Shown here in pieces: positions 1 through 64,000 of a DNA stretch of 64,000 nt. This stretch comes from Alteromonas salexigens. GTDB lineage: Bacteria; Pseudomonadota; Gammaproteobacteria; Enterobacterales; Alteromonadaceae. The notes beneath the pieces are model-generated. The model saw only the letters and a program-made list of their open reading frames with translations, had not been told where the DNA came from and searched no databases. The stretch lies in assembly GCF_025628895.1 (NCBI RefSeq), contig NZ_JAOTJC010000004.1:176388-240387 (forward strand), given 5' to 3'. The translations under genes were made by a program, and so were the position numbers. Within the stretch, counting starts at the first letter, position 1. The number at the start of each line of letters is the position of its first letter.

Positions 1-1
1 T

Positions 2-457
2 GCCGAAATCATTGTGATTGCGCTGGGCAGTATTGCAGGCGCCGACTTCGCGACTCAGGTGGGCGTGCTGTGTGCACTCAGCGTAGCCATTACCGTAGGG
101 GTATACGGGCTGGTTGCCGGCATCGTTAAAATGGATGACGTGGGCCTGTATTTACTACGCGAGTCGCTGAATGGCAGTTACAGCGGTACCCAGCGTTTCA
201 TGGGCCGGGGTTTACTCATTACGGCTCCGCTGCTGATGAAGTTTTTGGCCATTGTGGGCACGGTGGCCATGTTTCTGGTAGGCGGCGGCATTCTTAGCCA
301 CAACCTTGGGGTCATCCACCATATCAGCGAAGTCGTGTTGGCCTGGGTGCCGGTATGGCCGCTGCTCGGCAGTATTGTGTTTGATGGCCTTGCAGGGTTT
401 CTCGCCGGCTCCCTTATTGTTGGCGTAATGTCGGCCGTTAACCGGTTTCGCCAGTAA
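2..457 (+). CDS. DUF808 (YedI-like) membrane protein, C-terminal part
   Basis: The frame is already open at base 2, so the gene begins upstream of the window; the GTG at 14 is only an internal codon. About 150 residues are visible, with hydrophobic segments near the start (AGADFATQVGVLCALSVAIT), in the middle (LLITAPLLMKFLAIVGTVAMF) and at the end (PLLGSIVFDGLAGFLAGSLI), separated by short polar stretches. This pattern and wording match the C-terminal half of the DUF808/YedI inner-membrane family, whose function is not established. An 11-bp hairpin follows the stop codon, so the transcript probably ends here. Confidence 0.8.
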   Translation, partial: AEIIVIALGSIAGADFATQVGVLCALSVAITVGVYGLVAGIVKMDDVGLYLLRESLNGSYSGTQRFMGRGLLITAPLLMKFLAIVGTVAMFLVGGGILSHNLGVIHHISEVVLAWVPVWPLLGSIVFDGLAGFLAGSLIVGVMSAVNRFRQ

Positions 458-482
458 GTATACAGACAACTTATCCTAATTT

Positions 483-529
483 GCGATTTTCACTAATACC
501 GGTGTGAAAATCGCTAAATTTTAGTTTTT
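483..529 (+). terminator. Rho-independent terminator after the DUF808 gene
   Basis: A perfect 11-bp inverted repeat (483-493 with 504-514, arm GCGATTTTCAC) with a 10-nt loop is followed by a T-rich tail up to 529. It lies 26 nt past the DUF808 stop codon. The tail is interrupted by A residues, so efficiency is uncertain. Confidence 0.65.
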
Positions 530-706
530 CAATTATTCCCTGCCTACACGCCTTTGACACCCGAAATAAAATAACCCAATAAAATCAAATAGATAAAATT
601 TTATTCCTGACTGGCACAACTATCGCAATAGTGACTGCGACTTAAATGATAACTGTCACGCAGTATTCAAATAGTGCAGTTTTTAACACCAACTCAGGAG
701 AAAATT

Positions 707-988
707 ATGTTTACTTACCGCAAATTACTAACTGCACTGGTCCTGTCTGCTGCCGCGACCACGACTATGGCTGCCCAGAAGGCACCTACCGGACTGGAGA
801 CTGTTACCCATAACCTGGTGGCCCAGTCGGTATCTGAAACCACCCAGGAGTTAAATGTGGGGGTTATCCGTGACGTCCTTACCGTTAGCCATCACTTTGA
901 TCCGCAAGCGAACGCCGCTGAACTGGTGGCTGATGTCACTATCCAGGATATTAAAGAAAGCGAGCTGAACGACAACAACGACGCATAA
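707..988 (+). CDS. Small exported protein (93 aa), function unknown
   Basis: The start is the ATG at 707, preceded at 6 nt by GGAG; the frame is open to 674 but has no ribosome site there. The N-terminus is a classic Sec signal: MFTYRK, then LLTALVLSAAATTTMA, with a likely signal-peptidase cut near the AxA before QKAPTG. The mature part of about 70 residues is acidic and polar, ends in ELNDNNDA, and has no cysteines or recognised domain. A 49-codon membrane ORF follows after 11 nt with its own AAAGG site, so the two look co-transcribed. I do not recognise the family. Confidence 0.75.
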   Translation: MFTYRKLLTALVLSAAATTTMAAQKAPTGLETVTHNLVAQSVSETTQELNVGVIRDVLTVSHHFDPQANAAELVADVTIQDIKESELNDNNDA

Positions 989-999
989 AGGTTACTGTC

Positions 1000-1149
1000 A
1001 TGATCAGTTCCACCGCCGTCTTACTGATGGCACTGGCCCCGGTAGCGGCGTATGTGGCAGGGGTACTTATTATCAATGGGGTGCGCGCGCTGGCGCACCG
1101 CATCGCTACGCATCAACCTTACTCCCGTAAGGCCTTACCTTCGGGCTAG
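1000..1149 (+). CDS. 49-aa single-span membrane peptide
   Basis: ATG at 1000, 11 nt after the stop of the exported protein, with AAAGG about 9 nt upstream; TAG at 1147-1149. The product begins MISSTAV, has one hydrophobic span of about 20 residues (LLMALAPVAAYVAGVLIING), then a short basic tail rich in R, H and K ending RKALPSG. A good intrinsic terminator lies 64 nt downstream, which makes 707-1149 look like a complete two-gene transcript. Function unknown; the support is context, ribosome site and composition, not homology. Confidence 0.55.
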   Translation: MISSTAVLLMALAPVAAYVAGVLIINGVRALAHRIATHQPYSRKALPSG

Positions 1150-1213
1150 CGCATTTCACGCTGATATAACACAGTATCAGCGAGTCGCCAGCCCGGCCTC
1201 TTCTTCATGGGTG

Positions 1214-1248
1214 CCAGTGCGTACGCAATTTGTCGCACTGGTTTTTTT
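1214..1248 (+). terminator. Rho-independent terminator of the small-peptide unit
   Basis: CCAGTGCG (1214-1221) pairs with CGCACTGG (1234-1241) around a 12-nt loop and is followed directly by seven T (1242-1248). It ends the 707-1149 unit just before the convergent mrcB stop. Confidence 0.85.
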
Positions 1249-1266
1249 ACCCGCTCATCACTGTTG

Positions 1267-3588
1267 CTAGCGAGCGCCGAACAGCTTCTCCCACCAGCTT
1301 TTATCTTTCACAGGTTTACCTTCGCAGTCTTGTTCCGCAGGCGGCAACACGTCAAGGATGGCTGGTACACTCATGCTGCCCGGACAGCCCGCCACCACCA
1401 CCGCGCCGGTTTCCGGGTCAAAGTGTGCAATGCCCAGCCCGTTGGGGAACCGGCGGGACAACGATTTAGGCTCCTGTAACTGCTGATAATTCACAAACAC
1501 GGGTAGAGCACCGCCTGCACCGGTAAGGTTCACAGGCTTGTTGTCGTCATTGCCAACCCACACCGTAATTACATTGTTACGATCGAAACCACTGAACCAG
1601 CTGTCACGGTAATCATCGGTGGTACCGGTTTTGCCTGCCATATTGACGCGGGGGAACTGCCGGGTGATACGGGTGGCCGTGCCCTCTGTCGTTACCTTGT
1701 ACAGGGCATAGTTCAACAGGTAGGTGGCCGCCTCGTCCGTACGCTGGGCAAAAAACTCGGCTTTCTTCCACAGCAGTTCATTTTTTGAGGTCACCACATC
1801 GGTCACCGTATGAAGCGGGATATAGCGGCCATTGTTCGACAACGTCTGGTACATCTGGTTAGTCTCAAAGGGTGTCAGCGACACTGCCCCAAGGGTTAGC
1901 GAAGGCACCGTCTGGATAGGGGAGGTAACGCCCAGCCGTTCAATAGTGTTGGCCACATTCTCCAGCCCCAGTGCCATGCCCAGGTTGACCGTGGGCACGT
2001 TCAGCGAGCGGGTTAAAGCCTCAATTAACGGCACCTGCCCCCGGAACTCTTTATCGATGTTCTGCGGCGACCACATTTTCCCTTCACGGCTTTTCAGTGT
2101 GATGGGCTCATCTTTAATAGGGGTAGCCAGATTAAACTGGGTAGGATCTTCCAGTGCGGTGAGATACACCGCTGGCTTCACCAGCGAACCTATTTGCCGG
2201 CGGGCTTCCAGCGCGCGGTTAAACCCCGCATACTCTGCGTCTTTACCACCCACAATAGCCCTGACTTCGCCTGAGCTGATATCGGTCACCACCATGGCCG
2301 CCTGCAACTCGGCTTTGCGATCTTGCTGCAAGCCACTGAGGGTTTGTTTTACGGCGCGTTCAGCGCGGCGCTGGGCGTGGATATCCAGCGTAGTAAATAC
2401 TTTGAGGCCGGAATCCTGAAGGGTGGGATCGGCCAGAATGTCACTGAGTTCACGACGCACCTGACTCATAAACGCCGGATGCTTACCGCTGGCCAGACTG
2501 GCGCCGCTGGCCAGTTGCAGGGGCTGGTTTATATATTGTTCGTACTGTTGGCGACTGATTTCGTTCTCATCAAACAAAATGCGTAGTACCAGATCCCGGC
2601 GCTCTTTCACCCGCTCCGGATAGCGTTTCGGGTTATAGTAAGACGGCCCTTTTATCATGGCCACCAGCGTGGCAATCTCGGGGGTGTTTAGTTCATTGGC
2701 GGGACGGTCAAAATAGAAATAGCTGGCCAGACCGAAGCCATGGACCGCCATCTTACCGTTCTGACCAAGAAACACTTCATTCAGATAGGCCTGCAGAATT
2801 TCGCTTTTGCTGTAACGGGCATCAATAATAATGGCCATCACCGCTTCTTTGGCCTTACGCACCAGCGACTGTTCACGGGTCAGGTACAAGTTTTTAACCA
2901 GTTGCTGCGTCAGGGTGCTGCCACCCTGCACCGTGCGGCCAGCGGCAATATTAGCCATTAACGCGCGTAGAATCGACAGCGGCGCCAGTCCGTGGTGATC
3001 ATAAAAGTCCTGATCCTCTACCAGCGTGAGGGCTTTGGGGAGCATTTCCGGCACGGTATCTAAGCTGACCAGCATACGGTCTTCACGACGGCTGCTGACC
3101 AAGCGAGTGACCAACCAGGGTTCCAGGCGAATTTCCCCTATCCCCCGATCGGCGCTCAGGTCAGTGAGTGCCTTGATACGCCGGTCATCCCAGGTTATAC
3201 GCACGTGACGCAGTGGCTCCGCGCCATCCGGAAACTGAAACGCCCGGCGCTGAACAGTCAGCACCCCGTTCCGGTAGCTGTATTCACCACTGCTATCGGC
3301 ACGGGATACTTTGCGGTAACCGAGCAATTCCAGTTCATCAATGATTTCTTTCGGGGTGATTTCCTGTGATGTCTGCAGCACCAGCGGGCGGGCATAGATC
3401 TGCGCCGGCACTTCCCACTTATTGCCGGTAAACGAATGCTTTATTTGTGCGTCGAGATACAGCACATATGCCGCCATCAGCACGGTGCCCACTATAAACA
3501 GCCGCACTCCCAGACTGAACCAAACAGAGCGTTTTTTCGTTGGCTGCTGTTTTTGCTTCGTTTTCGCTTTAGATTGCTTCTTAGCCAC
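1267..3588 (-). CDS. mrcB: Penicillin-binding protein 1B, bifunctional transglycosylase/transpeptidase
   Basis: 773 aa class A PBP that polymerises lipid II into glycan strands and cross-links them on the periplasmic face. In order: a basic cytoplasmic tail (1-20), one transmembrane anchor (about 23-45), a UB2H-like domain (about 60-150) containing the PBP1b-typical ARPLVL, the GT51 domain with catalytic Glu191 in EDQDFYDHHG and the GGSTLTQQLVKN motif, and a transpeptidase domain with nucleophile Ser468 in GSLVKP, an SLN triad member and KTGTT near residue 650. It is somewhat shorter than the 844-aa E. coli protein. UB2H implies an outer-membrane LpoB-type activator, not seen in this window. 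Confidence 0.96.
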   Translation of the reverse strand: MAKKQSKAKTKQKQQPTKKRSVWFSLGVRLFIVGTVLMAAYVLYLDAQIKHSFTGNKWEVPAQIYARPLVLQTSQEITPKEIIDELELLGYRKVSRADSSGEYSYRNGVLTVQRRAFQFPDGAEPLRHVRITWDDRRIKALTDLSADRGIGEIRLEPWLVTRLVSSRREDRMLVSLDTVPEMLPKALTLVEDQDFYDHHGLAPLSILRALMANIAAGRTVQGGSTLTQQLVKNLYLTREQSLVRKAKEAVMAIIIDARYSKSEILQAYLNEVFLGQNGKMAVHGFGLASYFYFDRPANELNTPEIATLVAMIKGPSYYNPKRYPERVKERRDLVLRILFDENEISRQQYEQYINQPLQLASGASLASGKHPAFMSQVRRELSDILADPTLQDSGLKVFTTLDIHAQRRAERAVKQTLSGLQQDRKAELQAAMVVTDISSGEVRAIVGGKDAEYAGFNRALEARRQIGSLVKPAVYLTALEDPTQFNLATPIKDEPITLKSREGKMWSPQNIDKEFRGQVPLIEALTRSLNVPTVNLGMALGLENVANTIERLGVTSPIQTVPSLTLGAVSLTPFETNQMYQTLSNNGRYIPLHTVTDVVTSKNELLWKKAEFFAQRTDEAATYLLNYALYKVTTEGTATRITRQFPRVNMAGKTGTTDDYRDSWFSGFDRNNVITVWVGNDDNKPVNLTGAGGALPVFVNYQQLQEPKSLSRRFPNGLGIAHFDPETGAVVVAGCPGSMSVPAILDVLPPAEQDCEGKPVKDKSWWEKLFGAR

Positions 3589-3834
3589 TTACCGTCCCAT
3601 GATGATTATTCGCAGGCCTGATTCTGCGGGTTTCTGCGCTACATTACCAGTGTCGCAAAAAAGCTACCGCGTCTGTGTTCCCATTGGCACCAGTATACGG
3701 CCAGCAGGGGTTATTGGTTTGCGGCTGGTCACTTAAGAGGTCGGCGCAACAGCGCTGTGTTTTGCGCCGAATTAACTCGCCAGGCCCGCCGCGTTTGCGT
3801 TAGCATGAGGTTCTCTGCTATCAGGATGAATTTT

Positions 3835-5061
3835 ATGCGTCATATGTTTTCAGGCGGACACCGTGCAGCTGTTATTCCATTACTCGCTGCCGCGTTTTCT
3901 TTTTCCGCCACCAGTGCTGAAACCTTTTCCGAGTGTACGACCCGACTGGCTAAACAAGCCATAAGCGAAGGCGTCGATCCCCAGGCCGCCGAAACTATTT
4001 TCAGTCAGCTGGAGTATCAGCCCAGAGTCATTGAGCTGGATCGCAGCCAGCCAGAGTTCGTGCAGACATTCCCCGGCTATTTCAGCAAACGGGTCACCGA
4101 CTGGCGGGTAAACAAAGGTCGTGAGATGTTTGACAAGCACGAGGTGCTGTTGCATCAGCTGCATACAAAATATGGGATCCCGCCCCATTATCTGCTGGCG
4201 TTCTGGGGGCTGGAAACAAACTTCGGCTCGTATAAAGGCAAGATGCCGGTTCTGGACTCGCTGGCCACGCTGGCCTGCGATCAGCGCCGTTCTAAGTACT
4301 TTACCCAGGAACTGCTGGTTGCCGTTAAGCTCATGCAGCGTGAAGCCTTGAAACAGGAAGACATGGTGGGGTCGTGGGCCGGCGCCATGGGCCACACCCA
4401 GTTTATGCCCTCAGCCTATACCCATTACGCGGTAGATGGCGACGGAGACGGGCAGGCTAATTTATGGGACAGCGAAGTCGACGCGCTGTCGTCGGCGGCG
4501 AATTTTCTGGCCGAACTGGGCTGGCAGCCTGGCTATCGCTGGGGGCGTGAAGTGCAGCTACCGGAGGGATTCGATTATCGCTTATCAGGCTACAAAAATC
4601 GTCGCAGCCTTGCAGAATGGCAGGCGCTGGGGCTGACCCGGGCTGATGGCTCGCCGCTGAGCAGAACCGATATGACCGCCTACGTCGTCGTGCCTGCCGG
4701 GCACAACGGGCCCGCTTTTCTGGCCTACCAGAATTTCCGTACCATTATGCGGTGGAACAATTCTGAATTTTACGCCATTGCGGTAGGTCATTTGGCTGAT
4801 CGTATCTCCGGGGCGGCACCGCTTATCGCGCCACTGCCTGAGTTACCGGCCTATTCCCGTGACGATATCATAGCGCTACAACAGGCTTTGAACGCCGCCG
4901 GCCACGATGTGGGCAAACCCGACGGCATTATCGGGCCGGCCACCCGTGCAGGGATCCGCGAATACCAGTTACAGCAGTCGCTGATTGCCGATGGCTTCCC
5001 GAGCATGCAGGTGATGCAATCGCTGGGCGTGAAAACCAGTCAAACCGAAGCAGACAGCTAA
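3835..5061 (+). CDS. Lytic murein transglycosylase, MltB family, with peptidoglycan-binding domain
   Basis: Cleaves the MurNAc-GlcNAc bond of peptidoglycan to give 1,6-anhydro ends. The frame is open from 3757, but the ATG at 3835 has AGG 9 nt upstream and yields a proper signal peptide (MRHMFSGGHRAAVIPLLAAA, Ala-rich cut near SATSAE); 408 aa. The MltB-type (SLT_3) domain spans about 30-320 with probable catalytic Glu127 in FWGLETNFG and the family motif GAMGHTQFMPS. A C-terminal PG_binding_1 domain (about 343-395, DGIIGPATRAGIREYQ) separates it from short MltB. No lipobox cysteine is present, so it is probably soluble in the periplasm rather than a lipoprotein. Confidence 0.9.
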   Translation: MRHMFSGGHRAAVIPLLAAAFSFSATSAETFSECTTRLAKQAISEGVDPQAAETIFSQLEYQPRVIELDRSQPEFVQTFPGYFSKRVTDWRVNKGREMFDKHEVLLHQLHTKYGIPPHYLLAFWGLETNFGSYKGKMPVLDSLATLACDQRRSKYFTQELLVAVKLMQREALKQEDMVGSWAGAMGHTQFMPSAYTHYAVDGDGDGQANLWDSEVDALSSAANFLAELGWQPGYRWGREVQLPEGFDYRLSGYKNRRSLAEWQALGLTRADGSPLSRTDMTAYVVVPAGHNGPAFLAYQNFRTIMRWNNSEFYAIAVGHLADRISGAAPLIAPLPELPAYSRDDIIALQQALNAAGHDVGKPDGIIGPATRAGIREYQLQQSLIADGFPSMQVMQSLGVKTSQTEADS

Positions 5062-5069
5062 CGCCTTGC

Positions 5070-5090
5070 CTGGCTGGTTCTGCCAGCCAG
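5070..5090. terminator. Hairpin between convergent genes
   Basis: CTGGCTGG and CCAGCCAG form a perfect 8-bp stem in the 41-bp gap between the convergent transglycosylase and hrpB genes. There is no U-tract on either side, so termination is only suggested by position. Confidence 0.4.
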
Positions 5091-5102
5091 ACATCTCTGT
5101 CA

Positions 5103-7628
5103 TTATCGGCCCATGGCTTTTTTGGTCCGGGTGGTCGGGGTTGCCGAGCCCGGATCATCCGGCCAGAAGTGCTTTGGATAACGCCCCTTCATTTCCTTCT
5201 GAATTTCCCGGTAGCTGCCCTGCCAGAACGCTTCCAGATTGGAGGTGGTCTGTAATGGCCTTCGGGCTGGCGACAATAATTCCAATATCACCTTCACCCG
5301 CCCACCGGCTACGGTCAGCGGCGCAGTCTGCCCATACATTTCGCCCATCCGTACCGCCAGCACCACCGTGCCATCTGCGGTGTACCGACAACGGTGCTGT
5401 TGTCCACTGGGGACCGTCAGCGATTCCGGCAATAACGAATCCAGTGCCTGTTGCTGAGGCCAGCTGAGGGTCTGATGGGCAGCCTGTGCCCAGGGTAAAG
5501 CCGCTAAATCATCCTTGGTCCGGCAAGACCCCAGACGCCCGGCAAGGTGTTCAGTAATAGCCGGTAACAGCAGATCCAGCGCGACTGGCCAGGGATCTGG
5601 CGACTGATAAGCTTGCGGCTGCGGCAACTCAATGCTGGCCGCCAGTTGTACGCGGTGCCACCATTGCCAGAATGCCTCGCCCAATGGCCAGGCAGACTCC
5701 TCCCGCTGACTTAGCCATGACAACCAGGCCTTCCGCCAGGCCTGAGCCGGTACCTTGCCTGTGGGTTCACTGGTGATATCGATATTGCCAAACCCGGTTA
5801 CCTCACGGGCTTCCATACACTGACGTTCGTCATTAAAACGCACCACCTTACGCTGCGAAAAGGCCTCAGGATAAAGGCTGCGCAACTGTACTTCGCCAAT
5901 GGGTTCTGCCAGCCGGATACGAAATTCGCTGCCTATTTGCTGACCATCCAGTACCGCCAGCCAGTCAGCCTGCGGATGTCCGGTCAGGGTTGCCCCTTTG
6001 CCAGAAGCAAGCTTATAGCTGCTGCCACGCCGGTAAGCTACCCGCTGTGGATACGCCAGTGCCGTGGCCATTGCCAGCGCGTTGCTGTCCTGGCGCGCCG
6101 CATCCAAATCATGTTTTGGAATGCCTGCCTGTTTACAGTAACGCTCAGCCTGGCGGCGTAAGCGCTTTATGACCGGCGGTGGGGCTTTAATAAGGGAATC
6201 TGACAGACGCGCAGAGGAGCCCGACAAGCCCTCATCTGAGGCGGCAGCCACCCATGCGGCCGCTGCGGGCAGAGTGGGTACATTGAGTGAGGGGGCTTGA
6301 TTAAGTGCCTGTAACAACATGTGAGCCAGCCGAGGATGACAAGGCAGTGCCGACAATGCGCGGCCATAGCGGGTTACCGTACCATTATCATCCACCGCAC
6401 CCAGTTCGGTAAGGCTATCCATCGCTACGGTCAGCTGGGCCTCGGTGGGCTGGGTGAGTAACGGCAGGTCAGTCAACGGACTGCCCCAGCACAAGGCATC
6501 CAGCAGTAGTCCAGTAACGTCTTCGCGTAGAATTTGGGGTGCCGGATGCCGGGCCAGCCGATGTTGGGTAGTTTCAGCCCACATCCGATAGCATACACCT
6601 GGCTGCAGCCGCCCCGCACGCCCGGCTCGCTGAACCGCCGAAGCCTGCGATATTCGTTGCTCCGAAAGCGTGGTCAGGCCGCTGCCGGGATGAAAGCGGG
6701 CTTCGTTTTCCATCCCGCTGTCAATAACCACCGTGACTCCCTCAATGGTCAGGCTGGTTTCGGCAATATTGGTGGCTAGGATCACCTTCTGACGCTGTTG
6801 CGGGTCGGGCAATATAGCGGCCTGTTGACCAGCTTTATCCATGCTGCCTGACAGTGTGTGCACTACTATGTTGTACCGCTCGGCCAGATCGCTAATTTGT
6901 GAGGACACCCGGCCGATAGCGCCGCGTCCCGACAGGAATACCAGCACATCGCCGTCATGTTCGGTTACAGCCTGACGCACCTGTCTGGCTACCTGATCAT
7001 GCAGGGCAGCAGCCTGCACGTTTCCGCAATAGCGCAGTTCTACCGGGTGGGTACGACCTTCCGTAGATAACACCGTAGCCTCAGGAATGAGACTGCGTAC
7101 GGCGTCGGTTTCCAGCGTGGCTGACATTACCAGCAGGCGCAGGTCTTCCCGTAGCCCCTGCTGAACTTCCAGTGCCAGCGCCAGACCAAAATCGCTATGA
7201 ATACTGCGTTCGTGAAACTCATCGAAAATGACGGTACTGACCCCGGTGAGTTCAGGGTCTGACTGGATCATCCGGGCCAGAATACCTTCGGTAATCACTT
7301 CCAGCTGAGTATTCGGGCCTACCTGACTTTCACCGCGAATGCGGTAGCCCACTTTGCCGCCGGGTTCTTCACCACATAAAGAGGCCAGATACCCGGCCAG
7401 ATTTCGCACCACCACACGGCGCGGCTGCATCAGCAGTATTTTGCCGCCGGATTTATTCTGCAGCAGCGACAACGGCAACACGGTAGACTTCCCCGCCCCC
7501 GGCGGCGCGCCAATAATCACGTGGTTACGCACCAGCGCATCTTGCAGGGGCGTAACTAAGCTAGCCGCTGGTAGTCGGGTCAGGGTTTCAGGTAGCATGG
7601 ACAGCCATTGATGTACATCGTATAGCAT
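5103..7628 (-). CDS. hrpB: ATP-dependent helicase HrpB
   Basis: DExH-box helicase of the HrpB family; cellular role poorly defined. Visible motifs: Walker A GAPPGAGKST, DEFH box (DEFHERS), SAT motif, and motif VI QRAGRAGR, followed by the long HrpB-specific C-terminal region. The frame is open to a GTG at 7685 (860 aa), but E. coli HrpB has only about 30 residues before the P-loop. The ATG at 7628 (841 aa) or the one at 7598 therefore fits better; neither has a strong ribosome site, so the start is uncertain. Divergent from thpR, with the shared promoter region between 7629 and 7762. Confidence 0.93.
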   Translation of the reverse strand: MLYDVHQWLSMLPETLTRLPAASLVTPLQDALVRNHVIIGAPPGAGKSTVLPLSLLQNKSGGKILLMQPRRVVVRNLAGYLASLCGEEPGGKVGYRIRGESQVGPNTQLEVITEGILARMIQSDPELTGVSTVIFDEFHERSIHSDFGLALALEVQQGLREDLRLLVMSATLETDAVRSLIPEATVLSTEGRTHPVELRYCGNVQAAALHDQVARQVRQAVTEHDGDVLVFLSGRGAIGRVSSQISDLAERYNIVVHTLSGSMDKAGQQAAILPDPQQRQKVILATNIAETSLTIEGVTVVIDSGMENEARFHPGSGLTTLSEQRISQASAVQRAGRAGRLQPGVCYRMWAETTQHRLARHPAPQILREDVTGLLLDALCWGSPLTDLPLLTQPTEAQLTVAMDSLTELGAVDDNGTVTRYGRALSALPCHPRLAHMLLQALNQAPSLNVPTLPAAAAWVAAASDEGLSGSSARLSDSLIKAPPPVIKRLRRQAERYCKQAGIPKHDLDAARQDSNALAMATALAYPQRVAYRRGSSYKLASGKGATLTGHPQADWLAVLDGQQIGSEFRIRLAEPIGEVQLRSLYPEAFSQRKVVRFNDERQCMEAREVTGFGNIDITSEPTGKVPAQAWRKAWLSWLSQREESAWPLGEAFWQWWHRVQLAASIELPQPQAYQSPDPWPVALDLLLPAITEHLAGRLGSCRTKDDLAALPWAQAAHQTLSWPQQQALDSLLPESLTVPSGQQHRCRYTADGTVVLAVRMGEMYGQTAPLTVAGGRVKVILELLSPARRPLQTTSNLEAFWQGSYREIQKEMKGRYPKHFWPDDPGSATPTTRTKKAMGR

Positions 7629-7762
7629 ATTGTACCGGTCGCTGTGGCAGGCGTCACCCGTCTGCTCCATTTGACGTGCTGACACGTACTCTCACCGTAG
7701 TAATGATGCACCGGGCAGGCGTCGCTGTATCGAGCCAGGTTCAGAGTAACAGGAGAATTCCC

Positions 7763-8395
7763 ATGCGCAGTTTTATCGGACTGGATCTTGCCGGCAACAC
7801 CAAAATGGCACTGGAGAGCTGGCGTGAACAGGCGCTGCCTGACGTGCCCCGTCGGGAAGCACTGGTTCAGCAGCCAGCCAAAAAGCGTCGCGGCGGCAAA
7901 AACACCCCGCCCGTCACTGCGCAACCTTACGCGGTGCCTACGGTAAATTTACACATGACCCTGTGCTTTCTGGGTGCTATTACCCCCCGTCAGCATGAGG
8001 CCTTAATCGCCGAAATGGATGCCCTGACCTATCAGCCGTTTGATTTGCACCTGGACACTGCCGGAGTGTGGAACGGCCCAAAAATTCTGTTTGCCGCGCC
8101 CACCGAGCCCCCTCAGGAATTACTCGAGTTGGCGCGGGGCGTACGTAAAGCTGCGCGGGCCGCAGGACTGCATGTGGAGGGCAAAGAATACAAGCCACAT
8201 GTGACCCTGGTACGCAAAGCCGGTCCCACGTTGCCCATACCGCTGATGACTCCGGACATTCAGTGCCACTTCGCCGACTTTCATCTGTTTGAGTCGGTCT
8301 CTACGCCAACCGGGGTGACCTACCCTATCCGGCACACCTGGCAGTTACGCCATCAGTTGTCGGTACGGGAAAAACTTCGCCGGGGTCTGATTTAA
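7763..8395 (+). CDS. thpR: RNA 2',3'-cyclic phosphodiesterase (2H family)
   Basis: 2H phosphoesterase (LigT/ThpR), which opens 2',3'-cyclic phosphate ends of RNA and can join 2'-5' RNA halves in vitro. ATG at 7763 has a perfect AGGAG 7 nt upstream; the frame is open to 7676 without such a site. 210 aa. The two HxTx catalytic motifs are His64-Met-Thr66 and His146-Val-Thr148. Between the first strand (MRSFIGLDLAG) and the first motif there is an unusual basic, proline-containing stretch (about 36-58, with KKRRGGK) that makes the N-terminal half longer than in E. coli. Confidence 0.92.
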   Translation: MRSFIGLDLAGNTKMALESWREQALPDVPRREALVQQPAKKRRGGKNTPPVTAQPYAVPTVNLHMTLCFLGAITPRQHEALIAEMDALTYQPFDLHLDTAGVWNGPKILFAAPTEPPQELLELARGVRKAARAAGLHVEGKEYKPHVTLVRKAGPTLPIPLMTPDIQCHFADFHLFESVSTPTGVTYPIRHTWQLRHQLSVREKLRRGLI

Positions 8396-8507
8396 TCCGC
8401 TGCCGTCAGCGGCCTGTTAAACGACGACCAGCCGCGGGGGCATGGCGCTTTACATTTGCATTGAACCCCGCTAAAACAACCAGTCTGCCCGTTAAGTAAA
8501 GACCATC

Positions 8508-9362
8508 ATGCAACAAACCTATCGCCTCGTTATCGACTGCCCCGACAAAGTTGGCCTGGTGGCCAGTGTGTCACAATTTCTGGCCGATCACGGCGCCACC
8601 ATCGTGGAAGCCAGTCATCATACCGACCAACAAACCGGTCGCTTTTTCATGCGCCATGAAATTGGGGCGGACTCACTCAAGCTTGATTATCCCAGCTTTC
8701 TCAGCGAATTTGCGCCCCTTGCGAATGAATACCAGATGCAATGGAAACTGGCCGACAGCCGTCACCGCCAGCGTGTTGCACTGCTGGGCAGCCTGGAATC
8801 CCACTGTCTAGTTGATTTACTGCATCGCTGGCATACCGGCGAGCTGCACTGTGACATTCCCTGCATTATTTCGAATCATCCGCAAATGCAGCAATTTGCC
8901 GACTGGTATAAAGTGCCCTTCCACTGGATAGATTTTAAAGGGCAGGGAAAAGACGCCGCCTTCGAACAAATTGCGACCTTGCTGAACGAATACAACATTG
9001 ATCTTACGGTGCTTGCCCGCTTCATGCAGATATTGCCTGATTCACTGTGTCAGCAACTGGCAGGCAAGGCCATTAATATTCACCACAGTTTCCTGCCCAG
9101 CTTCGCTGGCGCCCGGCCCTATCAGCAGGCGTACGACCGGGGGGTAAAACTCATTGGTGCCACGTGTCATTATGTCACCGCAGATCTCGACGAAGGGCCC
9201 ATCATTGAACAAAGTGTCAAGCGTATCAGTCACAGCGACACAGCCACGGACATGGTACGCAAAGGTAAGGACTGTGAAGTTACCGCGCTGGCCCATGGCG
9301 TGCGCTATCACCTGGAAGACCGGGTGATAATACACCGCAACAAGACCGTGGTGTTTGCCTGA
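8508..9362 (+). CDS. purU: Formyltetrahydrofolate deformylase
   Basis: 284 aa enzyme that hydrolyses 10-formyl-THF to THF and formate, feeding formate to PurT purine synthesis and balancing one-carbon pools. The N-terminal ACT domain (about 5-80, starting YRLVIDCPDKVGLVASVSQF) is the usual regulatory domain. The C-terminal formyltransferase-fold domain (about 85-280) carries the family motif INIHHSFLPSF and the conserved Asp region DLDEGPIIEQ. Length matches the family (about 280 aa). The ribosome site is weak (TAAAG). Same strand as thpR, 112 nt downstream, with a small hairpin in the gap, so probably a separate transcript. Confidence 0.95.
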   Translation: MQQTYRLVIDCPDKVGLVASVSQFLADHGATIVEASHHTDQQTGRFFMRHEIGADSLKLDYPSFLSEFAPLANEYQMQWKLADSRHRQRVALLGSLESHCLVDLLHRWHTGELHCDIPCIISNHPQMQQFADWYKVPFHWIDFKGQGKDAAFEQIATLLNEYNIDLTVLARFMQILPDSLCQQLAGKAINIHHSFLPSFAGARPYQQAYDRGVKLIGATCHYVTADLDEGPIIEQSVKRISHSDTATDMVRKGKDCEVTALAHGVRYHLEDRVIIHRNKTVVFA

Positions 9363-9377
9363 GACTTAACGGCGTAT

Positions 9378-9896
9378 TCAAATGGCGGCGTGCCGTACCC
9401 GCCGCCGTAGCTGCAGGTAAAACCATAAGTTGGATGCAGCAAACAACGATTCGGTAATCGCCACCCCCCAGGTATGGTTAATCAGCGCGTACACGGTAAA
9501 GATGCCGGAGCCCGCCACCATACACAGCCGTAAACCTCCTTCCCGACAGTGCAGCTCACCGTAGCGGTAAAAGATAAAGGTGAGCAGCGGCAGAATTTCC
9601 AGCATGCCGGTGTTTCCGGTGTATTGGTTAATCATGCCAATCATTGCCGACATCAGCACAATTAAGCCCAATGTCAGCCGGCCGGATACCAGTTTATGGG
9701 TGATCAGGCGGTAACTGGTACTCATCCCGGCTACCGTCATCACAAGTACACCGCCCCAGGCCTCTTGGACGCCCAGCAGGGTGCCGATTGTCAGGCACAA
9801 TCCCAGGTTGATAAGCAACAGTTTACGTTCAGTATTTGACCAGAAAGACAATACTGCCAGAATAACGGGGAGCGTATGAAAAATAAGCTCGTGCAT
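9378..9896 (-). CDS. YgjV-family inner membrane protein
   Basis: 172 aa polytopic membrane protein of the Imp-YgjV type; function unknown. The ATG at 9896 is chosen because GGGAGG stands 4 nt upstream; the frame extends to 9974 without a ribosome site and would add a non-hydrophobic tail. Visible features are five or six hydrophobic helices (LPVILAVLSFWS, LLINLGLCLTIGTLLG, VLVMTVAG and others) and the polar loop YRYGELHCREGGLRLC typical of the family, then a basic end RRRVRH. Convergent with purU, 15 bp apart. Confidence 0.8.
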   Translation of the reverse strand: MHELIFHTLPVILAVLSFWSNTERKLLLINLGLCLTIGTLLGVQEAWGGVLVMTVAGMSTSYRLITHKLVSGRLTLGLIVLMSAMIGMINQYTGNTGMLEILPLLTFIFYRYGELHCREGGLRLCMVAGSGIFTVYALINHTWGVAITESLFAASNLWFYLQLRRRVRHAAI

Positions 9897-10129
9897 GGTG
9901 CCTCCCGGGCCAGCTAAAAAGTGCGCGCAGTCTAGCTTCCATAGGGGTTGTGGGCAAGTGACAAAGCATGACAATTTGATGAATTTTCAGGCGCCGGGCA
10001 GAACGGGTTCAGAACCAAATTCTCACGGTATTTAGCTTTTTTGTACGGTAAAACGCATTTCTTTCGTGCCGCCCATCCTCTAGTATAACGACGACCCTTA
10101 TTACAACGATAACGATGACAGGAAATAAC

Positions 10130-12316
10130 ATGGGAAAGTTTAAAACCTCGGTGACAGCCGTGGCGGTAGTCATGGCCCTGGGCGCGTGTTCCGGACAACC
10201 TTCTTCAGAGTCGCAGACCATGGCGGAAACCCCGGTGGCATCAGCGCAGTCGGCCAAGTACGAGAATGTGCTGCTACAAGAATTTAAAGGCCCCTATGGC
10301 GGCGTTCCCGCATTTGACCAAATGCAGCTGGAAGACCTTAAGCCGGCGCTGGAAAAAGCCATGGCACTGCAACTCGAAGAAATTGAGGCCATCGCAAACA
10401 ACCCGGACGCTCCGACCTTCGAAAACACCATTGTCGAAATGGAGCGGGCCGGTGCAGAGCTGGATCGCGTGTTTACCTATTACGGTATCTGGAGTTCAAA
10501 TAAATCAAGCCCTGAGTTCCGTAAAATTCAGGCAGAGATGTCGCCCAAGCTGTCAGCTTTCTTTACCAAAATCACCCAAAACGAGAAATTGTTCGAACGC
10601 GTGAAAAGCGTGTACGAAAGTGATGCGCTGAAGTCACTGACCGACGAAGAACAGCGCATTACATGGATGATCTACAACAACTTTGCCCGTAACGGTGCCA
10701 CGCTGGACGGCGAAGCCAAAAAGCGTTACGCAGAAATTAATAATGAGCTGGCTACCCTGCACACCAAGTTTGCCAACAATGTGTTGGCCGACGAAGAAAA
10801 CTATGTGACGTACATCACTGAAGACCAGCTGGATGGCCTGCCGCAATCGTTTATCAATGCGATAAAAACCGATGACGGTAAATACGCCATTGCGAACACC
10901 CGCTCGTCTATGGATCCGTTCCTGACATACTCTACTAACCGCGAGTTACGTGAAAAAGTCTGGAGCACCTACTATAACCGTGGCGACAATGCCGATGAGT
11001 TCGACAACAATGAGCTGATCAAGCAAATTCTTACTCTGCGCGACGAACGCGTTGAGCTGCTGGGTTACGAAGACTATGCGACCTGGCGTCTGGAAGATCG
11101 TATGGCGAAGACACCAGAAAATGCCATGGACCTGATGATGAAGGTGTGGCCAGCCGCCATCGCCCGGGTAGAGGAAGAAGTGGCTGACATGCAAGCCATT
11201 GCCGATAAGGAAGGCGCGGACATTACTATCCAGCCCTGGGATTATCGCTTCTATGCGGAAAAAGTGCGTAAAGCGAAGTACGACCTTGATTCCAATGAAG
11301 TGAAACAGTACCTGCAACTGGATAAGTTGCGTGAGGCTATGTTTTACGTAGCCGGGCGTCTGTTCGACTTCAACTTTACGCCGGTTGAAGAAGGCAAGGT
11401 ACCGGTTTTCCACCCCGACGTAAAAGTGTGGGAAGTAACCGACAAAGCCACCGGTGAACACATAGGTCTGTGGTATCTCGACCCGTTCGCCCGTCAGGGT
11501 AAGCGCTCTGGTGCGTGGGCCACTACCTACCGTTCGTACACTACCTTTGATGGCAAGAAAACCGTGTTGTCTTCTAACAACTCGAACTTTGTGAAAGGCG
11601 CAGAAGGCGAGCCTACCCTGATCTCCTGGGATGACGCCGAAACGTATTTCCATGAATTCGGCCACGCGCTGCATTTCCTGGCTTCTGACGTAGAGTATCC
11701 CACTTCCCACTCAGGCGTACGTGACTACACCGAGTTTCAGTCACAGCTACTTGAGCGTTGGTTAACCACCGACGAAGTCATCGACCAGTACCTGGTCCAT
11801 TACGAAACCGGTGAGCCTATCCCGGACGAGCTGGTGAAGAAGATCAAAAAAGCCTCGACCTTCAACGAAGGCTTTAAGACCACTGAATACCTGGCCTCGG
11901 CCATCATGGACTTAAAATATCACACCACCGATCCTGCCAAAATTGACCCTGACACCTTTGAACGTGAAGAGTTGAAGAAGCTGGATATGCCGGAAGAGGT
12001 TGTGATGCGTCACCGCAGTCCGCACTTTGGTCACGTATTCTCCGGCGAGGGTTATGCAGCGGCGTACTACGGTTATATGTGGGCAGAAGTATTAACAGCT
12101 GATGCCTCAGAAGCCTTTGCAGAAGCGCCGGGTGGTTTTTACGACGAGGAAGTGGGCGATCGCCTGGTGAAATATCTGTTCTCCGTGCGGAATGCGATGG
12201 ATCCGGCCGAAGCGTACCGTAAGTTCCGCGGCCGTGATGCCAAAGTAGAAGCGTTAATGCGTGACCGGGGCTTCCCGTTACCAGAAGAAAGTCAGAGCGA
12301 CTCTGACAGCGAATAA
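10130..12316 (+). CDS. dcp: Peptidyl-dipeptidase Dcp, M3 metallopeptidase, lipoprotein
   Basis: 728 aa zinc peptidase that removes C-terminal dipeptides. The ATG at 10130 has AGGAA about 7 nt upstream. The N-terminus is a lipoprotein signal with lipobox LGAC (Cys20), which places it in the envelope, probably periplasm-facing. The M3 zinc site HEFGHALH is at about 508-515, with the third ligand expected in the downstream segment around TEFQSQLLERW. The protein otherwise follows the Dcp/oligopeptidase A layout over its full length and ends in an acidic Ser/Asp tail. Transcription ends at a strong terminator 27 nt after the stop. Confidence 0.94.
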   Translation: MGKFKTSVTAVAVVMALGACSGQPSSESQTMAETPVASAQSAKYENVLLQEFKGPYGGVPAFDQMQLEDLKPALEKAMALQLEEIEAIANNPDAPTFENTIVEMERAGAELDRVFTYYGIWSSNKSSPEFRKIQAEMSPKLSAFFTKITQNEKLFERVKSVYESDALKSLTDEEQRITWMIYNNFARNGATLDGEAKKRYAEINNELATLHTKFANNVLADEENYVTYITEDQLDGLPQSFINAIKTDDGKYAIANTRSSMDPFLTYSTNRELREKVWSTYYNRGDNADEFDNNELIKQILTLRDERVELLGYEDYATWRLEDRMAKTPENAMDLMMKVWPAAIARVEEEVADMQAIADKEGADITIQPWDYRFYAEKVRKAKYDLDSNEVKQYLQLDKLREAMFYVAGRLFDFNFTPVEEGKVPVFHPDVKVWEVTDKATGEHIGLWYLDPFARQGKRSGAWATTYRSYTTFDGKKTVLSSNNSNFVKGAEGEPTLISWDDAETYFHEFGHALHFLASDVEYPTSHSGVRDYTEFQSQLLERWLTTDEVIDQYLVHYETGEPIPDELVKKIKKASTFNEGFKTTEYLASAIMDLKYHTTDPAKIDPDTFEREELKKLDMPEEVVMRHRSPHFGHVFSGEGYAAAYYGYMWAEVLTADASEAFAEAPGGFYDEEVGDRLVKYLFSVRNAMDPAEAYRKFRGRDAKVEALMRDRGFPLPEESQSDSDSE

Positions 12317-12342
12317 ACGCTGCCGTTTTGATAAACGTATGA

Positions 12343-12369
12343 AAGCCGCCTAATCAGGCGGCTTTTTTT
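12343..12369 (+). terminator. Rho-independent terminator of dcp
   Basis: AAGCCGCC (12343-12350) pairs with GGCGGCTT (12357-12364) around a 6-nt loop, with the run of T continuing to 12369. Confidence 0.9.
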
Positions 12370-12640
12370 ATCCCTGCCCATCCTCACCGTCAATGCATGG
12401 CAACCCGCTTACCGGTTAGCACGTATTTACTTACCCGTACCCGGGTGGCATTATTCCATCACCCGTTGCCCGGCCTGCATCTGACAAATCCACCTCGCTA
12501 ATTGTCAAGAAATGGCCGCGTACGCCGATAAGCAAAGCAAGATGTCGCGAAATCCAGAAAAGCCAACAATACTCAACTATTCCCTGAGGATACGGGTATC
12601 GCGTTTCCGGCAATAACCCTGGCAGTTATGGTGTAAAAAT

Positions 12641-14560
12641 ATGAACTTCCGCTCACTCAGCATAAAACAAAAACTTATTTCGGCCCTGATTGTGGCGGTG
12701 ATTGCGTCTACCGTTCTGGTGGGCTCTATCAGTCAGTGGATTGCCCGCGACCTCATCACCGAAAATCTGGAGGAAATGCAGCTCCCGGCCATGGTAAAGC
12801 AGGTGGGTAACCGCATTGACAAAGAAGTCAGTGTGATGAAAACCGTGGCACACAGTATTGCCACCAACCCGGATGTGGTGGCCTGGTCTGCGGCCGGTGC
12901 CAACCCCGCCGGTGAGCGTCAGCTGGTGCAGTACCTGGGCGATCTGGTGGCGTTTAACGACCTCACCGTGGCCTCGTTTGTGGACCGTCAAACGTATAAA
13001 TACTGGAATCAGGACGGCTTTCTAAGAGTATTGAAGAACGATAAAGCCGACGGCTGGTTTTTTGCTTATAAAGACAGTGGCGAACCTGTGTCGCTAAGTC
13101 TGTACAACGAACCCGGCGTCGGTTACCGGTTGTTCGCTAACTATCAACAGGTTAACGGCCGCGGTATGTCGGGGGTCGCTAAGTCAGTAGACGAACTGGT
13201 GGGCATTCTTAACGATGTGCGGCTGGCCACCTCCGGCGTTATTTTTATGGTCGACGGTCAGGGCCGAATCATCGCTCACCCCGATGACAGCCTGGTAGGA
13301 GATACCACTCTCGATGAATTGGCGGGACGTCCTGCCACCAGCAGCCTGCTAAGTAAGCAATCGTTCACCCTGGAACACAGCACCGAACCCGGTGAAGACA
13401 CCCTGTTTGCCAGCACCTACATTGCCAGTGCAGGCTGGTATGTCGTGGCGGAGGTACCCCAGGCAGAGCTCTATGATGAGCTGGAAACCGCCAGCCGCCA
13501 TATTGTGTTGTGGTCAGTGCTGGTAGCAGTTTTGTTTGCCCTGCTTGGCATCTGGCTGGCGGGCAGTATCACCCGGCCTCTTGAGCGACTTGCTGACGCC
13601 TTCCAGGCGTTAGGCAAGGGTCAAGGGGATCTCAGTACCCGGCTGCCGGTGCCGGAGCAGAAAGAAACCGCAAAATTGGTAGAGGGCTTCAACGCGTTCA
13701 CCGACCATCTGCATGGAACGATTAGCCATGTGGCGGAGACCAGCAAAAGTCTGCGCGAATCAGCCGGAGAAGTGGCCAGTCAGTCCCGTCATACTGAACA
13801 AATCAGTCAACAGCAACATGATCGTACAATTCATGTGGCCTCTGCGCTCACCGAATTAGGTACCACGGTAAGCGATGTCGCAGGCTCCGCCACCCAGGCT
13901 GCCCAACAGGCCAGTACTGCAACCAGCACGTCGCAGGAAGGCCGCCAGATCACCGGCAATGCGGTAGCGGCAATTTCGTCACTGTCAGAACAAATCAGCC
14001 GGGTGGCCAACGTCATACAGTCACTGGACGATCACACCACGGCTATAGGCGGTATTCTGGATACGATCCGCGGTATCTCCGAACAGACCAATTTGCTGGC
14101 GCTGAATGCCGCGATTGAGGCCGCCCGCGCCGGCGATCATGGCCGCGGGTTTTCGGTTGTGGCCGATGAAGTGCGGTCATTAGCACAACGGGCCGCCGAC
14201 GCCACCGATGAGATCCAGACCAAAATGGATAAATTTCAGCAGGACTCACAAGCTGCAGTTCAACAGATGCAAACCAGCCGGCAGCAAACCGACGATGTGG
14301 TGGCCGCTGCCAGCCGCATTGACGAACTACTGCAGGACGTGGCCGCCAGTATCGCGGATATCAATGACATGAACACCCAGGTGGCGGCTGCCACCGAGCA
14401 GCAGTCTGAAGTGGTTAATAATGTCAGCGAAACAGTGCATGAAATCAGTGATAACAGCAAAGACACTCTGGCCCGTGCATCGGCATTAGTTACCGTCAGT
14501 GAGCAGCTGGATGTACTGGCGCGTGATTTAGCCCGTCAGGTGGAGCAGTTCAGGCTTTAA
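12641..14560 (+). CDS. Methyl-accepting chemotaxis protein with periplasmic Cache-type domain
   Basis: 639 aa transmembrane chemoreceptor. Order: TM1 (about 10-33), a periplasmic sensor of about 250 residues with Cache-like elements ([29 protein letters not shown]), TM2 (about 286-306, [19 protein letters not shown]), HAMP ([18 protein letters not shown]), then the cytoplasmic coiled coil whose hairpin tip [18 protein letters not shown] lies at about 480-500. No C-terminal CheR/CheB pentapeptide is present. The ligand cannot be read from sequence. It stands alone, with no che genes nearby; the start has only a weak GGTG site. Confidence 0.93.
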
Positions 14561-14583
14561 AGCCTCGCCGATGAACCTTGCCT

Positions 14584-15162
14584 CTAAAAGGCAATGGCGT
14601 ATTGAAGATTGAGCTGGTTGTCGCGCAACGATGTGCCGTTTGCCGCACCAGCAAAATCGGCCACCTCCCAGACTTCCCGTTGCAGTGATAACGCCAGATT
14701 ATGAGAGGCGCGCATGCCTGGCATTTCCAGATGCACGCCCAGTGCCTGACTGGTGGGTAACGACAGCGATTCGGTCATTGGTGAGCTCATTTTGTGGGAG
14801 GTAATGACCTTATGTCCCAGCCCGAGGCGCAGAGTGTCGGTGTGCCACCAGGATATGACTTCCACCGCTTTTGATGACACTTTCTGGCGCAGCACGCCGA
14901 ACCTGAGTTCGCCCTTGTCATAATGGAGGTTCGCTTCAACAGAGAATTGTTTGGTGAGTTGTTGCGAGAAGGCAAGCTGATAAGCTTTTTGTTTGCAGCC
15001 GTTAAAGCGGATTTTTTGTTTTGTGAGATCAACTTCCAGCACATGCTGGCTGTTAAATATGTCGGACATCCAGGCGGTTGCTCTGTCTGCCAGCTCGTCT
15101 GCGTTGGTTAAAGGGCTTACCATCATCAGTAAGCCGAAAATTCCACAGTAACGTTGTCCCAT
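14584..15162 (-). CDS. Exported, probably outer-membrane beta-barrel protein, unknown function
   Basis: About 192 aa from the ATG at 15162; the frame is open to 15216, but this start gives a signal peptide (MGQRYCGIFGLLMMVSPLTNA, cut before DELAD). The mature part alternates hydrophobic and polar residues in short strands (KAYQLAFSQQL, FSVEANLHYDKGELRFGVL, LRLGLGHKVI, GVHLEMPGMRASHNLALSL) and ends in the aromatic strand LNLQYAIAF. A C-terminal Phe in such a strand is the usual Bam signature of outer-membrane barrels. No family recognised. Convergent with the chemoreceptor gene. Confidence 0.6.
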   Translation of the reverse strand: MGQRYCGIFGLLMMVSPLTNADELADRATAWMSDIFNSQHVLEVDLTKQKIRFNGCKQKAYQLAFSQQLTKQFSVEANLHYDKGELRFGVLRQKVSSKAVEVISWWHTDTLRLGLGHKVITSHKMSSPMTESLSLPTSQALGVHLEMPGMRASHNLALSLQREVWEVADFAGAANGTSLRDNQLNLQYAIAF

Positions 15163-15274
15163 TTGATCACCACTTCCACTATGCATTCCTTGCACGAAAA
15201 ACCTAATGTTGTGCAAAGTATAATCAGGGTACGGCGTTAATAGCGTATTCGGATTAATGCCTGTGGATTAATTA

Positions 15275-16171
15275 TTACTTTTTTGTAATTGGTGTAGGAC
15301 TGTGGACGGTAAATAACAAAGCGGGTTGATTTTCGGTGGCCTCCTGAGTGACCCAGTAGCTGCCATCGGCGGCCGCACACACGCCTTCGACCTGATCATA
15401 GTCGGGTAGGGACCACACATTCAGGACGTTAAACTGCGCGCTCACTTCGGCCAGAAACGTATCGAAGTTACCGAACGGGTCGCTGGCATACCCCACTACC
15501 ACGTAGTGCTGCCGACCGTCATCCCAGTCAGCGCCAGTAATGACCCCGGGCAAGCCTTCTATGGTTGCCACTGCCGTTAGCTCTTGCTGAAGTAAGTCAG
15601 TGTTCACTTCGTACACATGCGCCTTACGCGTTGCCCAGCTTTTCGAAAATATCCGTAACCTATTGTCATGCCACACCATCGCTTCGGCGTCATAGTCGTG
15701 AGCATAAGGCACATTATGTGACGGCGTATTCCTGGCATACCGGATGTGGAGGGTAGCTTCATGGTCAAAGCTTTCACGGTTGAGCTTCTCTATGGTCAGC
15801 CGTTTGCGGGTGCCCTTGTTGTTGCCTATATCGCCGATATACAGGTGTTGCGGACTGGCAGTGATGCTCTCCCAGTCGTAATTGCCCTCTGCTAATGTGT
15901 GGGTGTCCACAATCCGGGCGCTGGCATCCACGGTAAACACCGTAGCCGCGTTACCGGAGTCGTTAATGCTGTATGCCCGTTCCGACAAACAATATAGCCC
16001 CGACGACTCAGCTAACTCTGCTGGTAAAACGTGTTGCTTAGCTATGGTTAAGGGAGGTTGTGATTCGGGAATAGAGTAAGCACAGCCGGTGAATAGCAGT
16101 AAACCAGAAATCCAAAGGACTGTTAATTTCAGAAAGCGGACTTTAGATAGTGTAAAGCCCACTCCTCTCAT
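15275..16171 (-). CDS. Beta-propeller-like lipoprotein
   Basis: 298 aa from the ATG at 16171, which lies only 7 nt after the stop of the von Willebrand A gene, so the two form an operon; the longer frame to 16261 would overlap that gene. A lipoprotein signal ends in LLLFTGC. The body holds repeated aromatic/acidic strand motifs (YDWESITASPQHLYIGDIGNN, YDAEAMVWHDNRLRIFSK, ITGADWDDGRQHYVVVGY, YDQVEGVCAAADGSYWVTQE) resembling the blades of an esterase-like or SdiA-regulated-type propeller. Substrate unknown. The shared operon suggests a surface role with its neighbour. Confidence 0.65.
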   Translation of the reverse strand: MRGVGFTLSKVRFLKLTVLWISGLLLFTGCAYSIPESQPPLTIAKQHVLPAELAESSGLYCLSERAYSINDSGNAATVFTVDASARIVDTHTLAEGNYDWESITASPQHLYIGDIGNNKGTRKRLTIEKLNRESFDHEATLHIRYARNTPSHNVPYAHDYDAEAMVWHDNRLRIFSKSWATRKAHVYEVNTDLLQQELTAVATIEGLPGVITGADWDDGRQHYVVVGYASDPFGNFDTFLAEVSAQFNVLNVWSLPDYDQVEGVCAAADGSYWVTQEATENQPALLFTVHSPTPITKK

Positions 16172-16178
16172 GCTGGTG

Positions 16179-17003
16179 CTAGCGGCATACAAAGCGGGTA
16201 TCCGCCACCTTTCGCCTGCCGAAGAACAGGACTGCAGCGAATGCTGATAACAGCAATCCACTGGTCGCAGGACTACTCACTGTGACCATGCATGCGTTGG
16301 GGTTATTCTGACAGACCAGTTCGTTCGCCTTGACCTGCCCTAAGTTGCTCATGAAGGCTTGGGCTGCCTGTTGACTGTCAGTAAGCAAACTATTGAGATC
16401 AAAAGCATTGCCGCCGGTGGTATTTGCAAGGGTGGTAAATTCGGTCAACAGCGAGTTCTCGCCACCGGGTAATACGGTATTAAAAAATGTCTCGTGCTGG
16501 TCTAGCCATCCACTCACGTCACCCTGAGAGGCAAATTGCGAGTTATCAACTTCATCAGTAAACAAAATAAAGTTTTTCAGCGCACCTTGGGTAAATGTTA
16601 AAAGAGGATCATTAAACAGCCAGATTTCATCCAGAGCCACACCCACGGCGTCAAAAGCATTCTCTTCATTGCCGGTATTCTCAATTGCCTTGGCGTCATT
16701 CATTGCAGTGGCAGCACTTACGAAATTATCAGTCAGTAAGCGGATGCCACTGGCACCACCGAAGCCTACGATTGCGTAATGTGCCTCGATGTCTCTTTCG
16801 GTAAGCGAACTATTAAAGAAATTAAGGTTAGAAAATATATTGGAAGTAAGCCGGTTGGTGTAATTGCCACCATCGTCATCGTTACCCATTGAGCCCGATT
16901 CATCCATAAAGATGACGATATCAGACTGAATTAAGGCCGCGTCAGCCTTCGCGGACCACACCGCCAGCAATGTCACAATAACCAACGAAATAAGATTTTT
17001 CAT
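16179..17003 (-). CDS. Secreted von Willebrand factor A protein with sorting-tail-like C-terminus
   Basis: 274 aa. Sec signal MKNLISLVIVTLLAVWSAKADA, then a vWA domain starting at once with the MIDAS motif DESGSMG (about 34-40), so it probably binds a divalent metal and a protein partner. Near the C-terminus SSPATSG is followed by a hydrophobic helix (LLLSAFAAVLFFG) and RRK, the layout of PEP-CTERM sorting tails but without the PEP tripeptide; about 10 extra residues follow. If functional, an exosortase elsewhere would be needed. First gene of a two-gene operon with the lipoprotein. Confidence 0.75.
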   Translation of the reverse strand: MKNLISLVIVTLLAVWSAKADAALIQSDIVIFMDESGSMGNDDDGGNYTNRLTSNIFSNLNFFNSSLTERDIEAHYAIVGFGGASGIRLLTDNFVSAATAMNDAKAIENTGNEENAFDAVGVALDEIWLFNDPLLTFTQGALKNFILFTDEVDNSQFASQGDVSGWLDQHETFFNTVLPGGENSLLTEFTTLANTTGGNAFDLNSLLTDSQQAAQAFMSNLGQVKANELVCQNNPNACMVTVSSPATSGLLLSAFAAVLFFGRRKVADTRFVCR

Positions 17004-17263
17004 ACTACAATGCCTCTACTACCGACAGACATCTGCTTAGGGAAAGCTATGGCGTCGAGAGATAACGATGTTGTTAATTTATGTTCTTGGGCTCATTATC
17101 GTTGTTTATAAATCAAACAGCAAGGCATCTGCGTTGATCTTAATCGAATTGCTAAGTGTTTAATGAGTATAAAGAATAAAATCTAACCACGTTGGCAACA
17201 GATTGCGGTACGCTTATCTGTACTGGTTAGCTGTCATTATCGTTTACAAAAAGGAATTCCCAG

Positions 17264-19063
17264 TTGTCTGATCCGCTCGTTTCTCTGGTCATGGTAGGAC
17301 TGCTCTCCATTGGTTGTCAGTACCTGGCATACCGCATACGGTTGCCTGCTATTCTGCCGCTGCTCATCGTCGGTATTCTGGTTGGCCCGGTCTTCGGTGT
17401 TCTTGACCCCGATGCCCTGTTTGGCGATCTTTTCTTCCCGGTCGTTTCCTTGTCGGTAGCAATTATTTTATTTGAAGGATCGCTGACCCTTAAATTTAAT
17501 GACATCGCCGGACACGGCAATATGGTACGTAACCTGTGTTCGGTGGGGGTGGTAGTTACCTGGCTGGTCGCGGCTGTAGCCGCCCACTACACCCTGGAAC
17601 TTTCCTGGCAACTGTCCTTCCTGTTCGGCGCGATAGTCACCGTCACCGGTCCTACTGTGATTGTGCCTATGTTACGCACCGTACGCCCGAAGACTAATGT
17701 GGCCAACATTCTGCGCTGGGAAGGCATCATTATCGACCCCATTGGTGCGTTGCTGGCGGTACTCACCTTTGAGTTTATTGTGGCGTCGCAAGGCTCGGCC
17801 ATTTCCCATACCCTGTTTACCTTCGGCAAAACCATCGGCATTGGGGTATTTCTGGGTTTCCTGAGTGGCTACCTGCTGGGCCTGTGTATACGGAAAAACT
17901 GGATCCCGCATTACCTGCTTAATACCGCCGTACTCACTATTATTCTGGGGGTCTTCGCCGCCTCGAACTACGTGGCTCACGAGTCGGGACTGTTAGCCGT
18001 CACTATTACCGGCATGGTGCTGGCCAATATGAAAAACGTGGATGTAGAAGACATCCTGGAGTTTAAAGAAACCCTGTCGGTACTGCTTATCTCTGGCTTG
18101 TTTATATTGCTGGCCAGTCGCCTTAATTTAAACAGTGTGGCGGAAATTGGTTGGGGTGTACTGATTGTGCTGGCTGCCATTATGTTTATTGCACGCCCCT
18201 TGTCAGTGCTTGCCTCAAGCTTTGGTACCGGCCTTAACTGGCGGGAGCTGGCCCTGCTCAGCTGGATTGCACCGCGGGGCATTGTGGCTGCAGCCGTTTC
18301 CGCATTATTTTCTCTCAAGCTGGAGGAATTGGGATACGAGGGTGCCGGAATTATCGTGCCCATCGTTTTTCTGGTGATTATTTCTACGGTGGTTGTCCAA
18401 AGCCTGTCAGCGCGGTCGGTAGCGAAGTTACTTAACATGCGGGCGCCTGCGCCAACCGGCTTCCTGATTTTTGGTGGCAGCAAGTTTAGCCGCATGATGG
18501 CCAAAGAAATGATGCAGCAGGAGATCTCGGTGTGCATTGCTGACACCAACTGGGATGCTATTCGTGCCGCACGGATGATGGATATTCCGGTGTATTTTGG
18601 TAACCCGATGTCAGATCATGCCGCCCGCCATCTAGAGCTCAGTACGTTCGGCACGGTGCTGATCATGTCGCCTTATAAACAGCTCAACCCCATGATTGCG
18701 TATCACTTTGAGTACACCATGGGTAAAAATAAGGTATGGGGGCTGTCGAGTAATGAACAGGCTGCCCGTCCCAGTCATCAGGTAGGCGAGCATTACGCCA
18801 AGAAGCTCACCCTGTTTGATGAGGGGGTGACCTACGGTTACCTGGCGAGCGCTGTTTCTCAGGGGGGCACCGTCAAAACCACCCGTATAACTGAGGAGTT
18901 TACCTACGAGGATTATCTTGAAACGTATGGCGCGCGCGTTACCCCGCTCATTGGGCTGGATCAGGACAACCGAATACACACGTTTCTGACCGATGACGAA
19001 CTGCAACCGGAAGCCGGCTGGCGGATTATCAGTTTAATTGTACCGGAAGAAGAGCCGGTCTGA
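17264..19063 (+). CDS. CPA1-type sodium/proton antiporter with C-terminal nucleotide-binding-like domain
   Basis: 599 aa. The start is TTG at 17264: AAGGAA lies 7 nt upstream and no ATG fits before the first helix. The first about 390 residues hold 12 or so membrane helices of a Na+/H+ exchanger domain (LPAILPLLIVGILVGPVFG, ATVTGPTVIVPML-type core, LLSWIAPRGIVAAAVSALF). From about 395 a Rossmann-like TrkA-N-type domain follows (APTGFLIFGGSKFSRMMAKE, VCIADTNWDAIRAARM). This fusion is typical of a subset of CPA1 exchangers and suggests control by a cytoplasmic ligand. The exact exchanged ion is inferred from family only. Confidence 0.88.
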   Translation: MSDPLVSLVMVGLLSIGCQYLAYRIRLPAILPLLIVGILVGPVFGVLDPDALFGDLFFPVVSLSVAIILFEGSLTLKFNDIAGHGNMVRNLCSVGVVVTWLVAAVAAHYTLELSWQLSFLFGAIVTVTGPTVIVPMLRTVRPKTNVANILRWEGIIIDPIGALLAVLTFEFIVASQGSAISHTLFTFGKTIGIGVFLGFLSGYLLGLCIRKNWIPHYLLNTAVLTIILGVFAASNYVAHESGLLAVTITGMVLANMKNVDVEDILEFKETLSVLLISGLFILLASRLNLNSVAEIGWGVLIVLAAIMFIARPLSVLASSFGTGLNWRELALLSWIAPRGIVAAAVSALFSLKLEELGYEGAGIIVPIVFLVIISTVVVQSLSARSVAKLLNMRAPAPTGFLIFGGSKFSRMMAKEMMQQEISVCIADTNWDAIRAARMMDIPVYFGNPMSDHAARHLELSTFGTVLIMSPYKQLNPMIAYHFEYTMGKNKVWGLSSNEQAARPSHQVGEHYAKKLTLFDEGVTYGYLASAVSQGGTVKTTRITEEFTYEDYLETYGARVTPLIGLDQDNRIHTFLTDDELQPEAGWRIISLIVPEEEPV

Positions 19064-19078
19064 GGCTGAAGGAAAACA

Positions 19079-19104
19079 GCACCCTGCCATTATCGACAGG
19101 GTGC
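19079..19104 (+). terminator. Hairpin after the antiporter gene
   Basis: GCACCCTG (19079-19086) pairs with CAGGGTGC (19097-19104), 15 nt after the stop. No T-run follows, only CTCTCCCT, so it is a weak candidate. The remaining about 250 nt up to the waaA stop hold nothing I can support. Confidence 0.4.
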
Positions 19105-19352
19105 CTCTCCCTGGAGAACGTGTAATGTCGCGCCGGTTAGCCGGCTTTATTGTTGGGATTTTGCGATCACCACAGCGTCACAGAAGATATTGCAACGGTC
19201 AGGCCACTATTGATAAAACCATATATATCAATGAATTAACCATTTCTCAACTCACAGAGGTTCAACTACCCCACCTCATTTCGGTGCAACCCTACTTCTT
19301 CTGCACCACTGAGGGGTTCGTTTTTCGAACAATTATTATAGTTAACAACGCC

Positions 19353-20660
19353 TTAGCGCCGGCCTTGCATCACCGCATCGAAACAGCTGAGCGTCGCATC
19401 CAGTGCACCGCGATTACTTTGCAGCACCTGCCGCCCGGCCTGTCCTGCCTGCCTGGCCTGCTCCGGGTCGTTAAGCCAGGCCGTACATACCCGGGCCATC
19501 TGTGCGGCATCTTCGATAATCGTCAATGCGCCGGTGTGTTGCAAATACTCACAAATTACCGGGTTATTGTAGGTGTGGGGACCCATTATGACCGGGACAC
19601 TGGCTGAGGCCGGCTCCAGGGCATTGTGACCCCCACGGGGCGCCACCGAGCCGCCCACAAATGCAAACGTAGCCACTTCGTACGCCTGATGCAATTTACC
19701 CATCTCATCGACTAGCACCACTTCGCAGTTATCATCAATGTGTTCTGTCACAGAACTACGGCAGTAGCTCACCCCGGCTTGATCCAGCAGCCTGGCTACC
19801 GTGTCGAATCGCTCCGGATGCCGTGGCACAATAATGAGCAAGGCGTTAGGACTGTGTTGCTGTAACGCGGGCAGCACTTCCAGCAGCAATTGCTCTTCCG
19901 GATCATGGGTACTGCCCGCTACCAGCACAGGCCGTGTTCCTTTGTGTAAATTAAGAAAACGCCCCGCGTTGGTTACGTTACCTACCGCCTGATCGAACTT
20001 GATATTATTGGTTAGTGTCAGACGGTCGTCGGGCATACCCAACGCCTTATAATTGATGTAGTCTCGCTCGCCCTGGGCGCAGACGTGCGCCACTTTATGC
20101 AGCATGGGGTTGAACAGCCCGCGTATTTTGCCGTACCGCACTGCGGAGCGGTCGGTCATCCTCGCATTAATCACCATCACCGGAATGCTGCGTCGCCAGC
20201 AGGTGTGTATGAAGTTGGGCCATAACTCAACTTCGGTGATCAGTACCGCACGGGGCTTTACCCGTCTTAGCATGGCAGACATACACACCGGTAAATCGTA
20301 CGGCAGGTAAAAATGGTGCACGCTGTCACCGAAAATAGCTTTCACCCGTGCCGAGCCGGTGGCCGTGGTGGTAGTTACGGTAATCACTACCTCGGGTTCC
20401 CGTTCCATGATGCGTTTGATGAGGCACGATGCCGCTACCACCTCACCGACGGAGACACAGTGAAACAAATAGCCGCCCGGCTTAGGGGGACGGGCGACCA
20501 GCCCTAAGCGTTCAAACCGTTGTTGGCCGTGGGTTAACGCCCCCCGTATCAGCAAATGAATGAATACCAGCGGCAACGCTACCGTCAGGGCGCCGGTATA
20601 CAGCCACCGGCTGAGCGACTGCAACAGGGTGGGACGAAAATGCGATTCAGGCTGCGTCAT
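19353..20660 (-). CDS. waaA: Kdo transferase (3-deoxy-D-manno-octulosonate transferase)
   Basis: 435 aa GT30 enzyme that transfers Kdo from CMP-Kdo to lipid IVA, joining lipid A to the LPS core at the inner membrane. The start at 20660 (MTQPESH) is preferred over the one 9 nt further upstream. An N-terminal hydrophobic anchor (LYTGALTVALPLVFIHLLIRGA) is followed by the GT30 domain with the active-site region FHCVSVGEV, ITEVELWPNFI and INARMTDRS. The GT-B C-terminal half has LVAGSTHDPEEQLLLEV and the nucleotide-site motif FVGGSVAPRGGHNALEPAS. Divergent from the GT4 gene at 21125. Confidence 0.95.
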   Translation of the reverse strand: MTQPESHFRPTLLQSLSRWLYTGALTVALPLVFIHLLIRGALTHGQQRFERLGLVARPPKPGGYLFHCVSVGEVVAASCLIKRIMEREPEVVITVTTTTATGSARVKAIFGDSVHHFYLPYDLPVCMSAMLRRVKPRAVLITEVELWPNFIHTCWRRSIPVMVINARMTDRSAVRYGKIRGLFNPMLHKVAHVCAQGERDYINYKALGMPDDRLTLTNNIKFDQAVGNVTNAGRFLNLHKGTRPVLVAGSTHDPEEQLLLEVLPALQQHSPNALLIIVPRHPERFDTVARLLDQAGVSYCRSSVTEHIDDNCEVVLVDEMGKLHQAYEVATFAFVGGSVAPRGGHNALEPASASVPVIMGPHTYNNPVICEYLQHTGALTIIEDAAQMARVCTAWLNDPEQARQAGQAGRQVLQSNRGALDATLSCFDAVMQGRR

Positions 20661-20669
20661 AAAGGTCAC

Positions 20670-21124
20670 TTCTTGATGTTACCCAGAAGCACGAAAGCTG
20701 TTGGGTGCGAGAGGCGTCTCGTCCGGGTGAACTGTATTGATCTACACTGACACAGACCACACTGTACCTCATCATTGGTAGTTAAAGGCTCAATTGTTGC
20801 TGTCATTGTAATGGTGTGGGGCAGACTCGCCAACCGAAACTGTGTGGGCCAGCGTCAGACTAGCAGTTAGCGCACGGTTGTGCCCCGCTGTTCCGCCTCT
20901 TCTGTAGATTAATACCGCCGCTGTGGACTACAACTGTTTTGTGTTTGCGGCACGTTATTCAACGGAAAAGGGGATCTGCCTGTCCGCTGCTACGTAGTTA
21001 TTAGCGTGGGGCAGCGCGCCGCGCAGGTCCCCTTCCTATTATTTACGCTATTGCCAGTGGCAATGGCAGGGAAAATGCAAACAACTCACAACGGCAACTG
21101 AGCCGAGCAACTGGCGGAGACACT
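20670..21124. other. Intergenic region between waaA and the GT4 gene
   Basis: 455 bp between divergent genes with no convincing ORF. It must hold both promoters, though I see no clear -35/-10 pair. Its only striking content is the long inverted repeat at 20968-21034, entered separately. Confidence 0.6.
20964..21036. other. Structured element (long stem with inner hairpin)
   Basis: AAGGGGATCTGC (20968-20979) pairs with GCAGGTCCCCTT (21023-21034), 12 bp including one G-T pair, and GGAA/TTCC extends it past a 2-nt bulge. Inside, CGCTGC (20985-20990) pairs with GCAGCG (21011-21016). The element ends about 90 nt before the GT4 start. It could be a leader RNA, a small RNA or a terminator-like structure; the strand is undetermined because the fold is symmetrical. 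Confidence 0.4.
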
Positions 21125-22231
21125 GTGACGACACGGATTTTACACCTGGAGTTTGGGCGTTATCTGTATGGCGGTGCCAAACAGGTCGATTACCTGATTT
21201 CGGCACTCGACCAGTATGACGATATCGAGCAGCATCTTGCGTGCCCGGAAGACAGCGCCATTGGGCGCGAAATGAAAGGCCGGTGCAAGGTTCATCCCGT
21301 GCCCTACTCATCCGATATCGACGCCCGGGTTGTGCAGCACCTCACTAAACTCATTCGTGATATTGAACCGGATCTGCTGCATATCCACAGCCGGCACGGC
21401 AGCGATGTCTGGGGGGCCATAGCCTCCAAAATTACACAGGTTCCCGCAATTTGTACCCGGCGCATCGATACCACCGAATCGGCGTTGTCCAATATTAAGT
21501 ATTCCCAGTTTGAAGCAGTTGTCAGCATATCTGAAGGTGTAAAAGCTGCAGTTACCAAGCGCTGTCCAGATGACGTTTTGCAGCCGGTTATCCACTCTGC
21601 CGTGGATATTGAGGATTTTCCCTACGAGGCCGACCGGGAGTGGCTGAACAAAACATTCGACGTACCCGGTGATCACCAGGTTGTAGCCAACTTTGCTCAG
21701 TTGGTGGATCGCAAGGGGCAGGGTGACCTCATTTTAAGTATGCGCAATGTGCTGGCCTCGGCCGACAAGGTAACGTGCTTACTTTTTGGTGAAGGTCCCC
21801 AGCGGGATAGTTACCAGTCGCTTATTGACCGGTATGAGCTTAATGAGCATGTGAAATTATGTGGGTTCTCTGACCTGGTGCCACGGATATTGCCAAACGT
21901 AGATGTAGTGGTACACCCAGCTTACGCCGAAGGCCTAGGCACCATATTGCTCCAGGCAGGAGCCTGCCGGCGCATGGTTATTGCCTGCCCCACCGGAGGT
22001 ATTCCTGAGGTGATAGAAGACGGCGAAACCGGCGTGCATGTCGATGTCGGCGCCCCCGATACACTTGGTGAACAGATTATCCTGGCGCTGGAAAACCCGA
22101 ACCGCCGCCAGCAACTGGGAGAGAATCTGTACCAGCGGGTAGCGGAACACTTTACCCCGAAGGCTATGGCAGAGGCCTACTATGCTCTGTATAAACAGGT
22201 GCTGACCAACCAGGAACGCGAGAGTGATTAG
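21125..22231 (+). CDS. Glycosyltransferase family 4 (GT-B fold)
   Basis: 368 aa. GTG start at 21125 with GGCGGAGA about 5 nt upstream. The N-terminal GT4 donor/acceptor half (HLEFGRYLYGGAKQVDYLISAL, DLLHIHSRHGSDVWG) is followed by a Glycos_transf_1 domain (VVANFAQLVDRKGQGDLI, LLFGEGPQRDSY, HPAYAEGLGTILLQAGA, CPTGGIPEVIEDGETG). In the usual EX7E nucleotide-sugar motif the second Glu is replaced by Gln (EGLGTILLQ). Position opposite waaA suggests LPS core or surface sugar work; the sugar cannot be read. Confidence 0.85.
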   Translation: MTTRILHLEFGRYLYGGAKQVDYLISALDQYDDIEQHLACPEDSAIGREMKGRCKVHPVPYSSDIDARVVQHLTKLIRDIEPDLLHIHSRHGSDVWGAIASKITQVPAICTRRIDTTESALSNIKYSQFEAVVSISEGVKAAVTKRCPDDVLQPVIHSAVDIEDFPYEADREWLNKTFDVPGDHQVVANFAQLVDRKGQGDLILSMRNVLASADKVTCLLFGEGPQRDSYQSLIDRYELNEHVKLCGFSDLVPRILPNVDVVVHPAYAEGLGTILLQAGACRRMVIACPTGGIPEVIEDGETGVHVDVGAPDTLGEQIILALENPNRRQQLGENLYQRVAEHFTPKAMAEAYYALYKQVLTNQERESD

Positions 22232-22426
22232 CACATGTTATGAACCTTAACACTCTTTAATCACCGCATATTGCCAAGGGACGATTCGTAGCATAGGCTG
22301 TAAGTTCCAGCCCCTAAATGTGTTTTGATGTATTGGCCACATACGACGTTTTAAATGATTGCTGTGATGAAGTAATGCCTGTCCGCGTTGCAAGCTGCCC
22401 CACAATCCCAAAACAGGTGGGTACAC

Positions 22427-23518
22427 ATGTTTAGTACCACCCCCAGTGTGACATCACCTTATGAAATAACCCGGTTAAGAGGCGCCTTGCTGATTGGCGG
22501 GGTGCTTGTTTCTATTTTCGTGTTTGCCGATCTTATCCTGTTGCCGGAGTCCTTATACACCGCCTATCTAATTAACCGCTTCGGACTCCAGCTGCCGTTG
22601 GTAGTGTTCGCCTTAGCGTTAACATGGTGGCATAAATTTAATCAGATAAAAGAAACATTATTCGCCGTAATTTTGGTCATGTTTACCTACGTAAATTACG
22701 GCTTCCTGCACTATGCGTGGGTAACCGAGCGATTTTCCTTCGCCTATGAAGGCACCATTTTATACACCTTCTACTGCATTTTTGCGTTAGGGGTGCCCTT
22801 CCGGCTCTCGCTGATTGCCGCAGTAATTAATGTGGTTGGCTTTATCCTGTTAATGTACATGAGCCCGGTTTACGGCGAACGAGTGATGCTGGCAGTTGGC
22901 TTTGTAGCCAGTTCGTTGTTTGTAGGGTGTTATGCAAGGTACCGGCTGGATCACGCCATGGCACTGTTAAAATCGACCAATGCCAGGCTAGTTGTTCTCA
23001 GTACCCGGGATGAACTCACTGGCTTGCTCAATCGCCGCGCACTTATGGAAGGTGCCGAGTACCTGTTGTCGTTGTGCAAACGAGAGAAGCTGACCACTGG
23101 CGTGATCATGGCCGACTTAGATGACTTTAAAAAGTACAACGATGCCTTTGGTCACCAGCAAGGCGACGAGGCGATAATGATGCAGGCTGGCATTCTGAAT
23201 GAGGTTTTTCAGCGCAAGAGTGATGTAGTGGGCCGCTATGGTGGTGAGGAGTTTATGGTGATGGTCAGCGGCCTGAACGAGCAGGAAGTGACTCAGCAGT
23301 GTGAAGCCGTTCTGAATTTGTGGCAGGAGCGTGCTCTGCCACATGCGCACGGTGCATCTCACCCCGTTATGGGTTGCTCGATAGGCGCGGTAGTCAGCAA
23401 ACCGGATGTGAAAACCAGCTTACAGGCACTGATTAGTCAGGCCGACAAAAACTTGTATGAGGCGAAACACCGAGGCCGGCAAACGTTCTACATCACGTGC
23501 ATGCCAGATAAGAGCTAA
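22427..23518 (+). CDS. Membrane diguanylate cyclase (GGDEF)
   Basis: 363 aa. ATG at 22427 has AGGTGG 7 nt upstream; the frame upstream to 22388 lacks an ATG. About 175 residues of N-terminal membrane region with six probable helices (LLIGGVLVSIFVFADLILL, LPLVVFALALTWW, LTGYARYRL-type exit) lead into a GGDEF domain. Active site GGEEF is at 272-276, with an RxxD inhibitory site (RKSD) exactly five residues before it, so product inhibition by c-di-GMP is expected. The membrane part is probably a 5TM/MASE-like sensor; signal unknown. Convergent with the S10 operon. Confidence 0.92.
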   Translation: MFSTTPSVTSPYEITRLRGALLIGGVLVSIFVFADLILLPESLYTAYLINRFGLQLPLVVFALALTWWHKFNQIKETLFAVILVMFTYVNYGFLHYAWVTERFSFAYEGTILYTFYCIFALGVPFRLSLIAAVINVVGFILLMYMSPVYGERVMLAVGFVASSLFVGCYARYRLDHAMALLKSTNARLVVLSTRDELTGLLNRRALMEGAEYLLSLCKREKLTTGVIMADLDDFKKYNDAFGHQQGDEAIMMQAGILNEVFQRKSDVVGRYGGEEFMVMVSGLNEQEVTQQCEAVLNLWQERALPHAHGASHPVMGCSIGAVVSKPDVKTSLQALISQADKNLYEAKHRGRQTFYITCMPDKS

Positions 23519-23633
23519 AATAGTAAAGCATGGCAAGCGGCTCCCCCATCACCTCAGTTTACCCTGATAGCACACCAGTAGCTATCTGAAGGACGATTTG
23601 CTGTCTCAACTACAGTACTTCATTGCAAGCAAT

Positions 23634-23667
23634 AAAAAAGGCGCTGACCTTACGGACAGCGCCTTTT
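23634..23667. terminator. Bidirectional terminator of the S10 operon
   Basis: AAGGCGCTG (23638-23646) and CAGCGCCTT (23657-23665) form a 9-bp stem with a 10-nt loop. On the minus strand, 3' of rpsQ, the stem is followed by a T-run (A run 23634-23639 on plus); on plus it ends in TTTT. It serves both the convergent cyclase gene and the ribosomal operon. Confidence 0.88.
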
Positions 23668-23688
23668 CTCATTCGATAAAGCTAGCGA

Positions 23689-23946
23689 TTAAACGCCGGC
23701 TTTCTCAATAACGTCAACCAGGGCCCAAGATTTGCTCTTAGACATTGGACGACACTCACGAATAGTGACAGTATCGCCCTTGTTGGCTACGTTATTTTCG
23801 TCGTGGGCGTGAAGCTTAGTAGAACGCTTGATGAACTTCCCATAGATAGGGTGTTTAACGAATCGTTCAACCATAACAGTGATGGTTTTATCCATCTTGT
23901 TGCTAACCACACGACCTTGTACTGTACGAATTTTTTGATCAGTCAT
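23689..23946 (-). CDS. rpsQ: 30S ribosomal protein S17
   Basis: 85 aa OB-fold protein that binds 16S rRNA early in 30S assembly. The family hallmarks [18 protein letters not shown] and [11 protein letters not shown] are visible. Its start overlaps the rpmC stop by one base. It is the last gene here: a terminator follows at once, and the spc operon (rplN onward) that usually continues in enterobacteria is absent. Confidence 0.98.
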
Positions 23947-24137
23947 TACGCATCAGCCTTTTGAGTCAGAATGGTTTTAACACGCGCGATGTTACGACGC
24001 ACTTTTCTCAACTGGTCAGTTTTTTCAAGCTGACCGGTTGTGTGCTGCATGCGCAAGTTGAACTGTTCGCGTAGCAGGTTTAACAACTCTGCGTTCAGCT
24101 CTTCTACGCTTTTTTCTTTCAGTTCAGTCGCTTTCAT
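23946..24137 (-). CDS. rpmC: 50S ribosomal protein L29
   Basis: 63 aa two-helix protein at the polypeptide exit tunnel, near the trigger factor/SRP docking site. Contains the family pattern [20 protein letters not shown] and [14 protein letters not shown]. Start and stop overlap rplP and rpsQ by single bases, indicating translational coupling. Confidence 0.98.
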
Positions 24138-24550
24138 TACATCACCGTCCGAGTTACAAAGGTTGTTTTAAATGGCAGTTTTGCCGCTGCCAGTTCAAAC
24201 GCCTCGCGTGCCAGTTCTTCAGGAACACCTTCCATCTCATACAGAACACGACCAGGTTGAATTTGGCATACCCAGTACTCAACGTTACCTTTACCTTTAC
24301 CTTGACGAACCTCAAGAGGCTTCTCAGTAATTGGCTTGTCAGGGAAAACCCGAATCCAGATTTTACCTTGACGCTTAACGTGACGAGTCATAGCACGACG
24401 CGCTGCTTCGATTTGACGCGCAGTCATGCGACCACGGCCAGTTGCCTTAAGGCCATATGTACCGAAGCTTACTTTGCTACCAGCAACAGCAAGACCACGG
24501 TTACGACCTTTATGCTGTTTACGAAATTTCGTACGCTTAGGTTGTAACAT
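24137..24550 (-). CDS. rplP: 50S ribosomal protein L16
   Basis: 137 aa, standard length; organises the A-site region of 23S rRNA. Begins [19 protein letters not shown] and contains [23 protein letters not shown], both diagnostic. The YcfD/RoxA-hydroxylated arginine region (equivalent of R81) is in the expected place. Two bases separate it from rpsC. Confidence 0.98.
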
Positions 24551-24552
24551 GA

Positions 24553-25254
24553 TTAGCCCTCTCGCTTAGCGCTGCGGCCTTTCTTCTTAGGTTGAGCAGG
24601 AGGCTGCTCTTGGTTTGTAGGCAGTCCGCCCAGAACCTCACCTTTGAAGATCCATACTTTAACGCCGATGATACCGTAGGTAGTTGACGCTTCTGAGGTT
24701 GCGTAATCGATGTCTGCACGGAAAGTGTGCAGCGGAACGCGACCTTCACGATACCATTCAGTACGGGCAATCTCTGCACCGCCTAAACGACCGCTAACTT
24801 CAACTTTGATACCTTTAGCACCAAGACGCATTGCGTTTTGTACCGCACGCTTCATAGCACGACGGAACATAACACGACGCTCCAGCTGGCTGGAGATGCT
24901 GTCAGCTACTAACTGACCGTCCAGTTCCGGCTTGCGTACTTCAGCAATGTTGATCTGAGCAGGCACGCCGGCCAGCTTAGATACATGGTTACGCAGCTTT
25001 TCTACGTCTTCACCTTTCTTACCGATTACAACGCCAGGACGAGCAGTGTGAATAGTTACACGGATGCTCTTCGCAGGGCGCTCAATAACGATTTTCGACA
25101 GTGAAGCGTTCTTGAGTTGTTTTGTCAGATACTGACGTACCTGATGATCGTTATACAGGTTATCTGCATAGTCTGAGGTATTAGCGTACCAGGTAGAAGT
25201 CCATGGTTTGCTGATACCCAGGCGTATACCTGTAGGATGTACCTTCTGTCCCAT
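24553..25254 (-). CDS. rpsC: 30S ribosomal protein S3
   Basis: 233 aa; forms part of the mRNA entry channel and its helicase activity with S4 and S5. The N-terminal [14 protein letters not shown], the KH domain motif [14 protein letters not shown] and the C-terminal S3 domain ([18 protein letters not shown]) are visible. The tail is basic and proline-rich ([16 protein letters not shown]). Confidence 0.98.
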
Positions 25255-25263
25255 TATCTACTC

Positions 25264-25596
25264 CTAGTTATCCGCTACAACCACAGTGATGTGACTGCTA
25301 CGCTTAAAGATACGATCAGCACGTCCTTTCGCACGTGGCTTGATTCGCTTCATAGTTGGGCCTTCATCAACAAAGATTTTGGCAACAACTAATTCGTCGA
25401 TGTCCGCACCTTCGTTGTGCTCTGCATTTGCAATAGCAGATTCCAAAACTTTCTTAATCAGCGCTGCGCTTTTCTTCGGGCTGTACGTCAGAAGCTCGAT
25501 GGCTTTCTCTACGTGCATACCGCGAACCTGATCCGCAACCAAGCGTGCTTTTTGAGCCGACGTGCGGGCGAAACGATGTTTAGCTAATGCTTCCAT
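25264..25596 (-). CDS. rplV: 50S ribosomal protein L22
   Basis: 110 aa; its beta-hairpin lines the exit tunnel constriction near L4. Contains [17 protein letters not shown] and the hairpin part [23 protein letters not shown], where macrolide-resistance changes map in other bacteria; no unusual deletion seen. Spaced 9 nt from rpsC. Confidence 0.98.
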
Positions 25597-25607
25597 TTTC
25601 CTATCCC

Positions 25608-25883
25608 TTAACGTTTGCTTTTCTTATCCGCGACATGGCCGCGGTAAGTACGCGTTGGCGCGAATTCGCCCAACTTGTGGCCTACCATTTCGTCACTGAT
25701 AATTACAGGAACGTGCTGGCGACCGTTATGGACCGCAATGGTCAACCCAATCATATCTGGGATGATCATAGAACGGCGTGACCAGGTTTTAATTGGTTTA
25801 CGCTCGTTCTTTTCCACTGCAGCCTCTACCTTCTTCAGCAAGTGAAGGTCGATAAATGGACCTTTCTTGAGAGAACGTGGCAT
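25608..25883 (-). CDS. rpsS: 30S ribosomal protein S19
   Basis: 91 aa head protein contacting the A-site tRNA region and S13. Starts [20 protein letters not shown] and contains [23 protein letters not shown] and [16 protein letters not shown], all hallmark segments. Confidence 0.98.
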
Positions 25884-25898
25884 GGTGAATCCTCGCTT

Positions 25899-26723
25899 TT
25901 ACTTGTTACGACGACGTACGATAAGTTTATCAGTACGCTTGTTGCTTCGGGTCTTCTTACCTTTAGTAGGAGTACCCCAAGGTGAAACTGGGTGACGGCC
26001 ACCTGAAGTGCGTCCTTCACCACCACCGTGTGGGTGGTCTACCGGGTTCATGGCAACACCACGAACTGTAGGACGAACACCACGCCAGCGTGTGGCACCG
26101 GCTTTACCCAGTGAGCGCAGCATGTGCTCTGCATTACCGACTTCACCAATAGTGGCGCGGCAATCAGACAATACTTTACGCATTTCGCCAGAGCGCAGAC
26201 GCAGAGTGACGTAGTTTCCGTCACGCGCCAGGATCTGAGCGTAAGCGCCAGCAGAACGTGCAATTTGTGCACCTTTGCCAGGCTTCATTTCGATAGCGTG
26301 TACAACGGTACCTACCGGCATGTTGCGCATAGGCATAGCGTTACCAGCTTTGATTGGCGACTGTGTGCCAGACTGGATTTCTGCGCCAGCTTTAATACCT
26401 TTAGGTGCCAGAATGTAACGACGCTCACCGTCTGCATACAGTACAAGTGCAATGTTAGCAGAACGGTTTGGATCATATTCTAAACGCTCAACTTTGGCAG
26501 GAACGCCATCTTTGTTGCGTTTAAAGTCAATCACACGGTAGTGGTGCTTGTGACCACCGCCGATGTGACGAGTTGTTATACGACCATTGTTGTTACGACC
26601 GCCAGATTTGCTGTTTTTTTCCAGCAGGGGTGCATAAGGTGCACCTTTGTGAAGGTCATGATTAACAACCTTAACAACGTGACGACGACCGGCAGAAGTT
26701 GGCTTAGCTTTCATTAATGGCAT
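25899..26723 (-). CDS. rplB: 50S ribosomal protein L2
   Basis: 274 aa; primary 23S rRNA binder required for subunit joining and peptidyl transferase centre assembly. Hallmarks include [19 protein letters not shown], the peptidyl-transferase-associated histidine region ([14 protein letters not shown]) and [13 protein letters not shown]. Full family length. Confidence 0.98.
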
Positions 26724-26737
26724 TTCTAATCCCCTTC

Positions 26738-27037
26738 TTACTCAGCGCCACCGACAAAGTCGATGTCCTGACCTTCTTTAAGCGAAACGTACGCTTTTTT
26801 CCAGTCGCTGCGTTTACCGAAAGACATACCGTGACGCTTGGTTTTACCTTTAACGTTCACAGTACGAACTGAATTAACTTCAACCTCGAACAGTTTCTCA
26901 ACTGCTGCTTTGATTTCCGCCTTGTTCGCATCTTTCGCCACTTTAAATACAACTGTATTTCCTGCTTCAGCAGCCATAGTCGACTTTTCTGAAACGTGTG
27001 GTGCGCGAAGCACCTTCAGTAGACGTTCTTCGTTCAT
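26738..27037 (-). CDS. rplW: 50S ribosomal protein L23
   Basis: 99 aa exit-tunnel protein that docks trigger factor and SRP. Contains [19 protein letters not shown] and the loop [22 protein letters not shown]. Its ATG overlaps the rplD stop by four bases (coupled). Confidence 0.98.
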
Positions 27038-27639
27038 GCTAACGCCTCCTCAAGTTGTTTAACTGCATCAGCAGTCATCAGCACTTTTTCGAATGCGATA
27101 AGGCTTACTGGGTCGATGCCTGCTACGTCACGTACGTCAACCTTGTACAGGTTGCGCGCGGCCAGGAACAGATTCTCATCAACTTCAGGCGTAACGATAA
27201 GAACATCGTTCAGTTCATATTCGTTAAGCTTAGCAATCAGAGATTTTGTCTTAGGTGCGTCAACACCGAACTTCTCAACCACAACCAGACGGTCTTGGCG
27301 AATCAGTTCAGACAAGATGCTCTTAATCGCACCACGATACATTTTCTTGTTAACTTTTTGGTCAAAGTCACGTGGTTTAGCGGCAAATGCACGGCCACCA
27401 CCAACCCAGATTGGGCTGCGGATTGTACCGGCACGGGCACGACCAGTACCCTTCTGACGCCATGGCTTCTTACCACCGCCACGTACTTCTGAACGCGTTT
27501 TCTGCGCTTTTGTACCCTGACGAGCACCTGCACCGTAAGCAACGACTACCTGGTGTACCAGGGCTTCGTTGAAATCACGTCCAAAGGTCGCTTCGGATAC
27601 TTCAAGAGCGCTTTGCGCATCTTTCAATGTTAATTCCAT
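27034..27639 (-). CDS. rplD: 50S ribosomal protein L4
   Basis: 201 aa. Besides its structural role in the exit tunnel, L4 represses the S10 operon in E. coli by acting on the rpsJ leader. The tunnel loop [20 protein letters not shown] is intact. Whether L4 control works here depends on the leader upstream of rpsJ, which I could not match base by base. Confidence 0.98.
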
Positions 27640-27657
27640 CAGTTCACTCCCCAGACG

Positions 27658-28296
27658 TTACGCTTTAACAGCAGGCTTAACGATTACATCGCCGCCTGTT
27701 GCGCCAGGTACGGCACCTTTAACCAGGATAAGGTTGTTTTCTAAGTCAACACGAACCAGTTCCAAAGACTGCGTAGTCACTTGCTTGTTACCAAGCTGAC
27801 CAGCCATTTTCTTGCCTTTGAATACTTTACCTGGTGATTGGTTTTGACCAATTGAACCAGGCGCACGGTGCGACAAAGAGTTACCGTGAGTTGCACGTTG
27901 CGCTGTGAAATTCCAACGCTTAATTGCACCCGCGAAACCTTTACCCTTGGATGTACCGGTGACATCAATTTTCTTAGTGTCGTTGAAGATTTCTACGGTG
28001 ATTTCACCGCCAACTTCAAAATCGGCACCTTCGTTGTCTTCCAGGCGGAATTCTACCAGACCACGACCAGCTTCAACGCCTGCTTTAGCAAAATGACCTG
28101 CTTCAGCTTTGTTAACGCGGTTCGCTTTCTTGGTTCCAGCAGTAACCTGAAGAGCGCGATAACCGTCTGTGTCCTCAGTACGTAACTGAGTGATACGGTT
28201 TGGGGTCGCTTCGATAACAGTCACAGGGATAGACGTGCCATCTTCAGTGAAGATGCGAGTCATACCCACTTTACGACCGACTAGACCAATCGCCAT
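27658..28296 (-). CDS. rplC: 50S ribosomal protein L3
   Basis: 212 aa 23S rRNA assembly initiator. Shows [34 protein letters not shown] and the loop [21 protein letters not shown] reaching towards the peptidyl transferase centre; the glutamine in NQSPG is the residue methylated by PrmB in E. coli. Confidence 0.98.
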
Positions 28297-28314
28297 TGTT
28301 ATAACCCTCTCTTG

Positions 28315-28853
<539 letters not shown>

Positions 28854-28859
28854 GCGCGG

Positions 28860-28887
28860 ATTATACAGAGATTCAGGGGTAACGCAA
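28860..28887 (-). promoter_or_regulatory. Sigma-70 promoter of the S10 operon
   Basis: On the minus strand TTGCGT (28882-28887) and a perfect TATAAT (28860-28865) are separated by 16 nt. Transcription should start near 28853. Confidence 0.75.
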
Positions 28888-29309
28888 GCTGTTTGCTGCG
28901 TAAATTATGATCTGTTTTGGTTTGCGCACTTTATGGTCACTAAAACTATAGTGTTAATGTCAGTCTGCCTTTATTCCCGCCCCTCAGCCCGCTTATTCCT
29001 AAGTTCTCCACACTTCTGTCAGCGTATCCGCAACACCATTCTTTTCAGGTTGTTCAATTTACTATTAAGTTTTCTCAGAATCTCCCGTTAACCGGGCTGT
29101 AAAAGCAATAAGCGCAACCTGTGTGTGAAGTTACCTGCTGCCTTCATCACCTTATAAAGCGTGAGCCTTTACACGTCCGACCTATTTAGATTGGTCTATA
29201 GCTAACGATCAGCCGTTAGTTAACATTAATAAAGTATCGTTTAAAAGGTAAGTGCCGGTAACGGCCAAGCAGGTTACCTGTCAGTGTATTCATCAGATGG
29301 GGGGCAAGC
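28888..29309. other. Intergenic region between the S10 promoter and the chemoreceptor gene
   Basis: About 420 bp upstream of both divergent units. AT-rich patches occur near 28900-28960, but no ORF, repeat or promoter that I can support. Confidence 0.5.
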
Positions 29310-31244
29310 ATGTCAAACACCGCAGAAAGACAATATTCCATACGCGGTATACTTATATTATCAGTCAGTGCAGTCATTTTATTACTTGGCATCATTGCCA
29401 CTATTTATCTGGTCAGCAGTACCAACAGCGAGATTGAACAAAGGGCTGGCGAAGAACAACAAGACATCAAAGACGAACTGATCAGTATTCTTACTACCAC
29501 TAACTCACTGATGACCCAGCAGGTACAGGCATCGCTTAATACCCTGGTAGAAAAGACCACCCAACTCGGCGCCCCCCGCCTGCAATCCGGCAGTAACCCA
29601 CCGGTATTGTATTTCGGCAATACGCCCATGAACGGTAATACCCAAATTGTGGATAGCGTGACTCAGCTGCTGGGCGGCACCGCGACGCTCTTTGTACGTC
29701 AGGGTAATGACTACGTTCGGGTGGCAACCAATGTCATTAAAGATGGTAAGCGTGCGACCGGTACCCGACTAGACCCGAACGGCCTGGCAATAGCCAGTAT
29801 CCGTAATAAAGACACCTTCATCGGGCAGGTTGATATATTAGGCAAGCCCTATATTACCGCTTATAAACCTATTCTCGACGCCACGAATACCGTAATTGGT
29901 ATCTGGTATGTGGGCTATAACGCCGACATTGCCGGGCTTAAAGACACGGTACAAAGCTCCCGGGTGTTGAACGATGGTATTGTTGTGCTACGCGATGACA
30001 AAGGTCGTGTGCGCGCACACAGCGATAACCTCACCGATAACGAATTATCCCGTATCAATCTGGATGACTCGTCACACTGGCAAAACCAAACCTACCCCTT
30101 TACCCCATGGCGCTATACCATCGACGTGGCTTATTCCGAAGATGAAGTAAACAGTATTGTGGCAGGCGAACTCAGTCGCCTGGTGATTATGCTGTTAATT
30201 GGCGCCCTGGTATTGATTGCCATATTGGTGGTCCTGGTGCGCAAATCAGTGTCGGCGCCGCTTAAGAAACTCAGTAACCGTATCCATGCCTTAGCCAGTG
30301 CGGAAGGCGATCTCACCCAGCGCTTTGAGCGCGGTAATATACGGGAAGTAAACGAGATATCTCTGGAGTTTAATGCCCTGCTGGAAAAGCTGCGCAATAC
30401 CATAGCGCAAAGTTCTGATGCATCTCATTCTATTGCTACCAGTTGTGAGCAATTAACAGCCACTGCTGCACAGTCTCACGATGTCGCCGAGAGACAGGCT
30501 GAAGAAACCGAACAGGTGGCTACCGCCATCAACGAGCTTAACGCCACCGCCCATTCAGTGGCGCAAAGTGCAGCTGAAGCCGAAACCATGTCAGTAGACA
30601 TTGCTGATTTAGCCGCCGCCACCCGCGAACTGGTAACCAAAACTACATCGCTGGCCGAGCAACAGCGCCGGGCGCTGACCGACACCAGCCTGCGCTCGAA
30701 AGAGCTGACTGTTCTGTCCGGCAACATAGACAATGTGCTGTCAGTAATAGAAAGCATTGCAGAGCAAACCAACCTGTTGGCTTTAAACGCAGCCATTGAA
30801 TCGGCCCGTGCCGGTGAGCATGGTCGGGGTTTTGCGGTGGTGTCTGATGAAGTGCGTCAGCTTGCTGTGCGCACCCAGGAGTCGATTAAAGAAATTCAGT
30901 CGAACATTGCCAAGGTACAGCAAGCCGTGGAGCAAGTTGATGATTCAGTTCTGGAATGCGCGCAGCAGTCCGAAGAGGTGGCCACCCAGAGCGCTGAAAC
31001 GGCCAGCGGCATCACCAGTCTGACTGAGAAGATTGATAAAATTCGCAGCACCAACGTGGAAATGGCCAGCGTGGCTGAGGAACAAAGCCAGGTAACCGAG
31101 CAGCTGAGCATGAATGTAGAGACCATCCGTGAATCATCGCAGCAAAACGCGCAGTTTGTAGAAAGCACCAATACATCGGCCCACCGGGTGGCCGAATTGG
31201 CCGAAGCTATTAACGAGCAGCTGCGCGGCTACAAAACCCGTTAA
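29310..31244 (+). CDS. Methyl-accepting chemotaxis protein with Cache3/Cache2-type sensor
   Basis: 644 aa. TM1 (about 14-34, [21 protein letters not shown]), then a periplasmic domain of about 250 residues with the Cache_3-Cache_2 signature ([47 protein letters not shown]), typical of small organic acid sensing. TM2 lies at about 290-311, then HAMP ([16 protein letters not shown]) and the signalling helix pair with tip [20 protein letters not shown] near 480-500. No terminal pentapeptide. Start at 29310 (MSNTAERQ); GGGG lies about 9 nt upstream. Confidence 0.93.
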
Positions 31245-31284
31245 CCGCTTCAGCTGGCCGTGAATAAATTCAACCACCGAAACC

Positions 31285-31309
31285 AAGCAGCGGGTATGGC
31301 TCGCTGCTT
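31285..31309 (+). terminator. Hairpin after the chemoreceptor gene
   Basis: AAGCAGCG (31285-31292) pairs with CGCTGCTT (31302-31309), about 40 nt after the stop. Only three T follow, so this is a weak terminator candidate. Confidence 0.4.
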
Positions 31310-31540
31310 TACGCTTAAACAGTACGCAAGCGTTTCATTAATGGCTCCTGTCTTCGGGCACAGTTTCCCGACCCGTCACTGGTACTTCGCGAATGAAAGG
31401 GTTATGGTCACAGAACAACTGACTAATCCAAACGCGTTTGAGTTACTTAATTATGTGCATACGCAGGGAAAGTCGTTTAAAAAACGTATGATCACAGTAT
31501 GATACTTCGAAGCAATTAAGGCAGCGTTAGTCGGATAAGC

Positions 31541-33757
31541 ATGTTAGACACAAGCAGTCAGCACTCACTGGACCAAATAAAAAGTATTCTCAGCAACCAT
31601 TCTTCGTTAATGGATGCGTACGGCAAACTGGAACCCATCATTCTGAAAATGTTTGGCGCCAAGCGCATGAGTATTTTCCAGCGCCGTCGTCAGCATCAGG
31701 ATCTGGTTGCCCGCTTTAAAACCGGCAAAGAAACCCTCGAAATAAAGGTGCCCATCAGCCCGATGTCGATTGCCGGGTATGTGGCGCTGGCGCAGCTGCC
31801 GTTAATGATAGCCGACCCGTACAACGCTGCCGAGCTTAAAGAAATTCACCCGCGTCTGCGTTTTGCAGACAAGTTCGACAAAACCAGTGACTTTAAGACC
31901 ACCAATATTCTCTGTGTTCCTATTCTGAACGCCGGTGTCATGATGGGCGTTATGCAAATCATTAATAAGCAGCAGGGCAGCTTTAACGACGATGATCTGC
32001 AACTGGCGCAGGAGCTGGCCAACATTCTTGGTGCAAAATTCCGCTTTGAACTGGGTGGCACCAACAACCCCTTCGATTTACTGCTACATGAAAATGCCAT
32101 CAGTGAAAAGGCCCTGAAAGAGCTGGTAGAGTCTTCCAGCGATTTGCGTCAGGTCATTCAGCGCCTTACCTCTGAGCACCGTATTTCCGAAGATAAAATT
32201 GGTAACTCGCTGTCTATTCATTACCAGGTGCCGTTTTTATCTTACTTGCCGGACAAGTATCACCTGTACCAAAGTGACAGCCGGCTGAACCTGTCATACC
32301 TGAAGCGTAACTTTGTGGCCGTGATTGCCGATGTCCGCGATAAACCCATTGTGCTGATGGCCGAGCCCAACAATGCCGCATTGCTGATGGAGATTGAGAG
32401 CGCGCTGGGTATCGACAGCTATGATATTGCCGTAGGACTGCCTAACCATGTAATGCAATACTTAGGTGAAGGCGGTGGCGGCAACGCGCCGGGTGAAATG
32501 AGCGAAATTCTGGATGAAATTGGCTCTACCTCGGAAGACAATGATGATCAGGTAGACGAACTGTCGGACGACGCGCCGGCGGTTGTGCGTCTGGTTAGCC
32601 GGGTATTGCACGACGCCAAACGTCTGAATGCCTCAGATATCCACATCGACCCGGAAAAAAACGCCCCTACCCGGGTGCGCATGCGTGTTGATGGGGTTTG
32701 CCGTGACATGAGTCAGGTCCCCAACTCACACCATAACGCCGTGATTGCCCGTATTAAGATTATGGCCAACCTCAACATTGCCGAAAAGCGGGTACCTCAA
32801 GACGGTAAACTGGCGTTTCGCATGAGCGGCCAGCTGGTAGAAGTGCGGGTAGCCACTATTCCCACCGTGGCCGGCGAAGGCGTGGTCATGCGTATTCTTG
32901 CCTCGGGTGGTGCCATGCCTATCGGCAAAATGAACCTGGCGCTGGGCAATATGCAACGCCTGGAAGAAATGATTAAAAAGCCTCACGGTATCCTGCTGGT
33001 TGTGGGTCCCACCGGTTCGGGTAAAACCACCACCCTGCACGCCATTCTGGGGTATCTGAACACCCCGGAGAAGAAAATCTGGACGGCAGAAGATCCGGTG
33101 GAAATCACCCAGCCAGGGCTGCAACAGGTACAGGTTAGTCCGAAAATTGGCTTTACCTTTGCCAACGCCCTGCGCGCCTTTCTGCGGGCCGACCCCGACA
33201 TTATTCTGATTGGTGAGATGCGGGACAAAGAAACCGCTCACGCGGGTATTGAAGCGTCGCTGACCGGTCACATGGTGCTATCCACGCTGCACACCAACTC
33301 AGCGCCGGAAACTATTACCCGTCTGCTCGACTTAGGGCTGGATCCGGTAAATTTCTCCGACGCCTGTGTAGGGATCCTGGCTCAGCGGCTTATCCGTACC
33401 CTGTGCGGCAACTGCAAAGAGAAATATACCGCCACCGAGCACGACCTTGCGTTTATTAAGCGCCAGTACGGCGAAGATTTTCTGGCTGAACTGAATTTGC
33501 CTCAGCCCTTACAGCTGTATAAAGCGGCAGGCTGTGATGAATGTGGTGATACCGGTTACCGGGGCCGGACCGGCGTTCACGAGCTACTGGGGATGACGCC
33601 GGAATTGCGCTCCATGATATACAAGGAAGCCAGCGTGGCTGAAATGAAAGCGCAAGCCATGAGCGATGGCATGCGTACCCTTATTCAAGATGCTATTTAT
33701 AAAGTACTGAAAGGCGATACCGACATCGCACAGGTACAAATTGTTGGCGGCGACTAG
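31541..33757 (+). CDS. GspE/PilB-family secretion ATPase with N-terminal GAF-like domain
   Basis: 738 aa. Three parts are visible. Residues about 1-165 resemble a GAF domain (KVPISPMSIAGYVALAQLPLMIADPYN, TTNILCVPILNAGVMMGVMQIINKQ). Residues about 185-300 resemble MshEN (RISEDKIGNSLSIHYQVPFLSY), a fold that binds c-di-GMP in some relatives. After an acidic linker comes the hexameric ATPase with Walker A GPTGSGKTTT (489-498), Asp box, Walker B ILIGEMRDKET (about 555) and a CxxC zinc pair (CGNC...CDEC). No pilin, GspF or secretin gene is adjacent, so its machine is unknown. Confidence 0.9.
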   Translation: MLDTSSQHSLDQIKSILSNHSSLMDAYGKLEPIILKMFGAKRMSIFQRRRQHQDLVARFKTGKETLEIKVPISPMSIAGYVALAQLPLMIADPYNAAELKEIHPRLRFADKFDKTSDFKTTNILCVPILNAGVMMGVMQIINKQQGSFNDDDLQLAQELANILGAKFRFELGGTNNPFDLLLHENAISEKALKELVESSSDLRQVIQRLTSEHRISEDKIGNSLSIHYQVPFLSYLPDKYHLYQSDSRLNLSYLKRNFVAVIADVRDKPIVLMAEPNNAALLMEIESALGIDSYDIAVGLPNHVMQYLGEGGGGNAPGEMSEILDEIGSTSEDNDDQVDELSDDAPAVVRLVSRVLHDAKRLNASDIHIDPEKNAPTRVRMRVDGVCRDMSQVPNSHHNAVIARIKIMANLNIAEKRVPQDGKLAFRMSGQLVEVRVATIPTVAGEGVVMRILASGGAMPIGKMNLALGNMQRLEEMIKKPHGILLVVGPTGSGKTTTLHAILGYLNTPEKKIWTAEDPVEITQPGLQQVQVSPKIGFTFANALRAFLRADPDIILIGEMRDKETAHAGIEASLTGHMVLSTLHTNSAPETITRLLDLGLDPVNFSDACVGILAQRLIRTLCGNCKEKYTATEHDLAFIKRQYGEDFLAELNLPQPLQLYKAAGCDECGDTGYRGRTGVHELLGMTPELRSMIYKEASVAEMKAQAMSDGMRTLIQDAIYKVLKGDTDIAQVQIVGGD

Positions 33758-33781
33758 CGGCCAACAATCTGCCCTTCCCGA

Positions 33782-34537
33782 TCAGGGTTTCACTAACTTT
33801 AGCCGCCCAAACACGGATGCGTCGATATAGCCCAGGTTCTTGTCGCCGTCCACCGGCGCGATAGCATGGGAACCCATAAAGTGTTCACGGGTTTCACTGT
33901 TGTCGTTATCGCAATAGGCCAGCATAAAGCCCACTTCTTTCCCTGCTGTCAGCGTTACCGGTTCGCCGGGTGTGGCGGTGGTGAACGAGTCCGGATATAA
34001 CTTCAGCGCGACTTCCCAGGTCACCGCATACGGCGTGCTGTCAGCCCGTTGCCACGCGCTATCAAGATGATCGTTCAGCAGAATGACGCCTCGGTTGTCG
34101 TTCGCCGTGTCGCCGATATCCGCCACGTTGCCGTCAAGCGCGATGTGATAGGCAAACGCATTATGGCTATACAAGTGCTTTCCGCCGGAGGCATCTTCAT
34201 CCACAAAAATTTCCAAACAATCATCATCCCAGTACTGGATCCGCGGATTGGGATAACGGTCGTACAATACGTCGTCGATGACCTCCACGAGGACATACAG
34301 GTACTGCTCATCCCACAGCAGCTTGTAACGTCCTGAGAAGTCGGCGGGGGTGGGTGTTTCGCCCACAATATGATGACTGAGTTCGTGCCAGTCAGCCTGC
34401 TGCCAGGCAGGCTCCTCAGCTGCGCCATCGATGGTTAATGACGACGGGGTATAAGGTACAGATTGCGGCGCTTTCGCCTGGGCAGAAGTACTGAGGGCTG
34501 CGCCCAGTATGACGCCAATAATTGAGAATTTCACCAC
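33782..34537 (-). CDS. Secreted CBM9-like carbohydrate-binding protein
   Basis: 251 aa. Signal peptide MVKFSIIGVILGAALSTSAQA, then a single beta-sandwich resembling the CBM9/DOMON-like family: SLTIDGAAEEPAWQQADWHEL, then YKLLWDEQYLYVLVEVIDDVLYD, WDDDCLEIFVDED and the terminal GYIDASVFGRLKLV. No catalytic domain is attached. Family members bind xylan or cellulose ends, or are uncharacterised envelope proteins. Convergent with the ATPase gene; not linked to the sugar locus at 48-64 kb. Confidence 0.82.
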   Translation of the reverse strand: MVKFSIIGVILGAALSTSAQAKAPQSVPYTPSSLTIDGAAEEPAWQQADWHELSHHIVGETPTPADFSGRYKLLWDEQYLYVLVEVIDDVLYDRYPNPRIQYWDDDCLEIFVDEDASGGKHLYSHNAFAYHIALDGNVADIGDTANDNRGVILLNDHLDSAWQRADSTPYAVTWEVALKLYPDSFTTATPGEPVTLTAGKEVGFMLAYCDNDNSETREHFMGSHAIAPVDGDKNLGYIDASVFGRLKLVKP

Positions 34538-34807
34538 GGCTCCTTATAACACTGTGTAAATTTTACACGATCTACTAGCCCACTACGAGCGTGTGTCTGG
34601 CAGCATAACGCATTCAGCGCTATTTGCAGTCTCTATTCCAATTTCCAGCTGATTCTTTTTTATACAAATTTCCTTCACCCCATGTTGGCATGAGGGCGAG
34701 TGCTCGTTTTGGCATCAAATATGCGTGCGTAAACCACGAGAGAGGATGAGGCAAACTGCGAAAACCACACTACACGCGTCAGCGTGTGGGGCAGGTTGGA
34801 GGTTAAC

Positions 34808-35992
34808 ATGACGGTTAGTGCATTACCCACTGATGTGATTATTCAGGTGCAGCAAATGGCGAACGAAGAAGAGCGTAATCGCGTTCAGCCAACCAGTGAA
34901 ATTGATACTACCCCAAACGGCAATAACAATGCCCGGGACGAAGCGGCTGCGCCCAACGAGCGATTGCAAATTGCAGAACTGGAAGCCCGCCTGGAGGCCC
35001 TGCGTGCCCAGCGTGAACGCCGTGAAGCTGCCCAGCAGCAAGCCGAAAACCGCGCCCAGCAACGTCGTGAGCAACTGAATCAGCTTACCGGTAATACAGT
35101 GCAGCCACAGCCGCAGCAACCTCCTGCGGATCAACCCCAGTTTCCTCCGCGTGATCAGCAACAGGTTCGCACCGCTACCGTACAGCAGAATGAACTACAG
35201 CAGGCGCAGCAAACCCAGCGCGATATACTTCCCGGCGAACCGGCAAGTGCAATAGCTGCTACCCAGCGCGCCGATAGAACCGACACTACACAGCGTGAAC
35301 AGCAGGTGCAGGCCCGGGTTCAACAGGAAGTAAGCCAGCGGGAAGAGCGCCAGCAGCGCATTGCTAATGAAGCCGATCTGGCAGACGAAGAACTGGCCCG
35401 TCGTATACAGAAAGACGTTGGCGAACGGGAACAGCGTCAGCGGGAAACCATATTCACTCAGGTTGAAAACCGCGAGCAGCGCCAGTTGCTTACCACCCGG
35501 CGTATCGTTGAGGAAGCCCGCGCAGAAGCCTTGCAACTGCAACGAGACGCGCTAGATGCTGAACAGCAAAATATCCAGCTGCAACAACAACCACAGGCTG
35601 CACCTGACACCGAGGCACAACCAGAAATTAACCCTGCTACCCAGCCCGGCCCCCAGAGCGAACTGGCAGCCAGTGAGGTAGTTGCTGAAAAAGACGCCCT
35701 GGAGGCGTTATATTCTGAACAAACGCAAAGCCTGATAGAGCAAGCTGACGACGAACAGGCAACGCTAAGCACGGAAGAGCTAATTGAAACACTGCGGGAA
35801 GAAGCCGAGGCCTTAGAAGCGTTATTACGCCAGCAGGCCGCCAGTGAACTGCTGCCCGACCAGCAACTGGATGCAGAACTGAACGAAGTACGTGAAAGCC
35901 TGCAGGAAGAAGTGGAACGTAATGCACGGCGATTGCAGAATACCCAGCCAGCCGCCTCACGGCTGGGGCACTTTATTGATCAGGTGAGTTGA
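34808..35992 (+). CDS. Glutamine/glutamate/arginine-rich coiled-coil protein
   Basis: 394 aa. ATG at 34808 has GGAGG 6 nt upstream; the frame to 34784 lacks a site. No signal peptide or membrane span. After about 60 residues come long stretches dominated by Q, E, R and A with heptad-like spacing (about 60-105, 180-270 and 305-385), separated by proline/glutamine linkers (QPQPQQPPADQPQFPPRDQ, QPEINPATQPGPQSE). Not similar to any family I know; composition suggests a cytoplasmic scaffold or filament-like protein. Its 3' end is partly repeated at 37609. Confidence 0.7.
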   Translation: MTVSALPTDVIIQVQQMANEEERNRVQPTSEIDTTPNGNNNARDEAAAPNERLQIAELEARLEALRAQRERREAAQQQAENRAQQRREQLNQLTGNTVQPQPQQPPADQPQFPPRDQQQVRTATVQQNELQQAQQTQRDILPGEPASAIAATQRADRTDTTQREQQVQARVQQEVSQREERQQRIANEADLADEELARRIQKDVGEREQRQRETIFTQVENREQRQLLTTRRIVEEARAEALQLQRDALDAEQQNIQLQQQPQAAPDTEAQPEINPATQPGPQSELAASEVVAEKDALEALYSEQTQSLIEQADDEQATLSTEELIETLREEAEALEALLRQQAASELLPDQQLDAELNEVRESLQEEVERNARRLQNTQPAASRLGHFIDQVS

Positions 35993-36040
35993 TTTGCGCT
36001 TAGGTTTTCTCCGCCATCATTGCGGCACGGGCATCTTCCT
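35903..36040 (+). repeat. Direct repeat copy A: junction of coiled-coil gene end and sensor gene end
   Basis: Contains the last 30 codons of the coiled-coil gene and, from 36001, a 40-bp remnant that on the minus strand encodes EDARAAMMAEKT plus stop, the C-terminus of a hybrid sensor like the one ending at 37669. Compared with copy B (37609-37710) the alignable parts differ at about 8 of 62 and 5 of 40 positions, and copy A has about 35 extra bases in the middle. Confidence 0.75.
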
Positions 36041-36252
36041 TTAGGCTTTAATTGGTAGTACTCCTGTTTCTCTGTTCCAACATGCAACGGCGTATTATGC
36101 TCGATAACGGCGCTTGTATTCTGCAGGTTCGGGAGATATCAGGTTTTGGTATTATTCCTTGCACGCAAATCTAAACGTTGTTCAAGCTTCACGGTGTGTA
36201 CCACATTACACATCCGTCCGCATTGAACGATACTGGCTATTCAAATAGCAGG

Positions 36253-36289
36253 CAATGCATTTGCATTGTCGTGCATAGCGTATTATATT
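36253..36289 (+). promoter_or_regulatory. Promoter and possible operator of prlF-yhaV
   Basis: TTGCAT (36261-36266) and TATATT (36284-36289) are 17 nt apart. An inverted repeat CAATGC (36253-36258) / GCATTG (36263-36268) overlaps the -35 box. PrlF-type antitoxins repress their own promoter, so the repeat is a plausible PrlF site. The rest of 36041-36338 holds nothing else I can support. Confidence 0.5.
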
Positions 36290-36338
36290 TAATAGCAACC
36301 GGTATAGATGTGACCATCCTTTCACTCGGAGGTGGCTT

Positions 36339-36668
36339 GTGGCTAACGTAACATTAGAGACTGAATCAACGCTTACAGAGCGTTTTCAAACAACTGTACC
36401 CAGCCCTGTTCGTAAAGCTTTACACCTGAAGAAAAAAGACAAAATAAAGTATTCAATTCAGGCTGATGGCAGTGTTTTAATTACTAAACTCGCAGAAGAA
36501 GAAGTCGACCCAGTATTGGGCGAATTTCTTGCCTTTTTAGAACATGATATTAAGAAAAACCCCTCAAATTTGCAGCCACTGGGGGAAGATTTGCGCAATA
36601 GTGTAAGCGACTTGGTAGCAGGTGTTGAATTTGATTTGGATACGCCGTTATCAGACGAGGATGAATAA
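36339..36668 (+). CDS. prlF: Type II antitoxin PrlF (SohA)
   Basis: 109 aa. GTG start at 36339 preceded by GGAGGTGG. The N-terminal 55 residues match the AbrB/SpoVT swapped-hairpin DNA-binding fold of PrlF (ESTLTERFQTTVPSPVRKALHLKKKDKIKYSI). The acidic C-terminal half (FLAFLEHDIKKNPSNLQPL, GVEFDLDTPLSDEDE) corresponds to the toxin-binding part. In E. coli PrlF neutralises the ribosome-dependent RNase YhaV and represses the operon. Only 2 nt separate it from the toxin gene. Confidence 0.92.
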   Translation: MANVTLETESTLTERFQTTVPSPVRKALHLKKKDKIKYSIQADGSVLITKLAEEEVDPVLGEFLAFLEHDIKKNPSNLQPLGEDLRNSVSDLVAGVEFDLDTPLSDEDE

Positions 36669-36670
36669 AC

Positions 36671-37132
36671 TTGCCTGCAAGCATGCCCATAGTCGTCAAC
36701 GGGTGGACTTTGTATACACATCCTTTATTTGTGGAACAAGTCCAATCGCTTCGTGAGAAAGTAGAGGCACTGAAAGCAAAAGATCCCCATGGATATAAAA
36801 ACAAGAACGCTACAAAGCGGTTAGCAGCCATTTACAAGATTATCTTCGAAACTATACCGCAAGATCCGACGCTGCCCGAATACAGGCAGGGTAAAACTTT
36901 AGGCGCTCAGAATAAGCATTGGTTTAGGGCGAAGTTCTTTCAGCAGTACCGTCTTTTTTTCAGGTATCATGTCAAATCTAAGTTGATCGTATACGCTTGG
37001 GTCAATGATGAAAAATGTAGACGAGCATACGGAAGTAAAAGTGATGCGTATAAGGTGTTTGCTCAAATGATTGCGTCAGGAAACCCTCCCAATGATTGGG
37101 ATCAGCTTTTAAGCGAAGCAAAAAAAAGCTGA
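36671..37132 (+). CDS. yhaV: Type II toxin YhaV, RelE-like mRNA endoribonuclease
   Basis: 153 aa with TTG at 36671 (GAGG about 10 nt upstream) or 149 aa from the ATG at 36683; the latter begins MPIVVNGWTLYTHPLF, matching E. coli YhaV from its VNGWALYAHPCF. Conserved segments run full length: KNATKRLAAIYKII, FRQGKTLG-type (YRQGKTLGAQNKHWFRAKF), YRLFFRYH, WVNDEKCRRAYGSKSDAYKVFAQM and NPPNDWDQLL. No truncation, so the pair looks functional. Basic and AT-richer than the surrounding core genes. Confidence 0.92.
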   Translation: MPASMPIVVNGWTLYTHPLFVEQVQSLREKVEALKAKDPHGYKNKNATKRLAAIYKIIFETIPQDPTLPEYRQGKTLGAQNKHWFRAKFFQQYRLFFRYHVKSKLIVYAWVNDEKCRRAYGSKSDAYKVFAQMIASGNPPNDWDQLLSEAKKS

Positions 37133-37608
37133 GCTGTAGGCTGTTTTTCGATAAAAAAACAGTGTAAGAGGCTTGAATTACACAATACTGAGGGCTATTT
37201 CGACCGATATAAAAGAGAATATTGCCAATTTTAGACCAACACACTTTGCTCCTAAAATAGAAATTTAAAAGTAAGTATGAGCTACTAAAGTTTAGATTTC
37301 AAAGCGTTAATTTCTCTGAGAATAATTGAATACCTAACGCGCAAATTTGCTCAATAAAAATAAATGTCGATACGCGTTAAATTTATTCTTCTGTTACGTT
37401 AGTAGGAAAGAAAACTGCCTATACCCGGCGAGGTAACCATCACACACTTTATATTGATTGGGTACGACTAGATACCTGTTTGTTGAGTGCTGCTGGTGTA
37501 CAAATTTCTATTTCTAAAGCGCTTGTCCATATACGCAGAATGGCTCGTGATTCACATTTTTCATTACAATGCTCGGATTTCCATCACAAGGTAACCTGGT
37601 TTTAGTTT
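37133..37608. other. AT-rich spacer after the toxin gene
   Basis: About 475 bp without a supported ORF. CTGTTTTT / AAAAACAG around 37141-37162 could form a hairpin just after yhaV. The rest is AT-rich and appears to be part of the inserted segment that ends at repeat copy B. Confidence 0.5.
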
Positions 37609-37710
37609 CAGGAAGAAGTCGCGCGTAATGCACAGCGATTGCAGAATACTTAGCCAGTCGCATCACGGCTAGGTTTTCTCCGCCACCATCGCCGCACGGG
37701 CCTCTACCTG
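37609..37710 (+). repeat. Direct repeat copy B: remnant of coiled-coil gene end joined to the sensor gene end
   Basis: 37609-37670 repeats the 3' end of the coiled-coil gene (copy A 35903-35964) with an in-frame TAG and other changes, so it is a dead remnant. It runs straight into the live C-terminal codons of the hybrid sensor (EARAAMVAEKT). About 35 bases present in copy A between the two parts are missing. Confidence 0.75.
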
Positions 37711-40700
37711 GTATTGGGTGGGAGACTTGTTGAATTTATTTCGAAAGCTGCTACTGAAGTAAGATGGGGTGCCAAAGCCTACCGCAAACGCTACCTCTGT
37801 AATGACCTCGCCCTCGGCAAGTAAAATAGTGGCTTTATCAAGGCGGTAATTTCGCAGGTATTCCGTGAACGGACAATCGAACAATTCGGAGACTTTGCGA
37901 TTTAATTGCCGCTCACTTATTAATAGGGCCGCGGCCGCGTCAGCACGTCCGAACTTATCGTTAGAGTAATTTTTCTCAATTACCGCCATGAAGTTTGTAT
38001 GAAACTCCAGATTTTTGCGACTGAGGAAGACGGGTACCTCTGTAGAGTTTTGTTCTTTCTCCACATTTTTTTCAAAATACTGCTGTACTTTTTCTTTGGA
38101 AGCCAGCAGGTTTTCAACACGCACTAGCAATTCACGTCGGTCGAAAGGCTTTTCGATAACATCATCAATTCCCGCTTTTAATGCACGCATTTTAACTTCT
38201 GCTTTTGCCGTCAACAAGATTGTAGGTATTACGAAATTACTCTTTTCTGCACGGATTGCTGTAATAAAATCTACGCCGTTCGTGTCGGGCATTACATGGT
38301 CTGTTACGATTAAGTCAGGTTTGTATACTGCCATCAAATCCCTAGCATTAGTGGCATTTCTGGCAGTAACGCACCGATAGTGTTGCTTAAAAATATCAAA
38401 CAAGTGTGCCCGCATATCACGGTTGTCTTCTATTACTAGTATGACCGCACTATTCTCAATAAGGGCATTTTCTTCATCAACATTGGCCGGTTCATTTCCC
38501 TGACCCGTTTGTGATGCATCGTTGATGTTTATCCAGTCAACTCCCAGTAGGTTCCATCCCACGAGTCCTTTGAAAGGAATCGTTACCTCAAACACGCTGC
38601 CCTCCCCAAGTTTACTCTTAACTACAATGTGACCACCGTTTGCTTTCACTATTTCTCGTACCATCGCTAGACCAACTCCAGAGCCACACTCTTCGTTGCT
38701 ACCGACTCGTGTAAAACGAGTGAAGATACTCTCGGTATCTTCAGGGGCGATACCTACCCCTTCATCCGTGACCCTAATGACCAAATCATTTCGCGAGCGT
38801 CGGGCACGAATCTTAATTAACGACCCCTCTGAAGAGTATTTACTGGCATTCGTTATCAGATTGGAAAGAATTTTCTCCAGTGAATCCCCCCGCAACATAA
38901 TTTTAATGTTGCCCTCTACTGTAGCATCAATAACTTGGCGCTTTTTCTCCACGAATGGTTGCAACTGAATTACGGTGCTATTTATAGCATTCTTCACAAC
39001 GCATTTAGCAACTGGCATATTAGAAAAGTCACTTAGCTTTTCAATATGGATTACCTGGTTTATCAGACACTCAAGCCGCTCCGTCTGGCTAAGTGCTCGG
39101 TTTATTTTTTCACAAACAGCCTTATTACTTTTGGCATCTTTTAACGCCAACTCAAGTGGCCCTTTGATAAGCATTACCGGTGTGCGCATCTCGTGAGAAA
39201 TATTGCTAAGTAGTTTTTGTTTTTCATTAATAGTATTCATCATAGAATTATCTTTTCTCTGAAAAACAAACTCTTTGTTGTTAACTATCACTGAAAATAA
39301 ATCGCTGATAAATATTAGCTTTGACCTTAACTTAGTTTTCCACAGTAACACCATAGTTAAAGCCAAAAGGGCATAAGTAAAAAATGCATACCAGGTCAAC
39401 CATATCGGCGGTGGCACCACTATATGCAATGAAGCTGACTTGGCTAGAGACCCTTTCCATGGAGAGTTCACCCGTAGTTGAAGCTCATAACTTCCAGCAT
39501 CTAAGGTAGAGTAAGTCACTGTATCATTAGGACCTTCCGTATCATTCCACTCTTCTGATAAACCAAGAAGTCTATATTGAAGTCTCTCCTGTCCGTTAAG
39601 CAGTTGTGCTGGGTTAACTATATCGACCTCGAATAAAAACTCCTCTCTGCTAAGTTGGATTGCTGTGCCCGATGCTATTGCTTTAGAAAATCTATCAACC
39701 ACTGGCGTGAGCATTCGTCTATTTTCGTCAAACGTACGCATTTCCTGAAAATATGCTGCGGACTTATTAAAACTATTTGTTCTTAAAAAATTTTGTAGCT
39801 CTGTGTTATTCAAAATATAATTAAACTCGTCCCCTCTTATTAAAGTAATCTCCCCGTTACTCGCTACACCGTCATATTCGTAGTCAGAATTAAATATAGA
39901 AAAATCTGGACCTAATTCTCTATGTAACTTAAGTTCCTTGTCGATTATGAAAAGACCGTTGCTCGTCGTTACAACAAGTATATCTTTTGAAACTTGCGCT
40001 ACACCTCTAATATTAGGTTCTGTAAAATATTCTAGACGTTCTGACCTTCCGCTATTAAGATCGATCTCTACCAATCCGCCACCAGAAGTGCAAGCAATGA
40101 GCAAATTATTGTTTATTTGTGTAAGACAAATAATATTCTGCAGGCTAAAATCATGATTCGGGGATATTTTTACTAGATCACCATTAGTATACAACTTATA
40201 GATACCGTCCCCATCAACACCGATAAACGCTTGCTGGTCATCAGACCCTAAAACTACTGATGCCTTTTTAAAGCTCTTTATAGTGGTCTCTCTTCCAGAT
40301 GTTATTAATAAATCTTCTCCCTCAATTGATTCTGATATAACGTACTCTATATTTTCCCCAACCACTGTTGCATCAATAACTTTTCCACTGTAAGTTGTTT
40401 TATCGATAACTCTAAGAATACCGCCAGTTAATGGGTTAATTTTAAATTTATTTCCAACTTCGTCTATGATTTTGTATTCGTATTCATTTTCGCCCATTAC
40501 ATATAAGTCATAGTCTGTATCTAATTCATATTTTTTTAATAATTCTCCGCTTGAAGAAAACGAATATAACGACGACGAAGATGTGAACAAAAAACCTTTT
40601 TCTTTAGTTACATAAACATCATTTATATATTCGTTGAAGACCTCATTTTTTACGTATAAAAGATCTATAACCTCTGATCTCCGTGCAACTACTGCTAAAC

Positions 40701-41685
40701 CTTTCTGCCAATCATAAATTAAAACATTTCCGTCTCTATCAAAATCCACTTGACTTAGATTTAAGTCTCCTCTACTCCTAAGGTAATTAGGGAGGCTTAA
40801 GGGAGGTAGCACACTATTACCGAATTTATCAAGCTTTAATATTTTATTTCCTACAACCCAAACTTCACCGGTTGAAGATATTTCTATATCTTCAACCGAA
40901 TACTCATACTTTTTGCTACTATTTTCACTTTCAATTTTCAGTGGATAATAACGCTCAACTGTCATGCTTCTATCCACTAAAAAAAGTCCTCTATTTGTTC
41001 CTACATATACTTTGTCATCAAGCATTTTTAGAGATGAAATTCTTCTTACTTCATCTGAAAAACTTGATAGGGGAAGATGTTTCCACGTATCCTTGGTAGT
41101 ATCGTACTGAAATAGTCCCTTTTTCTTATCAGACCACCACAAAATTGAGCCGTCATAATTTCCTGATAAATTTAAAATTTTATCCTGATTTACTATCCCC
41201 TCTTTCCTAAAGTTTCTAATGATCTTTGCAGAGCTTTTCTCAATTAGGAATATGTTCGTAACGGTGCTCACCGCTACTTTGTCAGGAAAAACAACAGACG
41301 TCCAAGCTGCGTTTAAAATTTCAGATTTCCCATTAATGAATGGCGTTTCTTGGTAGCTATACTTATTTAAGAGATAAAGACCTTTCCCAAAGACAGCAAT
41401 AAGTAATTGTGACTCGTTAAAGTTATCAATATCTGTAATGTAACCGTTACGTATGACACTTCCCTCCTTGCCCACTTTTTTTGCATTTGCACCGACCTTT
41501 TCATAGAGCCCGTTTTCACCACCAATCCAAATTTTTGATTCATCTACATGGATAGCTCTCACTATCCCAAGCGAGTGCCCGTCTATGCTGTTCTGATATT
41601 TGATAAAGTCTGAGATGCTTCCGCACACTTTAGAAGCAAAGCCTGTCGTAACAAAGACCAGCAATATAAACAGTCCATGTCTCAT
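37669..41685 (-). CDS. Hybrid two-component sensor/regulator (propeller, HisKA, HATPase, receiver, AraC)
   Basis: 1338 aa one-protein phosphorelay. A signal peptide (MRHGLFILLVFVTTGFA) leads into a periplasmic region of about 740 residues with repeated strand motifs of two-component propeller (Reg_prop) blades (IWIGGENGLYEK, VYVGTNRGLFLV) and a Y_Y_Y-type domain (LQYRLLGLSEEWND, AGSYELQLRV). TM is at about 760-782. Kinase: His831 in ISHEMRTP, N box NLITNASKY, G boxes DEGVGIAPED and GSGVGLAM. Receiver with Asp1129 in VTDHVMPD. AraC-type HTH at about 1235-1330. The N-terminal half is clearly AT-richer than the kinase half. Divergent from the small peptide gene. Confidence 0.94.
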   Translation of the reverse strand: MRHGLFILLVFVTTGFASKVCGSISDFIKYQNSIDGHSLGIVRAIHVDESKIWIGGENGLYEKVGANAKKVGKEGSVIRNGYITDIDNFNESQLLIAVFGKGLYLLNKYSYQETPFINGKSEILNAAWTSVVFPDKVAVSTVTNIFLIEKSSAKIIRNFRKEGIVNQDKILNLSGNYDGSILWWSDKKKGLFQYDTTKDTWKHLPLSSFSDEVRRISSLKMLDDKVYVGTNRGLFLVDRSMTVERYYPLKIESENSSKKYEYSVEDIEISSTGEVWVVGNKILKLDKFGNSVLPPLSLPNYLRSRGDLNLSQVDFDRDGNVLIYDWQKGLAVVARRSEVIDLLYVKNEVFNEYINDVYVTKEKGFLFTSSSSLYSFSSSGELLKKYELDTDYDLYVMGENEYEYKIIDEVGNKFKINPLTGGILRVIDKTTYSGKVIDATVVGENIEYVISESIEGEDLLITSGRETTIKSFKKASVVLGSDDQQAFIGVDGDGIYKLYTNGDLVKISPNHDFSLQNIICLTQINNNLLIACTSGGGLVEIDLNSGRSERLEYFTEPNIRGVAQVSKDILVVTTSNGLFIIDKELKLHRELGPDFSIFNSDYEYDGVASNGEITLIRGDEFNYILNNTELQNFLRTNSFNKSAAYFQEMRTFDENRRMLTPVVDRFSKAIASGTAIQLSREEFLFEVDIVNPAQLLNGQERLQYRLLGLSEEWNDTEGPNDTVTYSTLDAGSYELQLRVNSPWKGSLAKSASLHIVVPPPIWLTWYAFFTYALLALTMVLLWKTKLRSKLIFISDLFSVIVNNKEFVFQRKDNSMMNTINEKQKLLSNISHEMRTPVMLIKGPLELALKDAKSNKAVCEKINRALSQTERLECLINQVIHIEKLSDFSNMPVAKCVVKNAINSTVIQLQPFVEKKRQVIDATVEGNIKIMLRGDSLEKILSNLITNASKYSSEGSLIKIRARRSRNDLVIRVTDEGVGIAPEDTESIFTRFTRVGSNEECGSGVGLAMVREIVKANGGHIVVKSKLGEGSVFEVTIPFKGLVGWNLLGVDWININDASQTGQGNEPANVDEENALIENSAVILVIEDNRDMRAHLFDIFKQHYRCVTARNATNARDLMAVYKPDLIVTDHVMPDTNGVDFITAIRAEKSNFVIPTILLTAKAEVKMRALKAGIDDVIEKPFDRRELLVRVENLLASKEKVQQYFEKNVEKEQNSTEVPVFLSRKNLEFHTNFMAVIEKNYSNDKFGRADAAAALLISERQLNRKVSELFDCPFTEYLRNYRLDKATILLAEGEVITEVAFAVGFGTPSYFSSSFRNKFNKSPTQYQVEARAAMVAEKT

Positions 41686-41803
41686 TAGTTTAATCTCCGG
41701 TCCTTATTTTGAATGAAGGTGAGCATTCAACGTGTTCAATTAACCATGCGCGGAAACAAGCGCCACGGCATTTATATAAAATATACAACTATGAGAGCAT
41801 AAA
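41686..41803. promoter_or_regulatory. Divergent promoter region between hybrid sensor and small peptide gene
   Basis: 118 bp. It holds a 7-bp inverted repeat TTGAATG (41709-41715) / CATTCAA (41724-41730), overlapped by a short direct repeat TTCAACGTGTTCAA. A TATAAA at 41775-41780 is a possible -10 for the peptide gene. The repeats are candidate sites for the sensor's own AraC domain; inference only. Confidence 0.45.
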
Positions 41804-41965
41804 ATGGAAGATAATAAAGAACAAAATTCAACCAAAGTTTTAGATGAGGAGGAAATCTTGTTGGTAACTGGAGCCGGGTCAAGCTGCTGCAATCTGAAAT
41901 ATGATGAGTATTTTTATAAAGGTCCTTATCCCAAGAATCCAAAGGATCCCGCGGTTAAGATCTAA
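41804..41965 (+). CDS. 53-aa peptide with double-glycine-type leader: candidate RiPP or bacteriocin precursor
   Basis: ATG at 41804 (GAGAG about 7 nt upstream), TAA at 41963-41965. The first 24 residues are acidic and end in LDEEEILLVTGA, which fits the double-glycine leader pattern position by position: Leu -12, acidic -11 to -8, Ile -7, Val -4, Gly -2, Ala -1. The remaining 29 residues begin GSSCC and continue NLKYDEYFYKGPYPKNPK, with two adjacent Cys, four Tyr/Phe in a cluster and four Pro. This suggests export and cleavage by a C39-peptidase ABC transporter, with or without modification. No such transporter or modifying enzyme lies in the window. Too short for routine ORF cut-offs. Confidence 0.6.
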   Translation: MEDNKEQNSTKVLDEEEILLVTGAGSSCCNLKYDEYFYKGPYPKNPKDPAVKI

Positions 41966-42465
41966 ACCAACCACCACCGCATGCCGGCATTCTCTGCCGC
42001 CATGCGGTCGTAGATAAAATCTCCCACATACAAACAATGGGCAGGCGGTAATTGCCACTGGCTGGCTATCTGTAGCAGGGCAGTGGGGTCCGGTTTGGGT
42101 GGGGCATCTTCCCGGGTGAGCACCAGGCTTATGGGCACCTGGTTGTTCTGCAATTTAATGGTGGTGGCTTGCCGACAGTTGCGGGTCACTATGGCCATAG
42201 GCAACTGATGTTGCAGTATATTTTCTACCATCTCTCTGCCCAGTGGCAACCATTTGGCGGTGTCAGCGTCTTCCAGTTCGTGCTGAAGAATGCGCTCTTG
42301 TGCCTGTTGTTTGGTGGTTGCGCAGGTGATCGCCTCAACAAATTCCAGAATATCCTGATCCTGAGGACAGCCGACATCGTCGCGCATTCTGGTAAAGTTA
42401 AGTCTGGACTCCACCAACGTGCCATCCAAATCAAAAATAACGCCTTTAATGTTGGTAAGATCCAC
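41962..42465 (-). CDS. HAD-superfamily phosphatase
   Basis: 167 aa, small Rossmannoid hydrolase. Motif I is FDLDGT (Asp12 nucleophile, Asp14 acid/base); motif II is the Thr of AIVTRN, motif III Lys in PPKPDP, and motif IV VGDFIYD. A helical cap lies between motifs I and II (about 18-85). It resembles phosphoglycolate phosphatase-like members but the substrate cannot be assigned. Its stop overlaps the convergent peptide gene by 4 bp; 52 nt downstream of umuC on the same strand, possibly read through from it. Confidence 0.85.
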   Translation of the reverse strand: MDLTNIKGVIFDLDGTLVESRLNFTRMRDDVGCPQDQDILEFVEAITCATTKQQAQERILQHELEDADTAKWLPLGREMVENILQHQLPMAIVTRNCRQATTIKLQNNQVPISLVLTREDAPPKPDPTALLQIASQWQLPPAHCLYVGDFIYDRMAAENAGMRWWLV

Positions 42466-42517
42466 ACGTCACCCGGTTCAAATTTTCGTCTTTGGTGACT
42501 GTGCCAGCAAGGCGGCC

Positions 42518-43777
42518 TCAGTTACAGTGAATTTTTGGTAAGTGTTGCCAGTTGGTGGTGAACTGGGGTGATAAATGGTTACGTTTCATACTCCAGCTGC
42601 GCTGAATGCCAGTTGCAGCTGAGCCAATGGCCGAATTTCCATATTTTCTGTTTATCGAATTCATGCAGGCCATTAACTTTGGATTATGGGAAAGTTGCGA
42701 AAACATATCGGGTTGCACCAAGTCGTCATCAACAATCTCTATGGCCCCTAACCCGCATTTATGAAACAACACACCGGCTTTAAATAAAGTAACACTGGCC
42801 TGACTGGCGACCTGTACCAGCGCACGGGTGTCACTGGTGGGATGGGCAAATTTATGCTGAATAGCCTTGTGGTAATGCCCTTCACTGGCAAATGGGTTGG
42901 CATGTGCAAATAAGGTAAGCGTAACGGCACTGCTTTGCTGGCGGCGTAGCTTCTCGGCCACCTTTTCGGCGTGCCAGCACAGCGCCTCTCGCAATGCGTT
43001 GTGGCTAGTGACCTTTTCGCCAAACGCGCGGGTAGAGTAAATTTGTTTTTTGTTGGCGCGTTCTGTATCCCAGGCAATGCAGGGCGTGCCGTTAAGCTCT
43101 CGCACTGTGCGCTCGGTTTCTACCGAGAACTGTTTGCGAATACTCTTAGGGTCGCACTGCGCCAGTTGCCAGGCAGTGCTTATGCCCTGGGCTTCCAGCC
43201 GGGCACTAATGCGCTTACCCACGCCCCATATATCGCTTACGTGCATTTGCGAAAGTATAGACTGAATACGCTGTGGAGTGTCGAGTACCGCCAGGCCGTT
43301 TTTATTCCCCAGCCGCTTACCGGCATGGCTGGCGGCTTTCGCCAGCGTGGGAGTGGTGCCCAGCCCCACCCCCACTGGTAACCGTAATTGCTGCCATACT
43401 GCCTGCTTGATGTCGTTGGCATAGTGCATCCAGCCCGCAGAGGGCTGCCAGTTACCAAAGTTCAGAAAGCACTCGTCTATAGAATACACGTGCATATCGG
43501 GTGCGAAGGCGCCAACAATACACATCATTTTATTCGACAAATCATCGTACAGTTCATAGTTGGACGAGCGCACCACGGCACCGTGTTGCTGTAAAAACTT
43601 TTGCACCTTGTAATAGGGGCCGAACTTCTTCACGCCCAGTTGCTTCGCCCGATCGCATAACGCGCAAATACACCCGTCGTTATTGGTCAGCACCACCACC
43701 GGACGGTTGCGTATGGCGGGGTCGAACACTTTCTCTGCCGAGGCATAGAAACTGTTGGCATCGACTAGCGCGTACAT
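42518..43777 (-). CDS. umuC: DNA polymerase V catalytic subunit UmuC
   Basis: 419 aa Y-family translesion polymerase. The start MYALVDANSFYAS at 43777 overlaps the umuD stop by 13 nt; a GTG four codons upstream is the alternative. Palm residues: Asp in VDANSF and Asp-Glu in YSIDECFLNF. The helix-hairpin-helix region (VSDIWGVGKRISARLEAQGI), little finger and a C-terminal DUF4113-like part (RKYGNSAIGSAATG) are all present, so it is full length. Under the same LexA box as umuD. Confidence 0.95.
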   Translation of the reverse strand: MYALVDANSFYASAEKVFDPAIRNRPVVVLTNNDGCICALCDRAKQLGVKKFGPYYKVQKFLQQHGAVVRSSNYELYDDLSNKMMCIVGAFAPDMHVYSIDECFLNFGNWQPSAGWMHYANDIKQAVWQQLRLPVGVGLGTTPTLAKAASHAGKRLGNKNGLAVLDTPQRIQSILSQMHVSDIWGVGKRISARLEAQGISTAWQLAQCDPKSIRKQFSVETERTVRELNGTPCIAWDTERANKKQIYSTRAFGEKVTSHNALREALCWHAEKVAEKLRRQQSSAVTLTLFAHANPFASEGHYHKAIQHKFAHPTSDTRALVQVASQASVTLFKAGVLFHKCGLGAIEIVDDDLVQPDMFSQLSHNPKLMACMNSINRKYGNSAIGSAATGIQRSWSMKRNHLSPQFTTNWQHLPKIHCN

Positions 43778-44202
43778 TGGCTTAACCACTTCACATACCG
43801 GTGCATCCGCACCGAGCGTACTACAATGCCTTCCTCTTCGAATATATCGCCCTCGCTGAGCACATAGGGCTGGTGATCCTGCCCCGGCGACAACAACACC
43901 ATGGCCTTACGGTCGAACAGCTTACACACAAACCCGCCGTTCAAATTGGCAACCACCACATCCAGACTGGTGGTACTGGCTGCGCGATCCACTATAAGCA
44001 GGTCGCCATCGAAAATCCCCACCCCGGTCATGGAATCACCCTGGGCCTGCCCAATAAAGGTTGCGCTGGGGTGCTCTATTAACAGCTCGTCTAAATCCAG
44101 CCCAAGTTGTCGGTATTCTGCTGCCGGCGACTCGAACCCGCTGATGCCGGCTTGCGCCCGCACCGGTATGACTTGCAGCATGGTAAACCTCACTTTCTTC
44201 AC
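43765..44202 (-). CDS. umuD: DNA polymerase V subunit UmuD, LexA-like autoprotease
   Basis: 145 aa. Cleavage site Ala18-Gly19 (RAQAG) replaces the Cys-Gly of E. coli; catalytic dyad Ser57 (QGDSMTG) and Lys94 (FVCKLF), 37 residues apart as in E. coli (60/97). RecA-stimulated self-cleavage to UmuD' activates the polymerase with UmuC. A perfect LexA box stands 14 nt upstream of the start. Confidence 0.94.
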   Translation of the reverse strand: MKKVRFTMLQVIPVRAQAGISGFESPAAEYRQLGLDLDELLIEHPSATFIGQAQGDSMTGVGIFDGDLLIVDRAASTTSLDVVVANLNGGFVCKLFDRKAMVLLSPGQDHQPYVLSEGDIFEEEGIVVRSVRMHRYVKWLSQCTR

Positions 44203-44215
44203 TACATGAAAGACA

Positions 44216-44231
44216 CTGTTTATTTATACAG
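44216..44231. promoter_or_regulatory. LexA (SOS) box
   Basis: Exact CTGT-N8-ACAG with an A/T-only spacer (TTATTTAT), flanked by A and TA as in strong E. coli boxes. It lies between divergent umuD and yebG, both SOS genes in E. coli. Confidence 0.92.
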
Positions 44232-44234
44232 TAA

Positions 44235-44250
44235 TTTACTGTACAGTAAA
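44235..44250. promoter_or_regulatory. Second palindrome in the umuD-yebG gap
   Basis: TTTACTGTACAGTAAA is a perfect 16-bp palindrome 3 nt from the LexA box. It contains CTGT and ACAG half-sites with no spacer, so it is not a standard LexA site; it may be a modified site or lie over the yebG promoter. Confidence 0.5.
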
Positions 44251-44279
44251 AATGAAATTCGCAGAGACGGAGACGCTCC

Positions 44280-44567
44280 ATGGCAATTACCACGCAATAC
44301 GTAGTAACACATAAAGGGGTAGAGAAGCTGGTGACTACCGATAAAAAAGAGGCTGATCAATACGATAAGATGCTGGACGCGGCCGATAATCTGGCCACCT
44401 TTATCCAGGCAAAGGGCATTAAATTAGATGCCGGTGTAGCTGAAGAACTGTCGATCATGCTGGCGAAAAATAAAGACAAGGTCGCCAAGGTACTGAAGGG
44501 CGCCACTGCAGATAGCGTGCTTGAGGACGAGCAGGCCGAAGTGGTAAAGCTGCAGGCCAACGGCTAA
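44280..44567 (+). CDS. yebG: YebG family SOS-inducible protein
   Basis: 95 aa. Starts MAITTQYVVTHKGVEKLVTTDKKEADQYDKMLDAADNL in register with E. coli YebG (KYVV, KKEADAYDKMLD), then diverges. GGAG lies 7 nt before the ATG. A DNA-damage-inducible protein of unclear biochemical role; its place opposite umuDC with a LexA box between fits SOS control. Confidence 0.9.
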   Translation: MAITTQYVVTHKGVEKLVTTDKKEADQYDKMLDAADNLATFIQAKGIKLDAGVAEELSIMLAKNKDKVAKVLKGATADSVLEDEQAEVVKLQANG

Positions 44568-44770
44568 CACCCCGGTAGGTACGTCTTCGCGCCACGCGCG
44601 TCGCCATTGTGCGGCTGCGCGTGCGTGTTACCTATTTGATATGCCGCCCTTTCTCCTGCTATAACACTAGCCGGCGCGTAAGGTGAACAGCAAAGCTGCT
44701 CATCGCGTAACCAGTGTTACGGGCATTGCAGTACTCTGCCCTGTTTTTGTAGCGGAAATAAGGAATACCT

Positions 44771-45469
44771 TTGGCCTCCCCACACCCAACCTCTGCACCC
44801 CCGGTTATTGTTCTGGACGGGGTGACCTTCGCCTATACGGCTGACGGCCCTGACATTATTGATATTCCGGCCTGGTCGGTAGCGGCCGGCGAGCATGCCT
44901 TCGTGAGCGGGGCGTCGGGCAGTGGCAAGAGTACCCTGCTGAATTTGGTTACCGGTACGCTGGTGCCCAACACCGGCACCATCACCCTGGCCGGCCAGCC
45001 CTTTTCTTCCGCTCCGGCCCGTCAACGTGACCATTTGCGCGCCACTCACATTGGCGTGGTATTTCAGCAATTCAATTTAATTGGCTATTTAACCGTGCAG
45101 CAGAACATTGCCGCGGCGGCGTACTTTGCCAAAAATAAACGCCCCGACCTGAACCAGCGTATTGCCGAACTGGTAGATGCCCTACAGTTACCTGACTCCG
45201 TGCTGCAAGCCAGAGCAGAAACCCTGAGTGTGGGTCAGCAGCAGCGGGTGGCTATTGCCCGCGCGCTGGTGAACCAGCCTGAAGTGCTGGTAGTGGACGA
45301 GCCCACGTCGGCGTTAGACGCCAACGCCCGCGACCGCTTTATGAACTTGCTGATAGACAACGCCCGCGAAAGCGCCGTGCTGTTTGTAAGTCACGACACC
45401 AGCCTGAAACACCACTTTGAATCGCATATCGACATGGCCTCGCTGAATCAGGCTAAGGGGAAAGTATGA
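44771..45469 (+). CDS. ABC transporter ATP-binding protein (MacB/LolD type)
   Basis: 232 aa. TTG start at 44771 with AAGGAA 6 nt upstream; no ATG fits. Walker A GASGSGKST, Q-loop FQQFN, signature LSVGQQQRVAIARAL, Walker B VLVVDEPTSALD and H-loop FVSHD are all present, so it is an active ATPase. Its stop overlaps the permease start by 4 bp (ATGA). No C39 peptidase domain, so it is not a double-glycine peptide exporter. Confidence 0.93.
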   Translation: MASPHPTSAPPVIVLDGVTFAYTADGPDIIDIPAWSVAAGEHAFVSGASGSGKSTLLNLVTGTLVPNTGTITLAGQPFSSAPARQRDHLRATHIGVVFQQFNLIGYLTVQQNIAAAAYFAKNKRPDLNQRIAELVDALQLPDSVLQARAETLSVGQQQRVAIARALVNQPEVLVVDEPTSALDANARDRFMNLLIDNARESAVLFVSHDTSLKHHFESHIDMASLNQAKGKV

Positions 45470-46794
45470 TCCTGCAACTGGCCGCCGCCAGCCTGAAGCA
45501 CCGCAAAACCTCGGTATTGCTCACCCTGTTCACCATAGTGATCAGTGTAAGCCTGTTGCTAAGCGTAGAGTATGTGCGCGGTCAGGTACGAGACAGCTTC
45601 ACCCGCACCGTCTCCGGGGTAGATATTATAGTTGGCGCACCCACCGGCCAGCTTAATCTGTTGCTGTACTCTGTGTTTCGAATGGGCAATCCCACCCAGG
45701 GGGTCGACTGGCAGGACGTGGCCTGGCTAGAAGACCATCCGCAGGTAGACTGGTTAGTGCCCATCGCGCTGGGTGATGCACATAAAGGCTATCGGGTGGT
45801 GGGTACGTCAAATGCGTACTTTGAGCATTTCAAATACGGTGACAAACAGTCGCTGAGTTTCTCTACCGGCAACGGGTTTACCAGCGATCGCCATGCCGTT
45901 ATCGGCGCCGAGGTAGCCGAGCAATTGAACTATCAGGTGGGCGATAAAATTGTAATATCCCATGGCCTGGGTGAAGTCAGTTTTCAGCACCACGAGTCAC
46001 ACCCCTTTACCATTAGCGGGATCCTTAACCCCACAGGCACACCGGCGGATAAGGGGGTCTATGTGACACTGCAGGGCATGGAGTCGGTACACGGCAGTTC
46101 ACCAACGCAGAATACGCTACGCCGCTCACCGTTTAAAAAGCCTGATGCCGGTAGCAAGGCAGCTGACGATGATCACGCTCACCATGATGAGCACGACCAT
46201 AGCGCGGAGGACACACACGGCGAGAGCCTGTCGCAGGCGCCGCCGTCGTCGATCAGTGCGCTGTTTTTAGGCCTGTCCAGTCGCGTCGCCGCCCTACAGG
46301 TACAGCATCAGATCAACAATTACGGCAATGCCGCCCTGCTGGCTATTTTGCCCGGCGTGGCCCTGAAGCAGTTGTGGGGCCTGATGAGTAACGTGGAAAA
46401 GTTGCTGTTAGGAATTTCCGTGCTCATTTTAATTTCATCGTTGATTGGCCTTATCACCTTATTACTGGCAACCATGCGAGAACGCCGTCAGGAGATTGCC
46501 GTACTGCGCGCAATAGGCGCCGGGCCGGGCACAATCTTATGGTTAATTCAGGCAGAAGCCCTGCTGATTACTGCGGTAGGCTGCGCGGTATCCTTTGCAG
46601 CGGTATCGCTGGGACTGGTGGTGTTTGCCGACTGGCTGAACGCCAGTTATGGCCTGGTGGTCACGGGCAGTTTGTTCACGCTGCAAAGTGCCATAGTGGT
46701 GGGGTGTGTGCTGGCTGCAACCTGGGTGTGTAGCTTTATTCCCGCTATCGCGGCCTATCGGAGCGCGCTGCACGCGGGGTTGAGTACCCGCTAA
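45466..46794 (+). CDS. ABC transporter permease, FtsX/MacB type, with histidine-rich loop
   Basis: 442 aa. One N-terminal helix (about 15-35), a periplasmic MacB_PCD-like domain of about 280 residues, then three C-terminal helices (about 300-440; LLLGISVLILISSLIGLITLLLA and on) typical of FtsX_C. At about 234-252 a loop reads DDDHAHHDEHDH and continues with more His, Asp and Glu, a likely metal-binding segment. Similar pairs belong to zinc-linked ABC systems such as Vibrio Zrg; the periplasmic partners of that system are not adjacent here, so zinc is a suggestion only. Confidence 0.85.
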   Translation: MILQLAAASLKHRKTSVLLTLFTIVISVSLLLSVEYVRGQVRDSFTRTVSGVDIIVGAPTGQLNLLLYSVFRMGNPTQGVDWQDVAWLEDHPQVDWLVPIALGDAHKGYRVVGTSNAYFEHFKYGDKQSLSFSTGNGFTSDRHAVIGAEVAEQLNYQVGDKIVISHGLGEVSFQHHESHPFTISGILNPTGTPADKGVYVTLQGMESVHGSSPTQNTLRRSPFKKPDAGSKAADDDHAHHDEHDHSAEDTHGESLSQAPPSSISALFLGLSSRVAALQVQHQINNYGNAALLAILPGVALKQLWGLMSNVEKLLLGISVLILISSLIGLITLLLATMRERRQEIAVLRAIGAGPGTILWLIQAEALLITAVGCAVSFAAVSLGLVVFADWLNASYGLVVTGSLFTLQSAIVVGCVLAATWVCSFIPAIAAYRSALHAGLSTR

Positions 46795-47046
46795 GTGGCG
46801 GCTGATGTAGACGGTATGTAGCTGGTATTGCAGATAGAGCCATCAGGTTGAGCGGGTTATTTAAGGGAATGGGTACAGACATGTGCTGTTGGCTAACGCG
46901 GTTTGCAACCACATCCACGGCTAATGAGCGTGAGCGAAACAAGGCGCGTGGCTGAACAGGCACCTGCCGTGAGCCGGGCATGGGCTAATAGAAGAGTAAT
47001 CGGAGTGAGTCAACAGCCACTACCGGGCTGCCGACCGGATAAGTTG

Positions 47047-48135
47047 TTAGTGTGCGTTGACCAGTGAATCCAGCAGATTCATTACATCACGGCTGGCGGT
47101 TTCCATCTGTTTAATCAGGGTATCGCGCTTAACCGTGTCGCCTGCATTGGCGGCTTCAATAGCCTGAATGCCGGCACGGTGCACTTCTGCATGGGGCTTC
47201 TCAAGACGGCGGAAGGCGTCTGTCTTACCCATGCTGTCGTGCTGATTCTCGTTATACCATCTGCCTAACCGGCAAGAGGTATGATCGGCGAACTCGCCAG
47301 CTGACTTGTTGCTCTTACCGCACAGCACAGCGTACACGTCACTTTTCCACACGACGTGATCCAGCTTCAGCGTCTGAATAAAGGTTTCCTGCGAGCCATT
47401 TTTGATGGTGGTGCTCATGCTGTCGCAGTGCTGTACCATTTTATCGTAGGACGTATTCAGGGTATTCACGCCCTCTGACAGGTGCGCGTTGTTTTCCTGT
47501 AGCTCCGACACTGATCCCACCGCGGCACGGGTAGATTGAATAATCCCTTGCACCAGCTCAGCCACTTCGTTCGCTGATTTGTTGGTTTCATTGGCCAGTG
47601 CACGGACTTCGTCGGCCACCACGCTAAAACCGCGACCGGCGTCACCGGCACGGGCCGCTTCAATGGCCGCGTTAAGGGCCAGCAAATTGGTCTGGTCGGA
47701 AATACTGGTGATGGTGGAGACGAACTTATTGATATTATCGGCGGTATCCGACAACCCGGAAATGCGATCACTCATTTGTGTCATGCGTTCGCTCAGGGCG
47801 TTCATAGCACTGATAATGTCTTTCAGAGAGGTCGACGAGGTGTCGAATAAACTCTGAATATCTGCAATAGAGGTACTTTCGTCCTGAATCTGTTGATAAG
47901 CAGACAATACCGACTCGCGGATCCCACTTACCTGGCCCAATGCATCCAGCATACCGTTATTCAGCGAATTGGCCTGGTATTGCTGGCTTGCCTCAATGAG
48001 GGCTGCGTTTTCTTCCTGCAGGGCAGCGTTTTCAGCTTCCAGTTGTGCCAAGCGCTCTAGCGTGCGGGTGTGCTCCTGTTGCAGGTCGGTTAAGGCATTT
48101 GCCTTAGACTCAAAAGTAGACTTGAGGACCAGCAT
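47047..48135 (-). CDS. Soluble chemoreceptor with CZB zinc-binding domain
   Basis: 362 aa, no membrane span. An N-terminal coiled coil (about 10-55, [21 protein letters not shown]) is followed by the MCP signalling region with tip [25 protein letters not shown]-type residues at about 145-170. A CZB domain follows at about 250-355 with the zinc ligands expected in [17 protein letters not shown] and PHAEVHRAG (His, Cys, His/His). CZB receptors sense zinc or hypochlorous acid through the Cys-Zn site. Convergent with the ABC permease that has a His-rich loop. Confidence 0.92.
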
Positions 48136-48221
48136 AGTGTCTCCAGTAGAATTATTATTTTCGAAAATTCACTTTAGCAGGTAATAGCCTGCTATGGCTA
48201 TTAGCCAATAGTAATTAAATA

Positions 48222-49223
48222 CTAGTCACAGGCCCGGGTAGTGCCTCTTTCGATCAGTTTCGGCGTGAGAATGTGTTCCAGTACCACCTTATGATTGCCA
48301 TACACCTGGTCCAGGATCCAGTTAGCCGCCATGGCGCCGATTTCCCTCACCGGGTAATCAACGGTGGTGAGTTTAGGCGTGAGATAACTGGCAAAGTCGA
48401 TGTTATCGAAGCCGATTACTGAGACATCTTCCGGCACCCGTTTACCGTGGCTACGTAGCGCATTGATGGCACCTGACGCCATCTCGTCGTTGGCACAGGC
48501 CACGGCAGTGTAATGGCAGCCGGACGCTTCGAGCGCCTCGATGCCTGCTTCACCAGAGTGCGCCTGGAAGTTACCTTCGTAGGTCAGATTAGGGTTGTAA
48601 TTAATACCCGCCTCGGCCAGCGCACGCTTGTGCCCTTCCAGACGGTTGATACCATCAGCTTTAAACAACGCGCCCGACAGGTAGCCGATATCACGGTGGC
48701 CTAAATCAAGTAAGTGCTTAGTAGCAATATAACCGCCGGTCACATTGTCCAGGCTGATGCACCGGTCGCCAATGGCTTCTATATAACGGTTAACCACCAC
48801 CAGCGGGACATCCTGGCTGGCCAGTTCCACCAGATACGCATCGCTCACCGCTTCCACATGCAAAATAAGTGCATCGCAGCGACGGCTGAGCAAGGCTTCA
48901 ATTTCCTTTTTCTCCAGCGCTTCGTCGGAGTGGCCGGTCACCACAAACATGTGTTTGTTGGCTCTGCGTAAGACTTTTTCTGAGCCGGCTACCATGGTGC
49001 CGAAAAAAGAGCCGTGCAGCTCAGGTACGACATAACCAATGGTATGTGTTTTATTAGACGCCAGCGATGCGGCAATGACGTTGTGCCGGTAGCCAAGCTT
49101 TTCCATGGCGGCCAGCACCTGCTGACGGGTTTTTTCTTTGACTGTATCGGTATTATTGATTACCCGCGAAACAGTGGCAGAGGAGACGCCCGCTGCTTCG
49201 CTGACCTGTTTTATTGTTACCAT
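48222..49223 (-). CDS. LacI-family transcriptional regulator of the beta-glucoside locus
   Basis: 333 aa. N-terminal HTH (VTIKQVSEAAGVSSATVSRVINN) and hinge helix (YRHNVIAASLASNKT), then a periplasmic-binding-protein-like sugar sensor (IGYVVPELHGSFFGTMVAGSEKVL through VSVIGFDNIDFASYLTPKLTTV). Last gene of the GH1-GPH-lacI run, 60 nt after the symporter. The six palindromes TGTAAGCGCTTNCA near this locus are the natural candidates for its operator; its effector is probably a glucose or beta-glucoside derivative. Confidence 0.93.
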   Translation of the reverse strand: MVTIKQVSEAAGVSSATVSRVINNTDTVKEKTRQQVLAAMEKLGYRHNVIAASLASNKTHTIGYVVPELHGSFFGTMVAGSEKVLRRANKHMFVVTGHSDEALEKKEIEALLSRRCDALILHVEAVSDAYLVELASQDVPLVVVNRYIEAIGDRCISLDNVTGGYIATKHLLDLGHRDIGYLSGALFKADGINRLEGHKRALAEAGINYNPNLTYEGNFQAHSGEAGIEALEASGCHYTAVACANDEMASGAINALRSHGKRVPEDVSVIGFDNIDFASYLTPKLTTVDYPVREIGAMAANWILDQVYGNHKVVLEHILTPKLIERGTTRACD

Positions 49224-49283
49224 GTATTCCGTGTTCCTGCTGGTATCGCCTGCCTCACGATACGTCTGCCCACCGTTGGGTCG

Positions 49284-50615
49284 TTACTGGCGTTCTAATG
49301 TCAGTTGTTGCTGAATTGCCGCCACTTTATGGTGGTCTAATGTATACCAGCGCATGATTATCGCAACCGCTAATGATGCCACGGCCGGTAATATACAGAA
49401 CGACACTACGATACCCTGCGCTACGCTGGGATCGTACACATTAGCCTGATAATCGTAGTAAGCCAGCAACCAGCCAGCCATCGCGCCGCCCATAGCGAGG
49501 CCCACCTTAATAAAAAATACCACGGTGGAGTAGGTAACACCGGTCATGCGGACTTTGGTTTTATACTCGCCATAATCCACCACATCGGCAATTTTCGCCC
49601 ATAACAGGGGGGTGGCCATTTGCAGGATAAGGCCCCACATAAAGTGCAGACTCACCGCCAACACCCAGGCATCAGCCGCCACAAAATAGTTCGCCACACA
49701 AATGCCCGCACTGAGGACTTGCAATAAGGTGTACATTTTTATTTTGCAGTAACGGCGGGCCAGCGGATTTGCCAGCGCACAACCAATAATACTGCCGATC
49801 ATGCCTGCTGTGACGAACAGGGTGACGTCGTCGGGGCGTTGCAGGACGTATTTCACATAGTAAATGGCCAGAGTATTACGCAGCACCATGCCGGTAAGCA
49901 GCAGCACGGCCACCACACACAGGACCCGGCACTGGTCGTTTTTCCACAGCGCTTTCATCTGCTGTTTATAGGGCACAGCATCTTCGTTCGACGGCTTCAC
50001 TCGCTCCCGGGTACCGGCAAAACACACCAGAAACAGCCCCATGCCAACCAGACTCATCAGCATCATCGCGCGCTGATAGCCCAGCGCATCATCGCCCTGC
50101 CCAAAGTATTCCACCAGCGGCAGCATACACAGGGTGACCACCAAACCGCCGCCCATGGCGAATACGAACCGGTACGACTGAATAGACACCCGTTCATTGG
50201 CCTCGGCGCTCATTACGCCGCCCAGCGCCGAGTACGGAATATTAATGGCCGTATACATAAGCATCAGCAGCGCATACGTGGCAAAAGCATAGATAAATTT
50301 ACCGGTTTCCGGCAATGGCGGGGACGTAAAAGCAATCACGCTGCATATCGCAAACGGTAGTGCCAGCCATAACAGATAGGGCCGGTAACTGCCCCAGCGG
50401 GTGCGCGTACGGTCGGCAAGCGCTCCCATCATGGGGTCGGTGACAGCATCGAATACTCTGACAATCAGGAACATGCTGCCCACCGCGGCGGGCGACAGGC
50501 CGACAATATCGGTGTAGTAGAAGGTGAGAAACAGCATCACCGTCTGAAAAATAAAGTTGCTGGCGGTGTCGCCCAGCCCGTAGGCAATTTTTTCCCGTGA
50601 ACTAACCATACCCAC
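49284..50615 (-). CDS. GPH-family sugar:cation symporter
   Basis: 443 aa, 12 membrane helices of the MFS_2 / glycoside-pentoside-hexuronide family: start KIAYGLGDTASNFIFQTVMLFLTFYYTD, loop RVFDAVTDPMMGALADRTRTRWGSYRPYLLW and WAKIADVVDYGEYKTKVRMTGVTYS are the diagnostic segments. It likely imports a beta-glucoside or oligosaccharide for the cytoplasmic GH1 enzyme, 12 nt upstream in the same operon. Confidence 0.93.
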   Translation of the reverse strand: MGMVSSREKIAYGLGDTASNFIFQTVMLFLTFYYTDIVGLSPAAVGSMFLIVRVFDAVTDPMMGALADRTRTRWGSYRPYLLWLALPFAICSVIAFTSPPLPETGKFIYAFATYALLMLMYTAINIPYSALGGVMSAEANERVSIQSYRFVFAMGGGLVVTLCMLPLVEYFGQGDDALGYQRAMMLMSLVGMGLFLVCFAGTRERVKPSNEDAVPYKQQMKALWKNDQCRVLCVVAVLLLTGMVLRNTLAIYYVKYVLQRPDDVTLFVTAGMIGSIIGCALANPLARRYCKIKMYTLLQVLSAGICVANYFVAADAWVLAVSLHFMWGLILQMATPLLWAKIADVVDYGEYKTKVRMTGVTYSTVVFFIKVGLAMGGAMAGWLLAYYDYQANVYDPSVAQGIVVSFCILPAVASLAVAIIMRWYTLDHHKVAAIQQQLTLERQ

Positions 50616-50627
50616 TACGCCTGTTTG

Positions 50628-51971
50628 TTATTTTGCTTGTTTGCGGGGAGCTAACATACGACGCAACGACAAGGCGCTGTTTTTCAGCGTGCGTGTTTGC
50701 GTTGCATAATCAACATACACGATACCGAAACGTTTTTCATAGCCCAGTGCCCATTCAAAGTTGTCCATCAGGCTCCACACGAAGTAGCCGGTGATGTTCA
50801 CACCCTGACGAACCGCTTCTGTTACTGCGTCCATATGGGTTTGCAGGTAGCGTAAACGCTGCTGATCATCCACCACGCCATCAACCATATGATCGTCACT
50901 GGCCAGGCCGTTTTCGGTAATGATCAGCGGGGGCAGCGTGAAGTCACGGTGCAACTGCAACAATAAGTCGGTGAGTCCCTGCGGATAGACTTCCCAGCCC
51001 ATCGCGGTTTTTTCACAATCGGCCGGTGGCTCCAGCTGGTGAGGATCTTCCCCGCCGTTATCTTCTACCTTGGCACGGGTATAGTAGTTAACACCCAGGA
51101 AATCGATAGGCTGCGCAATAATCTCTAAATCGCCGTCTTCGATAACGGGGCGATGAGCCTCTGGCAGCTCGTTCAGCAATGCCGGGTACTCGCCTTCGAT
51201 GATAGGACGAATGTACCAGTCGTTAAAATGTACGTGCGCTAGCTGGGTGGCAGCTTTGTCTTGTTCGCTGTCACTGGCCGGATAAAACGGCGTGAAGTTT
51301 AGCACAATACCGCTTTCTGTCTGGGGCGCGTTTTTGCGCAACACCTGCATACCCAGGCCGTGTGCCAGCAGTAAGTGGTGAATGGCTTTCTTGCCATATT
51401 CTTTGCCCACTTTGCCCGGCGCATGAATACCGACTTCATAGCCCAGATAAGCACTACAAAACGGTTCGTTCAGGGTGGCGTAGGAAAACACCTTGTCGCC
51501 AAACGCTTTGGTCACAACATCAACGTAGGTAGCAAAAGCATAGGCGGTGTCACGGTTTAGCCAGCCACCTTCGTCTTCCAGATACTGAGGGAGGTCCCAG
51601 TGGTAAAGGGTGACATATGCTTTAATATCACGCTCCGCCAGGGCATCCAGTATGGCGATATAAAAATCCAGGCCTTCCTGATTTACTGAGCCGTCGGCAC
51701 GGATAATACGCGGCCAGCTTATGGAAAACCGGTAAGCGTCCACGTTCAGCGACGCGATCATGTCGATGTCTTCACGCCAGCGATTTATGTGATCGCAGGC
51801 TACCAGACCATCGCTTTTATCGGCAATTTTACCGGGCTGCTGACAGAACGTGTCCCATATACAGGGTTCGCGACTGTCTGCACCGCCTTCAATCTGAAAC
51901 GATGAGGTTGCCACACCCATGGTGAAAGACGGGTCAGCAAAAGGGGTTCCGGGTTTCGCAGTAATATCCAT
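50628..51971 (-). CDS. GH1 beta-glucosidase
   Basis: 447 aa (beta/alpha)8 retaining glycosidase. Acid/base Glu169 in TLNEPF, nucleophile Glu353 in ITENGL, substrate-binding FQIEGG near the N-terminus, and DNFEWALGYEKRFGIVYVD at the aglycone side. No signal peptide, so cytoplasmic: it hydrolyses cellobiose or similar beta-glucosides brought in by the adjacent symporter. First gene of the operon, about 75 nt after the nearer of two operator palindromes. Confidence 0.96.
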   Translation of the reverse strand: MDITAKPGTPFADPSFTMGVATSSFQIEGGADSREPCIWDTFCQQPGKIADKSDGLVACDHINRWREDIDMIASLNVDAYRFSISWPRIIRADGSVNQEGLDFYIAILDALAERDIKAYVTLYHWDLPQYLEDEGGWLNRDTAYAFATYVDVVTKAFGDKVFSYATLNEPFCSAYLGYEVGIHAPGKVGKEYGKKAIHHLLLAHGLGMQVLRKNAPQTESGIVLNFTPFYPASDSEQDKAATQLAHVHFNDWYIRPIIEGEYPALLNELPEAHRPVIEDGDLEIIAQPIDFLGVNYYTRAKVEDNGGEDPHQLEPPADCEKTAMGWEVYPQGLTDLLLQLHRDFTLPPLIITENGLASDDHMVDGVVDDQQRLRYLQTHMDAVTEAVRQGVNITGYFVWSLMDNFEWALGYEKRFGIVYVDYATQTRTLKNSALSLRRMLAPRKQAK

Positions 51972-52045
51972 GAGTGTCAGGCATTCCTACAGGTAAACGG
52001 ATTAATGACAAGGTGCAGCGCGTCGCAGCACACTCTGCCGGGACA

Positions 52046-52059
52046 TGGAAGCGCTTACA
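52046..52059. promoter_or_regulatory. LacI-type operator 1 (GH1 operon)
   Basis: TGGAAGCGCTTACA, a 14-bp palindrome with the central AAGCGCTT and one changed outer base (reverse TGTAAGCGCTTCCA). Upstream of the GH1 start. Confidence 0.8.
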
Positions 52060-52115
52060 AAGCGCCTCGGAAATAAGCCGGCGTACGTAAATATAAGAGG
52101 GAGTATAACATAAAA

Positions 52116-52129
52116 TGTAAGCGCTCCCA
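52116..52129. promoter_or_regulatory. LacI-type operator 2 (GH1 operon)
   Basis: TGTAAGCGCTCCCA, 70 bp (about seven helical turns) from operator 1, so the pair could be bridged by one tetramer or two dimers on the same face. Confidence 0.8.
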
Positions 52130-52189
52130 TGAAAGCCTTTAACATTTTTATCACAAACTGCCCGGCAGTGACTGACGGGCAAGCGATGC

Positions 52190-53665
52190 TTACTGACCAA
52201 AGCGGCTCAGGTAATCCTGATGCTTGGGCAGTTTATCCACCGTGCGGTCTATTTGTGTGCGAATTTGCGTGAGTAGGCCTTCCAGCTCTTCCCGGCTCAT
52301 ACTGTCCACAATAGGGTGGTAAGACTCCGGCATCAGCCCCTGGCCAATCATCACCTGCTGCCAGGAGTCGTCAAACAACTCACTGCCTTCTCTGAATACC
52401 CGTCCGGTTTTCTTAAACAGATCGATACGGTGGCGTAGTGACGCCGGTACATCCATCTGCCGGCAGTGCCGCCAGAACGGTGTATCAGTGCGGTTGGTGA
52501 CATGATAGTGCAGAATAATAAAGTCGCGGATGTGCTCTATGTCGAAGTCTGCCTGGGCGTTGAACTCGTTCACGTCCTCTTCTATTACCCCGTCAACTGG
52601 GAACATGCGCAGTAACCTCACGATCCCCTGCTGAATAAGATGAATACTGGTGGACTCCAACGGCTCAAGGAAGCCACTGGCCAGGCCCAGCGCAATACAG
52701 TTACGGTTCCATTGTTTGCGCCTGCGGCCAGTGCGGAAGTGGATCACGCGAGGCTCGTTCAACGGTTTACCCTCGATATTCGACAGCAGCTTATCAATGG
52801 CTGCCTCATCGCTCAGGTAATTGCTGCAGTACACCAGGCCATTGCCTACCCGGTGCTGCAACGGGATACGCCATTGCCAGCCAGCATCATGAGCGATACA
52901 GCGAGTGTAAGGAATAGGGTCATCCACCGACTCGGTTTGCACCGCGACGGCGCTGTCATTGGGTAGCCAGTGTGACCAGTCTTCATAACCGGTATGCAGT
53001 GCCTTTTCAATCAGTAAACCGCGGAAGCCGGTGCAGTCTAAAAAGATATCCCCTTCTACCACCTGACCATTATCCAGCGTCAGACTCTCAATGAAGCCAT
53101 CCTGCTCGCGCACCGTCACATCCTCAATTTTGGCATCGATGCGGGTCAGCCCTTCTTTCTCGGCCAGTTCGCGCAAAAAGGCAGCATAGCGAGTGGCGTC
53201 AATGTGGTACGCATAGTTAAGCCCATTGTTGGGCAGGTGTGCAAACCGGCCGGCTTCCGCCGCTTTGCGCTCCAGGCAGTAATCACCAAAATCACTGCTC
53301 AGCCCTTCTTTGAGGCCGCGCATCCAAAAGTGCTGAAAGCCGGCGGCCCAGCAATCTTTCCCCGTCACCCCAAAGGCATGCAGGTAGGCGTGTTCAAGAT
53401 CTTTCCAGTTTTCGAAGTTAATACCCAGCTTGAAGGTGGCATTCGTGGCTGCCATGAACTCCTGTTCATTCACTTTCAGCAGCTTATGAAAAAATACCAG
53501 CGTGGGGATGGTGGCTTCGCCTACCCCCACTGTGCCAATTTCAGAGCTTTCTATGAGGGTCACATCCACTTGTCGGCCCAGCGTGCGGGTAAATGCGGCG
53601 GCGGCCATCCAGCCTGCGGTGCCACCGCCGGCAATTACTACACGTTGTCTTTTCGTCTCAGTCAT
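52190..53665 (-). CDS. Tryptophan-halogenase-like flavoprotein (first copy)
   Basis: 491 aa from the ATG at 53665 (AGGTAG 7 nt upstream); the longer frame to 53749 would overlap the cupin-like gene. FAD motif GGGTAGW (13-19), VGVGEATIPT and the flavin-dependent halogenase motif WxWxIP (GWQWRIP, about 262-267) are all present, so halogenase chemistry is possible. In Caulobacter, Xanthomonas and Alteromonadales relatives such genes sit beside TonB receptors of sugar loci; their substrate is unknown. 19 nt after the cupin-like gene. Confidence 0.9.
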   Translation of the reverse strand: MTETKRQRVVIAGGGTAGWMAAAAFTRTLGRQVDVTLIESSEIGTVGVGEATIPTLVFFHKLLKVNEQEFMAATNATFKLGINFENWKDLEHAYLHAFGVTGKDCWAAGFQHFWMRGLKEGLSSDFGDYCLERKAAEAGRFAHLPNNGLNYAYHIDATRYAAFLRELAEKEGLTRIDAKIEDVTVREQDGFIESLTLDNGQVVEGDIFLDCTGFRGLLIEKALHTGYEDWSHWLPNDSAVAVQTESVDDPIPYTRCIAHDAGWQWRIPLQHRVGNGLVYCSNYLSDEAAIDKLLSNIEGKPLNEPRVIHFRTGRRRKQWNRNCIALGLASGFLEPLESTSIHLIQQGIVRLLRMFPVDGVIEEDVNEFNAQADFDIEHIRDFIILHYHVTNRTDTPFWRHCRQMDVPASLRHRIDLFKKTGRVFREGSELFDDSWQQVMIGQGLMPESYHPIVDSMSREELEGLLTQIRTQIDRTVDKLPKHQDYLSRFGQ

Positions 53666-53684
53666 CACTGCTACCTGATAGTTG

Positions 53685-54692
53685 TTACTGCTTGAGGTTA
53701 TTCGCCAGCCAGGCTTTGAACTGGCGCAACGTAGGCTCGTCGACATCACCTAACGGGCCTTGCCGGTTTTCTGGAATATGGTCAAAACGGCGCGACGACT
53801 CACCAAATACATAATAATTAAACAGGGCCTTCCAGGCCTGACGCTGGCTGTCTGGCAAATTGTTCAGTGCCAGCAGGGCGTGATACAGGGCATTTTCACT
53901 GCGCCCCAGATAAGCGGGCGTTTGTCGCCACCAGTAATTCACCAGCATATTCATGGTTTGCTGCCCTTCAATGTGATGCCACCACATTGAAGGTATATAC
54001 AGCGCGTCGCCGGGTTCCAGCTCTATCACCAGGGCCTGTTCCAGCGCCTTGGCAAACTTCGGAAACCGGTCATAATCGGGGTGTTTGAAGTCCACCAGAC
54101 TGATGGCCTGTCCTGCCGGTGTAAAATGCAAAGGTCCCACATACAGATTTTCTACCTGCTCAGGCGGAAACAGTGTCACCTTACGCTTACCCGCTGTTAC
54201 GCAAATAAGGTTATCCGGCACATCATAATGGGCGGCAATACGACTCTTATTGCCAATCCACAAGGTCGCCAGTGGCGCTAATGCATCCAGCGGCATGGGG
54301 TTCGCCTCAGCAAAGCCCGGCAGGCAAGTGTCCAGCGTAGTGGAGCCCACATATAGCGAGTCCGGTTCGGATTGCTCTGCCAGCGCCAGCATCTGTTGCA
54401 AAGCAGACTGGAAAGGCTGACGGTTGCGGGTGAAATTAAACCCCGACATGTCGTCGTTATAGAACATTCGCCCGTCTTCCTGATGGGGCAATGCCAGACA
54501 GTCTACCGTGACGCCCCGGTCAAACTGTGCCAGATACTGCACCAGCGCGTCATCGCTTTCCTGGGCCGCCTGCACTACCGGCCAGTCGGCCACCAGACCA
54601 GGCAACGCGCGGGGCGTCGTCCAGCCGGACAATGCAGCAGTCAGCTCATCCCGGTTGCCAACGTGCTCTGCAAGTACGGGTTGGTTCATCAC
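53685..54692 (-). CDS. Cupin-like (JmjC-type) domain protein
   Basis: 335 aa of the cupin_8 family related to Fe(II)/2-oxoglutarate oxygenases. The core shows LWIGNKSRIAAHYDVPDNLICV with an HxD iron motif (HYD) and a distal His in IPSMWWHHIEG. A C-terminal helical part follows (LLALNNLPDSQRQAWKALFNYYVFG). Residues for iron binding are present, so a hydroxylase acting on a protein or peptide is possible. Its start overlaps the SapC stop by 4 bp. Confidence 0.87.
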   Translation of the reverse strand: MMNQPVLAEHVGNRDELTAALSGWTTPRALPGLVADWPVVQAAQESDDALVQYLAQFDRGVTVDCLALPHQEDGRMFYNDDMSGFNFTRNRQPFQSALQQMLALAEQSEPDSLYVGSTTLDTCLPGFAEANPMPLDALAPLATLWIGNKSRIAAHYDVPDNLICVTAGKRKVTLFPPEQVENLYVGPLHFTPAGQAISLVDFKHPDYDRFPKFAKALEQALVIELEPGDALYIPSMWWHHIEGQQTMNMLVNYWWRQTPAYLGRSENALYHALLALNNLPDSQRQAWKALFNYYVFGESSRRFDHIPENRQGPLGDVDEPTLRQFKAWLANNLKQ

Positions 54693-55408
54693 TTGGCCAC
54701 GCGTGCCTTTTTTCGTTCAACCAGATTCCGCAGCTGTGACATAGAGGCAATAATCATATATATCAGCGCCACATAGCCTTTACTGTGCAGTCGGCCAAGG
54801 GTGTCGGCATCCAGTGTTTTCAGCTTTTCTTCGTTCAGCGTAGAAAAGCCGGAGAGACGATGGGTGCCCGAGCCGTCCAGGTCTATATCAACCACAAAAC
54901 TTTCAATCAGTGACAGTTCGTTGAGGGTAGCAATAAACTCCGCCACTTCGTCCTGACTCTGATGAATAGTACTGAGTACGTTGGCGATATTGTCGATGTA
55001 ATCGGTGTTCCCGCCGTGGGGCAAAAATATAGGCTGTCCTTCGCTCTCGTTTACCCGGGGATCATCCAAGTTGATATGGATAGATAACGTTTGTTCGCCG
55101 TCCCGCTCGTTGCGGCCAATTAAAAACGGGCCTTTCTCAATTAACAGCGGCTTATAATTAGCCTTCCAGCCATCGTCGTCCAGAAACAAATTTTCATTCT
55201 GTTCAAGGCCAAGCAGGGCAACCAACTGGAACTGGTTATTGGCATCTTTGGCAAACATCAGCGGGTAATGCGCCTGTGCGTGGCGCAGTTCCACCGGATA
55301 CACGGGCACGCACATCATGTTGTCACCGTAGTCGGCCGAGTGCGTGGTAATGACTTTTAAATCTTTGTGTTGAACATTGTTCAGTAGCGCATGGTTGGCC
55401 ATGTTCAC
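54689..55408 (-). CDS. SapC-family protein
   Basis: 239 aa, soluble, no signal. Matches the SapC family (PF07277 type): KDLKVITTHSADYGDNMMCVPVYPVELRHAQAHYPLMFAKDANNQFQLVALLGLEQNENLF in register, then GPFLIGRN. The name comes from a Campylobacter surface-layer locus; its role in sugar loci is not established. It lies 5 nt after the second halogenase-like gene. Confidence 0.9.
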   Translation of the reverse strand: MNMANHALLNNVQHKDLKVITTHSADYGDNMMCVPVYPVELRHAQAHYPLMFAKDANNQFQLVALLGLEQNENLFLDDDGWKANYKPLLIEKGPFLIGRNERDGEQTLSIHINLDDPRVNESEGQPIFLPHGGNTDYIDNIANVLSTIHQSQDEVAEFIATLNELSLIESFVVDIDLDGSGTHRLSGFSTLNEEKLKTLDADTLGRLHSKGYVALIYMIIASMSQLRNLVERKKARVAK

Positions 55409-55413
55409 TCCTA

Positions 55414-56985
55414 TTAACTGGCTTGGTGAGTTGCCCGGGCTGTTAGCTGATCGAGCAGTGCACGGTTGTCCGGCAGCCCGGTCAACTGTTGCTGTTGCCG
55501 CTGATGCGAATGACGGATAGCCGATTCTGCCGCACGCAGGCGCGCCTGGTTGAACCGACCCTCGTCTACCTGCCCTTTATACCCCATTCCGAATAGAATA
55601 TAGAGATAGCTGGCAACCGGAAAAATTTCGTTGTTGTAAATAAAGTCATCCGCGTGTGGCGGACGGGTTTGCCACAGTGTGAGCCAGGCCTGTAACTGGG
55701 GGGAGGCCGACTCAATATCTGTCATGGCCTGCCAGTACGACGTATCCCGGCGTTCACTGAGCACATAATGTAGCTTCAGAAAATCGACTATGCGTGCCCA
55801 GCGGGCATTCATTTTCTGGTTAAACTGTTCGGCCGCCAGCGTCATATGCGCGCCGGGGGCTGGCAGCAGCCTGGCAATGTCGTTGGCTGCCAGTTCAATC
55901 ATCACCAGTGCAGAAGCCTCAAGCGGCTCAAGGAATCCCGCCGACGTCCCCACGGCTACACAATTGTGTAACCAGGGCGTAGTGCGGTAACCCGGCGTGA
56001 AGCTAATTTTGCGAATAGCATCTTCGTGGACCGGGGCGCTGGCGGCATCTGCCTTTAGATACTCTAGCAGCGTCGCGCGGGCAATCTCATCGTCCGTGTG
56101 TTCGCTACTATACACATAGCCTACCCCTTTGCGGGTAGGCAGACCAATATCCCATATCCAGCCGGCCTGTCGCGCGGTAGATACGGTGGCTGACTGAATA
56201 GGCGTGGTACTGTCCGCGTAGGGTGCCTGAACCGCCATGGCACTGTTGTTTTTCAGTGCTGTAACAGGCTCTAAATCGACCTTGTAATGCTGGCCAATCA
56301 GGCGTGCCGCAAAGCCGCTGCAATCAATAAACAGCGAACCTGCTATTGCGCCCTCACGCCCCTGTAATTCAGTAATGACGCCGGTGGCATCGGTATGGAC
56401 AATATCAATATGGTCGCGCACATAACGAACGCCAAGCGCTTCTATACTGTGGGTTTTAAGCAACTCAGCAAACTTATTGGCATCCAGATGATAGCCGTAA
56501 TTTGCCACGGCCGCATAGGGCGGTGTTTGCGCTTGCTTGGGCGCTTTATGCTGAGCGCATAACGCGGGCTGAGTGGAAAACAATTCGGCGAAGCGGGCTT
56601 TCGGCTGGGTACTTTGCCACCAGGGCACGATGTCAGCATCGAAAAAACCGGCTGGCAAATCAAAAGGATGGTAGTAGCAGTCGTCGTCCGTATTAGTCAC
56701 CCACTGGCGAAAGCAGGTGCCTTGTTTAAAAGACGCATCGCACTGCAATAAGAAATCGTCTTCGGCAATACCAATCTTGCGCAGGGTGTCGCGCATGGTA
56801 GGCCAGGTTCCTTCACCCACGCCGAGGATCTTCACATCAGGCGATTCTACCAGGGTAACAGAAACATGGGGGTTGGATTTTACATTATGTTCGGCAGCAA
56901 TGATGGCAGCTGTCAGCCATCCGGCTGCGCCTCCGCCCACTACCACAACATGACGTTGTAATTCTGGATTATTTTGCGAGTTCAT
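55414..56985 (-). CDS. Tryptophan-halogenase-like flavoprotein (second copy)
   Basis: 523 aa. FAD motif GGGAAGW (17-23) and GVGEGTWPT; at the WxWxIP position it reads GWIWDIGLP, so the second half of the motif is altered compared with the first copy. Catalytic ability is therefore less certain. SAGFLEPLEASALVMIE in the C-terminal half is the usual family segment. Upstream gene TBDR is 162 nt away, with a hairpin between. Confidence 0.88.
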   Translation of the reverse strand: MNSQNNPELQRHVVVVGGGAAGWLTAAIIAAEHNVKSNPHVSVTLVESPDVKILGVGEGTWPTMRDTLRKIGIAEDDFLLQCDASFKQGTCFRQWVTNTDDDCYYHPFDLPAGFFDADIVPWWQSTQPKARFAELFSTQPALCAQHKAPKQAQTPPYAAVANYGYHLDANKFAELLKTHSIEALGVRYVRDHIDIVHTDATGVITELQGREGAIAGSLFIDCSGFAARLIGQHYKVDLEPVTALKNNSAMAVQAPYADSTTPIQSATVSTARQAGWIWDIGLPTRKGVGYVYSSEHTDDEIARATLLEYLKADAASAPVHEDAIRKISFTPGYRTTPWLHNCVAVGTSAGFLEPLEASALVMIELAANDIARLLPAPGAHMTLAAEQFNQKMNARWARIVDFLKLHYVLSERRDTSYWQAMTDIESASPQLQAWLTLWQTRPPHADDFIYNNEIFPVASYLYILFGMGYKGQVDEGRFNQARLRAAESAIRHSHQRQQQQLTGLPDNRALLDQLTARATHQAS

Positions 56986-57097
56986 AGCGTTGCCCCGTCG
57001 TCTGCGCTGAACCTATGGTGGTCAGGGCAGATTTCCGACACGTCTGGCGACGGTCGAAATCCCGTTTGCTACTCAGTGTAACGGATAAAAGCGGACT

Positions 57098-57123
57098 GCG
57101 CTGCCGTATCCTTACGGCAGCGC
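57098..57123 (-). terminator. Hairpin after the TonB receptor gene
   Basis: Perfect 11-bp stem (GCGCTGCCGTA 57098-57108 with its complement 57113-57123, loop of 4). On the minus strand a T-run (TTTTAT) comes only about 8 nt after the stem, so it may attenuate rather than stop transcription into the halogenase genes. Confidence 0.55.
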
Positions 57124-57147
57124 CTTCCTGACCTACAACTTCCGGGA

Positions 57148-60102
57148 CTAGAAGCTGTAGCGCACACCTACGTTATAACGTGGTTCCACGTCATATATGC
57201 CAACCAGCATATTTGGATGACGACCATGCGTACGCTGGTACTCACCCGTAACGTTAATGCCTTCAACGAACACTTCCAGATCTTCATTCACCTGATAACG
57301 CACATTCAGGTCAAGCTGGTCGTACTCTTCGGTATAGATGGGGTTCGCCAGACCATTACCGTCTGTGGTGCTGGTCAGGAACTTATCACGCCAGTTCCAC
57401 GCCGCACGTACTTCCCAGTCATCGTTCTCATAGAAGAGTACCGCGTTCGCTGTATCACTCAGACCAAGCAACACAAACTGTGTAGCCAGGCTGTAGTTAT
57501 CATATTCAACATCGCCGTCTACCATGGTGTAGTTCAGGATGACCCCGAAACCGGTGTCGCTGAACAGATGTTGTACGGCAAATTCCCAACCGTCAACCGA
57601 ACGGGAATCGTCAGAGTTCACCGCCTGGGTTACCCGAATAGGTAACAACGGATCTTCACCGTCGATGCCGACAATCTGGCCATCTGCATTGACGTAACCC
57701 TGGTCGAAGAAGTATTGGCGAACCTCAGCAGCATCATCAGTGCCTAAAGCCTCTACCGCTTCCTGATAACGCGGGCCACCAATTGGTGTAGCAATATCAA
57801 ACAAGGTATCTGTGTAAGTATTGGTGCCGATGAAGTTTTCTACTTCTTTGTCGAAGTAAGCCACTGACACGTAGCTGCCTTCGCCGTAGTAGAATTCGGT
57901 AGCCAGGTCGATGTTAGTCGACTCGAACGGCAGCAGGTTAGGGTTACCGGCAGTACCAGAACCTTCCTGGGCACGGGCCAGCTGATTCACTGTCAGACCA
58001 CCCTGAATATCAGAATAGCCGGGACGGGTAATAGTTTTGCTGTAAGACGCACGTACAAACCAGTCCTGAACGACTTCCATCTTAAAGTCTACAGAAGGCA
58101 GGAAGTGGTCGTAGCCACCATCCAGGTTCGTGAAGGTGAAACCGTCGTCCAGCACACTGAATTCGTTGGCACCGACCCACGCAAGACCGGTGATGTCAGG
58201 TACCTGAGCTGCAGATTCTACCTCGGTATCTTCGTAACGCAGACCTACAGTTAACCAGCTTGGCATTTGACCAATTTCAAATTCCAGATTCGCCTGGCCG
58301 TATACAGCCCACATAGTTTCTTTAGTGCGGCGGTCAACCTGGTAGTTAGGATCCATACACAGCTCTGTGCCACACGGGCCCAGTGTATCGCCATTGGCAA
58401 CAGCAACCGCTGAAATCGCGCTCAGGAAATCCTGCATGCTGGTTGCGTAGTAGAAGGGTTCAAGATCGCCCCCATTGCTGCCCAGTGTGTCATCGAACAG
58501 GCCAGGCAGATCGCGCTGCATGAAAATATCATCCGGATAATCTTCCGGCGCACCGTAGCCGCCCCACGTATCGCGCTGTGCAACTGAGTAAGCTGAACGG
58601 TTTTCAACTTCCGTGCCGGCCAGACCGAAATCAATGCTGGTGACAATGCCGCTGTCTAAGTAGTAGTTACCCCGGAATTGCAGCTGGTTGATGTCTGATT
58701 TCATGTAGCTGTTACGGAACGACGTGCCCGAGGTAAGCATACGGCTTGGATCTAACCCGTTTACGCCATCAGCATACACAATGCTCATGACCGGGAAGTC
58801 CTGAGAATAGTCCACTTCGGTTTGTACACGGTCGAATTGTACGCCGCTGATTACGTTGTTGCTGCCCAGATCATTTTTAGGACCGGCTTCAGCTTGCGAG
58901 TCATGGTAATCCAGTTCCAGTGTCAGGTTGTCGCTGGCAATCCACTCAACGTTAAAGCCCAGTGATTTGTTTTCATTCACCGCGCCATAGTCGCTGGTGC
59001 CCAGACCGATATCGCAGCAGGTATTGTCTGCATAGATCACCGGCCCCATCACCGAACCTTCTTCATTGGTACCCGGGGTGTATTCACCGTAAGCAGGCAC
59101 ACCATTAAACCAGGTAGAGATCTGCTGACGCATGGTCTGCGTTTCCAGCTCTGAGTAGGTGTAATCCAGGGTGGTAGTGATGTCGTCGGTAGGTGCGTAT
59201 TGCAGAGTCAGCTGACCGTTCATACGGGTACGGCGGAATTCATCCACGTTGTACGCCAGGTTACGTGGTACGGAGTACACGTCGTTTGGACCCGGAATAT
59301 TTTCAAAGCTACCGTCGCGAGGCAGTGAACCCCAGTCGCCGCCGTCACCTTTAATGGTGTACCAACCGTTGCCGGTTTCCGCACTGTTTACGCCGGCATC
59401 ACGTTCCTGATAAGAACCAATAAGCTGAATACCGAAGGTATCGTCATTGAATGTCTGGCTGTAAATACCCGACAGCTCAGGCGTCACCGAGCTGCCTGTT
59501 TCAGTAGACTGGTCGATTACGCCCTTCACACCCACGCTGGCTTTCAGGCCAGGGTTGCTCAGTGGCTTCGCAGTAACCAGGTTAACGGTAGAACCGATAC
59601 CACCGGTTGGCTGTGCCGCACGACTGGTTTTATATACTTCAATGGCAGACACGCCTTCCGAAGCCAGGTTCGCAAAGTCGAACGAGCGCGATGATGAAGC
59701 GCCGGTTGCTTCCAGGTTCGCGGCAGGCATTTGACGGCCGTTCAGCGTAACCAGGTTGTAGTCAGGACCAAAGCCACGCACGGTAATTTTACTGCCTTCA
59801 CCGTTTGAGCGGTCAATAGACACACCGGTAATACGCTGCAGCGACTCGGCCAGGTTGGTATCGGGGAACTTACCGATGTCCTCTGCCGAAATAGCATCAA
59901 CCACGCCCGATGCAGCTTTTTTCGTCAGCATGGATTTGGTTAAACTTTCGCGGATACCACTTACTTCGATAACTTCAAAGTTACCGGCGGTAACTTCACC
60001 GTCATCATTGTCCTGAGCCAGCGCAGGCATAGTTGCCATGGCGCCTAAAATAAGCGACAGACTGCTTGCCAGTCGCGTTTTATTAAATGTTTTTGATTTC
60101 AT
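57148..60102 (-). CDS. TonB-dependent receptor, probable sugar transporter
   Basis: 984 aa outer-membrane 22-strand barrel. Signal peptide MKSKTFNKTRLASSLSLILGAMATMPALAQ, TonB-box-like segment FEVIEVSG, plug (about 60-180; IGKFPDTNLAESLQRITGVSIDRSNGEG, VRGFGPDYNLVTLNGRQMP) and barrel ending in YNVGVRYSF with terminal Phe. The plug wording is that of the large sugar/oligosaccharide TonB subfamily found beside SapC and halogenase-like genes. Two operator palindromes lie 161-205 nt upstream, so it is under the same LacI control. Confidence 0.95.
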   Translation of the reverse strand: MKSKTFNKTRLASSLSLILGAMATMPALAQDNDDGEVTAGNFEVIEVSGIRESLTKSMLTKKAASGVVDAISAEDIGKFPDTNLAESLQRITGVSIDRSNGEGSKITVRGFGPDYNLVTLNGRQMPAANLEATGASSSRSFDFANLASEGVSAIEVYKTSRAAQPTGGIGSTVNLVTAKPLSNPGLKASVGVKGVIDQSTETGSSVTPELSGIYSQTFNDDTFGIQLIGSYQERDAGVNSAETGNGWYTIKGDGGDWGSLPRDGSFENIPGPNDVYSVPRNLAYNVDEFRRTRMNGQLTLQYAPTDDITTTLDYTYSELETQTMRQQISTWFNGVPAYGEYTPGTNEEGSVMGPVIYADNTCCDIGLGTSDYGAVNENKSLGFNVEWIASDNLTLELDYHDSQAEAGPKNDLGSNNVISGVQFDRVQTEVDYSQDFPVMSIVYADGVNGLDPSRMLTSGTSFRNSYMKSDINQLQFRGNYYLDSGIVTSIDFGLAGTEVENRSAYSVAQRDTWGGYGAPEDYPDDIFMQRDLPGLFDDTLGSNGGDLEPFYYATSMQDFLSAISAVAVANGDTLGPCGTELCMDPNYQVDRRTKETMWAVYGQANLEFEIGQMPSWLTVGLRYEDTEVESAAQVPDITGLAWVGANEFSVLDDGFTFTNLDGGYDHFLPSVDFKMEVVQDWFVRASYSKTITRPGYSDIQGGLTVNQLARAQEGSGTAGNPNLLPFESTNIDLATEFYYGEGSYVSVAYFDKEVENFIGTNTYTDTLFDIATPIGGPRYQEAVEALGTDDAAEVRQYFFDQGYVNADGQIVGIDGEDPLLPIRVTQAVNSDDSRSVDGWEFAVQHLFSDTGFGVILNYTMVDGDVEYDNYSLATQFVLLGLSDTANAVLFYENDDWEVRAAWNWRDKFLTSTTDGNGLANPIYTEEYDQLDLNVRYQVNEDLEVFVEGINVTGEYQRTHGRHPNMLVGIYDVEPRYNVGVRYSF

Positions 60103-60262
60103 GTGTTACCCCAGCCGTGCGATAAGTAATGGGTTAGTTGCAGCTCCGCTCTTTCTGGCACGCTGTTATCACGTGATGGCGGTGTGTTGCTCGTAACCGG
60201 CGACTTGTTTCACTTTGGTTTACGTTGATTTATGCCACCAGTTGGCATAACTCTGAATGCTA

Positions 60263-60276
60263 TGAAAGCGCTTACA
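60263..60276. promoter_or_regulatory. LacI-type operator 3 (TonB receptor)
   Basis: TGAAAGCGCTTACA; with operator 4 it is 31 bp apart (three helical turns). Confidence 0.85.
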
Positions 60277-60293
60277 ATTTACCACTAGATACC

Positions 60294-60307
60294 TGTAAGC
60301 GCTTTCA
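60294..60307. promoter_or_regulatory. LacI-type operator 4 (TonB receptor)
   Basis: TGTAAGCGCTTTCA; on the reverse strand it reads exactly as operator 3, so the two form an inverted pair. Confidence 0.85.
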
Positions 60308-60580
60308 TTACAAAATACGTAGGATCCGTTTGTAATGCAAGTGTTTTGAACTTGTTAATTGTTAAATTTTGTACAACCAATACATTAACCCTCTTTTTTA
60401 CACTGATAAAAATTGTGTTTTCTTTGTACAAATTTCAGCTGTAGCCTGTACAGCATAGTTGCTCTGCGTGATTTCGACAGGAAGTAGCTTAATAAAAACT
60501 TAAATTTTAAGTTAGGCGTCGGGTTGCACGCTTATCCCACTGATATGTTGCACGGGGTGGGAAATGACAGGCCGGCATTT

Positions 60581-60594
60581 TGTAAGCGCATTCA
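60581..60594. promoter_or_regulatory. LacI-type operator 5 (sugar permease)
   Basis: TGTAAGCGCATTCA; centre slightly changed (GCGCAT). 22 bp from operator 6 (two helical turns). Confidence 0.8.
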
Positions 60595-60602
60595 AAATTA
60601 AA

Positions 60603-60616
60603 TGTAAGCGCTTGCA
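60603..60616. promoter_or_regulatory. LacI-type operator 6 (sugar permease)
   Basis: TGTAAGCGCTTGCA, upstream of the FucP-like permease start at 60754. Confidence 0.85.
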
Positions 60617-60753
60617 TTTTACATGCTCGTGCCTATACTAGCCAACAAGTCGTTAACAACTGCATGTGCATGCCTCATATCGTCTCACACAGCATATGAG
60701 CTGGCGGTAAGCATTCATTGCCCCCATGCCCAACACTTAGGTAGATAATTACT

Positions 60754-62001
60754 ATGACTCAAACTGCTGAGGCTGTTTCGCAGAACCACCCCAAAACATC
60801 GCATTTTGTTTTGTGGACACTCACCTCCCTGTTCTTCATGTGGGGTTTTATCACGGCGATGAACGACGTGTTAATTCCGCATCTCAAAGCATTATTCGAT
60901 TTAACCTACACTAAAGCCATGCTGGTTCAGTCGTGCTTCTTTGGTGCCTATTTCCTGATTTCTGTACCCGGCGGTAAGCTGGTAAGTAAAGTGGGTTACC
61001 AGAAGGGCATTGGTATTGGTCTGCTAACTGCGGCTATCGGTTGTGTGATGTTTATTCCTTCAGCGTACTTCGAGCAGTACTGGATGTTCCTGCTGGCGTT
61101 GTTTGTACTGGCTTCCGGCGTAACTATTCTGCAGGTGGCTGCCAACCCGCTGGTTACCATTATGGGCGACCCTGAAACCGCCTCCAGCCGTCTTACCATG
61201 ACACAGGCATTTAATTCACTGGGCACCACAGTGGCACCCATCATCGGGGGGGCATTATTGTTCTCTGCTCATGAAGGGGTTGAAACCCAGGTCGAGGCCA
61301 GTTCGGTTATTGCGCCTTACCTGTCAATGGCCGCGGTGCTTATTGTAATGGCCATTGTGATGGTGAAGGTTGCGTTGCCGTCCACCAAGGCTGATGAAGC
61401 CGACCTCCCCACTACCGCCGACCAAAGCGTGCTGAAAATTCGCCATCTGGCGTTGGGCGTTCTGGCAATCTTCTTATATGTGGGCGCTGAAGTGTCTATC
61501 GGCAGCTTCCTGGTTAACTATTTCGTGTCGAATGACGTGATGGGCATGACCGAAGGGCAGGCCTCGCGGTATCTTGCCTATTACTGGGGCGGAGCTATGG
61601 TTGGCCGCTTTATCGGTGCGGTGGTAATGCAGAAAGTTAAGCCGGGGCTGTTGCTGGCGTTCAACTGTGCAATGTCGTGCATTCTTATCGCAATTTCAGT
61701 ATCCAGTTCAGGTGAAGTGGCAATGTGGTCTATCCTTGCTGTGGGCCTGTGCAACTCGATTATGTTCCCTACCATTTTCAGCCTGGCACTGAAGGGACTG
61801 GGCAAGCAAACCGCAAACGGGTCTGGCATGCTGTGCCTGGCTATTGTTGGTGGCGCCATTATTCCGCTGCTACAGGGTGTGTTGGCCGACACTGTCGGTC
61901 TGCAGGTGTCGTTCCTGTTGCCACTACTTTGTTATATCTATATTGCTTTTTACGGCCTTGTAGGCTCAAAACCTGTAGTAAATCAGGAGACAAACGCATG
62001 A
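60754..62001 (+). CDS. MFS sugar permease, FucP/glucose-galactose type
   Basis: 415 aa with 12 membrane helices. FucP-family segments: SLFFMWGFITAMNDVLIPHLKALFDL, FFGAYFLISVPGGKLVSKVGYQKGI, LQVAANPLVTIMGDPETASSRLTMTQAFNSLGTTVAPIIGG and FLYVGAEVSIGSFLVNYF. A proton symporter for hexoses, probably glucose released by the GH3 enzyme encoded next. Its stop overlaps the GH3 start by 4 bp (ATGA), indicating one transcript with coupled translation. Confidence 0.94.
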   Translation: MTQTAEAVSQNHPKTSHFVLWTLTSLFFMWGFITAMNDVLIPHLKALFDLTYTKAMLVQSCFFGAYFLISVPGGKLVSKVGYQKGIGIGLLTAAIGCVMFIPSAYFEQYWMFLLALFVLASGVTILQVAANPLVTIMGDPETASSRLTMTQAFNSLGTTVAPIIGGALLFSAHEGVETQVEASSVIAPYLSMAAVLIVMAIVMVKVALPSTKADEADLPTTADQSVLKIRHLALGVLAIFLYVGAEVSIGSFLVNYFVSNDVMGMTEGQASRYLAYYWGGAMVGRFIGAVVMQKVKPGLLLAFNCAMSCILIAISVSSSGEVAMWSILAVGLCNSIMFPTIFSLALKGLGKQTANGSGMLCLAIVGGAIIPLLQGVLADTVGLQVSFLLPLLCYIYIAFYGLVGSKPVVNQETNA

Positions 62002-64000
62002 CATTTACATGGAAACGCTCAGTAGCTGCAATGACTGCGACCTTGCTGGTCGCGGCCTGTCAGCCCGAGTCGGCGTCCACCGCGACCCAATCGTCAAATC
62101 AGCAGACTGCGCAAAGCCAGACTGATACCGCGCGCACATTGCCGCCAAGCCCGGATGCCAAGGTACCGGACTACTGGCCCGAGGTCGCTTTTTCAACCGA
62201 AAACAGCGACGCCGTAGAAGCCCGCGTAGACGAGCTGCTTAGCAGCATGACGCTGGAACAAAAAGTGGCGCAAATCATTCAGCCTGAAATTCGTGATGTA
62301 ACAGTAGAAGACATGCGCAAGTATGGCTTCGGCTCCTATCTGAACGGCGGCGGTGCGTTTCCGAACAATGACAAACACGCCACCATGGAAGATTGGGTGG
62401 CGCTGGCTGAATCTATGTATCAGGCGTCGGTAGACGATAGCCTGGACGGGATCAGCATTCCTACCATGTGGGGCACCGATGCGGTACACGGCCACAATAA
62501 TGTCGTGGGCGCGACTCTGTTTCCGCACAATATCGGCCTGGGTGCGATGAACGACCCCGAGCTTATCCATAAGATTGCAACGGTTACTGCCAAGGAAGTG
62601 CGGGCCACAGGCATTGACTGGATATTTGCCCCTACGGTGGCCACCGCTCGTGATGATCGCTGGGGCCGGACCTACGAGAGTTACTCCGAAGATCCGGAAA
62701 TTGTAGGTAAGTATGCCCGTGCGATCGTGTCTGGCTTACAGGGTGATATCCGTGACGGCAACATTGACGATGCTCACGTTATTTCCACGGTTAAGCACTT
62801 TGTGGGCGACGGCGGCACCGAAGGTGGCGACGACCAGGGCAATAACATTGCCGATGAAGAAACCCTTTACCGCATTCATGCTCAGGGCTATGTAGAAGGC
62901 CTTAATGCCGGCGCTCAGTCAGTGATGGCTTCATTTAACAGTTGGCATGGTAAAAAGATCCACGGTAGTAAGTATCTGCTTACTAATGTCCTTAAAGACA
63001 AAATGGGCTTTGACGGCTTTGTGGTTGGCGACTGGAACGGTCACGGCCAGATAAAAGGCTGTACGAACGAAAGCTGCCCGCAGGCTATTAACGCTGGTCT
63101 GGACATTTTCATGGTGCCGACCGGTGCCTGGAAACCGCTTTACGAAAATACCATCGCGCAGGTGAAAAGCGGTGAGATCCCACAAGAGCGGCTTGATGAT
63201 GCAGTGCGCCGGGTGCTGCGCGTGAAAGTGCGTGTAGGCTTGTTCGACTTACCTTCACCTGCCAACCGTTCGCTGTCTGCTAACGCCGAGCTGATCGGCG
63301 CAGACGAACACCGCGCAGTGGCACGGGAAGCAGTACGTAAATCACTGGTTATGCTGAAAAACCAGGATAATTTATTGCCGCTGTCCCCAGACACCAATGT
63401 GCTGGTGGCGGGTGATGCTGCACATAATATTGGCAAGCAGTCAGGTGGCTGGACTATCACCTGGCAGGGCACCGGTAACGAAAACAGCGACTTCCCGGGT
63501 GCGACCTCTATTTATCAGGGTATCGAAGCGGCGGTGAATGCGGCAGGTGGTACTGCCGTACTGTCAGAAGATGGCAGCTTTGACAACAAACCAGATGTTG
63601 CCATTGTGGTATTTGGTGAAAACCCGTACGCGGAAGGAAATGGCGACCTGTCGAATGTCGAGTTTCAGCGGGGCGAGAAATCTGATTTGGCACTGCTGAA
63701 ATCTCTGAAAGAACAAGGGATCCCTGTGGTGTCTGTGTTCATCACCGGTCGCCCACTGTGGGTTAACCCTGAACTGAATGCCAGCGATGCCTTTGTGGTA
63801 GCCTGGCTGCCTGGTTCAGAAGGTCAGGGCGTAGCGGATGTCTTGTTCACCGACGCCGACGGCGACGTTGCCTACCCAATGAGTGGCAAACTGTCGTTCT
63901 CCTGGCCGGCGCTGCCGACGCAGGCCACCGTGAATCGTGGTGATGGTAAAACGCCTTTGTTTGCCTATGGCTATGGACTGGAATACGGTGACGCCGACAA
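61998..64000 (+). CDS. GH3 beta-glucosidase, lipoprotein (3' end beyond window)
   Basis: ATG at 61998 and frame open to the window end: about 667 residues of a likely 800-850. Lipoprotein signal with LLVAAC (Cys21), so it is anchored in the periplasm or outer membrane. The GH3 N-terminal barrel has MWGTDAVHGHNNVVGATLFPHN, KHFVGDGG and catalytic nucleophile Asp345 in GFVVGDWNGH; the second domain has GGWTITWQGTGNEN and VVFGENPYAEGNGD. Resembles exo-1,3/1,4-beta-glucosidases that release glucose from cello- or laminari-oligosaccharides, feeding the permease upstream. Confidence 0.94.
   Translation, partial: MTFTWKRSVAAMTATLLVAACQPESASTATQSSNQQTAQSQTDTARTLPPSPDAKVPDYWPEVAFSTENSDAVEARVDELLSSMTLEQKVAQIIQPEIRDVTVEDMRKYGFGSYLNGGGAFPNNDKHATMEDWVALAESMYQASVDDSLDGISIPTMWGTDAVHGHNNVVGATLFPHNIGLGAMNDPELIHKIATVTAKEVRATGIDWIFAPTVATARDDRWGRTYESYSEDPEIVGKYARAIVSGLQGDIRDGNIDDAHVISTVKHFVGDGGTEGGDDQGNNIADEETLYRIHAQGYVEGLNAGAQSVMASFNSWHGKKIHGSKYLLTNVLKDKMGFDGFVVGDWNGHGQIKGCTNESCPQAINAGLDIFMVPTGAWKPLYENTIAQVKSGEIPQERLDDAVRRVLRVKVRVGLFDLPSPANRSLSANAELIGADEHRAVAREAVRKSLVMLKNQDNLLPLSPDTNVLVAGDAAHNIGKQSGGWTITWQGTGNENSDFPGATSIYQGIEAAVNAAGGTAVLSEDGSFDNKPDVAIVVFGENPYAEGNGDLSNVEFQRGEKSDLALLKSLKEQGIPVVSVFITGRPLWVNPELNASDAFVVAWLPGSEGQGVADVLFTDADGDVAYPMSGKLSFSWPALPTQATVNRGDGKTPLFAYGYGLEYGDAD

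What the first reader, a model, noticed from the sequence alone, without database searches (positions are those of the whole stretch)
41804..41965. Unannotated 53-aa ORF with a double-glycine-type leader and Cys-Cys core, divergent from a giant hybrid sensor
Seen: the leader ends LDEEEILLVTGA, which fits the L(-12)...E(-8)I(-7)..V(-4).G(-2)A(-1) pattern, followed by a 29-residue core starting GSSCC with clustered aromatics and prolines. Known: such leaders direct cleavage and export by C39-peptidase ABC transporters in microcins, class II bacteriocins and several RiPPs. Inference: this is a peptide precursor whose expression is switched by the divergent propeller-kinase-AraC protein, a pairing I do not know to be described. 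The transporter would be encoded elsewhere.
Basis: partly seen in the sequence, partly recalled or inferred. Interest (0 to 1): 0.78.

Follow-up and report, generated by a model that had tools for sequence, protein, structure and literature searches.

The report
Peptide signal paired with divergent sensor
A tiny gene in a marine bacterium encodes a probably secreted peptide whose variable part changes together with the sensor protein encoded beside it, which suggests a peptide-based recognition system in Gram-negative bacteria that I did not find described.

Summary
The 53-aa ORF at 41804-41965 is real and reads as a double-glycine (GG) leader precursor. It has no sequence homologue but is conserved by position: 59 of 71 loci of homologous sensors (hybrid two-component systems, HTCS) in Alteromonadaceae carry a divergent GG-leader ORF upstream. 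By a strict pattern it is 45 of the first 62, against 0.03 expected; 0 of 23 control propeller kinases have one. Leaders are conserved. Cores (24-43 aa, Pro/Lys-rich) are hypervariable; the Cys-Cys here is unique (1 of 59).

The core varies with the sensor domain. In three close pairs with kinases 97-99% identical, peptide core, promoter and propeller are replaced as one block; identity returns within about 25 bp of the peptide stop codon and at or near the sensor-kinase border. All 21 (non-independent) pairs with similar kinases but different sensors have dissimilar cores. This resembles pheromone/receptor 'pherotypes'.

Best reading: a C39-exported peptide that is the ligand of its own divergent HTCS. 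Against it: a control propeller kinase without such a peptide also has divergent sensors in some close pairs; one genome has the peptide but no C39-ABC exporter; binding is unproven.

The parts
41804..41965 (+). GG-leader precursor peptide, 53 aa
   Evidence: positional homologues; chance control
41804..41875 (+). leader, 24 aa, ending LDEEEILLVTGA
   Evidence: positional frequencies of 59 leaders
41876..41962 (+). core, 29 aa, hypervariable in the family, Pro/Lys-rich tail
37669..41685 (-). hybrid two-component sensor (propeller by fold, Y_Y_Y, HisKA, HATPase, receiver, AraC HTH), 1338 aa
39397..41685 (-). N-terminal helix plus sensor region (residues 1-763), the part that is swapped with the peptide in relatives
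38569..39222 (-). HisKA + HATPase_c (residues 822-1039)
38116..38442 (-). receiver domain (residues 1082-1190)
37708..37935 (-). AraC-type HTH (residues 1251-1326)
41686..41803 (.). 118-bp shared divergent promoter region
41962..42465 (-). HAD-family hydrolase gene; conserved flank, its end overlaps the peptide end by 4 bp; identity between swapped relatives returns here

Best explanation
A peptide signal and its receptor. Shown: a GG-leader ORF sits divergently next to this HTCS subfamily in most Alteromonas loci examined and in part of its family; the leader is conserved, the core hypervariable; core, promoter and propeller sensor are exchanged as one block between conserved flanks; nearly every genome examined has a C39-ABC exporter. 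Inferred: the precursor is cleaved after the GG-type site and exported by the C39 transporter (probably the chromosomal HlyD-C39 system), the 29-aa core reaches the periplasm or medium, binds the matching propeller sensor (of its own cell or of a cell of the same type), and the kinase-receiver-AraC part controls the short shared promoter and other targets. Different sensor/core pairs would then be recognition groups like the pherotypes of Gram-positive pheromone systems, built here with an HTCS receptor.
For: Position: 21 of 22, 50 of 62 and 9 of 9 new loci carry the ORF; 0 of 5 other Y_Y_Y sensors of the own genome and 0 of 23 control propeller-kinase loci in 10 genomes do. Swaps: A. marina (G067) vs A. 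abrolhosensis (G020) have kinase 99%, receiver 100%, HAD 96%, but sensor 36% and core similarity 0.15; DNA identity is 0.98 in the kinase, 0.47 sensor, 0.39 intergenic, 0.83 leader, 0.52 core, 0.98 in the 60 bp after the stop. Same pattern in G008/L235 and G068/L242 (kinase 97%) and G004/G022 (84%). Of 50 pairs with kinase at least 0.70, the 21 with sensor at most 0.45 have core at most 0.27; the 29 with sensor at least 0.50 have median 0.70. Over 1,711 pairs, all 1,555 with sensor below 0.35 have core at most 0.27 (shuffled cores: 95% 0.11, max 0.25). The nearest-kinase partner shares the core in 11 of 29, the nearest-sensor partner in 23 of 30. Partial Mantel core~sensor given kinase+receiver 0.53 (n=50), 0.26 after dereplication (n=38), both p 0.0005. 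Exporter: C39 match in 58 of 59 genus genomes. G006, with no C39, has the HTCS without the peptide. In G128 an HTCS (itself without GG ORF) stands divergent to a LuxR-HlyD-C39 cluster.
Against: No binding, expression, cleavage or phenotype shown. The leader also tracks the sensor beyond the kinase (partial 0.47 for n=50), so part of the correlation is linkage, and the pairs counted are not independent. A propeller kinase without a GG ORF (C10:393k and its relatives) also has divergent sensors in some pairs (0.48 in G067/G020, 0.50 in G000/G003, 0.62 in G068/G002; kinase stretch 0.91-0.95), so sensor variability alone is not special, although the peptide-linked sensor is lower than both controls in 6 of 6 pairs. 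Two pairs have similar sensors but dissimilar cores (G016/G063 0.57 vs 0.03; G079/G015 0.65 vs 0.28). G019 has the peptide but no C39-ABC. 12 of 71 loci lack a recognisable GG peptide. The sensor fold is that of BT4663, titled as sensing heparin and heparan sulphate. The window's own copy has no close relative among the 59 (best kinase 0.45), so its swap cannot be shown directly.
Confidence: 0.62

Rival explanations
1. Effector reading: the peptide is a microcin- or bacteriocin-like product, and the HTCS, sensing something else, switches it on.
For: GG leader and C39 exporter; weak sub-threshold leader hits of one relative to ComC, Bacteriocin_IIc and bacteriocin_sig; short shared divergent promoter region.
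Against: No immunity-type gene seen beside it (neighbours are the HTCS and a HAD gene); cores are short, Pro/Lys-rich and mostly Cys-free; the core follows the sensor domain rather than the kinase/receiver half.
Confidence: 0.2
2. Passenger reading: selection acts on the sensor (for example a changing environmental ligand) and the adjacent peptide gene is dragged along in the same recombination tract.
For: Sensor, promoter and peptide are contiguous; control sensor C10 varies without a peptide; leader-sensor correlation too.
Against: Leader DNA identity stays 0.80-0.86 in the three cleanest swaps while intergenic DNA and core are 0.39-0.57, so the gene is kept functional after exchange; the peptide is present at 59 of 71 loci; the right border lies within about 25 bp of the stop codon in 5 of 5 pairs (pairs not independent, and the HAD end is conserved anyway).
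Confidence: 0.12
3. The unprocessed peptide acts inside the cell or at the membrane as a modulator of the HTCS; the leader-like part is not a cleavage signal.
For: G019 keeps the peptide without a C39-ABC.
Against: The variable partner of the core is the region predicted to be periplasmic; leaders fit the C39 consensus position by position (selected by regex in most cases); G006 has neither C39 nor peptide.
Confidence: 0.05

Closest known systems
ComC/ComD and Blp pheromone systems of streptococci (recalled; pherotypes of S. pneumoniae are the title subject of PMC2751782, seen in a search listing only)
   Same: GG-leader precursor, C39 exporter, adjacent two-component receptor, variable core matched to a variable sensor region, conserved output half
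   Different: Gram-negative; receptor is a propeller-type HTCS with fused AraC output, not a polytopic membrane kinase with a separate regulator; exporter not in the locus; cores have Pro/Lys-rich tails
HTCS of Bacteroides (BT4663, PDB 4a2l/4a2m; BT3049, 3v9f; BT4673, 3ott/3va6)
   Same: Same sensor fold; same domain order (recalled for those)
   Different: BT4663 is titled as sensing heparin and heparan sulphate; HTCS are known as glycan sensors at polysaccharide loci (recalled); here the sensor is paired with a variable peptide gene
agr-type cassettes of staphylococci (recalled)
   Same: Signal and sensor halves co-vary as specificity groups within a conserved locus
   Different: Agr peptides are thiolactones made by AgrB; no such gene was seen in this locus
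Class II microcins of Enterobacterales (recalled; PMC10233263 and PMC9746304 seen in a search listing)
   Same: GG leader, C39 ABC export in Gram-negatives
   Different: No adjacent immunity or export gene seen; core linked to a sensor domain

Membership tests
GG-leader peptides exported by C39-peptidase ABC transporters | leader motif L-12, D/E-8, hydrophobic -7, V/I-4, G-2, G/A/S-1 | tested here: met
   Window ORF. Of 59 leaders: L or I at -12 in 56, D or E at -8 in 54, V or I at -4 in 57, G at -2 in 50, G at -1 in 56. Selection by a regex inflates this (54 strict, 2 looser, 3 by hand), and one leader (L142) is cut one residue early.
GG-leader peptides exported by C39-peptidase ABC transporters | C39-ABC transporter in the same genome | tested here: met
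   C12 transporter, E 1.6e-36; all 22 genus genomes have a C39 match in a frame of at least 720 aa; exception among later loci: G019.
GG-leader peptides exported by C39-peptidase ABC transporters | cleavage and export | not testable with these tools
   needs mass spectrometry
ComC pheromone / class II bacteriocin families (Pfam, NCBIfam) | score above curated cut-off | tested here: not met
   Window peptide: no family. Of 4 relatives tried (3 in Pfam, 4 in NCBIfam), one has hits, all below cut-off (ComC 17.5 of 20.4 bits; bacteriocin_sig 15.0 of 15.7).
Streptococcal-type pheromone systems | receptor is a polytopic membrane histidine kinase | tested here: not met
   Receptor candidate is an HTCS whose sensor models as a soluble propeller fold
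Pheromone systems with pherotypes | core and sensor specificity halves co-vary in a conserved background | tested here: met
   contrary pairs G016/G063 and G079/G015
Pheromone systems with pherotypes | peptide activates its own receptor | not testable with these tools
   needs reporter assays or binding
HTCS (hybrid two-component systems) | propeller, Y_Y_Y, HisKA, HATPase, receiver, AraC HTH in one chain; BT4663-like fold | tested here: met
   Pfam; PDB profile hit 4a2l E 1.7e-52; AlphaFold mean pLDDT 84, Foldseek best hits BT4663, BT4673, BT3049, TM 0.68-0.75 for BT4663 and BT3049. No propeller (Reg_prop) model is among the Pfam hits up to E 0.1; the propeller rests on the fold.
HTCS (hybrid two-component systems) | glycan ligand | not testable with these tools
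   ligand unknown
Class II microcin | adjacent immunity gene | tested here: not met
   flanks are HTCS and HAD
Graspetide | ATP-grasp ligase beside the precursor | tested here: inconclusive
   No ATP-grasp gene recognised among the ORFs of 33-50 kb (read by eye; only the HTCS, the HAD gene and the toxin-antitoxin pair were scanned against Pfam); the graspetide-like cluster is elsewhere, on C12

The most novel reading that the evidence does not exclude
A Gram-negative peptide-pheromone system: Alteromonadaceae tell kin from non-kin with linear GG-leader peptides, exported by a shared C39 transporter and read by a propeller-type HTCS, with sensor-plus-peptide cassettes exchanged between species to make new pherotypes.
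Probability: 0.5. Interest if true: 0.92.

Novelty: new variant of a known kind. Interest (0 to 1): 0.84.

Why it matters
Gram-negative quorum sensing is thought of mainly as small-molecule signalling, and HTCS as glycan sensors (both recalled). A variable secreted peptide locked to an HTCS would give this receptor class a new kind of ligand and common marine bacteria a peptide language, with ready-made natural experiments: close relatives that in this locus differ almost only in the cassette. It also shows how to find such peptides when sequence search fails: by position beside a fast-changing sensor.

Tried and rejected
Sequence homology of the peptide itself: nothing significant in 60 relatives, 59 genus genomes or the genome-contig scan. 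The weak hits (E 0.01-1) were not followed.

Chance ORF: rejected.

Cys-Cys chemistry (disulphide or lanthionine) as the defining trait: rejected, CC occurs in 1 of 59 cores.

Peptide as substrate of the ATP-grasp enzyme on C12: considered. The graspetide-like precursors have a core ending (..YITLAIGEGGGDLPD..) that I do not see in the 59 cores, so not favoured; sharing the exporter remains likely.

AraC binding site: the sequences between the two start codons were looked at by eye; apart from likely ribosome-binding sites no shared motif was seen. No motif program was run.

'hybrid two-component' with 'double-glycine' gives 0 papers, and 'alteromonas' with 'graspetide' gives 0. Only open-licence papers are held, so absence there is not proof. 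Of papers I saw passages only of PMC8939145; all others as search listings with the start of the abstract.

Rows dropped or added before counts: L162 (a loose regex match in an ORF that looks to me like a transposon gene, recalled) was removed by hand from the peptides. L146, L148 and L149 were added by hand. L140 has only 288 bases upstream and counts as a miss. Sensor profile A2 used 18 of 22 sensors. The AlphaFold alignment used 25 of 28 Alteromonadaceae loci plus the window. Of the 6 other Y_Y_Y matches in the own genome, 5 were examined; the weakest (C14:2726, E 0.007) was not. Pairs whose open frame ends before or inside the kinase have no kinase value and drop out of kinase-based counts. 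The family and order searches are samples, and 19 genus genomes without a match at E 1e-30 were not in the sample, so the profile did not test them there.

Full report
What is there. The ORF 41804-41965 encodes a 53-aa protein with a 24-aa GG-type leader and a 29-aa core. It stands 118 bp from, and divergent to, a 1338-aa HTCS (37669-41685, minus strand) with Y_Y_Y, HisKA, HATPase, receiver and AraC HTH domains. The region before Y_Y_Y models like the sensors of Bacteroides HTCS BT4663 and BT3049 (AlphaFold mean pLDDT 84; TM 0.68-0.75; profile hit to 4a2l E 1.7e-52). On the other side a HAD hydrolase gene converges; the two ends overlap by 4 bp. The window lies in a 3.55-Mb genome. Relatives matched to named records are mostly Alteromonas, one of them Salinimonas chungwhensis.

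No homologue by sequence, a family by position. The peptide finds nothing significant in 60 relatives, 59 genus genomes or the genome-contig scan. The sensor half finds 22 of 59 genus genomes at E 1e-30; 21 of these 22 have a small GG-leader ORF divergently upstream (not G011, whose gap was also read by eye). A sensor profile finds 53 of 395 sampled family genomes, in 11 of 52 genera, and 8 of 394 sampled order genomes, all of the same family. In all, 62 loci were examined: 45 have a strict GG-leader ORF, 2 a looser one and 3 were recognised by hand, so 50 of 62. That is 36 of 38 loci of the own genus and 14 of 24 loci of other genera. Expected for the strict pattern: 0.03 of 62 (shuffles); reverse strand 0 of 62; elsewhere 1 of 2,690 stretches. 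The scan that gave names added 9 unseen HTCS loci, 9 of 9 with a strict GG-leader ORF. Total 59 of 71. The misses are G011, G006, G098 (upstream cut), G128 (two loci), G093, two loci of genus g57 with another small ORF (see noticed in passing), and four low-scoring HTCS of g38, g58 and g70. Controls: none of 5 other Y_Y_Y sensors of the own genome has such an ORF, and none of 23 loci of two control propeller kinases and their relatives in 10 genomes, by either regex.

The peptides. Leaders are nearly uniform at the diagnostic positions, in part because a regex picked them. Cores have 24-43 residues, 14% Pro and 8% Lys, with Pro enriched in the second half (0.20 against 0.08). Cys occurs in 14 of 59 and CC in 1 of 59, this one. 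Among close relatives pN/pS is 0.26 overall, 0.09 in leaders, 0.35 in cores (pooled over 10 pairs that are not independent).

Core and sensor change together. Median pairwise identity in the first 22 loci is 0.20 for the sensor, 0.36 for kinase and receiver, and 0.47 for the HTH (20 loci for the HTH). In A. marina (G067) and A. abrolhosensis (G020) (names) the kinase is 99%, the receiver 100% and the HAD neighbour 96% identical, but the sensor 36% and the core dissimilar (0.15). DNA identity is 0.98 in the kinase, falls within about 100 bp at the sensor-kinase border to 0.47 over the sensor, 0.39 between the genes, 0.83 in the leader, 0.52 in the core, and is 0.98 in the 60 bp after the peptide stop. 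G008/L235 shows the same with kinases 97% identical. G068/L242, also 97%, differs in its left border, which lies about 300 bp further inside the sensor gene (0.94-0.99 from -2500 to -2000, 0.43 just after). By residue count that is near the end of the propeller, before Y_Y_Y (my estimate). G004/G022 shows the block with kinase 84%; there the leader has changed too (0.38). Over 50 pairs with kinase identity of at least 0.70, the 21 with sensor at most 0.45 all have core similarity at most 0.27 (median 0.14; leader identity median 0.70), and the 29 with sensor at least 0.50 have median 0.70. Over 1,711 pairs, none of the 1,555 with sensor below 0.35 has core similarity above 0.27; shuffled cores reach 0.11 at 95% and 0.25 at most. 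Pairs with sensor 0.35-0.45 (109) have a median of 0.15 and reach 0.53; the 16 pairs above 0.70 have a median of 0.88. The nearest-kinase partner shares the core in 11 of 29 cases, the nearest-sensor partner in 23 of 30. Partial Mantel core~sensor given kinase+receiver: 0.53 with 50 peptides, 0.26 with 38 after dereplication (p 0.0005 each).

What speaks against. The leader also follows the sensor beyond the kinase (0.47), so linkage contributes, and none of these pair counts is made of independent events. G016/G063 and G079/G015 have similar sensors and dissimilar cores. Two control propeller kinases were compared in six pairs. Their sensors are 0.48-0.91 and 0.53-0.84 identical; the first falls to 0.48 in G067/G020, 0.50 in G000/G003 and 0.62 in G068/G002 although its kinase stretch is 0.91-0.95, and it has no GG ORF. 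Sensor replacement is therefore not limited to peptide-linked sensors; yet in the same six pairs the peptide-linked sensor is lower than both controls (0.36, 0.23, 0.35, 0.19, 0.37, 0.57). Part of the core similarity of the G082 group and G025 comes from an ORF end that appears to run into the antisense of the HAD gene (my reading).

Exporter. The own genome has one C39-ABC transporter (C12:97749-99902, E 1.6e-36), besides one weak C39 match in a 329-aa frame. The transporter is in a cluster with HlyD, a LuxR-type regulator, a GG precursor and an ATP-grasp maturase-like protein. C39 matches occur in 58 of 59 genus genomes, in frames of ABC size in 57. Of the HTCS genomes, G006 and G115 have no C39 match and no peptide; G115 counts little, because its HTCS belongs to the low-scoring group in which none has a peptide. 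G019 has the peptide but only a C39 match in a 350-aa frame. In G128 an HTCS, itself without a GG ORF, stands divergent to LuxR-HlyD-C39. In genus g34 (Aliiglaciecola by two named records) a C39 lies about 13-20 kb from the HTCS in seven genomes and 45 kb in an eighth, which may be one ancestral arrangement.

Mechanism. Shown: gene pair, conserved leader, variable core, swap of the core with the sensor domain, exporter in nearly all genomes examined. Inferred: cleavage after the GG-type site, export, binding of the core to the propeller, signalling through kinase, receiver and AraC to the shared promoter and unknown targets. The swap pattern is what pheromone-receptor pairs show in Gram-positives (recalled). 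A co-regulated effector would not need to match the sensor rather than the kinase half, but because peptide and sensor are neighbours, passenger transfer cannot be excluded. I give the ligand reading 0.62.

Novelty. I found no paper pairing GG-leader peptides with HTCS in an open-licence library (10 searches; one search gives 0 papers for the two terms together). The parts are known; the pairing and the cassette pattern look new. I class it as a new variant of a known kind, peptide-pheromone two-component signalling.

Noticed in passing
window 36339-37132 (+): PrlF/YhaV toxin-antitoxin pair (Pfam E 7.5e-36 and 1.2e-61) just beyond the 3' end of the HTCS gene.
   Followed up: partly
own genome G000:C12, L016 8494-13449; relatives L094-L109: A graspetide-like cluster (HlyD, C39-ABC, in part of the genomes a LuxR-type regulator, GG precursor ending ..YITLAIGEGGGDLPD.., ATP-grasp) beside a gene I take for hslU (recalled). 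A GG precursor with the GE(G/D)GG motif was seen at 11 of 18 relatives' C39 loci examined, plus the own one.
   Followed up: partly
L156 and L159 (genus g57), upstream of the HTCS: No GG peptide, but a small divergent ORF with a hydrophobic N-terminal stretch and a two-Cys motif (KCRDKREKCD / KCKKVRQDCD): perhaps a Sec-exported counterpart of the peptide.
   Followed up: no
L079 (G073) and L087 (G077): The HTCS open frame is shortened (1143 and 1095 aa) with the C-terminal part in a separate frame; the sensor and peptide frames are open.
   Followed up: no
L139/L177/L236 (Alteromonas aestuariivivens, G006): HTCS kept, no GG peptide found, no C39 match in the genome: possible joint loss.
   Followed up: partly
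own genome C10:393190-395529 and relatives L254-L262: Another propeller kinase, without a GG ORF, also has a divergent sensor beside a conserved kinase in some close pairs; whether it too has a variable partner is unknown.
   Followed up: partly
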